Both the position numbers and the translations under genes were made by a program. The notes under the pieces were generated by a model. That model saw nothing but the letters and a program-made list of their open reading frames with translations, did no database searches and was not told where the DNA came from. From Oscillospiraceae bacterium (GTDB lineage Bacteria; Bacillota; Clostridia; Oscillospirales; Oscillospiraceae): 40,859 nucleotides of DNA. The stretch spans positions 1 to 40,859 of the forward strand of contig JAIKVS010000049.1 of assembly GCA_024685535.1 (NCBI GenBank), in the 5' to 3' direction. Below, piece by piece: positions 1 through 40,859 of this stretch; within the stretch, counting starts at the first letter, position 1; each line of letters opens with the position of its first letter.

Positions 1-2707
1 ATTCTATGGCTTTCAGGCGGTTCGTTTTTCCGAACTCCTTTATTGCACGTTTCAGCAGTTTTACCAAGGCTTGATACTTTGTGTTCGGATAAGGTATCCG
101 TTTCAGCTTTTCTATAAACTCGTCGCTGAAAAGCATCTGAACGTCGTCAGTAGGCTGCTCGTCGAAATTGAACGACTTTCCGCTGTAAGTAGAACTAATC
201 GCTCTATCAACCAGCTCAGCCACATGCTGGTTCATCAAAGTCGCATCTGGCGTATCACCAGAAGTCATTTTGAAGATAACGGATCTCACGCAGAGGAAGT
301 AATGCAGCTGTTCGACCTCATGCGCCGTTATTGCATCGTGGCCAATGCAAACATCAAACGCCTTCTTGCAGCGCAGGGTGAATCCCATAAAATTATCTTT
401 CCGGGCTTTCTCTGCAAGAACATATTCAACGCCTTTTTGAATGATCGTCAGTCTCTCAAGCGGAGAAATATTCTCCGTGAAGAACGCACTATAATCGTAC
501 CCGTGCATCAGCTCTATGATGCGATCCAAGAAATCTTTGAAAACCACCAGCGAAGTATCAACGCCATTTATAGGTGTAATGTCGCCGTTGTAGAGTTTCA
601 TGGCAGTCAGGATTGCGCCTTCAAGCCCAATATAGTCGACGATGAGACCTTCCTTCTTGCCTTTGAACACACGGTTTACACGGGAAATTGTCTGGATCAG
701 ATTGTGGGTCTCGACAGGCTTATCCAAATACATAGTGTCCATCGAAGGTACATCGAATCCGGTGATCCACATATCGACAACGATTGCAATTTTCAGGTTT
801 GATTTATTATCCTTAAATGCCCGTGCATAGGCTTTACGGGTCTTCGAATCACCGATAACTGCCGTCATCTCAGCAGGGTCATTTTTGCCGTTAGTACAAA
901 CGAGCATGACTTTTTCGATTTCGATGGAGTCTCTGTCGATGGCGGTGCCCTCATACTCCGGAGCGCATTTACGCTTAACAAACCACTCTGGTCGCAGGGC
1001 TTTGATCTTGTTATAGACGGTCCACGCTATTTCACGGTCATAGCAGACGAACATGGCCTTACCATTTACCGTGGCGTGTTCTTCACAGCGTTTTTCATAA
1101 TGCCAAATGAAATGGCGAACCACGATATCGAGACGGTCCGAATTGCCGAGAATGATCTTCAGGTTGGTCATGTCTTTCTTGGACTTCTCGATCTGGTATT
1201 CGTTTGCACCGGCTTCTGCCTGTAAGCGATAATACTCGTCACAGGCCTGTGCCATTTTCTCATCCAGCTGAACTTCACGAGGACCGGGCAGACGTGCAAT
1301 TCCGACTGTAGAGCCATCATCAAGGGACTGTTTCATTGTGTACTGAACGACGACTTTTCCAAATACTCTCAGTGTGGCGTCAACCGGTGTTCCGGTAAAG
1401 CCTACATAGGTAGCGTTCGGGAAAGAGTCTCTCAGGTACTTTGCAAAGCCATATGTCTTTTTGGCATCGCTCTTCGAGATAACATATTTGGCCTCTGTAT
1501 TCGTCTGGGTACGATGGGCCTCATCAGAGATACAGATGATGTTATTTCTCCGGCTAAGAAGGCTGATGTCCTCAGAAAACTTCTGAATTGTCATCAGGTA
1601 GATGCCGCCGCTCTCAATATCAGCCAACTTTTCAAGGAGTTTCTTCCTGTTTGCGATACTTACAGAGTTCTCATCGACGAGATACTCTTTTGCGTTTTCA
1701 AAGTCATCCGAGAGCTGCTCATCCAGATCATTTCGGTCAGTCAGCAGGATAATGGTCGGTTTATGCAGTTCCAAAGACATCGTGAGTCTCTTGGCAAGGA
1801 ACAGCATCGTATAGGATTTACCGCAGCCGGTTGCTCCCCAGTATGTACCACCTTTGCCGCTGCCGGTTCCGTACTCCTTGAGGATATTGGCATACATTTT
1901 CTCTGCGCCATAGTACTGGTAATACTTGGGCAGAATCAAAAGATTGCTGTCGCTTTGATCCGGGAAATAGACATAGTTGTGGAGGATGTTCAGGAGCGTC
2001 CTGTGTGCAAATAATCCACTGATAAGGACGTGAATCGAATCAATACCGTCTGCATTGTTGTAGTCCTCTCCGTTCGTCGAGTTCCACTTAAAGTAAAACT
2101 CGTAGCTGCTAAACAGAGAGCCATATCGGGTGTTGGCCCCGTCGCTAATAACATTGATAAAGTCAAACTTCATCAACGACGGGATGTCCTGAGAATAGCG
2201 AATGTGAGTCTGATCGTAGGCGTCAGCAATCGAGACTGTCTCATCTGCTGGATTCTTCAGTTCAAACACCGACACAGGGATGCCATTAATAAACAGAACT
2301 ATATCCGGACGGCGATTGTGGTACTCCTCAAACTCGAACTGGTTGACTGCCTTAAATATATTGATCATTTCGGCGTCCGGGCCGAACTCAAAGAAGTCGA
2401 TGAACTGATCAGTGCCGTCATCCCGGTGAAGAACATATCCACGGGAAAGTAGCTTGTACGTCTCTTTCATGGATCTGTACAAGGACTGATTCGAGTAGCT
2501 GGTGATATAGGAGATCAGGGTGTGCAGTTCATCGTCCGAAAAGTAACCGTACTTCCGATTCAGATATTCCTGAAAATCCGCCCGAAGGATTACATCGTCC
2601 TTTTCACGATGAATGTCATATCCGCACTCATACTCCCAGCCACAGTTTTCAAGCAGCTCAAGGACGGCCAGTTCATAGTCGTTTTCATAGTATTTGAAAT
2701 TTGCCAT
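1..2707 (-). CDS. hsdR: Type I restriction endonuclease subunit R (HsdR), 3' end truncated by window edge
   Basis: Own reading of the minus strand; the ORF track omits it because it has no stop in the window. ATG at 2707, begins MANFKYYENDYELAVLELLENCGWEYECGYDIHREKDDVILR. Walker A GATGCGKSYTM near 1810-1840, DEAH-type motif ICISDEAHRTQT near 1505-1540. Frame still open at nt 2 (LLKRAIKEFGKTNRLKAIE). Confidence 0.95.
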   Translation of the reverse strand, partial: MANFKYYENDYELAVLELLENCGWEYECGYDIHREKDDVILRADFQEYLNRKYGYFSDDELHTLISYITSYSNQSLYRSMKETYKLLSRGYVLHRDDGTDQFIDFFEFGPDAEMINIFKAVNQFEFEEYHNRRPDIVLFINGIPVSVFELKNPADETVSIADAYDQTHIRYSQDIPSLMKFDFINVISDGANTRYGSLFSSYEFYFKWNSTNGEDYNNADGIDSIHVLISGLFAHRTLLNILHNYVYFPDQSDSNLLILPKYYQYYGAEKMYANILKEYGTGSGKGGTYWGATGCGKSYTMLFLAKRLTMSLELHKPTIILLTDRNDLDEQLSDDFENAKEYLVDENSVSIANRKKLLEKLADIESGGIYLMTIQKFSEDISLLSRRNNIICISDEAHRTQTNTEAKYVISKSDAKKTYGFAKYLRDSFPNATYVGFTGTPVDATLRVFGKVVVQYTMKQSLDDGSTVGIARLPGPREVQLDEKMAQACDEYYRLQAEAGANEYQIEKSKKDMTNLKIILGNSDRLDIVVRHFIWHYEKRCEEHATVNGKAMFVCYDREIAWTVYNKIKALRPEWFVKRKCAPEYEGTAIDRDSIEIEKVMLVCTNGKNDPAEMTAVIGDSKTRKAYARAFKDNKSNLKIAIVVDMWITGFDVPSMDTMYLDKPVETHNLIQTISRVNRVFKGKKEGLIVDYIGLEGAILTAMKLYNGDITPINGVDTSLVVFKDFLDRIIELMHGYDYSAFFTENISPLERLTIIQKGVEYVLAEKARKDNFMGFTLRCKKAFDVCIGHDAITAHEVEQLHYFLCVRSVIFKMTSGDTPDATLMNQHVAELVDRAISSTYSGKSFNFDEQPTDDVQMLFSDEFIEKLKRIPYPNTKYQALVKLLKRAIKEFGKTNRLKAIE

Positions 2708-2708
2708 T

Positions 2709-3836
2709 TTATTGGCCTCCGTCCTCGATTGATCCTCTTACCAGTACAGGACAGATCCTGTTTTGCATGTCTGATAATCGCTCAACAATTTGCATTCTAG
2801 TTTTGAACGAATTGAAGATACTGACAATATTCCTCTGTATATCAACAGTGGGAAGCGGAATCTCAAACCGTCCTAAGTCTTCAAGAGCAAGCACTTCCCG
2901 TGCGCTTCCCCACGAGTTAAAGCGGGCATATCTATCAAAGTCCCCACCTCGCATGAACATAAACATGTATTCTGGAATAATCTCATCGCTTTTAATTCTA
3001 AAAGAAACATAAGATGACGAAACAATATATGTTTCTGTACTGTCATTTAGAGCAATAGAGACTTTATCACCGTTTCGGGATGTAACCGTAACGTAGCAAA
3101 AATCATTAGGGCCAATTATCTTATACGGTCTCAAGGACACACCTTGCATATTTGCTTTTGTGTCAATAAATTTCTTTTCAATAGAAATTCCTCGCACGTC
3201 ATCAATGCCGTATTGTAAATCCTCATTCCTGTTGTCAGTAGGTTCGATAAACTCCGAAATGGCTCTTTTTTCTGTAGTTTTGATAAGCCACTTCATGTAG
3301 GAGTCACAAGTGATTTGCATCTGCTCAATGCCGCGAGTCATTGCATCAAGGTTTTCCTGCATCCCACGATAAATGTCCACATATTTCTTTTGTATCTGGG
3401 TATCAGGAATTTCAATCTCAACATCACAAAACACATTCCACTCCATCCCATCTCGAATCGATGAATCTGTGTGGAACCAGAAATATCGATCCCGCTCCTC
3501 AGACTTGAGAAGGATAAAGAAATATTCTTTTAAGATAATGGTTTCATCGGTGATCCTGAAGACTGTATAGGCTGGACTTACAATCTTGTTCTTTCCAGAG
3601 TGGTTCAATGCAATAGGAAGAACGACATCACGGCCCACATGCATCAGGTTACATGCAAAATAGTTCGGCGGAACCACCTTATATTTGCTCGTATCGGCTC
3701 CGACCTGTTTTGATGGCTCAAAGAATTCCTTGTCTCTATTGACTCCTGAAACATCGTTCACGGTCAGGTTAGGAATCCCGCAGGGCTCGCTATACAATTC
3801 TACGAATGATCCAATTTTTACCTTATTCAATCCCAT
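2709..3836 (-). CDS. hsdS: Type I restriction system specificity subunit S (HsdS)
   Basis: ORF 2709-3860; likely start is the internal Met at 3836 (MGLNKVKIGSFVELYSEPCG). Two target recognition domain-like halves separated by helical spacers; sits between hsdM and hsdR. Confidence 0.92.
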   Translation of the reverse strand: MGLNKVKIGSFVELYSEPCGIPNLTVNDVSGVNRDKEFFEPSKQVGADTSKYKVVPPNYFACNLMHVGRDVVLPIALNHSGKNKIVSPAYTVFRITDETIILKEYFFILLKSEERDRYFWFHTDSSIRDGMEWNVFCDVEIEIPDTQIQKKYVDIYRGMQENLDAMTRGIEQMQITCDSYMKWLIKTTEKRAISEFIEPTDNRNEDLQYGIDDVRGISIEKKFIDTKANMQGVSLRPYKIIGPNDFCYVTVTSRNGDKVSIALNDSTETYIVSSSYVSFRIKSDEIIPEYMFMFMRGGDFDRYARFNSWGSAREVLALEDLGRFEIPLPTVDIQRNIVSIFNSFKTRMQIVERLSDMQNRICPVLVRGSIEDGGQ

Positions 3837-5397
3837 AGCCGATACCCTCAAATGCAGCACGAAGGATCCCCTGCGAATGGTGCTCTTCAGCCATAATAGA
3901 TTTCATTTCAGCTTGTATACGATCCATCTCGGATTGGAAGTCAATGCTAAGATCACGATCTACAAACTCGATATACTTTGAGGGGACAAGACTCCAGTCC
4001 TTACTCCTGATTTCGTCCATCGTAGCCGAATAGCAAAACTCAGGGATATCGTGATATAGCGTTTCCCATTCGGGAGATTGCCAAGCAAACAGTGTTGAAG
4101 CGATTTTGCGTTTGTCTGCCTCTGTCAGGAGTACGTATCCGTCTTCATTTGCTTTTCCGTCGCCAAGCGTTCTGGCATCAATGAAGAGTATTTCGTTTTC
4201 ACGGTCCCGGAGAACGACTTCTTTATCATCTCGCTTTACTCGCTTACTCTTTTTGTGATTACCAACGATCCACAAGGTGACAGAAATATCCGTTGCATAG
4301 AACATTTCCCTCGGCAGCACGATGATTGCCTCAACCTTATGGTTTTCGATAAGCTGTTTCCGGATCTTGTATTCTTCAGAATCCGCACCAAGAGCACCGT
4401 TGGCCAGAAGGAAAGCCGCGGTGCCGTTATAGGATAGACGGGCCAGCATGTGAAGAATCCATGCATAGTTCGCATTACTTACAGGCGGCACCTCGTATCC
4501 GTCCCAACGGCGATCATTCCTAAGCTCATTTTCAGTTCGCCAGTCTTTGAGATTGAAGGGAGGATTCGCAAGAATGAAATCCGCACGAAGGTTTGGATGC
4601 TTGTCTGAAGTAAAAGTGGACGCGTCCATATCGCCCAAGTCGCAGTTCAGACCACGAATAGCTAAGTTCATTCTGGCTAGTTTGTAGGTCTTGTCGTTGG
4701 ACTCTTGACCATAAATTGTGATGTCTTTCTTATTGCCTTGATGCCGCTTGATGAACTCTGCACTCTGTACAAACATCCCGCCAGAACCACAACAGGGGTC
4801 GTACACCGACCCGGAGTAAGGCTGGATCAGCAAAGTCATAAGTTCGACGATATTGCCCGGAGTGTAGAACTCACCTTTTTCGGATTTTGCGGCAATGCAG
4901 AACTTTCTGAGGAAGTATTCATACACACGACCGATCACATCGTCAGACTCTTCTTGCGAATACTGAATGCGGTCGATCTCGTCAATAAGTGAAGAAAACT
5001 TTGATGGCTCTATATGAAGCGTGATGTAGAAGCCAATAGGAAGCGCACCCTTGAGAGTGGGATTATTCTTCTCCATGTTGCGGAAGGCATCGTCAATGTA
5101 GGTGAAGATCTTATTCGACTTGGAATTGTCCTTGATGTAATTCCAGCGGTCATTCTCTTCCAAGAAGAATACGTTGTCCTTGGAATAAAAGCGAGGATTA
5201 TCGATAAAGTCTGCCGTATCTTCGTCGGCCAGCAGTTTCTCTCGCTGTGCATTGAACTTGTCATACGCAAAGCGCAGGAACAACAAGCCCAAGACTACAT
5301 TCACATAATCCGTCGCTGTAACGCTGCCTCTCAGTTTATTACATGCATTCCACAGGCCAGCCTCAAGAGATACTTGCTTTTTTTCTGCTTTTGCCAT
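3823..5397 (-). CDS. hsdM: Type I restriction system DNA methyltransferase subunit M (HsdM)
   Basis: 524 aa. N6-adenine methyltransferase motifs: YDPCCGSGGMFVQSAEF (motif I) and ILANPPFN (NPPF motif IV). Strong RBS AGGAGG upstream of the ATG. Confidence 0.97.
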   Translation of the reverse strand: MAKAEKKQVSLEAGLWNACNKLRGSVTATDYVNVVLGLLFLRFAYDKFNAQREKLLADEDTADFIDNPRFYSKDNVFFLEENDRWNYIKDNSKSNKIFTYIDDAFRNMEKNNPTLKGALPIGFYITLHIEPSKFSSLIDEIDRIQYSQEESDDVIGRVYEYFLRKFCIAAKSEKGEFYTPGNIVELMTLLIQPYSGSVYDPCCGSGGMFVQSAEFIKRHQGNKKDITIYGQESNDKTYKLARMNLAIRGLNCDLGDMDASTFTSDKHPNLRADFILANPPFNLKDWRTENELRNDRRWDGYEVPPVSNANYAWILHMLARLSYNGTAAFLLANGALGADSEEYKIRKQLIENHKVEAIIVLPREMFYATDISVTLWIVGNHKKSKRVKRDDKEVVLRDRENEILFIDARTLGDGKANEDGYVLLTEADKRKIASTLFAWQSPEWETLYHDIPEFCYSATMDEIRSKDWSLVPSKYIEFVDRDLSIDFQSEMDRIQAEMKSIMAEEHHSQGILRAAFEGIGYGIE

Positions 5398-5432
5398 AAT
5401 CCAGTTCCTCCTGCTTATAAATAGCCTTTTTT

Positions 5433-5461
5433 ATAATATCACAAAAGCAGTCTGAGCTCAA
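5433..5461 (-). promoter_or_regulatory. Predicted sigma-70-type promoter of the hsdMSR operon
   Basis: Minus strand TTGAGC - 17 nt - TATTAT, then AGGAGG and ATG of hsdM. Confidence 0.65.
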
Positions 5462-5467
5462 TAAAAA

Positions 5468-5512
5468 AGCGGCAGACCAGGCAGGCTTTTTAAGCCGATC
5501 TGATCTGCCGCT
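5468..5512 (-). terminator. Intrinsic terminator reading leftward, just upstream of the hsd promoter
   Basis: Minus strand AGCGGCAGATCAGATCGGCTTAAAAAGCCTGCCTGGTCTGCCGCT followed by TTTTTTAT. 9-bp outer stem plus inner GGC/GCC pairing. Confidence 0.75.
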
Positions 5513-5592
5513 CTTATCATATTTACCCCACCCCCGGGCCTGGCTTAGAAAACTTACCCCCGGGGTAAAAATACAGGCTCTTTCAGCATTAA

Positions 5593-6432
5593 TTAATAAG
5601 ACTTTAGTTGGGTGAAGCGGATAATTTCTCTACATTCGTGAGGTCGATAGCCAAAAAAGCCCGAGTTTACGGGCTTTCTGGCGATTCTGTAAAAGCCGAA
5701 GATTCGATACTGAACGCCTGATATTGCTACAGTATGCATGAATCCAGAGCGGAGCATAACCGGATATACATTATTGTCTGAATAAAATTCAGTCTTTCTA
5801 CCAAGAAGCAGTGCACGAAGATATGGCACTGTATCTTCCGGAAACAAATCCTGTATCAGTCCGGCAACAGCATGACTGATATACTTTGAAGCCCAAGCAG
5901 CGTGAATTCCTTTTTTCAGATAAGTTATTTCAGAGGTAAGCAGCCCGGTAAGGAAAATACCCTTTGAGATGTCGCTTTCCGAAGCATTTGATCTGCTGCT
6001 GAACATTGATCTCATATTTGCGCTGAAACAGATCCTGTCCCCCGGTTCAAGCTTAGCTGTATTTTTATAATAATCATACAGAAGGGCTGTGCACTTTTGA
6101 CTATTCCCGTACAGCTTTACTCTTACTCTTGAATAGTTATCGTATTCCTCAGGATAATCAGAAACCAATGCTGTGAAGTTTTCAGAACACGAATATGTTT
6201 CCGCATTCTTTACTGCAGCTGAATTGTATAAAGAAAAATAAGTCAGTCCAAGGGAACTCATCAGAAAGAATAACTGCAGTAAAATGCCGATATCCTTTCT
6301 GACAGATAAACACAGAAGAAAGCAGATCAGCAGCGATCCTGCAAAAACAGGCCACATCAAGTGATCATACAAATAGTACGATATGATGATACCCGCAGCA
6401 AATGCGCCTGAGCCAACAGCTAGTTTTCTCAT
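5593..6432 (-). pseudogene. comEC: Truncated ComEC/Rec2 DNA-uptake channel protein: N-terminal part only, fused to an unrelated 38-aa tail
   Basis: 279-aa ORF. Hydrophobic N-terminus and OB-like region, then LRALLLGRKTEFYSDNNVYPVMLRSGFMHTVAISGVQ, matching the start of the ComEC competence domain. The remaining membrane domain and beta-lactamase-like domain are absent. From about nt 5710 the tail is YRIFGFYRIARKPVNSGFFGYRPHECREIIRFTQLKSY. Confidence 0.85.
5653..5677 (-). terminator. Intrinsic terminator located inside the chimeric tail of the broken comEC ORF
   Basis: Minus strand AAAGCCCG-TAAACT-CGGGCTTT followed by TTT; 8-bp stem plus U-tract. Confidence 0.7.
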
Positions 6433-6470
6433 AGTGTTCCCTGAACTGAACTTATTATTTTACATACAGC

Positions 6471-6818
6471 TCAAACTATTTTTTCAGAGAGCTTTTCTCC
6501 GCCAATGAGATGGAAATGCAGATGCATAACGGTCTGTCCACCGTCAGCTCCGCAGTTATTAATTACTCTGTATCCGTTATCAAGTCCCATTTTCTTTGCT
6601 ATCTCGGGAACAGCCTCGAAACAGGCAGCTACAGAGGTCGAATTCACGGAATTGATCTCATCTGCGCATGCAATATGATCTTTCGGAACTATAATGATAT
6701 GTACAGGCGCTTGCGGATTGATGTCCTTGAATGCAAATACCTTCTCATTTTCAAATACAACAGAAGAAGGGATCTCACCTGCAATTATCTTACAGAACAG
6801 GCAGTTTTCGTCTCTCAT
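6471..6818 (-). CDS. HIT (histidine triad) family nucleotide hydrolase/transferase
   Basis: 115 aa, CLFCKIIAGEIPSSVVFENEKVFAFKDINPQAPVHIIIVPKDH and triad HLHFHLIGG. Confidence 0.95.
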   Translation of the reverse strand: MRDENCLFCKIIAGEIPSSVVFENEKVFAFKDINPQAPVHIIIVPKDHIACADEINSVNSTSVAACFEAVPEIAKKMGLDNGYRVINNCGADGGQTVMHLHFHLIGGEKLSEKIV

Positions 6819-9451
6819 TTAACACCTCCGAGAATTACTTCAGCTTCTTTTAACGCGTCGGGAATTTTATCTATAAGCGGTCCGCCGCCCATTGCTGAAT
6901 CGGGTTTTCCGCCACCCTTGCCTCCTACTGTCTGTGAAAGCTGTTTTATGATCGAACCGGCGTTGAAACCGGCTTCAACAGCTTTTTTGCCGCAGGTACA
7001 GAACAGCACAGCCTTATCATCGTTTCTGACCGCTATTACCGCAACAACACTTTCATCTGCAGATCTCAGACTGTCGCCGATTTTTCTGACGTTCTCCACC
7101 GGCATTGCATCGAATACGGTTCTAACAAGCTTAACGGGACCTATCTGAACTGCTTCATCAATAAGCTTGCCTGCACTTCCGGCTGATTCCTTATCTTTAT
7201 ACTTTTCAATAACTCTTTTTGCTTCCCTAAGTTCATTGTCAAGCTGCACGAATCTGCCTTCAAGCTTATCCGGGGCACATTTTGTAAGTGAAGAGAGACT
7301 TTTCAGGACGGCAGTCCGTTCGTTGAAAAGACCAAGAGCTCTAACACCGGTAACCGCCTCTATCCTTCTTACACCGGATGCTACAGAACCCTCAGATATA
7401 ATGTGGAAAGATCCTATCTTCGCAGAGTTGGATACATGTGTTCCTCCGCACAGTTCAGAGCTGTAGCCGGCGACTTTCACGACCCTCACGGTCGCTCCGT
7501 ATTTCTCACCAAACAGCGCAGTAGCTCCGCTCTTCCTCGCATCATCAAGGCTCATGACTTCGGTATCAACTTTATAGTCACTGAGCACAGCTGCATTAAC
7601 TTTCTTTTCAGTTTCTCTCAGTTCATCTTCGGTCATTGGAGAAAAATGCGCAAAATCGAATCTCAGGAAGTCCGGCTCAACCAGGGAACCTGCCTGATGT
7701 ACATGATCACCAAGGATCTCTCTGAGGGCTTTGTGGAGAATATGAGTGGCTGTATGTGCTCTGGCTACGGCAGCTCTTCTGTCCGTATCAAAAGATACCG
7801 TTACTTTATCGCCAACTCTGATGTGACCTGAGGAAACTGTTCCGTAATGCATGTATTTTCCGCCGTTGTTTTTCTGGACGTTCTCGACCTTGAATTCGCC
7901 TCTTATGCCGGCTAGAATCCCGGTATCATTAACCTGGCCGCCCATTTCAGCGTACATAACGGTTTTATCAAGAACTATTATTGCTGATTGGCCGGAACTT
8001 ACTTCATTAGCAAACTCATTATCGAAAACAATTGCCAATACTTCCGAAGCAGTCTCAAAGTTATCGTATCCGCAGAAAACAGTATCCGGGATCTGCTTCC
8101 CGAATTCTATTCCGGCCCATCCGAGATCACCAAGTTTTTTTCTTGCTTCTCTGGCTCTCTCACGCTGTTCGTTCATAAGTTGCTCAAATGCGTTTAAATC
8201 TACTGTCATTCCGTTATCCGAACACATCTCTGATGTTAGATCGATGGGGAATCCGTAAGTATCGTAAAGCTTGAACGCATCGCTCCCTGAAAACACGGTC
8301 TCGCCGTTTTTCAGATGATCAGCCATAAGATCTGCAAATATCTTCAGGCCGCCGTCTATGGTCTTTGAAAAGCTGTTTTCCTCTGACTCGATAACATTCT
8401 CTATATAGCGCTGCTTTTCTCTAAGTTCAGGGTACTGACATTCATTCTCATGGACCACAGTATCAACTATTCTGTGGAGGAAGGGCTCATTAACACCCAG
8501 CAGTTTTCCATGTCTTGCAGCACGTCGAAGAAGTCTGCGGAGGACATATCCCCTGCCTTCATTTGATGGCAGGATACCGTCGCAGATCATAAAAACTGAA
8601 CTTCTTATATGGTCTGTAATAACGCGCAGCGAAACATCCGACTTAAGGGCCTTTCCGTAGTAGGCACCTGTTATCTCACTGACTTTTTCTGTGATATTCA
8701 TCACAGTGTCCACTTCAAACAGAGAATTAACCTCCTGGCATACGACAGCCAGTCTCTCAAGCCCCATACCTGTGTCAATATTCTTCTGTTTCAGCTCTGT
8801 ATAGTTTCCTTTGCCGTCGTTATCAAACTGTGAAAAAACGTTGTTCCAGACTTCTATGTATCTGTCGCAGTCACAGCCCACAGTGCAGTCAGGCCTTCCG
8901 CATCCGAACTTCTCTCCACGGTCGTAGTAGATCTCCGAACATGGTCCGCAGGGACCTGAACCATGTTCCCAGAAATTATCTTCCTTACCGAACCGGAAAA
9001 TCTTTTCTGCAGGTATGCCTATATCATCGTGCCAAAGATTCCATGCCTCGTCATCATCCTTATATACAGATGGATAGAGTCTTTCCGGATCCAGTCCAAC
9101 CCAGTCGGGAGACGTGAGGAACTCCCAGCTCCATTCGATCGCTTCCTTTTTGAAGTAATCTCCGAACGAGAAGTTACCCAGCATTTCAAAGTATGTTCCA
9201 TGCCTCGCTGTATGACCGACGTTTTCGATATCTCCGGTCCTTATACACTTCTGACATGTGCATACCCTGTGTCTCGGAGGCTCTTCCTCACCCTTGAACC
9301 AGGGTTTCATAGGGGTCATTCCGGCATTGATCAGAAGTACTGATTTATCATTCTGCGGAACAAGTGAAAAACTGGGTAATCTGAGATGGCCCTTCGTCTC
9401 AAAAAAGCTGAGGAACATCTCTCTCAATTCATTAAGTCCATATTTTTTCAT
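6815..9451 (-). CDS. alaS: Alanine--tRNA ligase
   Basis: 878 aa. Class II aaRS core (HRVCTCQKCIRTGDIENVGHTARHGTYFEMLGNFSFGDYFK), editing domain HTATHILHKALRE and SSELCGGTHV, C-terminal GGKGGGKPDSAMGGG. Confidence 0.98.
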   Translation of the reverse strand: MKKYGLNELREMFLSFFETKGHLRLPSFSLVPQNDKSVLLINAGMTPMKPWFKGEEEPPRHRVCTCQKCIRTGDIENVGHTARHGTYFEMLGNFSFGDYFKKEAIEWSWEFLTSPDWVGLDPERLYPSVYKDDDEAWNLWHDDIGIPAEKIFRFGKEDNFWEHGSGPCGPCSEIYYDRGEKFGCGRPDCTVGCDCDRYIEVWNNVFSQFDNDGKGNYTELKQKNIDTGMGLERLAVVCQEVNSLFEVDTVMNITEKVSEITGAYYGKALKSDVSLRVITDHIRSSVFMICDGILPSNEGRGYVLRRLLRRAARHGKLLGVNEPFLHRIVDTVVHENECQYPELREKQRYIENVIESEENSFSKTIDGGLKIFADLMADHLKNGETVFSGSDAFKLYDTYGFPIDLTSEMCSDNGMTVDLNAFEQLMNEQRERAREARKKLGDLGWAGIEFGKQIPDTVFCGYDNFETASEVLAIVFDNEFANEVSSGQSAIIVLDKTVMYAEMGGQVNDTGILAGIRGEFKVENVQKNNGGKYMHYGTVSSGHIRVGDKVTVSFDTDRRAAVARAHTATHILHKALREILGDHVHQAGSLVEPDFLRFDFAHFSPMTEDELRETEKKVNAAVLSDYKVDTEVMSLDDARKSGATALFGEKYGATVRVVKVAGYSSELCGGTHVSNSAKIGSFHIISEGSVASGVRRIEAVTGVRALGLFNERTAVLKSLSSLTKCAPDKLEGRFVQLDNELREAKRVIEKYKDKESAGSAGKLIDEAVQIGPVKLVRTVFDAMPVENVRKIGDSLRSADESVVAVIAVRNDDKAVLFCTCGKKAVEAGFNAGSIIKQLSQTVGGKGGGKPDSAMGGGPLIDKIPDALKEAEVILGGVK

Positions 9452-9462
9452 AATAACTCCTG

Positions 9463-10668
9463 CTATATAGATCTTTTTCTTATTATTGACATAGGGGGCG
9501 CTTCTTTCGGCAGCAATGCTTTGAAAACCATCTTCGCTCTCGGAGTGCTGACTATCAGGGAACCGTCCTCTGCAAAAAGCTTATCTGCTGTAAATGAGAC
9601 CGGTTTTTCTCCCGGTACAAGCAGTTCGAGTTCATCGCCGGCAAAGAACTTGTTTCTCTGCGTTAATACAGCTTCACCATCAGGTTTACAGGATTCAACT
9701 ACAGCAACAACATTGGCCTCCGAGTAATACATGGAATCAGAGTAATGCTGACCGGGCTGGTCATAATAGAAGCCTGTCGTATATGGTCTGTGGCTCACCA
9801 TGTCCACTTCTTTTATCCAGATCGGATCAAGAGCTTCAACGTTTACTGCTGCATCAATAGCATGCCTGTAAGCTGAAGTTACAACTGCAGTATAATAGAA
9901 AGATTTCATTCTTCCTTCGATCTTCAGGCTCGTTACGCCGGCTTCAAGAAGCTCGGGAACATGCTCTATCATGCACAGATCTTTTGAATTAAAGATATAT
10001 GTGCCTTTATCTTCTACTACAGGGAAGTACTCTCCCGGTCTCGTTTCTTCCACCAGCCTGTATTTCCACCTGCAGGGTTGGGCACAGCTGCCTCTGTTTG
10101 AATCTCTTCCCGTCAGGTAATTTGAAAGCAGGCATCTTCCGGAAAACGAAACACACATTGCACCGTGAACAAAACATTCCAGCCGGAGCTCATCAGGAGT
10201 TTGCTCTCTTATCTTCTTAATCTCGGACAGCTTCAACTCACGGGCTAAAACAACTGTATCCGCTCCGAGAGAATACAGTGCATTTGCAGTTTCACTGTTA
10301 ACAACACCAAACTGGGTGCTCATATGGATCTTCATAGCCGGAGCATATTTCTTTACCATAGAAAGCACACCCATATCGGCCACAATGACTGCATCAGCCC
10401 CGGCTTCATTAAGGAGCCCTAGATAAGCAGGAAGTCTTTCCATTTCATCATCGTGCGGCAGTGTGTTGCAGGTAAAATAGGCTTTTACGCCATGCTGATG
10501 ACAGTATGAAACGGTATCAGCGATTTCTTCATCGCTGAAGTTTGCCGCTCCTGCTCTCATGCCGAATTCCCTGCCGGCAAGATATACCGCATCAGCTCCG
10601 TATGCTGCAGCCATTTTAAGCCGCTCCATATCTCCTGCCGGAGAAAGAAGTTCAACCGTTCTCTTCAT
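9463..10668 (-). CDS. Peptidase U32 family protein (likely tRNA uridine hydroxylation-type)
   Basis: Track ORF 9463-10743; likely start is MKRTVELLSPAGDMERLKMAAAYGADAVYLAG at 10668. U32 signature ECFVHGAMCVSFSGRCLLSNYLTGRDSNRGSCAQPCRW. Confidence 0.93.
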   Translation of the reverse strand: MKRTVELLSPAGDMERLKMAAAYGADAVYLAGREFGMRAGAANFSDEEIADTVSYCHQHGVKAYFTCNTLPHDDEMERLPAYLGLLNEAGADAVIVADMGVLSMVKKYAPAMKIHMSTQFGVVNSETANALYSLGADTVVLARELKLSEIKKIREQTPDELRLECFVHGAMCVSFSGRCLLSNYLTGRDSNRGSCAQPCRWKYRLVEETRPGEYFPVVEDKGTYIFNSKDLCMIEHVPELLEAGVTSLKIEGRMKSFYYTAVVTSAYRHAIDAAVNVEALDPIWIKEVDMVSHRPYTTGFYYDQPGQHYSDSMYYSEANVVAVVESCKPDGEAVLTQRNKFFAGDELELLVPGEKPVSFTADKLFAEDGSLIVSTPRAKMVFKALLPKEAPPMSIIRKRSI

Positions 10669-11929
10669 TTCTCTGCGTTTCAACAAAGGCAAGGAAGTCA
10701 TTGTAGTATGTGAAGAATCTGCTGGAACCCGCCTCTTTGTCATAATAGAAGTAATAATAGTTAGTTTCTGCCGGATTCAGTGCTGCATTAATTGCGGCAA
10801 GGCTCGGGTTGCAGATAGGCGTAGGCGGAAGACCGGCATTGATATTAGTGTTATAAGGACTGTCTTCAGAGAGCATCTCCGCCGTCGGTGATCCTTCATA
10901 ATTCTGATGAATATACAGTATGGAGGATTCAAGTCCGAGGGTCATGTCAGAGCGAAGCCTGTTGTAGATAACTGAGGAAACGAGAGTTCTCTCATCCACA
11001 CCGGTTTCAACATCCACAGCCGCTTCCTTCTCGATAAGCGAAGCAATAGTCACTATATCTTTCAGCGAATAGCCGGTTTCACTCAGCTGCTTCTGCATAT
11101 CAGCAGTATTCTTTGCGTTGAAATTGGAAAGAAGCTTATTAATTGCACTTGAAGCCTGCATACCTACATAGAATTGATAAGTATCCGGGAAGAGATATCC
11201 CTCAAGTCTTGAAGCATCTCCAATCTTATCCGGATCAAGAAAACTGTAGTTGAAGGATGAATTGGCAGCGGAATACATGAGTTCCTCATAGGATGCAACA
11301 CCGTTTTCCTGGAGCAGCATGAATATCTGATGCATTGTGTAGCCTTCAGGTATCATAACGTCAACAGTGACCGCCGCTCCAGAGCCTGCCTGCATCTTTT
11401 TTATGATGGCGCGGTAGTCAAGATTGGATCTCAGCTCGTATGTTCCGGGATCAATTTTCTTATCAGCATCCGAGAATCTGCAGAACAGTTTAAACAGCCA
11501 TTCATACTCAATAATTCCTGATTCTTTCAGCGCAGATGATACAAAATCGATGTCTGCCTTTGAAACCTCCTTCATACCAGTAAAGTTACCGTCTTCATCT
11601 GTAACTTCCTCAGTAACGGTTTCAAATATATCAGTAGGAAGACTTATTGTTGCCGAAACGCTGTCCTTGTTCAGAGCCAGAGCATCGGATGCAGCCATCC
11701 ATGCAAAGCATGCCAGAACAATGCTGACGCAAAGGATGAAAACAAGATACATAAGCCCGCCAAGACAGCCGGATTTATACTCCTGGCTCCTGCGGACCGG
11801 CAGATAATCTCTTTCAGATTCTTCGTCACCGGTATAGTTTTTTATCCGTTTATCGTTTATTTTAACAGATGCTGAACTTCCGCTGTCAGAAGAATTATTG
11901 TGTTTTGCCTTTTTTTCCTTATCAGGCAT
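10652..11929 (-). CDS. mltG: Endolytic transglycosylase MltG (YceG-like)
   Basis: 425 aa. N-terminal TM segment; IPEGYTMHQIF, LEGYLFPDTYQF, ASLIEKEA, SVIYNRLRSDMTLGLESS, YNTNINAGLPPTPICNPSLAAINAALNP. Confidence 0.95.
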   Translation of the reverse strand: MPDKEKKAKHNNSSDSGSSASVKINDKRIKNYTGDEESERDYLPVRRSQEYKSGCLGGLMYLVFILCVSIVLACFAWMAASDALALNKDSVSATISLPTDIFETVTEEVTDEDGNFTGMKEVSKADIDFVSSALKESGIIEYEWLFKLFCRFSDADKKIDPGTYELRSNLDYRAIIKKMQAGSGAAVTVDVMIPEGYTMHQIFMLLQENGVASYEELMYSAANSSFNYSFLDPDKIGDASRLEGYLFPDTYQFYVGMQASSAINKLLSNFNAKNTADMQKQLSETGYSLKDIVTIASLIEKEAAVDVETGVDERTLVSSVIYNRLRSDMTLGLESSILYIHQNYEGSPTAEMLSEDSPYNTNINAGLPPTPICNPSLAAINAALNPAETNYYYFYYDKEAGSSRFFTYYNDFLAFVETQRNEENG

Positions 11930-11946
11930 TATTTACTCCAAATCAA

Positions 11947-12627
11947 TTAAAGCACAGAGAGAAGCTGATGATATATATCATCGTTTTTCTCAGTTATTTC
12001 TCTTTCTGTACCGTTTTTCTCAAACGGTACAAGTGTCCAACCGAAGTATTCGCAGGCCATACGGGCCGTTTTGATGCATCTTTCAAGATACTCAGCGTCT
12101 TTCTCATGTATATCTGCAGAGGTATGGTGCTTTTCCTGGCGTTTTTTCATTCTGCGAAGAGATGTATTAAGGTCAACATCTAGGAAAAACACCTTATCAG
12201 GCTCAGGCAGTCCGATTTTCACATATTCAAGGTCTGACACCCATGCTAAATAATCTTTAAGCTCATTTTCCGGCAGCTTTGCACCCTGATGCACAATGTT
12301 TGAGGTAGTATATCTGTCTGCAATAATAAGTTTCCCCGAAGAGTAATCGCTTCCCCAGTCATCCTTGAAGGATGCATAACGGTCTACAGCATAGAAAAGC
12401 GAAGCTGCAAATGCATTGACATCATCAGGATGGCTTCCGAATGCTCCTCCAAGGTAAAGCCTTATCAGCGCACTGCTTTCTTTTTCATATCTGGGGAAAA
12501 CGATCTGTCTGAAAGCTATCCCGTCAGAGCTCAGCCTTTCACATATTCGGCGGTATTGAGATGACTTGCCGCTTCCGTCTATCCCCTCAAAAATAATAAG
12601 TTTTCCGTTTTCAATTATTTGTTTCAT
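11947..12627 (-). CDS. tmk: Thymidylate kinase-like protein (dTMP kinase)
   Basis: 226 aa. P-loop FEGIDGSGKSSQ, DRYTTSN, FLDVDLNTSLRRMKKR. Confidence 0.85.
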   Translation of the reverse strand: MKQIIENGKLIIFEGIDGSGKSSQYRRICERLSSDGIAFRQIVFPRYEKESSALIRLYLGGAFGSHPDDVNAFAASLFYAVDRYASFKDDWGSDYSSGKLIIADRYTTSNIVHQGAKLPENELKDYLAWVSDLEYVKIGLPEPDKVFFLDVDLNTSLRRMKKRQEKHHTSADIHEKDAEYLERCIKTARMACEYFGWTLVPFEKNGTEREITEKNDDIYHQLLSVL

Positions 12628-12630
12628 CGT

Positions 12631-13347
12631 TCAGACCTGTGAGAATACATATCCGATGTTTTCATGGATCACGAGATCCGCATATTCATCATACGGAGTG
12701 GCACTGCGGTTTATAAGCACAAGCTTGTTTCCGTTATAGTAATTGATAAGTCCGGCTGCAGGATAGACATTTAGCGAAGTTCCGCCGACTATAAGTACAT
12801 CGGCATTCCTGATATACGCTATGGAATCTCTGAGCACCTTGTCGTCAAGAGACTCTTCATATAAAACTATATCCGGCCGGATAACACCTCCGCAGGAACA
12901 TCTTGGTACACCTTCGCAGTTTTCCATCTCTTCTGCACTGTATGGCTTTCCGCAGGAAGAGCAGTAGGCTCTATGCAGCGTTCCGTGAAGTTCAAGCACT
13001 CTCCTGCTGCCGGCAGCCTGATGAAGCCCGTCAATGTTTTGTGTGATGACAGCCTTCAGCTTCCCTTCCCTTTCCAGTTCGGCAAGTCTTAAATGAGCCT
13101 GATTCGGCTTGAAGCCTCTAACATTAAGCTTGGCATGATGAAAACGATAGTATTCCTCAGGATTACGCATGAAAAAAGAATGGCTCAGAATCGTTTCTGG
13201 CGGATATTTCCATTTCTGGTTATAGAGCCCGTCTACACTTCTGAAATCCGGTATCCCGCTTTCAGTGCTGACTCCGGCACCTCCGAAAAAAACAATATTA
13301 TCACTTTCATCGATTATCTTTTTTAACTTTTCAATATCGCTGCTCAT
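12631..13347 (-). CDS. Sir2-family NAD-dependent protein deacylase
   Basis: 238 aa. GAGVSTESGIPDFRS, TQNIDGLHQAAG, ELHGT, Zn-binding CSSCGK...CSCGG, GTSLNVYPAA. Confidence 0.96.
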   Translation of the reverse strand: MSSDIEKLKKIIDESDNIVFFGGAGVSTESGIPDFRSVDGLYNQKWKYPPETILSHSFFMRNPEEYYRFHHAKLNVRGFKPNQAHLRLAELEREGKLKAVITQNIDGLHQAAGSRRVLELHGTLHRAYCSSCGKPYSAEEMENCEGVPRCSCGGVIRPDIVLYEESLDDKVLRDSIAYIRNADVLIVGGTSLNVYPAAGLINYYNGNKLVLINRSATPYDEYADLVIHENIGYVFSQV

Positions 13348-13976
13348 TTTTTCACCTCGTAAGCGCCCATTTTCCCGACTGCGGAAAACACTTTATCCTT
13401 CAGTTTTCTGCACTCATCCGAATATATCTCCGTCTGCCGGTTCGTAACATAAATATCGGTGCTGTCATCACTGAGTTTCATTACAGATCCTATATACGCA
13501 GCAGCTGTTTCAATGCTTGAATACGCAAGTGCTGCAGACTCAAAAACATAATGAGGAATGTTTTCAGTATACATGGCACAAAGCTCATCGCAGAAATCAA
13601 GAAGTGCCTTCATCATATCCATAGTCTCAAAGGCAATTGCACATGCCGGCTGGCAGCATGCTGATATCTTTACAGAGTCACCATCATCTGCCGCCTTCCT
13701 TATAGGACCCCTGCAGCGGACATCCTCATCGATCAGGTGCACCATATAGTTTCTGATGATCTCGGTATTCCTGCATATATAATCGATACGATTTTTATCT
13801 GTTTCAGGCAGCTTTACAGCTGTCTCGGCAGCTCTTTTGAGAAGTGACGCTGCAAGCGACGCAGTAATGCATGCAGCACTTCCTGAATCGATCTTTTCCG
13901 ATTTATCGGAAAGTTTAGCCGAAAGCTCATCAAACGGCAGTTTTTTCAATATTTCGATAAGCAGCTTTTTTTCCAT
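13344..13976 (-). CDS. Cyclodeaminase/cyclohydrolase (FTCD_C-like) family protein, divergent
   Basis: 210 aa, all-helical. DSGSAACITASLAASLLKRAAETAV and DEDVRCRGPIRKAADDGD resemble the folate cyclodeaminase fold, but the usual PGGG motif is not seen. Confidence 0.6.
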   Translation of the reverse strand: MEKKLLIEILKKLPFDELSAKLSDKSEKIDSGSAACITASLAASLLKRAAETAVKLPETDKNRIDYICRNTEIIRNYMVHLIDEDVRCRGPIRKAADDGDSVKISACCQPACAIAFETMDMMKALLDFCDELCAMYTENIPHYVFESAALAYSSIETAAAYIGSVMKLSDDSTDIYVTNRQTEIYSDECRKLKDKVFSAVGKMGAYEVKK

Positions 13977-13984
13977 GGTGATCC

Positions 13985-15574
13985 TTAATCAGTATTGAAT
14001 TCTCTTAAGACAAGTCCCTCATTCTTCTGCATCGCCCAATTTATGCACCAGGATGAGGTGAAGAGCAGAAGATTGTTTCCTTTATAATCCTGTACCCATT
14101 TAGTGTCACTGGTAAGGTTCAGCCGATCAGGAGAAGCGGGTGAACTGTCGATCCACCGTATACATTCATAAGGCAGATCTCTTCTTCTTATATCTACACC
14201 GTATTCAGTCCTAAGTCTGTATTCCAGCACTTCGAATTGAAGAACACCTACAACGCCAACTATTACTTCCTCAATTCCGGAAAAAGGTTCATGGAATATC
14301 TGGATTGCGCCTTCCTGGGCGATCTGCATTATCCCTTTCTCAAACTGTTTGCGTTTCATCGTATCAGTACGTTCAACCGATGCAAAATGCTCAGGTGCGA
14401 AAGTTGGTATGCCGGCGTATGATACATCCATTCCTTTTTCACATACAGTGTCGCCTATAGAGAATATGCCGGGATCAAAAACGCCAATTATATCCCCAGC
14501 ATATGCTTCATCTATGATCGAACGGTCCTGCGCCATCAATTGCTGAGGCTGGGCAAGTTTTATCAGTTTCTTCTGCTGTACATGATAATACTCTCTGTCC
14601 CTTTCAAACTTGCCGGAACATATCCTGAAGAAAGCGATCCTGTCTCTGTGAGCTTTGTTCATGTTTGCCTGGATCTTGAACACGAAGGCCGAAAATCCTT
14701 CTGAAAACGGGCTGATCTCCCTATCACCGGAAACTCTCGGAAGCGGCGGCATGGTAAGTTCTATGAATTTGTTGAGAAACTGCTCTACGCCGAAGTTATT
14801 CAGTGCAGACCCGAAGAAAACGGGACTGAGCTTACCGGAACGCACCTGATCGATATCGAACTCAAACCCTGCCCCGTCAAGAAGTTCGGCCTCCTCAACA
14901 AGAGTATCATACTGCCCGTACGAAAGAACTTCATTCAGAGCTTCTTTGTCATCAATGGAGTATTCAGAAGCTGATATCCTGGTCTGTCCGCGATGAAACT
15001 CGTTGAAAATGAGAAGCGAACGTGACTGTCTGTCATATACGCCTCTGAAGTTCTGCCCGCATCCGACCGGCCAGTTGAAAGGGTATGTACCTATACCGAA
15101 TTCCTTTTCAAGCTGTTCCAGAAGCTCAAATGAGCTCAAAGCCTCTCTGTCCAGCTTGTTTATAAACGTAAAAATAGGTATATGCCGCATGGCGCAGATT
15201 TTAAAGAGTTTTCTTGTCTGAGGCTCTATTCCTTTTGCTGCATCTATAACCATTACAGCAGAGTCTGCCGCCATTAGCGTTCTGTAAGTGTCTTCAGAAA
15301 AATCCTGATGTCCGGGTGTATCAAGTATGTTGATGCAATAACCTCTGTAATCAAACTGCATGACAGAGGATGTAACAGAGATACCTCTCTGTTTTTCAAG
15401 CTCCATCCAGTCAGATACTGCATGTCTTGCCGCAGCCTTTCCCTTAACAGCTCCTGCCTGCTGTATCGCTCCGCCATACAGGAGCAGTTTTTCTGTCAGG
15501 GTAGTCTTTCCGGCGTCAGGGTGCGAGATGATCGCAAAAGTCCTTCTTCTTTTGATTTCTTCCTGTGTTTCCAT
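13985..15574 (-). CDS. prfC: Peptide chain release factor 3
   Basis: 529 aa. GTPase motifs ISHPDAGKTTLTEKLLLYGGAIQQAGAVKG, DTPGHQDFSEDTYRTL, FINKLDREA. Confidence 0.97.
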   Translation of the reverse strand: METQEEIKRRRTFAIISHPDAGKTTLTEKLLLYGGAIQQAGAVKGKAAARHAVSDWMELEKQRGISVTSSVMQFDYRGYCINILDTPGHQDFSEDTYRTLMAADSAVMVIDAAKGIEPQTRKLFKICAMRHIPIFTFINKLDREALSSFELLEQLEKEFGIGTYPFNWPVGCGQNFRGVYDRQSRSLLIFNEFHRGQTRISASEYSIDDKEALNEVLSYGQYDTLVEEAELLDGAGFEFDIDQVRSGKLSPVFFGSALNNFGVEQFLNKFIELTMPPLPRVSGDREISPFSEGFSAFVFKIQANMNKAHRDRIAFFRICSGKFERDREYYHVQQKKLIKLAQPQQLMAQDRSIIDEAYAGDIIGVFDPGIFSIGDTVCEKGMDVSYAGIPTFAPEHFASVERTDTMKRKQFEKGIMQIAQEGAIQIFHEPFSGIEEVIVGVVGVLQFEVLEYRLRTEYGVDIRRRDLPYECIRWIDSSPASPDRLNLTSDTKWVQDYKGNNLLLFTSSWCINWAMQKNEGLVLREFNTD

Positions 15575-15615
15575 ATGTTGAAATATTAATATCCTTATTG
15601 TACTATAACTTTACT

Positions 15616-15644
15616 ATATTATCACAGGATGCGCTATTTATCAA
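15616..15644 (-). promoter_or_regulatory. Predicted promoter of the prfC operon
   Basis: Minus strand TTGATA - 17 nt - TAATAT upstream of prfC. Confidence 0.5.
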
Positions 15645-15646
15645 AT

Positions 15647-15676
15647 AAAAAACGGCTTTATAAAAAGCCGTTTTTT
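15647..15676 (-). terminator. Intrinsic terminator after ynbB (AT-rich, nearly symmetric)
   Basis: AAAAAACGGCTTT-ataa-AAAGCCGTTTTTT, directly downstream of the minus-strand ynbB stop. Confidence 0.8.
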
Positions 15677-15685
15677 ATACTTATT

Positions 15686-16927
15686 TCAGTTGATTACTGC
15701 CGAAACTGCATTCATTATGCCGAGCTTTCCGGCTTCATATGTTAGGCCGCCCTGAAGATAGACAGTATACGGCTCTCTTACGGGGCCGTCAGCTGAGAGT
15801 TCAAGAGAAGCGCCCTGTATGAAATTACCCGCTGCCATAATTACTTCACAGTCGTAACCCGGCATGTTCCAAGATTCCGGGGAGACATATGAATCAACTG
15901 CAGATCCGCTTTGGATCCCTTTGCAGAAGGCGACCATCTTCTCCTTTGATCCGAGACTCACGGCCTGTATGATATCAGATCTTTTATCATTCCATGCAGG
16001 TGATGTTTCCATACCCAGCTGTTCCATAATTGCAGCGCAGAATACTGCTGTCTTCATCGCCTGGCACACACAGTGCGGAGCAAAGTAAAGTCCCTGGAAA
16101 AGCAGCCTGTTATTACCAAGCGTTGCACCGCATTCTCCTCCGATACCCGGAGTTGTAAGGCACATTGCAGCCTTCTCTACAAGTTCACTTTTCCCTGCTA
16201 TGTAACCACCCGCAGGAGCTAATCCTCCTCCTGGATTTTTAATAAGGGAACCGGCTATCAAATCAGCCCCTGCTTCGATAGGTTCCTTTTCTTCTGTAAA
16301 TTCGCCATAACAGTTATCCACAAGAATTAATGTCTCCGGATTTACTTCTTTTACGCAGGAACATATCTTGGCAATTTCATCAACAGACAGCGCTTTCCTG
16401 AGTGAATATCCTCTCGAGCGCTGAATAAGCACAGCCTTAACCAAAGGATTAGATGCTTCCTTTTTTATATTGGAAAAATCCGGTCCACCTTTTTCATTTA
16501 ATTCGATCTGTTTATATCCTATGCCATAAAAGCTCAGTGAACCATGGCGTTTATCATCTGCCCCGATTGTCGAGCGAAGCGTATCATAAGGGCTGCCGGT
16601 CACCGAAAGCAGAACGTCACCAGGTGCGAGCATCGCCATAATCGCAGTAGAGATGGCATGAGTCCCATTAACAAACCCTATCCTGACGAGAGCGGATTCA
16701 GCCCTGAAAACATCTGCATATACCCTGTCGAGCGTTTCGCGACCAAGATCATCATATCCATAACCTGTTGTGCCTGAGAAGCAGCTCTCAGAAACCTTCT
16801 CCTTTTGAAAGGCATCAAGAACTTTTTGTGTATTCATAAGGGATATTCTTTCAAGTCCGGAAAAAATATCCCTACACCTTTCTTCGCACTCCTGCGCAAT
16901 ATCATAAACCCTGTCGTTTATAACCAT
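15686..16927 (-). CDS. ynbB: Methionine gamma-lyase-like PLP protein (YnbB / 'aluminum resistance' family)
   Basis: 413 aa. NTQKVLDAFQKEKVSESCFSGTTGYGYDDLGRETLDRVYADVF, VDNCYGEFTEEKEPIEAGADLIAGSLIKNPGGGLAPAGGYIAGK. Confidence 0.92.
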   Translation of the reverse strand: MVINDRVYDIAQECEERCRDIFSGLERISLMNTQKVLDAFQKEKVSESCFSGTTGYGYDDLGRETLDRVYADVFRAESALVRIGFVNGTHAISTAIMAMLAPGDVLLSVTGSPYDTLRSTIGADDKRHGSLSFYGIGYKQIELNEKGGPDFSNIKKEASNPLVKAVLIQRSRGYSLRKALSVDEIAKICSCVKEVNPETLILVDNCYGEFTEEKEPIEAGADLIAGSLIKNPGGGLAPAGGYIAGKSELVEKAAMCLTTPGIGGECGATLGNNRLLFQGLYFAPHCVCQAMKTAVFCAAIMEQLGMETSPAWNDKRSDIIQAVSLGSKEKMVAFCKGIQSGSAVDSYVSPESWNMPGYDCEVIMAAGNFIQGASLELSADGPVREPYTVYLQGGLTYEAGKLGIMNAVSAVIN

Positions 16928-18309
16928 TATTTAAGCTCCATTACAAGTTTCTTAAAATGATTTCCTCTTTCCTCGAAGTTTTTGAATCTGTCGAAGGAAG
17001 CGCAGGCAGGTGAAAGAATCAGCGTGTCGCCTATCGAAGCATATTCGCATGCCCTTTGGAAGTTGCTGTCGAAATCCTTATCGATAAATACGTCCGGTTT
17101 GTTTTCTTCATAATATGGAGACGCCATAATAGCAGCATAAATCTTCTCAGCTGTGTCACCTGTTATGAAAGCTGCCTTGGCATACTGGCATACTCCGTCC
17201 CCCAAGGGTGCAAAGTCAAGCTTTTTATCATAACCGCCAAGTATGATAACAGGTTTTACAGGCAATGCCTTAAGTCCGGCAACAGTCCTTGTTGGACTGG
17301 AAGCGATCGAGTCATTGATGAATGTTATCCCATTATGTATCCTTACAGTCTCCAGTCTGTGCTCAACGCCTCTGAATTCAATTGCAACCTTTCTGATCGT
17401 TTCTTCGGTGACAAGACCGTCAACAGCGCACATAGCCGTCATGAAGTTCGCAATATTATGCAGCCCAGGTATGGTGATATCGTCCTTATTCAATACGGGT
17501 GTTTCCTGCTGTCCGTCTATTCTCACTATAACATTTCCGTCGAACCAGTAGCCTTTTTTAACTTTTTCATTAAGCGAGAACCAGAACACATCAGAATCTG
17601 ACTCTGCGGAAAAAGTTCTGCACAGGTCATCGTCATGGTTCAGCACCAGTCTGCAGTCCGCCCCCTGATTCAGGAAGATATTTTTCTTGGCAGTAATGTA
17701 ATCTTCATAATCAAGATGCTTGTCAAGATGATTCGGTGTTATATTTGTTATAACAGCTACATCGGGTCTGCAGTACATACTGTGAAGCTGGAATGAACTT
17801 AGTTCAAGAACTGCATAATCGTCTCTGTTCATAAATGGTATTTCACAAAGCAAAGGCTTGCCTATGTTGCCGCCCAGATGCACCTTGAAGCCTTCAGCCT
17901 GAAGCAGTTCTGCTATAAGAGTGGACGTAGTAGTCTTGCCGTCGCTTCCCGTTACAGCAATTGTCTTGCATGGGCAGAGAGAGAAGAACACTTCCATCTC
18001 TGACGTTATAATACAGCCTCTGCTCCAAGCCTCCTGCAGATTCTTATCAAATGGCATCAGCCCCGGAGTCCTGAATATGATATCGAAATCAAGGCCGCTG
18101 AGATAATCCTCGCCCAGTTTATATTTAGCACCAAGAGCTATCAGTTCAAGATCGTCTGAATTGAGCTGTTCAGAGCTTCTTTTATCGCATACGGTAACGC
18201 TGCAACCGGAACTTAGCAGCAGTTTTATAAGAGGTCTGTTGCTGATGCCGGCACCTATAACGCATATTCTTTTGTCCTTAATGCTGTCTACATATCCTTT
18301 AAGATCCAT
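16927..18309 (-). CDS. murD: UDP-N-acetylmuramoylalanine--D-glutamate ligase
   Basis: 460 aa. TGSDGKTTTSTLIAELL, ITNITPNHLDKHLDYEDYITAKKNIF, NDSIASSPTRTVAGLKALP, ILGGYDKKLDF. Confidence 0.97.
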   Translation of the reverse strand: MDLKGYVDSIKDKRICVIGAGISNRPLIKLLLSSGCSVTVCDKRSSEQLNSDDLELIALGAKYKLGEDYLSGLDFDIIFRTPGLMPFDKNLQEAWSRGCIITSEMEVFFSLCPCKTIAVTGSDGKTTTSTLIAELLQAEGFKVHLGGNIGKPLLCEIPFMNRDDYAVLELSSFQLHSMYCRPDVAVITNITPNHLDKHLDYEDYITAKKNIFLNQGADCRLVLNHDDDLCRTFSAESDSDVFWFSLNEKVKKGYWFDGNVIVRIDGQQETPVLNKDDITIPGLHNIANFMTAMCAVDGLVTEETIRKVAIEFRGVEHRLETVRIHNGITFINDSIASSPTRTVAGLKALPVKPVIILGGYDKKLDFAPLGDGVCQYAKAAFITGDTAEKIYAAIMASPYYEENKPDVFIDKDFDSNFQRACEYASIGDTLILSPACASFDRFKNFEERGNHFKKLVMELK

Positions 18310-18347
18310 TATTTCCGCTCCATCTTAACCAGTTTTCAAACATTAGT

Positions 18348-18375
18348 ATTCTACAACAAAAATATTGACTGTCAA
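18348..18375 (-). promoter_or_regulatory. Predicted murD promoter
   Basis: Minus strand TTGACA (18375-18370) - 16 nt - TAGAAT (18353-18348). Confidence 0.55.
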
Positions 18376-18393
18376 CTGATTCATTGTTAAAAT
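18365..18393 (+). promoter_or_regulatory. Predicted rnpB promoter
   Basis: Plus strand TTGACT (18365-18370) - 17 nt - TAAAAT (18388-18393), about 7 nt before the predicted RNA 5' end. Confidence 0.7.
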
Positions 18394-18399
18394 CGCTAT

Positions 18400-18736
18400 G
18401 GCAATCCGAACGGTCGCGGGTATCGGGCGAAAGCTGATACGTGAGGAAAGTCCGGGCTCCGCAGGGCAAGGATAACGGGTAACGCCCGCCAGGGGAAACC
18501 CTCGGACAAGTGCAACAGAGATATACCGCCGATTTACAGTCGGTAAGGGTGGAAAAGTGAGGTAAGAGCTCACTCATTGCGTGGAGACACGTTAATGCTG
18601 TAAACTCTATCCGGAGCAACACCGCGGAGGGACATATGGCCGGCCCGGCCGTCCCGGGGAGGTGGCTTGAATCTGCAGGCAACTGCCGATCTAGACAGAT
18701 GACCGTTTTAAACAGAACCCGGCTTACAGGATTACC
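18400..18736 (+). ncRNA. rnpB: RNase P RNA, bacterial class A
   Basis: Conserved blocks GAGGAAAGTCCGGGCTCC, GCAACAGAGATA, GGTAAGAGCTCACT, AAACTCTATCCGGAGCAACACC, AGACAGATGACCG, ACAGAACCCGGCTTAC. 5'/3' ends pair as P1 (GGCAATCC with GGATTACC). Confidence 0.95.
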
Positions 18737-18737
18737 A

Positions 18738-18770
18738 AAAACAGGGAGCACAAAAAGTGCTCCCTGTTTT
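18738..18770. terminator. Bidirectional intrinsic terminator between rnpB (+) and yebC (-)
   Basis: AAACAGGGAGCAC-aaaaa-GTGCTCCCTGTTT(T), about 14-bp perfect stem, then TT-rich sequence on the plus strand. Confidence 0.85.
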
Positions 18771-18785
18771 CTGTTTATTTTTTTA

Positions 18786-19526
18786 TTATTCAGCGTCTTC
18801 CCAGTTATGCCATACGTTCTGGACGTCTTCGTTATCCTCGAACATATCAAGCATCTTCTGCATATTCTTTATATCGTCCTCATTCGTAAGCTTTATATAG
18901 CCGTTCTGAGGAATCATCTCAACCTGAGCAGAAAGAAGCTTATATCCGGCAGCAGTGAGCGCATCAGCAACCGCGGCGACATCGTCCTCTGCTGTATATA
19001 CATTCATCACTTCACCATCGGCTTCAAAATCCGCAGCACCTGCCTCAAGCGCATCTTCGAAAACTTTTTCCTCATCTAGCTCTTCGTCCTCATTATCGAT
19101 GACGATAACACCCTTCTTATCGAAGGACCATGACACACAGTTTGCCGCGCCCATGTTTCCGCCGTACTTATCAAAATAGTGGCGCATCTCACCGGCAGTC
19201 CTGTTTCTGTTATCTGTCATAGTCTCAATGATGACAGCGACGCCGCAGGGGCCGTAGCCTTCATAGACGATCTTTTCATAGTTCTCATTATTTGCACTTC
19301 CGAGAGCTTTCTCTATCGTACGCTTGATATTATCATTCGGCATATTGGCAGCCTTTGCCTTTGCGATTACAGCTGCGAGCTTTGAATTGCTCTTAGGGTC
19401 ACCGCTTCCGCCCTCTTTGACCGCTACGACCATCTCACGGGCAATCTTGGTAAAGGCCTGCGCTCTCTTTGCATCGGCTGCACCTTTTGTCTTTTGGATA
19501 TTGTGCCATTTAGAATGTCCTGACAT
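18786..19526 (-). CDS. yebC: YebC/PmpR family DNA-binding/translation-associated regulator
   Basis: 246 aa. MSGHSKWHNIQKTKGAADAKRAQAFTKIAREM, NRTAGEMRHYFDKYGGNMG. Confidence 0.97.
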   Translation of the reverse strand: MSGHSKWHNIQKTKGAADAKRAQAFTKIAREMVVAVKEGGSGDPKSNSKLAAVIAKAKAANMPNDNIKRTIEKALGSANNENYEKIVYEGYGPCGVAVIIETMTDNRNRTAGEMRHYFDKYGGNMGAANCVSWSFDKKGVIVIDNEDEELDEEKVFEDALEAGAADFEADGEVMNVYTAEDDVAAVADALTAAGYKLLSAQVEMIPQNGYIKLTNEDDIKNMQKMLDMFEDNEDVQNVWHNWEDAE

Positions 19527-19590
19527 TAAAAACCATTCCTCTCAGTTTTGATGATGTATTATAGTACCACAGGGGTTAAAAGATAGCAAG

Positions 19591-20463
19591 TCAATAAGAT
19601 TTCACATTGCTTTTAAGCATATCATATAGTCTGCAGTATGATTCGTGCCTTGTAGACTGTATTTTACCATTATCCCGCGCTTCTAAGACAGCACATCCCG
19701 GTTCGTTAATATGAACACAGTCATTAAATCTGCATCCGCCGATATAATCGTGAAAATCTATGAAACATGCAGCAAGTTCATCAGGTACTATGCTGCTTAT
19801 CTGGCTTACATCGAAAGAAGAAAAACCGGGTGTGTCAATAATAATGGTATCGTTTCCGAGATCATACGACTGAACTGCTCTTGTTGTATGTTTTCCTCTG
19901 TTAAGTTTATAGCTTATGTCTGCCGTTTCAGCTTCAGCATCGGGGAAAAGGCAGTTTATTAGACTTGACTTGCCTATACCTGAATTCCCCGTAAAAACAC
20001 ATGTTTTTCCATGCAGGATCTCTCTTAAAGCCGGTATTCCTTCGAAACTAACAGCCGAAGTCTTAATAACATCGAATCCTACATCCTTATATATGCAGAT
20101 CAGTCTGTCATCATGCGGGATATCCTCCTTATTGATGCACAGAACAAAACCGCAGTTATTAAAGGATGCGATCACAGATACTCTGTCTATGAGGAAAGGA
20201 TCTGTCACAGGAAGCGAGTCGGATGCGATGAAAACAAAAATATCAACATTTGAAACAGCCGGCCTGATAAAACAGTTTTTCCTCGGCAGTATCTTATCGA
20301 TTATCCCGCTGCCGTCATTCAAAACTGAATACTCTACCCGGTCTCCGACAACCGGGGAAAGGCTGTCCGCTTTGAATTTTCCCCTAGCTCTGCACCTGAC
20401 TATATCTGCATTGCCTTTTACATAAAAGAAACCGGCAAGTGATTTAACGACATGTCCGATCAT
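19591..20463 (-). CDS. rsgA: Ribosome small subunit-dependent GTPase A
   Basis: 290 aa. Circularly permuted GTPase: NKEDI, GNSGIGKSSLINCLFP, DTPGFSSFD; Cys/His Zn site CRFNDCVHINEPGCAV. Confidence 0.96.
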   Translation of the reverse strand: MIGHVVKSLAGFFYVKGNADIVRCRARGKFKADSLSPVVGDRVEYSVLNDGSGIIDKILPRKNCFIRPAVSNVDIFVFIASDSLPVTDPFLIDRVSVIASFNNCGFVLCINKEDIPHDDRLICIYKDVGFDVIKTSAVSFEGIPALREILHGKTCVFTGNSGIGKSSLINCLFPDAEAETADISYKLNRGKHTTRAVQSYDLGNDTIIIDTPGFSSFDVSQISSIVPDELAACFIDFHDYIGGCRFNDCVHINEPGCAVLEARDNGKIQSTRHESYCRLYDMLKSNVKSY

Positions 20464-22151
20464 CCGGTTTCCCCGTCAGGTCCGGCAGAAACGGTGATAA
20501 CGATCTTTGTATGCTCCTCCGCCTCCGTAAAAGCCTCGATACTCTGTCCTATCACAATCCCTTTATCTGAGCTGCTTTCTTTTAAAACAGAACCCCCATA
20601 TGTGAGATTTGAGGAATTGATCTTTACGATTGCCGCTTCCTCCGTAAGGCCCAAAAGCTGCGGTACAGGTACATAAGACAGCTCGTTTCCGCTGCTTACA
20701 GTAAGGTACACTGTTGAACCGACAGATATTTTTTCTCCGGCAGCCGGACTCGTCCCCACAGAATAATCTTTATCTATAGAATCGGAGACCCGGTTTTCAA
20801 TCTCAACATTGAAGCCCAGCTTAACAAGTGCATCAGCTGCATCTCTGTAAAACATACCTGATACATCTGGTATCTCTTCAAAAACAGCACCGGAATATAC
20901 TGTGAGCCTTATGTCCGTGCCCGCAGGTTGTGAAGATACTGTTCTCCCGGCTGCCGGATTCTGAGAGATGACCTTTCCAGCTTCTGCAGCAGATGAAGGA
21001 ACATAACTCACATAGAAATTGAACACTCCTGAATAATCGGAATTATTGGATATGTCAGCTATATTGCTTCCGACAAATGTTGGAATAACTATCTTTTCAG
21101 ATTCCGGGAAAATATCTTTCAGCCAGAAGCTCCAAAGTGTTGCAAACAGGAAAAGCGCAACAGCGAGGATCATGAAGGAGCCCGAGAAAAACGATACTCT
21201 GGATGCTCTCTGCCTCCGGAGAAGAAACTTTTTCCTGGACATCTCACTGATTGACCTTACAGGAACGACCTGCTGATCTGCCGGAGTATCCTCTGACTTT
21301 TCGCTTTCAAGCTGAGCTTCGGTAAATGCTTCAAGCGCATCAAGAAGCTCATTCGCGCTCTGATACCTCTCATCCACATCAGGATTCATCGCCTTGAAAA
21401 TGATATTTTCAAATTCAGGCGGAAAATCACTTGTTATTTCGTGCGGAGGCACAGGCTTTGCCTCCAGATGCTTTAGTGCAATCTCAGTAAGTGAATCTCC
21501 TGTATACGGAAGCTGCCCTGTGAGCATCTCATACATCACAACGCCGAGAGAATAGATATCGCATCTTGCATTGGGAATCTCACCGCGGGCCTGCTCGGGA
21601 GCAATATAATGAATTGAGCCTATCGCCTGCCCGCTCATTTCAGTAGCCTCATTCTCAAGAGCGGCAATTCCAAAATCAGCCACCTTTATGGTGCCGTCCC
21701 TAAGAAGCATTATGTTCTGAGGCTTTATATCCCTGTGTATTATACCCTTTGAGTGTGCATGGCTCAAAGCCTTTGCTATCTGCTTTGCAAAGTGAAGAGT
21801 TTCCCTCCAGCCGACAGCCCCTTTTCTCTCCAGGTACTGCTTCATGGTAATACCATCCAGCAGTTCCATAACTATATATTCCGTCTTATCGCTGTGGCTC
21901 ACATCATAAACGGAAACTATATTAGGATGCGAAAGCATTGCGACAGCCTGTGATTCCGACGAGAACCTTCTTTTGAAATCCTCATCCGCAGCAAACTCAT
22001 CGCGCATGATCTTTACGGCTACAAGACGGTTAAGCCTGTTGCACATTGCTTTGTAAACAACAGCCATACCGCCTTCGCCTATCTTCTCGATGATCTGATA
22101 CCTGTCATCGAGAAGCGTTCCTATATATTTATCTGCAACGGTATCACTCAT
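20460..22151 (-). CDS. prkC: Stk/PrkC-type Ser/Thr protein kinase with three PASTA-like repeats
   Basis: 563 aa. Kinase motifs IIHRDIKPQNIMLL, VADFGIAA, APEQARGE; one TM segment; about 3 extracellular PASTA repeats. Confidence 0.96.
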   Translation of the reverse strand: MSDTVADKYIGTLLDDRYQIIEKIGEGGMAVVYKAMCNRLNRLVAVKIMRDEFAADEDFKRRFSSESQAVAMLSHPNIVSVYDVSHSDKTEYIVMELLDGITMKQYLERKGAVGWRETLHFAKQIAKALSHAHSKGIIHRDIKPQNIMLLRDGTIKVADFGIAALENEATEMSGQAIGSIHYIAPEQARGEIPNARCDIYSLGVVMYEMLTGQLPYTGDSLTEIALKHLEAKPVPPHEITSDFPPEFENIIFKAMNPDVDERYQSANELLDALEAFTEAQLESEKSEDTPADQQVVPVRSISEMSRKKFLLRRQRASRVSFFSGSFMILAVALFLFATLWSFWLKDIFPESEKIVIPTFVGSNIADISNNSDYSGVFNFYVSYVPSSAAEAGKVISQNPAAGRTVSSQPAGTDIRLTVYSGAVFEEIPDVSGMFYRDAADALVKLGFNVEIENRVSDSIDKDYSVGTSPAAGEKISVGSTVYLTVSSGNELSYVPVPQLLGLTEEAAIVKINSSNLTYGGSVLKESSSDKGIVIGQSIEAFTEAEEHTKIVITVSAGPDGETG

Positions 22152-22165
22152 ATATCTGTTAATTC

Positions 22166-22912
22166 CTATCTCGTAACTGCTACGACTGTTACATTGTCTG
22201 AAGCTCCGCGGTTGAGGGCCTTATCCATCAGTGCTCTGCAAAGCAGTTCCGGTTCACCGTATTCTACAGCATAATCAAGCATTTCAAGATCCGATACTAT
22301 GTTGGAAAGGCCATCAGAGCAGAGCAGCAGCACATCGGAATTCTGCAGATTGAACTCAAAATAGTCTGCATTTACTTCCGCTTCAGAGCCTACAGCCCTT
22401 GTTATAACATTCTTCTGCGGATGGGTCCTGGCCTGTTCTTTGGTTATTGCTCCGAATTCCACCAGATCCTCAACGAGTGAATGGTCTTTAGTTATCTGAT
22501 AGATATCCTTATGTCTCACTGATATCAGATAGGCTCTGCTGTCGCCAACATTGATTATATGTCCGCTTCCGTTCTCGGAAATGATACCACCGACTATAGT
22601 AGTGCCCATCCCCTTGCAGCTGTCATCAAACTGCGAATAGTCAAATGCGACTCTGTTTGCTTCGCTGCAAGCGTCGATAAGGATCTGCCTGTATGGATAA
22701 GAGACTTTTTTTCTGGACATCAGTTTGTCGAAAATATATGAAACAAATGTTTTGTTTGCAAGTCTGCTTGCAAGTCCGCCAGCTTTGGCACCGCCCATAC
22801 CGTCACAGAGCGCAACGATAAAACAGGATTTCTTTTCACATTTTTCAATGATGAAACAATCCTGATTATCTTCACGAATTCTGCCCTTGTCTGTTATGCC
22901 AAAGCACTTCAT
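22166..22912 (-). CDS. prpC: Stp/PrpC-type PP2C protein phosphatase
   Basis: 248 aa. TDKGRIREDNQDCF, CDGMGGAKAG, NVGDSRAYL, LLCSDGLSN, ASDNVTVV. Confidence 0.96.
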   Translation of the reverse strand: MKCFGITDKGRIREDNQDCFIIEKCEKKSCFIVALCDGMGGAKAGGLASRLANKTFVSYIFDKLMSRKKVSYPYRQILIDACSEANRVAFDYSQFDDSCKGMGTTIVGGIISENGSGHIINVGDSRAYLISVRHKDIYQITKDHSLVEDLVEFGAITKEQARTHPQKNVITRAVGSEAEVNADYFEFNLQNSDVLLLCSDGLSNIVSDLEMLDYAVEYGEPELLCRALMDKALNRGASDNVTVVAVTR

Positions 22913-22924
22913 TATCTTAGCTCC

Positions 22925-23959
22925 TTAATGCTCCGCAGTAATATACCTTCGCCTGAGCTGACCACAGGATGCATCAACGTCATTGCCGAGTTTTCTTCTT
23001 ACGGTAACGTTCACTCCCCGGCTTTCAAGGATCTCCTTGAAGCGCTTAACCGTAGCCGGATCTGAAGGATGCAGATCTCTTTCACTAACATAGTTGAGCG
23101 GGATAAGGTTTATATGCGCATATGTCTTTTTTGCCTTTTCGGCAAGCATATAAGCCTGTTCATCGGAATCGTTGACGTTCCTGATCATAGCATATTCAAA
23201 ACTTATACGCCTTCCGGTCGCCTCATAATATTTGATACATCCGTCCATAATGGCTTCGATTCCCCGGCTTCTGTTCGCTGGCATTAACCTGGATCGGGTC
23301 TCATCATCCGGAGCATGAAGCGACAGCGAGAGCGTAACGGGATATCCGAGTGAAGACAGATCACCGAAGCGTTCTATAATGCCGCAGGTGGAGATCGTAA
23401 TATGCCTCATTCCTATATTGATCCCTCTCGGGTCATTTACAAGACGGAGAAACCTGACAACATTGTCAAAATTATCAAGCGGCTCGCCTATCCCCATCAT
23501 TACGATATTCGATATTTTCAGCCCGGACTCTTTCTGGGAGAAAACAACTTCGTCGAGTATCTCAGAAGCATTGAGGTTGCGAACGAGTCCGCCTATAGTC
23601 GAAGCGCAGAACGCACAGCCCTGTCTGCAGCCTACCTGAGAAGAAACACATACAGTGTTGCCGTATCTGTATCGCATGATAACGGTCTCAACAGCATTAC
23701 CGTCATATAGTTTCCAAAGATACTTTACCGTTCCGTCTATTGAAGTCTTTTTTTCAAGTACTTCAGGCTCGTAAAGACGGTATTTGTCATTCAGAATAGC
23801 AATAAGATCTTTAGACAGATTTGTCATCTGATCGAAGGATCTTATTCCTTTAGCAAGCCAGTCTGTGATCTGATCTGCTCTGAAATCAGGCTGACCGAAC
23901 TGCTTTATCTCAGCCTTAAGCTCATCGGGAAACATTGATAGAATATCTTTTTTCATCAT
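22925..23959 (-). CDS. rlmN: 23S rRNA (adenine(2503)-C(2))-methyltransferase
   Basis: 344 aa. SSQVGCRQGCAFCAST radical SAM CxxxCxxC, GIGEPLDNFDNV, VRRKLGNDVDASCGQLR. Confidence 0.97.
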   Translation of the reverse strand: MMKKDILSMFPDELKAEIKQFGQPDFRADQITDWLAKGIRSFDQMTNLSKDLIAILNDKYRLYEPEVLEKKTSIDGTVKYLWKLYDGNAVETVIMRYRYGNTVCVSSQVGCRQGCAFCASTIGGLVRNLNASEILDEVVFSQKESGLKISNIVMMGIGEPLDNFDNVVRFLRLVNDPRGINIGMRHITISTCGIIERFGDLSSLGYPVTLSLSLHAPDDETRSRLMPANRSRGIEAIMDGCIKYYEATGRRISFEYAMIRNVNDSDEQAYMLAEKAKKTYAHINLIPLNYVSERDLHPSDPATVKRFKEILESRGVNVTVRRKLGNDVDASCGQLRRRYITAEH

Positions 23960-25269
23960 GTTACTCTTGTCATTTTTGCGGCGAAAAAGCCATCGGTCCC
24001 GTCTATATGCGGGAGAAATGTATACATTCCCTCAACACCTGTTATACCGCAGCAATTGAAGTTATCAGCTTGAAATTCGCTATGCTCCGAAAGAAAGGCT
24101 TCCACTACATCTTCATTTTCTTCCCGAAGTATCGTGCATGTGGAATAAAGCAGCGTGCCGCCCGGCCTGACATATCGGCTGAGATTATCGATCATGCTTT
24201 TCTGTATATCAGGCAGCGCTGCGATCTCATCTCTCGTTTTATACTTTATCTCCGGTTTTTTTCTTATAACACCGAACCCCGAGCAAGGGACATCAGCAAT
24301 AACAAGATCAAAAACCGAATCAAGCTCTTTGTTGTAGCACTTTGCATCCTGTACGCTGCAGCTGATAATATCCAGTCCGAGGCGCTTCGCTCCTTCTCTG
24401 ACTTTTTCAACTTTACTGCCGTTTATATCGCAGGCAAGGATGCTGCCCGTATTATTCATGTTGATAGCTGCGGAAAAAGCTTTTCCTCCCGGCGAGGAGC
24501 AGGCATCCAGTACTCTCATGCCGGGTTTTGCGCCGCCAATAACAATGCACATTGCCGCTGCAGGATCCTGAATGAAAAAGAAACCCTCAGAGAAGCCCGG
24601 AAGTTTCCTTACTTCGCGAGCTTCTGTAAAAATAAGATCTTCCAGTACATGTTCACTGTATGGTATTCCGGAATTATTCAGAAGCTGTTTATACTCTTCC
24701 GCCGAGATCCTTATCGAGTTTATCCTGAGACTCAGCGGTGCAGGCTTATTTGATTCATCAAGGAATTTTTCAGCTGATTTCTCACCGAATCTCCCGATAA
24801 GATATTCAACGAACCATCTCTCTGCACTGTATTCAACAGCAAACCTTTCGGCTGTATCTCCGCAAACAGCCGGGAGAGTGCTTTTTGCAGATGATATACG
24901 TCTCAGTACTGCATTTACAAAAGAGACTGCTCTCGGATTATATTTCTTGCATAGCTTTACTGCCTCGTTCACTGCAGCATGATCAGGTACCCTGTCAAGC
25001 CAGAGCATCTGATATACTGCCATGCGAAGCATATTTCTTACTTCAATGTCGATCTTCCCCGGTGATGATTCGGAGCAGGAGTTGATATAATAGTCGATCT
25101 TATTCCTGAACTGAATACAGCCAAGGTAGATATTCACAGCGAGAGCAGAATCCTTATAATCAAGACCGAAGTCAGTATTCAGTCTTTCAACGCAATTCCC
25201 TGACTGCAGAGCTTTCCTGTCTGTATCGTTAAGCAGCTTTAAAACTGCTTCTCTTGCACTCAGCGGCAT
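23956..25269 (-). CDS. rsmB: 16S rRNA (cytosine(967)-C(5))-methyltransferase
   Basis: 437 aa. N-terminal NusB-like domain; DACSSPGGKAFSAA, DVPCSGFGVIRKKPEIKY, LLYSTCTILREENE. Confidence 0.96.
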   Translation of the reverse strand: MPLSAREAVLKLLNDTDRKALQSGNCVERLNTDFGLDYKDSALAVNIYLGCIQFRNKIDYYINSCSESSPGKIDIEVRNMLRMAVYQMLWLDRVPDHAAVNEAVKLCKKYNPRAVSFVNAVLRRISSAKSTLPAVCGDTAERFAVEYSAERWFVEYLIGRFGEKSAEKFLDESNKPAPLSLRINSIRISAEEYKQLLNNSGIPYSEHVLEDLIFTEAREVRKLPGFSEGFFFIQDPAAAMCIVIGGAKPGMRVLDACSSPGGKAFSAAINMNNTGSILACDINGSKVEKVREGAKRLGLDIISCSVQDAKCYNKELDSVFDLVIADVPCSGFGVIRKKPEIKYKTRDEIAALPDIQKSMIDNLSRYVRPGGTLLYSTCTILREENEDVVEAFLSEHSEFQADNFNCCGITGVEGMYTFLPHIDGTDGFFAAKMTRVT

Positions 25270-26201
25270 TTATCCACACCGGCAGTTATCCTGCATCCGT
25301 TTAGATAAGCCGAAGCAGACATTCTCTTTTTTCCCGGAGCCTGAAGCTCTTTAATAATTACGCTTTCTCCGGATCCGCATGCGACTTCGATACCATTAGA
25401 GTCAGCTTTAATAACTGTTCCCGGCTCAGCTCCGTCAGCGTTCAAGCCGTAATCAGCGCTGAAGATCTTCAATTCTTTCTCCCCAAGTACAGTTACAGCG
25501 ACCGGCCAGGGCTGGAGGCCATATATCTTTTTAATTATTTTCCTGGCTGGTTCACACCACTCAATTGGACAGATGGACTTATCCAGCATGCTCACATAAG
25601 TTGCTTTGCTTTCGTCCTGTGAAATTCGGGGCGCCTTGCCTGCCTCAATATCTCGTAGAGTTCTTATAAGGAGCTCAGCTCCCATAACTTTAAGCCTTTC
25701 TGAGAGTTCTCCGGATGTCTCGAACTCACCGATCGGAGTTTCCACAGAATAGATAATGTCTCCAGTATCCATCTCGGTAGCCATATACATTGAAGTAACT
25801 CCAGTGACTTCATCACCGTTAATCACAGACCACTGAATAGGTGATGAGCCTCTGTATTTCGGGAGAAGGGATGCGTGAATATTAACCGATCCGTACTTCG
25901 GATAATAAATAATCTCATCCGGTAATATTCTGCCAAACGCCACAACAACGATGATATCCGGATCGATATCTTTCACTATAGCGGCAGCAGTTCCGTCACG
26001 CATTTTCATCGGTTGAAACACCGGTATACCGTTATCCAGTGCGAGCTGTTTAACGGGGCTGAATATCATACTCATGCCCCTCCCGCAAGGTCTGTCGGGC
26101 TGGGTAAAAACTCCTGCCACTTCGCAGTTTTTGTCCTCAATCAGAGCTTTAAGAGACTCCGCCGCAAAATCCGGCGTGCCCATAAACAGGATCTTAAGCA
26201 C
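25260..26201 (-). CDS. fmt: Methionyl-tRNA formyltransferase
   Basis: 313 aa. FMGTPDFAAESLKAL, NIHASLLPKYRGSSPIQWSVINGDEVTGVT. Confidence 0.98.
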   Translation of the reverse strand: MLKILFMGTPDFAAESLKALIEDKNCEVAGVFTQPDRPCGRGMSMIFSPVKQLALDNGIPVFQPMKMRDGTAAAIVKDIDPDIIVVVAFGRILPDEIIYYPKYGSVNIHASLLPKYRGSSPIQWSVINGDEVTGVTSMYMATEMDTGDIIYSVETPIGEFETSGELSERLKVMGAELLIRTLRDIEAGKAPRISQDESKATYVSMLDKSICPIEWCEPARKIIKKIYGLQPWPVAVTVLGEKELKIFSADYGLNADGAEPGTVIKADSNGIEVACGSGESVIIKELQAPGKKRMSASAYLNGCRITAGVDKCR

Positions 26202-26712
26202 CTTCCGTATTCTCCCAGTATTCCCCGTTCTGTAACTCTTCTTCTGTAAGCATCTTTGTGCAGAGAGAAGTGAATACTTTACCGGAAAGATGATCTATTT
26301 CATGACAGAAGCATCTGGCTGTAAGTCCGGTCCCGTTGACAGTAAACCAGTTACCGTTCCTGTCCTGCGCCTTTACCGTAACATCCATTGGCCTTTTAAC
26401 TAAGCCGTATTCACCTGGAAAACTGAGACAGCCTTCCGGGCCTGACTGTTCACCCGATTGCTCCACTATCTCGGGATTCACAAGTTCAATAATGTATTCG
26501 GCCTCGTCCTCGGCAACATTAGTCTCAAGTACAACAACAACTCTGCGCAGCACACCTACCTGCGGCGCCGCAAGTCCGACTCCGCCTGATTCCAGCAGCG
26601 TTTCTTTCATATCGTCAAGAAGCTGATGAAGCCTCGGATTGAAATCAGTTACCGTTCTTGATTTCTTATACAGTGTATCCTGTTCCTTGGTCAAAATTGT
26701 TCTTATTGCCAT
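26194..26712 (-). CDS. def: Peptide deformylase
   Basis: 172 aa. GGVGLAAPQVG, EGCLSFPG, CHEIDHLSG. Confidence 0.98.
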   Translation of the reverse strand: MAIRTILTKEQDTLYKKSRTVTDFNPRLHQLLDDMKETLLESGGVGLAAPQVGVLRRVVVVLETNVAEDEAEYIIELVNPEIVEQSGEQSGPEGCLSFPGEYGLVKRPMDVTVKAQDRNGNWFTVNGTGLTARCFCHEIDHLSGKVFTSLCTKMLTEEELQNGEYWENTEGA

Positions 26713-26730
26713 ATTCTGCTCCGTTATTCT

Positions 26731-28983
26731 TTACAGCGGATCTGCATCCGCGTATACAGTTATTTCTTTATAGGCTCTGTTCAGACTGCAACCTATTATT
26801 ATGTTTGATATAAGCTTATAAAGTTTTACATTTTCAGGATGTGTGACATAGACACCATACCTGAATTTTTCGTTAACTTTTGCCACAGAAAGCGGTGACG
26901 GCCCGATGACTGACACATTGTCATATAATGCTGTCTCATCCATCAGGCATGACCTTATATGTCCGGCACAGCTTATTACAGTTTTTTCATCTTTACCTAC
27001 TGCAACTATCGCCGTAAGTTCAGTAAACGGCGGCATGTTCTGAATCCTGCGAAACGCCAGCTCATACTCATAATAAGAGACATAGTCCTGTTGAGCTGCA
27101 AACCTGATCACAGGGTTATCCGGTGTATAGGTCTGGATGACTGCCCTGCCTTTTTTTTCCGCACGTCCGCTCCTGCCAATGACCTGAGTAATTATTGAGA
27201 AGGTTTTCTCAGCCGCTCTGTAATTTCCCGTGTAAAGGCTCTGATCGGCGGAAATAATGCCCGAAAGTGTGACATTATTGAAATTATGCCCTTTCCCTAT
27301 CATCTGTGTTCCGACGAGTATAGGTATCTTCTCTTCAACAAATCTGCTGAGAATTTTCTCTCTGTCTCCGGTCTGTGAAACGGCATCGGTATCGAGCCTG
27401 ATAACGGGAACACCAGAAAACTGCTCTGAAAGCGCATCCTCTATCTTTTGTGTACCGGAGCCAATAAGCTGAAGCTCACCCCCGCATTCAGGGCATTCAC
27501 GGTCCATCCTTCTTGAATATCCGCAGTAATGACAGATCATTCTGTCTCCGCGCAAATGATATGAAAGTGAAACACTGCATTTCGGACATTTGTAAACAAA
27601 GCCGCAGCTGAGACAGGATACAGCTTTGCTTGCACCTCTCCTGTTAAGAAATATAAGGCTCTGCTCACCCTTCTCAATATTCCTGTTCAATTCTTCTGTA
27701 AGGAAAGAACTGATCATTCCGGGATTTCCAGCGATGAGTTCGTCTTTCATATCGACTATCCTGACTTCAGGAAGGTCTAACCTATTGAATCTTTCCGGTA
27801 ATGTAAGGAGCGCATATTTTCCCTGCCGGGCTTTATACATGCTGCATACATCAGGAGTTGCCGAGCCGAGCAGAAGTCCGCAGGATTCTTCTGTGCATCT
27901 GTATACGGCTATTTCCCTGGCGTTATATCGGGGCGAGCTTTCGGATTTATATGAATCCTCCTGCTCCTCGTCGATAATTATCAGACCTGGTTCTTTAACA
28001 GGTGCAAAAACAGCGCTTCGCGTGCCTATAACCAGTCTTGCTGCACCGGATGATATCCTTTTCCATTCATCCAGACGCTCTCCTGCAGATAGCCCGCTGT
28101 GAATAATTGCTACCTCATTCCCGAAATATGAAGAAAACTCTTTTATAAACTGCGGAGTGAGAGCGATCTCCGGAACAAGAAAAATAACTGATTTTCCATT
28201 ATTGAGACAGCGCCTGATAAGATGTGCGTAAACGCAGCTCTTCCCGCTGCCGGTAACACCGAATAAAAGTGCGGTGAAAGATTCGCCGGCTGCCATCTTC
28301 TCGAGAATGAACTGAAAAACTTCATTCTGCTTAGATGTGAGCACAGGAAGTTCTTTCTGCTCTTCTTCAATTGACGGGCGTCTGAAATACTCAACAAATT
28401 CAAATGTGATCAAACCTTTGTTTTTCAGTGACAGAAGAGAGTTTCTTGACGCGCCGGAGTACAGCAGCAGATCCTTTGAAGAAAGCCTTCTGAAATCAGC
28501 AAGCACTTCCATAATATGTGACTGTTGAGGAGCTTTTTTTCTCGTTTTAATACTGAATTCCGCAGCTTCTTCACGTGATATGTTCAAAACAGCGATCTCT
28601 CTGTATGCATCCTTCACTCTTCTTTTACCGTCTTCATCAAAGAAAAGTCCGGCTGGCAGCATCGTCCTCACTGCATCATATATGGTGCAGAAGAAATGCT
28701 CTCTCATAAACAGAGCAAGTTTAAGCTGCTTTCCGGTTAGGATAGGATTTGTATCAAGAGACCTGATCACAGGCTTCAGCTTTTCAAATCTGCTGGAAGA
28801 TGCAATCGCAAGCACAAGCCCTTCGACGGGCGCTCTGTAATGCGAAAATTCGACAAGTACGCGCATCCCGGGAAGAACTCTGCCTGCAAGATCATCGGGT
28901 ATATAATAATCGTAAGGCCGATCTATATGATATGCAGCTTTGGATATAGCTATCTTTGCCACCTTTAAATACATACCGGCCAC
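26731..28983 (-). CDS. priA: Primosomal replication restart helicase PriA
   Basis: 750 aa. FGVTGSGKSCVYAHLI, IIDEEQEDSYKSESSPRYNAREIA, Cys clusters CLSCGFVYKCPKCSVSLSYH and CHYCGYSRRMDRECPECGG. Confidence 0.97.
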   Translation of the reverse strand: MAGMYLKVAKIAISKAAYHIDRPYDYYIPDDLAGRVLPGMRVLVEFSHYRAPVEGLVLAIASSSRFEKLKPVIRSLDTNPILTGKQLKLALFMREHFFCTIYDAVRTMLPAGLFFDEDGKRRVKDAYREIAVLNISREEAAEFSIKTRKKAPQQSHIMEVLADFRRLSSKDLLLYSGASRNSLLSLKNKGLITFEFVEYFRRPSIEEEQKELPVLTSKQNEVFQFILEKMAAGESFTALLFGVTGSGKSCVYAHLIRRCLNNGKSVIFLVPEIALTPQFIKEFSSYFGNEVAIIHSGLSAGERLDEWKRISSGAARLVIGTRSAVFAPVKEPGLIIIDEEQEDSYKSESSPRYNAREIAVYRCTEESCGLLLGSATPDVCSMYKARQGKYALLTLPERFNRLDLPEVRIVDMKDELIAGNPGMISSFLTEELNRNIEKGEQSLIFLNRRGASKAVSCLSCGFVYKCPKCSVSLSYHLRGDRMICHYCGYSRRMDRECPECGGELQLIGSGTQKIEDALSEQFSGVPVIRLDTDAVSQTGDREKILSRFVEEKIPILVGTQMIGKGHNFNNVTLSGIISADQSLYTGNYRAAEKTFSIITQVIGRSGRAEKKGRAVIQTYTPDNPVIRFAAQQDYVSYYEYELAFRRIQNMPPFTELTAIVAVGKDEKTVISCAGHIRSCLMDETALYDNVSVIGPSPLSVAKVNEKFRYGVYVTHPENVKLYKLISNIIIGCSLNRAYKEITVYADADPL

Positions 28984-28997
28984 CCTTTATAGAAAAA

Positions 28998-29192
28998 TCA
29001 CTTAATGGTAAGCTTACCTGAATAGACCTCGTCTATAGCTGTGGAAACGGGTTTCTTTTCAAGAGATTCCTGTTTTTCCTCCGCTTCTGCGGAAATAGCT
29101 CTCGCCCTTCTTGCAACAAGGTTTACGAGCTGATAGCGGCTGCCTACCTTCTCTGTAAGTTCGGCAACAGGTGGATAAAGCATCATGATCAA
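28998..29192 (-). CDS. rpoZ: DNA-directed RNA polymerase subunit omega
   Basis: 64 aa. SRYQLVNLVARRARAISAEAE; conserved position between gmk and priA. Confidence 0.93.
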   Translation of the reverse strand: MIMMLYPPVAELTEKVGSRYQLVNLVARRARAISAEAEEKQESLEKKPVSTAIDEVYSGKLTIK

Positions 29193-29217
29193 CTAACTCC
29201 TTATATAAATATGAAAA

Positions 29218-29820
29218 TTATTTACCGAAAGAATTCAAAATATCTCTTCTCTTATCGAATCTGCAAAGCTCCGCATTTATTATTGAGGACATTTCTTCAG
29301 CGGCTTTATCAAGATCATCATTTATGATTATATAATCATAGAAATCAGCTTCTCTGCATTCCTGGATCGCACGCTGAATACGGGCTTCTATGGCGGCTTC
29401 AGTCTCTGTCCCTCTGCCGGTAAGTCTTTTCCTCAGTTCATCTATAGACGGAGGTACTATGAATACCATAACAGCTTCTGGCTTGTTTTTATGAACCTGT
29501 GAAGCACCCTGGATCTCAATATCGAGAATTACATTCATTCCTTCCGACAGTCTGTCTTCTACGAATTTACGCGGTGTACCGTATGAATTAGAAACATATA
29601 CTGCATGCTCGAGAAGCTCGTTTCCGGCTACCATCTCTTCGAAGCGCTTCTGATCGATGAAAAAGTAATCAACTCCGTCCTTTTCTCCCGGTCTCGGAGC
29701 TCTTGTCGTAACGGAAGTTGAAAAGCAAATGTCATCTCTGAATGACATTGCTTTATTGACCACTGTGGATTTTCCGGCGCCTGACGGCCCGGATATAACA
29801 ATAAGATTTCCCTTGCTCAA
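29218..29820 (-). CDS. gmk: Guanylate kinase
   Basis: 200 aa. [34 protein letters not shown]. Confidence 0.98.
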
Positions 29821-30080
29821 TTCTTTTCTCCTTGTTCGGGATTTTCTGATATCCTTTCAGATATCATTTCAGGGGCAAGCGCAGATAGAACGATATAGCC
29901 GTTTTCCATGAAAAGAACAGATTTTGTGCTTCTGCCGAAAGAAGCATCTATAAGAAGTCCTTTGTCCCTTGAGACCTGTATCGCTCTCTTAATTGGTGCA
30001 GAATCAGGAGATGTCACGGATATGAGTTTATTTGCGGAAATATAATTTCCAAATCCGATATTGATAAGTTTTATCTGCAT
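29817..30080 (-). CDS. remA: RemA/DUF370 family regulator
   Basis: 87 aa. [64 protein letters not shown]. Confidence 0.92.
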
Positions 30081-30081
30081 A

Positions 30082-30960
30082 TCATTCTATGTTCTGGATC
30101 TGCTCACGGATCTTCTCTATTTCAGATTTGAGATCCACAACTATATGAGCAACATCTGAGTTTTGACATTTTGATCCTATCGTATTGGCTTCTCTGTTAA
30201 ATTCCTGAATAAGAAAGTCCATTTTCTTGCCTACCGGAGATCCTGTTTCGAGGAATCCATCCATCTGTGAAATATGGCTGCGAAGCCTGACTGTTTCTTC
30301 ATCAATGGCTATATGGTCGGCAAATATTGCAGCTTCGGTAAGTATTCTTGTCTCATCGATACCAGTTCCGTTCAGCACTTCGTTCATTTTTTGTTCGAGC
30401 CTGTTTCTGTAGGCTGAGACAGTCTCAGCCGATCTGTTTTCTATCTGATCCACTGTATCCAGAATAACGGCAAGCCTGCTTCTGATATCGTTTAGAAGCT
30501 TTTCGCCCTCCCGTGCTCTCATTGAGTCAAAATCAGCAACTGCGCTGCTCAATGCTTCCATAAGAACATTCGAAATATAGCTGTTATCAGCCTCGGTTTT
30601 TTCAATCTTAAGCACGTCCGGAAGTCTTCCCATCATTCCCGCAGTAATATCAAACGGAAGTTCAAAATCCGTACTCAAGCCTCTGAACGCATCAATGTAT
30701 GCCTTTGCAAGCTTCTGATTGACTGATACGTCAACAGAATCAAGTTCAGAAGAGTCGATCGAAATAAATATGTCTACCTTTCCACGGCTTATATGCTGCT
30801 TAATAACATTCTTTATCTCTTCTTCCAGAGCAAGATATACTCTGGGCAGTCTGACAGATGTTTCAAGATATCTGTTGTTTACGCTTTTAAGCTCAACGGA
30901 TACAGTTATGCCTTCACCTGTGATCTTCGCGCTGCCGTATCCGGTCATGCTTTTTATCAT
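30082..30960 (-). CDS. yicC: YicC family endoribonuclease-like protein
   Basis: 292 aa. [20 protein letters not shown]-terminal [41 protein letters not shown]. Confidence 0.96.
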
Positions 30961-31379
30961 TTCTGTTCCTCCATAACCGACGTTATAGAATATGTTACGG
31001 TATCAGCGTTTCTTTTCCTTTGGAATAACAGAACAACAGCTGTTCCGGCCAGAAGGAAGCAGAATCCGGTTAGTATGCACATTGCCTCAGACAGGGACAT
31101 AAGAAACGCTGCAGTATATCCAATTATCAGAAAAAATATCGGCAGGATATAAACAAGGACTGCATATTTGAATATTGTGCGGCTCTTTGTCTCTACGAGT
31201 ACCGTCTGTCCTGATGCTGCTCCTACTCTGTTTTCAGCCGTGACTCTGATAACATTGTCTCTTTGTGAACAACCCTCACAGCCGGAGCAGTTTCCTCCGC
31301 AAGCAGATCTTCTCAGAACGGAAACCTCCGCCGTATCATTCGGAAATGTTTTCAAAACAAATGCTTTCTGTACCATCAC
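30957..31379 (-). CDS. RseC/MucC-like membrane protein (SoxR-reducing system protein RseC family)
   Basis: 140 aa. Cys-rich N-terminus CGGNCSGCEGC, then two hydrophobic TM segments. Confidence 0.75.
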   Translation of the reverse strand: MMVQKAFVLKTFPNDTAEVSVLRRSACGGNCSGCEGCSQRDNVIRVTAENRVGAASGQTVLVETKSRTIFKYAVLVYILPIFFLIIGYTAAFLMSLSEAMCILTGFCFLLAGTAVVLLFQRKRNADTVTYSITSVMEEQK

Positions 31380-32629
31380 TCTTTCACCAGATTCACGGAA
31401 ACACTGTAAACCCCAATCGCTCCGGCATCATTGCTTCCGTCGATCCTGATTTTGACAGGCACGTCAAATACTCCGGATCCGGTGGAGAGATCTGAGAGAT
31501 CTGCCACAGCCGCAATATTCTCGTTGGAAAGTCCGTCCAGTATATCCTTCGTCGCTCGGATCTTCACTGGGATCTGCTGGTTCATAACGGTGGCAGTATA
31601 GCCTTCAGGCACATTGCCTGCTACGATATTCTGAACATTGAAAGTCTTTGTCTCAAGCCCGGCTATCTCCACCGAGACTACAGCTTCCGTGACACCTGTT
31701 ATATTGTTTAGCTCGTTATTGATCTTGATAGATCTGGAATCCTGGAAAGTTGAAGTAAATGTGGTCGTATCGATCGTATCAAGAACAATCTTGTTCACTT
31801 CAGCAAGAATGGCGGAGTCTCCTGACAATGTTATCGTTTTTGGCTCAATGCTTACCAGAGTGTTACTCTCATTTGCTCCCGCTCCATAATAGAGATTGAT
31901 ATCAAGCGGAACTTCCTTTACAGCAAGAATCGGCAGTGTAGCGACAACGGTATCGGAAGAGAATGTAATTCCGCTGGAAGAGCACTCCTCCCCATCCGCA
32001 TTCATAAGTATGAAGCCGGTATCAACACTGTATGTGGAGTTTATCTCTCCTTCACCGAATGTGACCCATACATATTCAACGTTCTTAAGATATGTCTCCG
32101 GTCCGTTCAGTGTTATCACGGAAGGTTCGAACTCGGCTTTCTGAGCTATGAAGCCCTCCTCTATTTCGCCAAGAAAGCTGCCTTTTACCTGCACAGTCTT
32201 ATCTATTAATTTGGACACAGTGAAACTTACGGTCTCAGGATATCTCTTCACCACCGAGATGTTCGATGTGTCTGTTCTGCTGGGAAAAACAACATTATAA
32301 GGTATCTCGGTATAGATAGACTGCGAAAGTCTGCTCACGTCTATCTGCGCAACGAGATCCGAAGAAGACCAGGCGCCGATTATCCTTCTGGGTCCGGATA
32401 TTTCAACGTTTACCGTTGAAACATCAACATCCGTTATCTCCATTCCCTTGGCATCTCTCAAAACTGAAGTACCAACAAATTCTACAGGTACATTCCTGAA
32501 CACCTGGTGGTACTCATCTGATTGAAGACTTGTGACATATATCCAGATGACTAGCGATATCACAAGTGATATAAGCAGCCAGAATATATTGCTGTCAGTT
32601 ATTCTTTTCTTCGATATGTTCTTCTTCAT
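31376..32629 (-). CDS. YbbR-domain protein (CdaR-like)
   Basis: 417 aa. One N-terminal TM segment, then tandem YbbR-like repeats (PVEFVGTS..., VSVEIAGLETKTF...); directly downstream of cdaA. Confidence 0.88.
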   Translation of the reverse strand: MKKNISKKRITDSNIFWLLISLVISLVIWIYVTSLQSDEYHQVFRNVPVEFVGTSVLRDAKGMEITDVDVSTVNVEISGPRRIIGAWSSSDLVAQIDVSRLSQSIYTEIPYNVVFPSRTDTSNISVVKRYPETVSFTVSKLIDKTVQVKGSFLGEIEEGFIAQKAEFEPSVITLNGPETYLKNVEYVWVTFGEGEINSTYSVDTGFILMNADGEECSSSGITFSSDTVVATLPILAVKEVPLDINLYYGAGANESNTLVSIEPKTITLSGDSAILAEVNKIVLDTIDTTTFTSTFQDSRSIKINNELNNITGVTEAVVSVEIAGLETKTFNVQNIVAGNVPEGYTATVMNQQIPVKIRATKDILDGLSNENIAAVADLSDLSTGSGVFDVPVKIRIDGSNDAGAIGVYSVSVNLVKE

Positions 32630-33476
32630 CTTTATCTACCGTAAGAAGCTTTCTTATTGCCTTCCAGATACTCTTGTCCGCCTCGGCTTCATCAAGGACA
32701 AGTTCACTGTGCAGTATCTTATCAAAAGTGGATGAATTGAGATGCCGCTTTAGCATTCCGTCTATCGCTACAGATATCGCACCGGTCTCTTCTGACACAA
32801 TAACTACCAGCGCGTCTGACTGCTCACTCATACCTATACCGGCCCTGTGCCGCATACCGAGGTCCTTGCTGAGATTCGTACTCTTGGTAAGCGGCAGCAC
32901 GCATCCCGCAGCCGCTATCCTCCCGTCGCGTATGATCACAGCGCCGTCATGCAAAGGAGCTTTGTTGAAAAAAATATTTTTCAGCAGTTCTGCATTTACA
33001 TCAGAATTAATCACCGTGCCTGAAGCAATAATGTCGTCAAGCTTTACTTTTCTCTCGAAGATTATCAGAGCTCCTGTCTTTGAATCAGAAAGATCGTTAC
33101 AAGCAATTATTGTCTGCATTATCACCGATTCCATCTCAGAAGAAGATGCCACTCTGCCCTGAGATAGCGATCTGCCCATTCTTTCAAGAAACTTACGAAG
33201 TTCCGGCTGAAAGATGATCAGAAGTGCGATCGCACCTATCTCAACAGCTCTCCGCATAATATAATTGATCATTGTAAGCTTGGCCATACCTGATATCCAC
33301 AGAGCCACAAGAAAAATGATCAAACCTCTGGCAATGTTGTAGGTATTGGTCCTTCTTACAAGTATAATGACTCTGTATATCAGATATGCAACGATCAGGA
33401 TATCCAATATATCCGCGATCCCGATATTTGACATATAGTTCAACCCGCGTTCAGCCACGGTCCTGAATATATCCAT
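32595..33476 (-). CDS. cdaA: Diadenylate cyclase CdaA
   Basis: 293 aa. Three TM segments and DAC domain: PLHDGAVIIRDGRIAAAGCVLPLT, GMRHRAGIGMSEQSDALVVIVSEETGAISVA. Confidence 0.96.
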   Translation of the reverse strand: MDIFRTVAERGLNYMSNIGIADILDILIVAYLIYRVIILVRRTNTYNIARGLIIFLVALWISGMAKLTMINYIMRRAVEIGAIALLIIFQPELRKFLERMGRSLSQGRVASSSEMESVIMQTIIACNDLSDSKTGALIIFERKVKLDDIIASGTVINSDVNAELLKNIFFNKAPLHDGAVIIRDGRIAAAGCVLPLTKSTNLSKDLGMRHRAGIGMSEQSDALVVIVSEETGAISVAIDGMLKRHLNSSTFDKILHSELVLDEAEADKSIWKAIRKLLTVDKDEEEHIEEKNN

Positions 33477-33517
33477 AATCTACTCTTCCCGCTTAAGTGC
33501 ACACAATTTAACAATTT

Positions 33518-33546
33518 ATTATATCGCCATTATCTCAAAAAGGCAA
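33518..33546 (-). promoter_or_regulatory. Predicted promoter of the cdaA operon
   Basis: Minus strand TTGCCT - 17 nt - TATAAT upstream of cdaA. Confidence 0.6.
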
Positions 33547-33604
33547 TTATGTAATCTTAATATTTAAAGCAATTTAATTAATTTTTCCTCTTATCAAACA
33601 ACTT

Positions 33605-33639
33605 AAAAGAGTGACAGGCCAAACGCCTGTCACTCTTTT
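33605..33639 (-). terminator. Intrinsic terminator after ispF
   Basis: AAAAGAGTGACAGGC-caaac-GCCTGTCACTCTTTT, 15-bp perfect stem. Confidence 0.85.
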
Positions 33640-33648
33640 ATTCAATCA

Positions 33649-34116
33649 TCATTCCAGCAAGACCACCGCATGAGCCGCAATCCCTTTACCTTCGCCGGTA
33701 AAACCGAGACCTTCTTCAGTAGTAGCCTTAACGCTGATGCATTCGATTGGAATCTGAAGCGCTTCAGCAATATTTTCTCGCATCTGTTCTATATAAGGAG
33801 CAAGCCTTGGTTTCTGAGCTATCACTGTGCAGTCAGTGTTGGATATTTTATAACCGAGCTCAGTGATGATTCTAACAACTTTTTTCAAAAGTTCAATGCT
33901 GTCGGCTCCAAGGAAGTGGTCGTCATTATCAGGAAAAAGCTTTCCTATATCACCTTTCGCCGCAGCTCCAAGCAACGCATCCATTAGTGCATGGATAAGG
34001 ACATCGGCGTCAGAGTGACCGTCCAGTCCTTTTTCATATGGTATATTTACTCCACCGAGTATCAGTTTTCTTCCCTCTGTCAGCCGGTGTACGTCATATC
34101 CGTGGCCTATCCTCAT
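33649..34116 (-). CDS. ispF: 2-C-methyl-D-erythritol 2,4-cyclodiphosphate synthase
   Basis: 155 aa. [58 protein letters not shown]. Confidence 0.98.
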
Positions 34117-34838
34117 GATTCACCGCGACTTTTCAATATAGCAGCGCCTTTAATTAGATCATCAGGTACGGTGAGCTTGATATTATCAGGATCTCCGGAT
34201 ACCGTATGCACCTTTACTCCCATCATTTTCGCTGCGGAACTGTCGTCCGTGAGAGAACGCTCATGAGTCACAGCATAGGACAGCGCGCCTTTTATAATGT
34301 CAGCATCAAATATCTGGGGCGTCTGTATCTGAACTGCATAATTGCGATCCGTATCTCCCGTGATAACACCTTCGTCATCAACTATTCTTATTGTATCTGC
34401 ACATCTTACAGCAGGGACGGCAGCCATAAACTGATCTGCACAGGATACCAGACTGCTAATTAGCTCCTTCGTGATAAAAGGTCTCGCAGCATCATGTATG
34501 GCAATCAGTTTTGTTTTTGGCCCGACCTCGGAAACTCCGGCAAGAGCCGATTCAGTTCTGGTCGCGCCTCCGGATACTACTTTGCTTACTTTCGTAAAAC
34601 CATTGCTGCTGCACAGATCCGAAACTTCGGAAAGCTTTTCCGTTCTGGTCACTATAACTATCTCATCTACGCATTCAGAGTCCTGAAACGGTTTTAAAGT
34701 TCTTGCAAGCACAGGAACTCCGGCAAGGTCAAGGAAAACCTTGTCCGCTCCCATACGTTCTCCGGAACCCGCTGCTACTATTACAACGGAGCAATGCGGA
34801 TCGCTCTTTTTCTTTGAAAAAAGATCTTTAAGGTTCAT
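34113..34838 (-). CDS. ispD: 2-C-methyl-D-erythritol 4-phosphate cytidylyltransferase
   Basis: 241 aa. [41 protein letters not shown]. Confidence 0.97.
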
Positions 34839-34848
34839 TATTCAGCAC

Positions 34849-35892
34849 TCATCCTTTCAGCTGTCTCTTGCGATAGAAGTTCATCATTCCATCCTGCATA
34901 TCATCAAGGTGCATAAGCATTTTTCCCGCTCCGTATACCGCACATGATACAGCGTCGTCCGCAACTACAGTCCTGATACCGGTACTGCGCTCAATAAGCC
35001 TGTCCATACCGTAGATCAGGCTGCCTCCACCTGACATGAGAATTCCGTTTTTGTCAAGGTCGCCTACAAGCTGAGGAGGTGTTCTTTCGAGGACGATATG
35101 TATCGTTTCAAGAATACGGTTCATAGGTTCCACAAAGGCTTCGATCAGCTCATTTGAACCTATTTCTATAGTCTTGGGAAGGCCGTTTGCAAGGTTTCTT
35201 CCCTTCACTTCCTCTGTTCCCACTTCAGGTCTTTGTATAACGCAGCCTATACTGCGCTTTATTTCCTCTGCAGTACCCATACCGATGAGCATATTGTGTT
35301 TGCGGCGGACATACTTAACAATCGCTTCATCAAAGCTTGAACCTGCGACATCTATGGATTCGCATTCCACCACTCCGCCTGCAGATATCACTGCGATCTC
35401 AGTGTTTCCTCCACCAATGTCAATAACCATATGTCCGTCAGGCTTGGAAATATCTACACCTGCGCCGAGAGCAACAGCTACAGTCGTCTCTATGAGATAA
35501 ACCTTTCTCGCTCCCGCTTCGATCGCAGAGTCAATTACTGCGCGCTCCTCAACTCCTGATATACAGCTTGGGACACAAGCAAGTACACATGGCTTGAAAA
35601 GGCTGAATGAAGTAACTCTGCTGACAAGTTCCTTCAGCATATGCGCCGCTATTTCATAATCCGAGATAACACCGGTACTGACAGGGTGGATAGCAACTAT
35701 GTTTGCAGGTGTTCTGCCAAGAAGCTTCTGTGCATCCTGACCAATTTTCAGGATCTTACCTGAAAACTTATCAACAGCAACAACTGAAGGTTCCCTGGAA
35801 ACAACACCTTTCCCCTGCTCAAAAAGCATAGTGGTGGAGGTTCCCATATCTATAGCGATATCTCTTTCAAATATAAGCATAAATAACCTCAA
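34849..35892 (-). CDS. mreB: MreB/Mbl-like rod-shape actin homolog
   Basis: 347 aa. DIAIDMGTSTTMLFEQGKGVVSREPSVVAVD, VIDIGGGNTEIAVIS, GILMSGGGSLIYGMD. Confidence 0.93.
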   Translation of the reverse strand: MRLFMLIFERDIAIDMGTSTTMLFEQGKGVVSREPSVVAVDKFSGKILKIGQDAQKLLGRTPANIVAIHPVSTGVISDYEIAAHMLKELVSRVTSFSLFKPCVLACVPSCISGVEERAVIDSAIEAGARKVYLIETTVAVALGAGVDISKPDGHMVIDIGGGNTEIAVISAGGVVECESIDVAGSSFDEAIVKYVRRKHNMLIGMGTAEEIKRSIGCVIQRPEVGTEEVKGRNLANGLPKTIEIGSNELIEAFVEPMNRILETIHIVLERTPPQLVGDLDKNGILMSGGGSLIYGMDRLIERSTGIRTVVADDAVSCAVYGAGKMLMHLDDMQDGMMNFYRKRQLKG

Positions 35893-35898
35893 ATAAAA

Positions 35899-36555
35899 TC
35901 ATTCTGCGGCTTTTGCAAGTGTTGCCGCTGTAACGGAGAGCGCGCCAGCTTCTTTAAGCACCTTGCAGCATTCCGATAATGTTGATCCGGTGGTAACTAT
36001 ATCATCGACAACAAGGATCCTTTTATCCTTTACATCTGCGCCATCACACAGTGACCATGCGCCTTTGATGTTGGTTTTACGTTCTTTTCTATCCCTTGTC
36101 AGGGACTGGGCTTTTGTCTCTTTATTCTTATACAAAATCCGTTTGCCGTCAAGTCCCAATAAAACAGAAGTACCTTCTGCAATAAGTTCTGCCTGGTCAT
36201 ATCCTCTCCTGCGTTTTCTTTTTCTGCTGATAGGAACCCATGTAAGAAGATCAAAATCGCTTTCAATATCTCTTATGCCTTCCGCAAGAAGCATTGAGTA
36301 TGTTTCGGCATATGATACTGCTCCGTAAAACTTGTATCTGAGAAAAGAATCCCTAACCATACTGTCATAACGCAGTGAGGAGAAACACGATATGCCGTCC
36401 TCCAGCCTGGTTATACGGCTGTTACCGCACAGTCTCGGAAGCCTTTTATTACACTCCGTACAGATACCTTTACATTCAGCATCGATGATCTTTCTGCAGA
36501 AGACGCATTTAGGCGGATAAATCAGATCGAGGATAAAGTATAAAAGTTTTTTCAT
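35899..36555 (-). CDS. comF: ComF family phosphoribosyltransferase-like protein
   Basis: 218 aa. Zn ribbon CVFCRKIIDAECKGICTECNKRLPRLC, RRGYDQAELIA, PRPP motif RILVVDDIVTTGSTLSEC. Confidence 0.93.
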   Translation of the reverse strand: MKKLLYFILDLIYPPKCVFCRKIIDAECKGICTECNKRLPRLCGNSRITRLEDGISCFSSLRYDSMVRDSFLRYKFYGAVSYAETYSMLLAEGIRDIESDFDLLTWVPISRKRKRRRGYDQAELIAEGTSVLLGLDGKRILYKNKETKAQSLTRDRKERKTNIKGAWSLCDGADVKDKRILVVDDIVTTGSTLSECCKVLKEAGALSVTAATLAKAAE

Positions 36556-38777
36556 CCGGCTGCTCTGACTAGTCGCGTCTTTAATGCGTTATATCTTTTC
36601 GTCTGCCTGTAGCTGTCTATCATCCTGTACGCTACATTATCATCCCCTACCAGGATCAGAAGCCGCCGAGCTCTGGATACAGCAGTATAGAGCACATCAC
36701 GGGTAAGCAGAAGAGATGAGTTCGCGCTCAAAGCGAGTATCACAGCTTCAAATTCGCTTCCCTGAGACTTATGGACGGTCATTGCCCATGCATGCTCTAT
36801 TTCGATAAGAGATTCATAGCCATATTTGACTATTTTACCGTCAAAATCGATACATATATAATCCAGATCTGTATTTATCTCGGTTATCGTGCCTGTATCA
36901 CCGTTATAGATACCGTTACCGAAAAGCAATCCGGCCTTGTCAGACCAGATGATATCATAATCGTTCCGTATCTGCATCACCCTGTCAGACTCTCTGAATA
37001 TATTGTCTCCGAATACAATTTCCTTTTTATCAGGCCCAGCAGGATTCAGCCTTTCCTGCAGCTTTCTGTTGATATTGATCGTTCCCAGTTCTCCTTTTCT
37101 TGTTGGAGAAAGAACCTGAATATCCGCCGTATTGGTACCCATATTATTCGGAAGCCTGTCGCAGAACAGATCACATATTGTGTTAAGCGCCAGTGAGGGC
37201 TGGGATCTTTTGAGTCTGAAGAAGTCCCCGGTATTTGCAGACAGATCAGGGTACTCTCCTTTGTTGATAAGATGGGCATTCTCAACAATTCGGCTGCCGT
37301 CACCCTGTCTGAAGATAGTATTGAGCTTGATCGTTTGAACAACGCCGCTTGCAATGACTGATGCAAAAACATTACCCGGGCCGACAGAAGGAAGCTGGTC
37401 TGCATCTCCGACAAGAACAAGTTTTGCATCACGAGGCAGCGCTCGAACCAGTGCATCCATAAGCATTATATCTACCATTGAGCATTCGTCCAGTATAAGT
37501 GCGTCACAGATGAGCTGATCATCCTCGTTTTTATCGAAGATAACCGTTTCATCATCCTCGGCTATCTTCGCACCAAGCAGCCTGTGAACTGTATACGCGT
37601 TATATCCCGTGACCTCTGTCATACGTTTCGCCGCTTTTCCGGTCGGGGCGCAAAGCAACGTGTGGAGCCCCAAAGTATTGAAAAGCTTCAGAACTGCTTT
37701 TATCGTGGTAGTCTTTCCTGTTCCGGGTCCGCCAGTTATAACCACAACATTGTTATCCGTAACCGCTTTAAGTGTAGATATCTGCTCCGGAGAATAGTTT
37801 ACATGCTCAGCTGATTCTATATCACTGATGATACTTTCTGTATCCGCAAAAAGCCTTGTTTTTGCTCCTGCTCTGCCGGCGAGGTCAGCTGCAACATTGG
37901 ATTCAGCCATATATATTGCCGGGAGGTAACAGGCTCTGCAACCTGCGATTTCTTCGGTTATTACATCTCCGGTTTCGACCAGATCATCTATTCCTTTTTT
38001 AACATCATCAATTTCAACGCCTATCATTTCTGCAGTAGCGCCAGCAAGCTTATCATACGGTATGAAGCAATGGCCGTTACTTAAATTGTGATTGAGTTCG
38101 AATACAACAGCGGCCTTAATGCGCTCCTGAGAGTATCCGTCCATTCCGGTCTCAAGTGCAAAGCGGTCAGCTTCCGAAAACTTGCCTCCGATAAGTGCGG
38201 AAGCAATTATATACGGATTCTCTCTGATCACTTCAAGAGAACGTTCTCCATAATAGTGGTAAATACGCATAGCCAGTACAGGGCGCAGATTATAGTTGCA
38301 TATATAAGCCAGCAGTTCCTGAATCCCGGAATGCCTGAGAAACTCTTCGTTGAGTTTCTTAGCCTTTGTGTAGTTTATTCCTTTTATTTCCGCAAGGCTT
38401 TCAGGATCATCGGCAATTACGGAAAGCGCTCTTCTTCCGAAACGGTTTACTATCAAGGTGGCAGTCGCAGGTCCTATTCCTTTGAAAACGCCGCTTGAAA
38501 GGAAACGGAAAATCGCATTTTCATTATACGGCATCTCCTGCTGATAGAAAGAAACCTTGAACTGTCTGCCGTGATTTATATCATTCACCCAGTCACCGAA
38601 AGCAGTGATCAGTTCTCCCGGAAAGACATACGGAATGCAGCCTACCAGGGTTGTCTGAGAAGTATCATCGAGACGAACCTTCAATACCGCATAACCATTC
38701 TCATCATTACGGAACACTACTGCTTCGATCTCACCGCTGATTACTGAAAGCTCTCTTTCCGTTTCGATTTCGTTCAT
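36552..38777 (-). CDS. recD2: RecD2-like ATP-dependent DNA helicase
   Basis: 741 aa. FRFLSSGVFKGIGPATATLIV, VVITGGPGTGKTTTIKAVL, LILDECSMVDIMLMDALV, AMTVHKSQGSEFEAVI. Confidence 0.94.
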   Translation of the reverse strand: MNEIETERELSVISGEIEAVVFRNDENGYAVLKVRLDDTSQTTLVGCIPYVFPGELITAFGDWVNDINHGRQFKVSFYQQEMPYNENAIFRFLSSGVFKGIGPATATLIVNRFGRRALSVIADDPESLAEIKGINYTKAKKLNEEFLRHSGIQELLAYICNYNLRPVLAMRIYHYYGERSLEVIRENPYIIASALIGGKFSEADRFALETGMDGYSQERIKAAVVFELNHNLSNGHCFIPYDKLAGATAEMIGVEIDDVKKGIDDLVETGDVITEEIAGCRACYLPAIYMAESNVAADLAGRAGAKTRLFADTESIISDIESAEHVNYSPEQISTLKAVTDNNVVVITGGPGTGKTTTIKAVLKLFNTLGLHTLLCAPTGKAAKRMTEVTGYNAYTVHRLLGAKIAEDDETVIFDKNEDDQLICDALILDECSMVDIMLMDALVRALPRDAKLVLVGDADQLPSVGPGNVFASVIASGVVQTIKLNTIFRQGDGSRIVENAHLINKGEYPDLSANTGDFFRLKRSQPSLALNTICDLFCDRLPNNMGTNTADIQVLSPTRKGELGTININRKLQERLNPAGPDKKEIVFGDNIFRESDRVMQIRNDYDIIWSDKAGLLFGNGIYNGDTGTITEINTDLDYICIDFDGKIVKYGYESLIEIEHAWAMTVHKSQGSEFEAVILALSANSSLLLTRDVLYTAVSRARRLLILVGDDNVAYRMIDSYRQTKRYNALKTRLVRAAG

Positions 38778-40859
38778 CTCTCCAGCACCTTCTTTAAATA
38801 TTGCCCTGTATAGCTTTCATTACATTCGGCACACTCCTCGGGTGTTCCAGCGAATACAACGCTGCCCCCCCGGTCGCCGCCTTCGGGTCCGAGATCGATT
38901 ATATGATCTGCCACTTTGATAACATCAAGATTATGCTCTATCACAATCACGCTGTTATTACTGTTAACGAGCCTGTCGATTATGCTTACCAGCCTGTTTA
39001 CATCGTCACTGTGAAGACCGGTTGTAGGTTCATCCAGAATATATACCGTTGATCCTGTGTCAGGTTTCGATAGTTCGGTGGCAAGCTTGACCCTTTGTGC
39101 TTCCCCACCGGAGAGTGTAGTACTGGACTGTCCGAGCTTGATATATCCCAGGCCGACATCATAGAGCGTCTGCAGTTTCTGGAGGATCCTCTTATGGTTT
39201 GCGAAGAAAACGCATGCTTCAGAAACTGTCATATCGAGGATCTCGGAAATGTTTTTGTTCTTATACTTCACTTCCAGGGTCTCGCGGTTATACCTTCTGC
39301 CGTGGCAAACATCACATGGGACAAAGACATCCGGAAGGAAATTCATCTCTATCTTAACAAGGCCGTCACCCTTACAAGCTTCGCATCTACCTCCAGCAAC
39401 ATTGAATGAAAACCTGCCTGACCCGAATCCACGCATCCTGGCATCGTTTGTGGAAGCAAACAGCTCTCTGATATCGCTGAAAACCCCGGTATATGTTGCA
39501 GGATTAGACCTTGGTGTCCTTCCTATTGGGCTCTGGTCGAGAACTATGACTTTGTCAACATATTCAAGCCCTTCAATACTGCGGTATTTTCCCGGATTTA
39601 TCTTTGCATGATTCTTTTTATTAGCAAGTATCTTATAGAGTATCTCGTTTACAAGCGATGATTTTCCGCTGCCGGATACTCCGGTCACGCAAACGAGTTT
39701 CCCAAGAGGAAATTCTACATCGATATTTTTCAAGTTGTTCTCAGCAGCGCCATAAATAATTATTGATCTTCCACTGCCTTTCCTTCTTTTGGCAGGCACA
39801 GGTATGGAGAGGTCACCCCTGAGGTATTTACCGGTAACGGATCTTTCACAGGCTTTTATCTCATCAGGGGTTCCTGCACAGACGACATATCCTCCCTCAC
39901 TGCCGGCTCCCGGTCCCATGTCCACTATATAATCCGCCTCGAGCATCGTTTCCTCGTCATGCTCGACGATAATCAACGAATTACCCTGATCTCTCAGGTT
40001 TTTTAGCGTTATTAGAAGCTTTCTGTTGTCTACCTGGTGCAAACCTATACTTGGCTCATCCAGTATATACAGAACTCCGGTAAGACCGGAACCGATCTGT
40101 GTGGCTAGTCTTATACGCTGACTCTCCCCTCCCGATAAGGTTGCCGCAGCGCGTGAAAGACTTAGATACCCAAGACCGACATTTTTAAGGAAAAGAAGTC
40201 TGTCCTTGATCTCTCTGATTATCCTGTCCGCTATCAGCCTGTCCTTTTCAGATATTTCGGCACTGCTTATGAAATCATACGATTCCGTTACAGGCATATC
40301 TACAAACTCTGCTATGCTTTTTCCGAAAACAGTAACAGCAAGTGCCGTATCTTTCAGTCTTCTCCCTTTGCATACTGGGCACGCGCTTTCTGACATGCAT
40401 TCCTCTATCTCCGCACGTACGCTCTGGCTCTGAGTCTCTGAATATCTTCTGCTGAGATTATTTACTATCCCTTCGAACTCTCTGTTTATCACACCGAATC
40501 CGTCAGCTGTTTCATACTTCAGTTTTAGTTTCTCTCCGCCAGTGCCATAAAGAATTGCCTGGATTGCTTCTTCGGGTATGTCTTTTACAGGATCGCTCAG
40601 CTTGAAGTGATATTTTTTTGCAAGAGCATCAAAATACATTTTGGAGATGGAGTTGCTCTTTATGTTTCCCCAGCCAGAGGCAACAAGCGCACCTTCATTC
40701 AGGCTGAGTTCCTTGTTCGGGATTATCAGGTCAGGGTTTATCAGCAACTGAACACCGAGTCCTGAGCAGGTGGGACATGCACCCGCGGGATTATTGAACG
40801 AAAACATAGCAGGAGTTATCTCTTCAAGAGAAACACCGCAATCCTCGCAGGCAAAGTTC
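38774..40859 (-). CDS. uvrA: Excinuclease ABC subunit A, 5' end truncated by window edge
   Basis: Track ORF starts at 40807, but the frame stays open to the window edge (FACEDCGVSLEEITPAMFSFNNPAGACPTCSGLG). Two ABC signatures LSGGESQRIRLA and LSGGEAQRVKLA; CEACKGDG...CDVCHGRRYN. Confidence 0.98.
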   Translation of the reverse strand, partial: NFACEDCGVSLEEITPAMFSFNNPAGACPTCSGLGVQLLINPDLIIPNKELSLNEGALVASGWGNIKSNSISKMYFDALAKKYHFKLSDPVKDIPEEAIQAILYGTGGEKLKLKYETADGFGVINREFEGIVNNLSRRYSETQSQSVRAEIEECMSESACPVCKGRRLKDTALAVTVFGKSIAEFVDMPVTESYDFISSAEISEKDRLIADRIIREIKDRLLFLKNVGLGYLSLSRAAATLSGGESQRIRLATQIGSGLTGVLYILDEPSIGLHQVDNRKLLITLKNLRDQGNSLIIVEHDEETMLEADYIVDMGPGAGSEGGYVVCAGTPDEIKACERSVTGKYLRGDLSIPVPAKRRKGSGRSIIIYGAAENNLKNIDVEFPLGKLVCVTGVSGSGKSSLVNEILYKILANKKNHAKINPGKYRSIEGLEYVDKVIVLDQSPIGRTPRSNPATYTGVFSDIRELFASTNDARMRGFGSGRFSFNVAGGRCEACKGDGLVKIEMNFLPDVFVPCDVCHGRRYNRETLEVKYKNKNISEILDMTVSEACVFFANHKRILQKLQTLYDVGLGYIKLGQSSTTLSGGEAQRVKLATELSKPDTGSTVYILDEPTTGLHSDDVNRLVSIIDRLVNSNNSVIVIEHNLDVIKVADHIIDLGPEGGDRGGSVVFAGTPEECAECNESYTGQYLKKVLER

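Follow-up and report, generated by a model that had tools for sequence, protein, structure and literature searches.

Prophages that occupy competence genes are the best-known mobile elements guarding against curing by transformation (PMC12637031), and the examples in the literature that we searched come from streptococci, Listeria and a few others. In the case of the pneumococcal comYC/comGC and the Listeria comK phages, the resident phage silences transformation and excision restores the gene (PMC12637031, PMC10383233), but these prophages use other target genes and are analogues only. Closer to the locus described here are phi1207.3, phi10394.4 and their relatives phi29854 and phi-SsuSH0918_comEC, streptococcal prophages that likewise lie in comEC, a gene whose disruption has been discussed (PMC12637031, PMC11472951). 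The right end of phi1207.3 carries two overlapping serine recombinases beside the lysis cassette, and the phage also has umuC, DNA polymerase A, an SNF2 helicase, metK and restriction-modification (RM) cargo (PMC4260502). Thus far, comEC as a phage target, with tandem serine recombinases at the side, is already known. A further group for comparison are the Ca. Heliusvirales, temperate phages of gut Firmicutes recovered from human stool; the Ca. Heliusviridae signature comprises nine genes (DUF2800, DUF2815, DNA pol I, VRR-NUC, SNF2 helicase, terminase, portal, protease and capsid), and the word comEC is absent from the founding paper (PMC9226167). In the open-access literature we found no paper on the comEC site described below in Oscillospiraceae or Lachnospiraceae.

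The window analysed here is an entire contig (C155; 40,859 bp) of an Oscillospiraceae metagenome-assembled genome (MAG; G000; 1.98 Mb in 254 contigs, 81 % complete), and its left end falls inside hsdR. With a probability of roughly 0.8, nt 1–5716 would represent one end (attL) of a temperate phage that has integrated into comEC, using a pair-type serine recombinase and carrying hsdMSR in a defence slot.

Results

On the minus strand of the window alaS is followed by a HIT-family gene and then by a 279 aa ORF (6432 to 5593), and the order of the HIT-family gene and alaS upstream of comEC is kept in three other genomes: G002, RUG12129 and RGIG4485 (G024), the last from roe deer omasum.

6471–9451, minus strand: host flank, assigned from gene order; HIT-family gene (6471–6818) and alaS (6815–9451)
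5717–6432, minus strand: comEC 5' part, residues 1–239, host DNA up to the crossover, from tblastn and alignment
5717–5718, no strand: probable GG crossover dinucleotide within the Gly codon of AISG (attL), as predicted for the window
5593–5716, minus strand: 40 aa element-derived tail of the truncated comEC ORF; a similar in-frame tail is found at three other junctions

Residues 1–239 of the 279 aa ORF are ComEC. A tblastn search of 40 relatives gave matches in 22 other genomes, of which 21 belong to the same genus (E 1e-30 to 1e-16) and one, with a weak match, does not; most of these matches sit in open frames of 756–859 aa. In an alignment of 20 sequences the homology stops exactly after HTVAISG; every intact relative in the alignment runs on past the break as VSG[ML]H, and in the window the resemblance to ComEC is lost at the Gly of AISG|H (codon at nt 5718–5716). 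The split of comEC at this motif is real. The preliminary description had placed the break at about nt 5710–5712, followed by a 38 aa tail unlike ComEC; ComEC homology does end in the AISG motif, but the exact position is nt 5717–5718, about 6 nt away, and the tail, although it has no match in Pfam or NCBIfam, is 40 aa long. GC content shows no shift between element and host. Across the family, comEC was detected in 365 of 401 genomes. Four other apparent splits (G201, G351, G142 and G304) were rejected as assembly breaks, all four stopping at contig ends, and none of these four partial cases, when opened, had foreign sequence at its comEC end.

A search with the 297–351 bp beyond the junction led to RGIG4485, where the matching stretch (75 % DNA identity) again adjoins a truncated comEC directly. 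When 84,980 genomes were scanned with a pattern for the end sequence, RGIG4485 came up together with one further genome, RUG12129, in which comEC is cut at the same codon; the gene is broken at the identical nucleotide in the window and in both siblings. With a profile built on the 3' portion of comEC, the missing halves of the siblings were located on separate contigs beside holA (C2:88265–89764 in RUG12129, C146:12680–14179 in RGIG4485). When the flanks are joined at GG, RUG12129 yields a gapless ComEC of 769 aa (92.8 % to G007) and RGIG4485 one of 757 aa (66 % to G020); in both genomes attL, attR and the reconstructed attB have no bases in common except GG. The intact G007 sequence GTCTCGGGGATGCAC is compatible with a G core of 2–3 bp, and a core of 2–3 bp is the expectation for a serine recombinase. 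The attP arm before GG in RGIG4485 is unlike that of RUG12129. Two earlier proposals, that the junction is an att site marking one end of an integrated element and that precise excision would restore comEC, are thus borne out by the siblings, where the same end abuts a cut comEC and the halves rejoin into an intact frame; the 3' half belonging to the window itself is missing.

The site is not that of the phi1207.3 type. The window is broken after residue 239, whereas the streptococcal site lies about 1 kb further downstream; the streptococcal phages use a GA dinucleotide and leave about 580–594 nt of comEC downstream, compared with about 1.5 kb in the siblings. The precedent first cited for this locus therefore holds for the gene but not for the more 3' position, and the relatives that share the codon are Ca. 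Heliusvirales.

On the element side of the junction lies a sequence that the three insertions have in common.

1–5716, no strand: integrated element (attL end) that runs past the contig, best interpreted as a prophage; a matching end lies beside comEC in RGIG4485 and RUG12129
5413–5716, minus strand: conserved terminal sequence of about 300 bp between att site and cargo, defined by DNA identity across the three genomes
5519–5572, minus strand: terminator-like inverted repeat TTTTTACCCC..GGTGGGGTAAA, inner TTACCCCGGGGGTAA, near-invariant in four elements
5465–5515, minus strand: long hairpin AAGAGCGGCAGATC..GGTCTGCCGCTTTT, a probable terminator, nearer the cargo

These ends of about 300 bp share 71–82 % DNA identity, compared with 58–64 % for the adjoining comEC 5' parts, the pattern to be expected where the end belongs to the element and the DNA beside it to each host. 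An inverted repeat in the end sequence, TTTTTACCCCGGGGGTAA..GGTGGGGTAA, is near-invariant, and within 5413–5600 of the window TTACCCCGGGGGTAA and the matching GGTGGGGTAA are near-invariant in four elements. Our best guess is that the end sequence serves as a terminator shielding the cargo from host transcription. A conserved RNA fold was considered and rejected, one compensatory pair in four sequences offering no useful covariation, and a search of Rfam gave no credible RNA family at the junction. Searched as DNA, the element end of the window matched nothing in IMG/VR or, by blastn, in the collection of GenBank phages, a point of difference from the Heliusvirales.

The fourth copy of the end, shared in part over the approximately 300 bp, is in genome G129, where it lies antisense in a rhamnosidase-like gene, so that the element end is not strictly tied to comEC. 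The cargo of this element (G129:C3; L040, 2280–3900) is one 149 aa ORF, the long hairpin follows the cargo rather than preceding it, and an AraC C-terminal fragment lies about 0.4 kb further on. The G129 element is possibly a deleted relative or marks a secondary site. By eye, Cas9 (1114 aa) and Cas1 were also noted in G129 (L039, 10370–14621), about 15–20 kb from the element end.

Beyond the conserved end lie three genes.

3823–5397, minus strand: hsdM, type I methyltransferase, first cargo gene (PF02384 1e-90, PF12161; PADLOC MTase_I 1.5e-134)
2709–3860, minus strand: hsdS, type I specificity subunit (PF01420; PADLOC Specificity_I 1e-100)
2–2707, minus strand: hsdR, type I restriction subunit, 902 aa, cut by the contig end (TIGR00348 3.6e-134; PADLOC REase_I 4e-246)

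HsdM, HsdS and HsdR encoded together constitute a type I RM system, with M and S full and R nearly complete, and its subunits are those of type I RM systems elsewhere, the difference being its placement inside the attL of an integrated element. The operon had been described as starting some 200 nt past the ORF, and the hsdM start at 5397 is indeed 195 nt beyond the stop. After the junction RGIG4485 has a different type I restriction gene and RUG12129 a Pbe-type cassette (PbeA 8e-196, PbeC 5e-85), and the first cargo consists of defence genes in all three comEC insertions. Other ORFs near such cargo were recorded in passing. At L034 (3328–5195) two ORFs without a Pfam, NCBIfam or PADLOC match precede Pbe-type genes, the first appearing radical-SAM-like by eye (CxxxCxxC). 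At L053 (5883–7621; G437) ORFs of 370 and 208 aa lie between the recombinases and attR, the former with a weak JukB match only (2e-4); this may be a second defence slot at attR.

RUG12129 is the only sibling with both sides of the insertion in long contigs. Upstream of the comEC 3' half it has two ORFs annotated without a function, two overlapping serine recombinases (476 and 515 aa; PHROG integrase 1e-130 and 4e-107), an endolysin, a holin and tail genes. On the attL side, past the Pbe-type cassette, follow recA, a CI-like repressor, a UmuC-like polymerase, an SNF2 helicase, a DNA polymerase, a primase and metK. The lysis, tail, repressor and replication genes are spread over two contigs, and the assembly gap holds the structural genes. 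Judged by this gene content, the comEC insertion of RUG12129 is a prophage. RUG12129 shares with phi1207.3 the tandem overlapping recombinases by the lysis cassette and also polA, SNF2, metK and umuC, a layout seen in RUG12129 only.

The comEC 3' half and the serine recombinase that had been predicted for the element are thus both present in a sibling, but the other end is missing from the genome of the window itself. Of the element, the window shows cargo genes only, with no recombinase, attR or phage gene of its own element before the contig ends in hsdR, and the MAG has no close match to the recombinase or polymerase of RUG12129 and no PF10991 match. These observations would also suit a non-phage element (a satellite, an ICE or a defence island) sharing its attL end and recombinase specificity with comEC phages. 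However, the one sibling in which both sides are long has lysis, tail, repressor and replication genes, the end in the window is 82 % identical to that of RUG12129, and the MAG is only 81 % complete; we consider a non-phage element unlikely. The DNA polymerase of the MAG that matches that of RUG12129 does so at only 32 % and may be the host's. One distant serine recombinase (44 % identity) lies on contig C217 (3.2 kb), which is without comEC, and was rejected as the integrase of this element because it is not beside comEC.

The MAG yielded neither a PF03772 match nor a comEC 3' half, and holA, which comes next after comEC in the siblings, was not found in it either. The sole match to the comEC-C profile is a lone metallo-hydrolase ORF of 309 aa at C57, and a second comEC was accordingly rejected; a full-length copy elsewhere in the genome, named at the outset as a result that would speak against the split, was not found in this 81 % complete assembly. 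The lack of a second comEC half and of a recombinase belonging to this element might reflect an old insertion in which comEC and most of the element have degenerated, so that excision is no longer possible. We regard such a decayed remnant as improbable: the open frame of the 5' half is uninterrupted, the hsd genes show no damage as far as the contig reaches, and the att site is clean. That the contig is chimeric or a misbinned fragment, in which the assembler joined an RM operon to comEC, could be suspected of a MAG in 254 contigs from which the other comEC half is absent, but is scarcely credible, because the junction recurs to the nucleotide, with the same kind of end sequence and beside species-specific comEC, in two other, independently assembled MAGs, which all but rules out misassembly or chance.

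Discussion

The recombinases of Ca. Heliusvirales are 50–60 % identical to those of RUG12129, and several Ca. Heliusvirales records hold a ComEC 3' half near one end. In three of them (Coprococcus phage NatCom_10489, PV036424, 50–1669; Agathobacter phage NatCom_6238, PV036418, 50–1639; Coprococcus phage NatCom_29765, PV036442, 10898–12481; our L093, L095 and L096) a CDS of about 530–540 aa deposited as 'hypothetical protein' is the ComEC 3' half and has the same codon, SG|[VML]H, as its start; the one CDS compared with Pfam and NCBIfam was identified as ComEC by both. The records reveal the attachment site because this host flank was included. The attP arm of Heliusvirales (..CCCAGACGGG|) is near-identical to that of RUG12129 (..CCCCGAGACGGG|), and as in RUG12129 the tandem overlapping serine recombinases adjoin the endolysin. 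The Heliusvirales differ in their hosts, which are Lachnospiraceae from human stool, and in the longer cargo between recombinases and attR. On the attR side of PV036424 (1831–9333) a run of some five unknown ORFs on the opposite strand and one further ORF, weakly matching DrmA (6e-10), are candidate defence cargo. Among the Heliusviridae signature genes, the DNA polymerase and SNF2 helicase are present in RUG12129 and PF10991 was not found, the structural genes falling in the assembly gap. In IMG/VR the comEC 3' half had only two weak matches, over the metallo-lactamase part.

Our working model is that a serine recombinase pair, seen in RUG12129 and predicted for the window, joins attP to attB by a crossover at GG, within the codon for the Gly of the invariant ComEC motif VSG[ML]H. 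Integration would split comEC after residue 239, so that the DNA-uptake channel would be lost while the phage is resident, and excision would rejoin the gene exactly. On the phage side of attL, a conserved terminator-like sequence of about 300 bp would be followed by a slot for interchangeable defence cargo, filled in the window by the type I RM operon hsdMSR. By analogy with RUG12129, the element of the window is probably itself a phage, and its recombinase is probably of the same pair type. Loss of ComEC abolishes DNA uptake in other species, and we infer that a resident phage makes its lysogen non-transformable, that the phage does excise and that it benefits from the block on transformation.

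More tentatively, and with slightly less than even confidence, we propose a gut phage lineage for which VSG|MH, the most conserved ComEC motif, is attB in at least two bacterial families, and which has, just inside attL and behind the terminator-like sequence, a slot where defence systems are exchanged (type I RM, another type I system or a Pbe-type one). Insertion would then have two effects: DNA uptake would be closed, so that transformation could not remove the prophage, and the host would gain a defence against other phages.

What is new is the observation of one conserved codon at which comEC is repeatedly cut, together with a variable defence slot. The strategy of the competence-gene prophages would extend to phages of rumen Oscillospiraceae and human gut Lachnospiraceae, where it has gone unremarked in the deposits and is directed at one codon of a universal gene. 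The comEC site permits a systematic search for such phages and gives a way to ask whether gut Firmicutes, most of them uncultured, can be transformed in the first place. The defence cassette just inside attL, different in each sibling, is a small and well-defined region in which to look for anti-phage systems.
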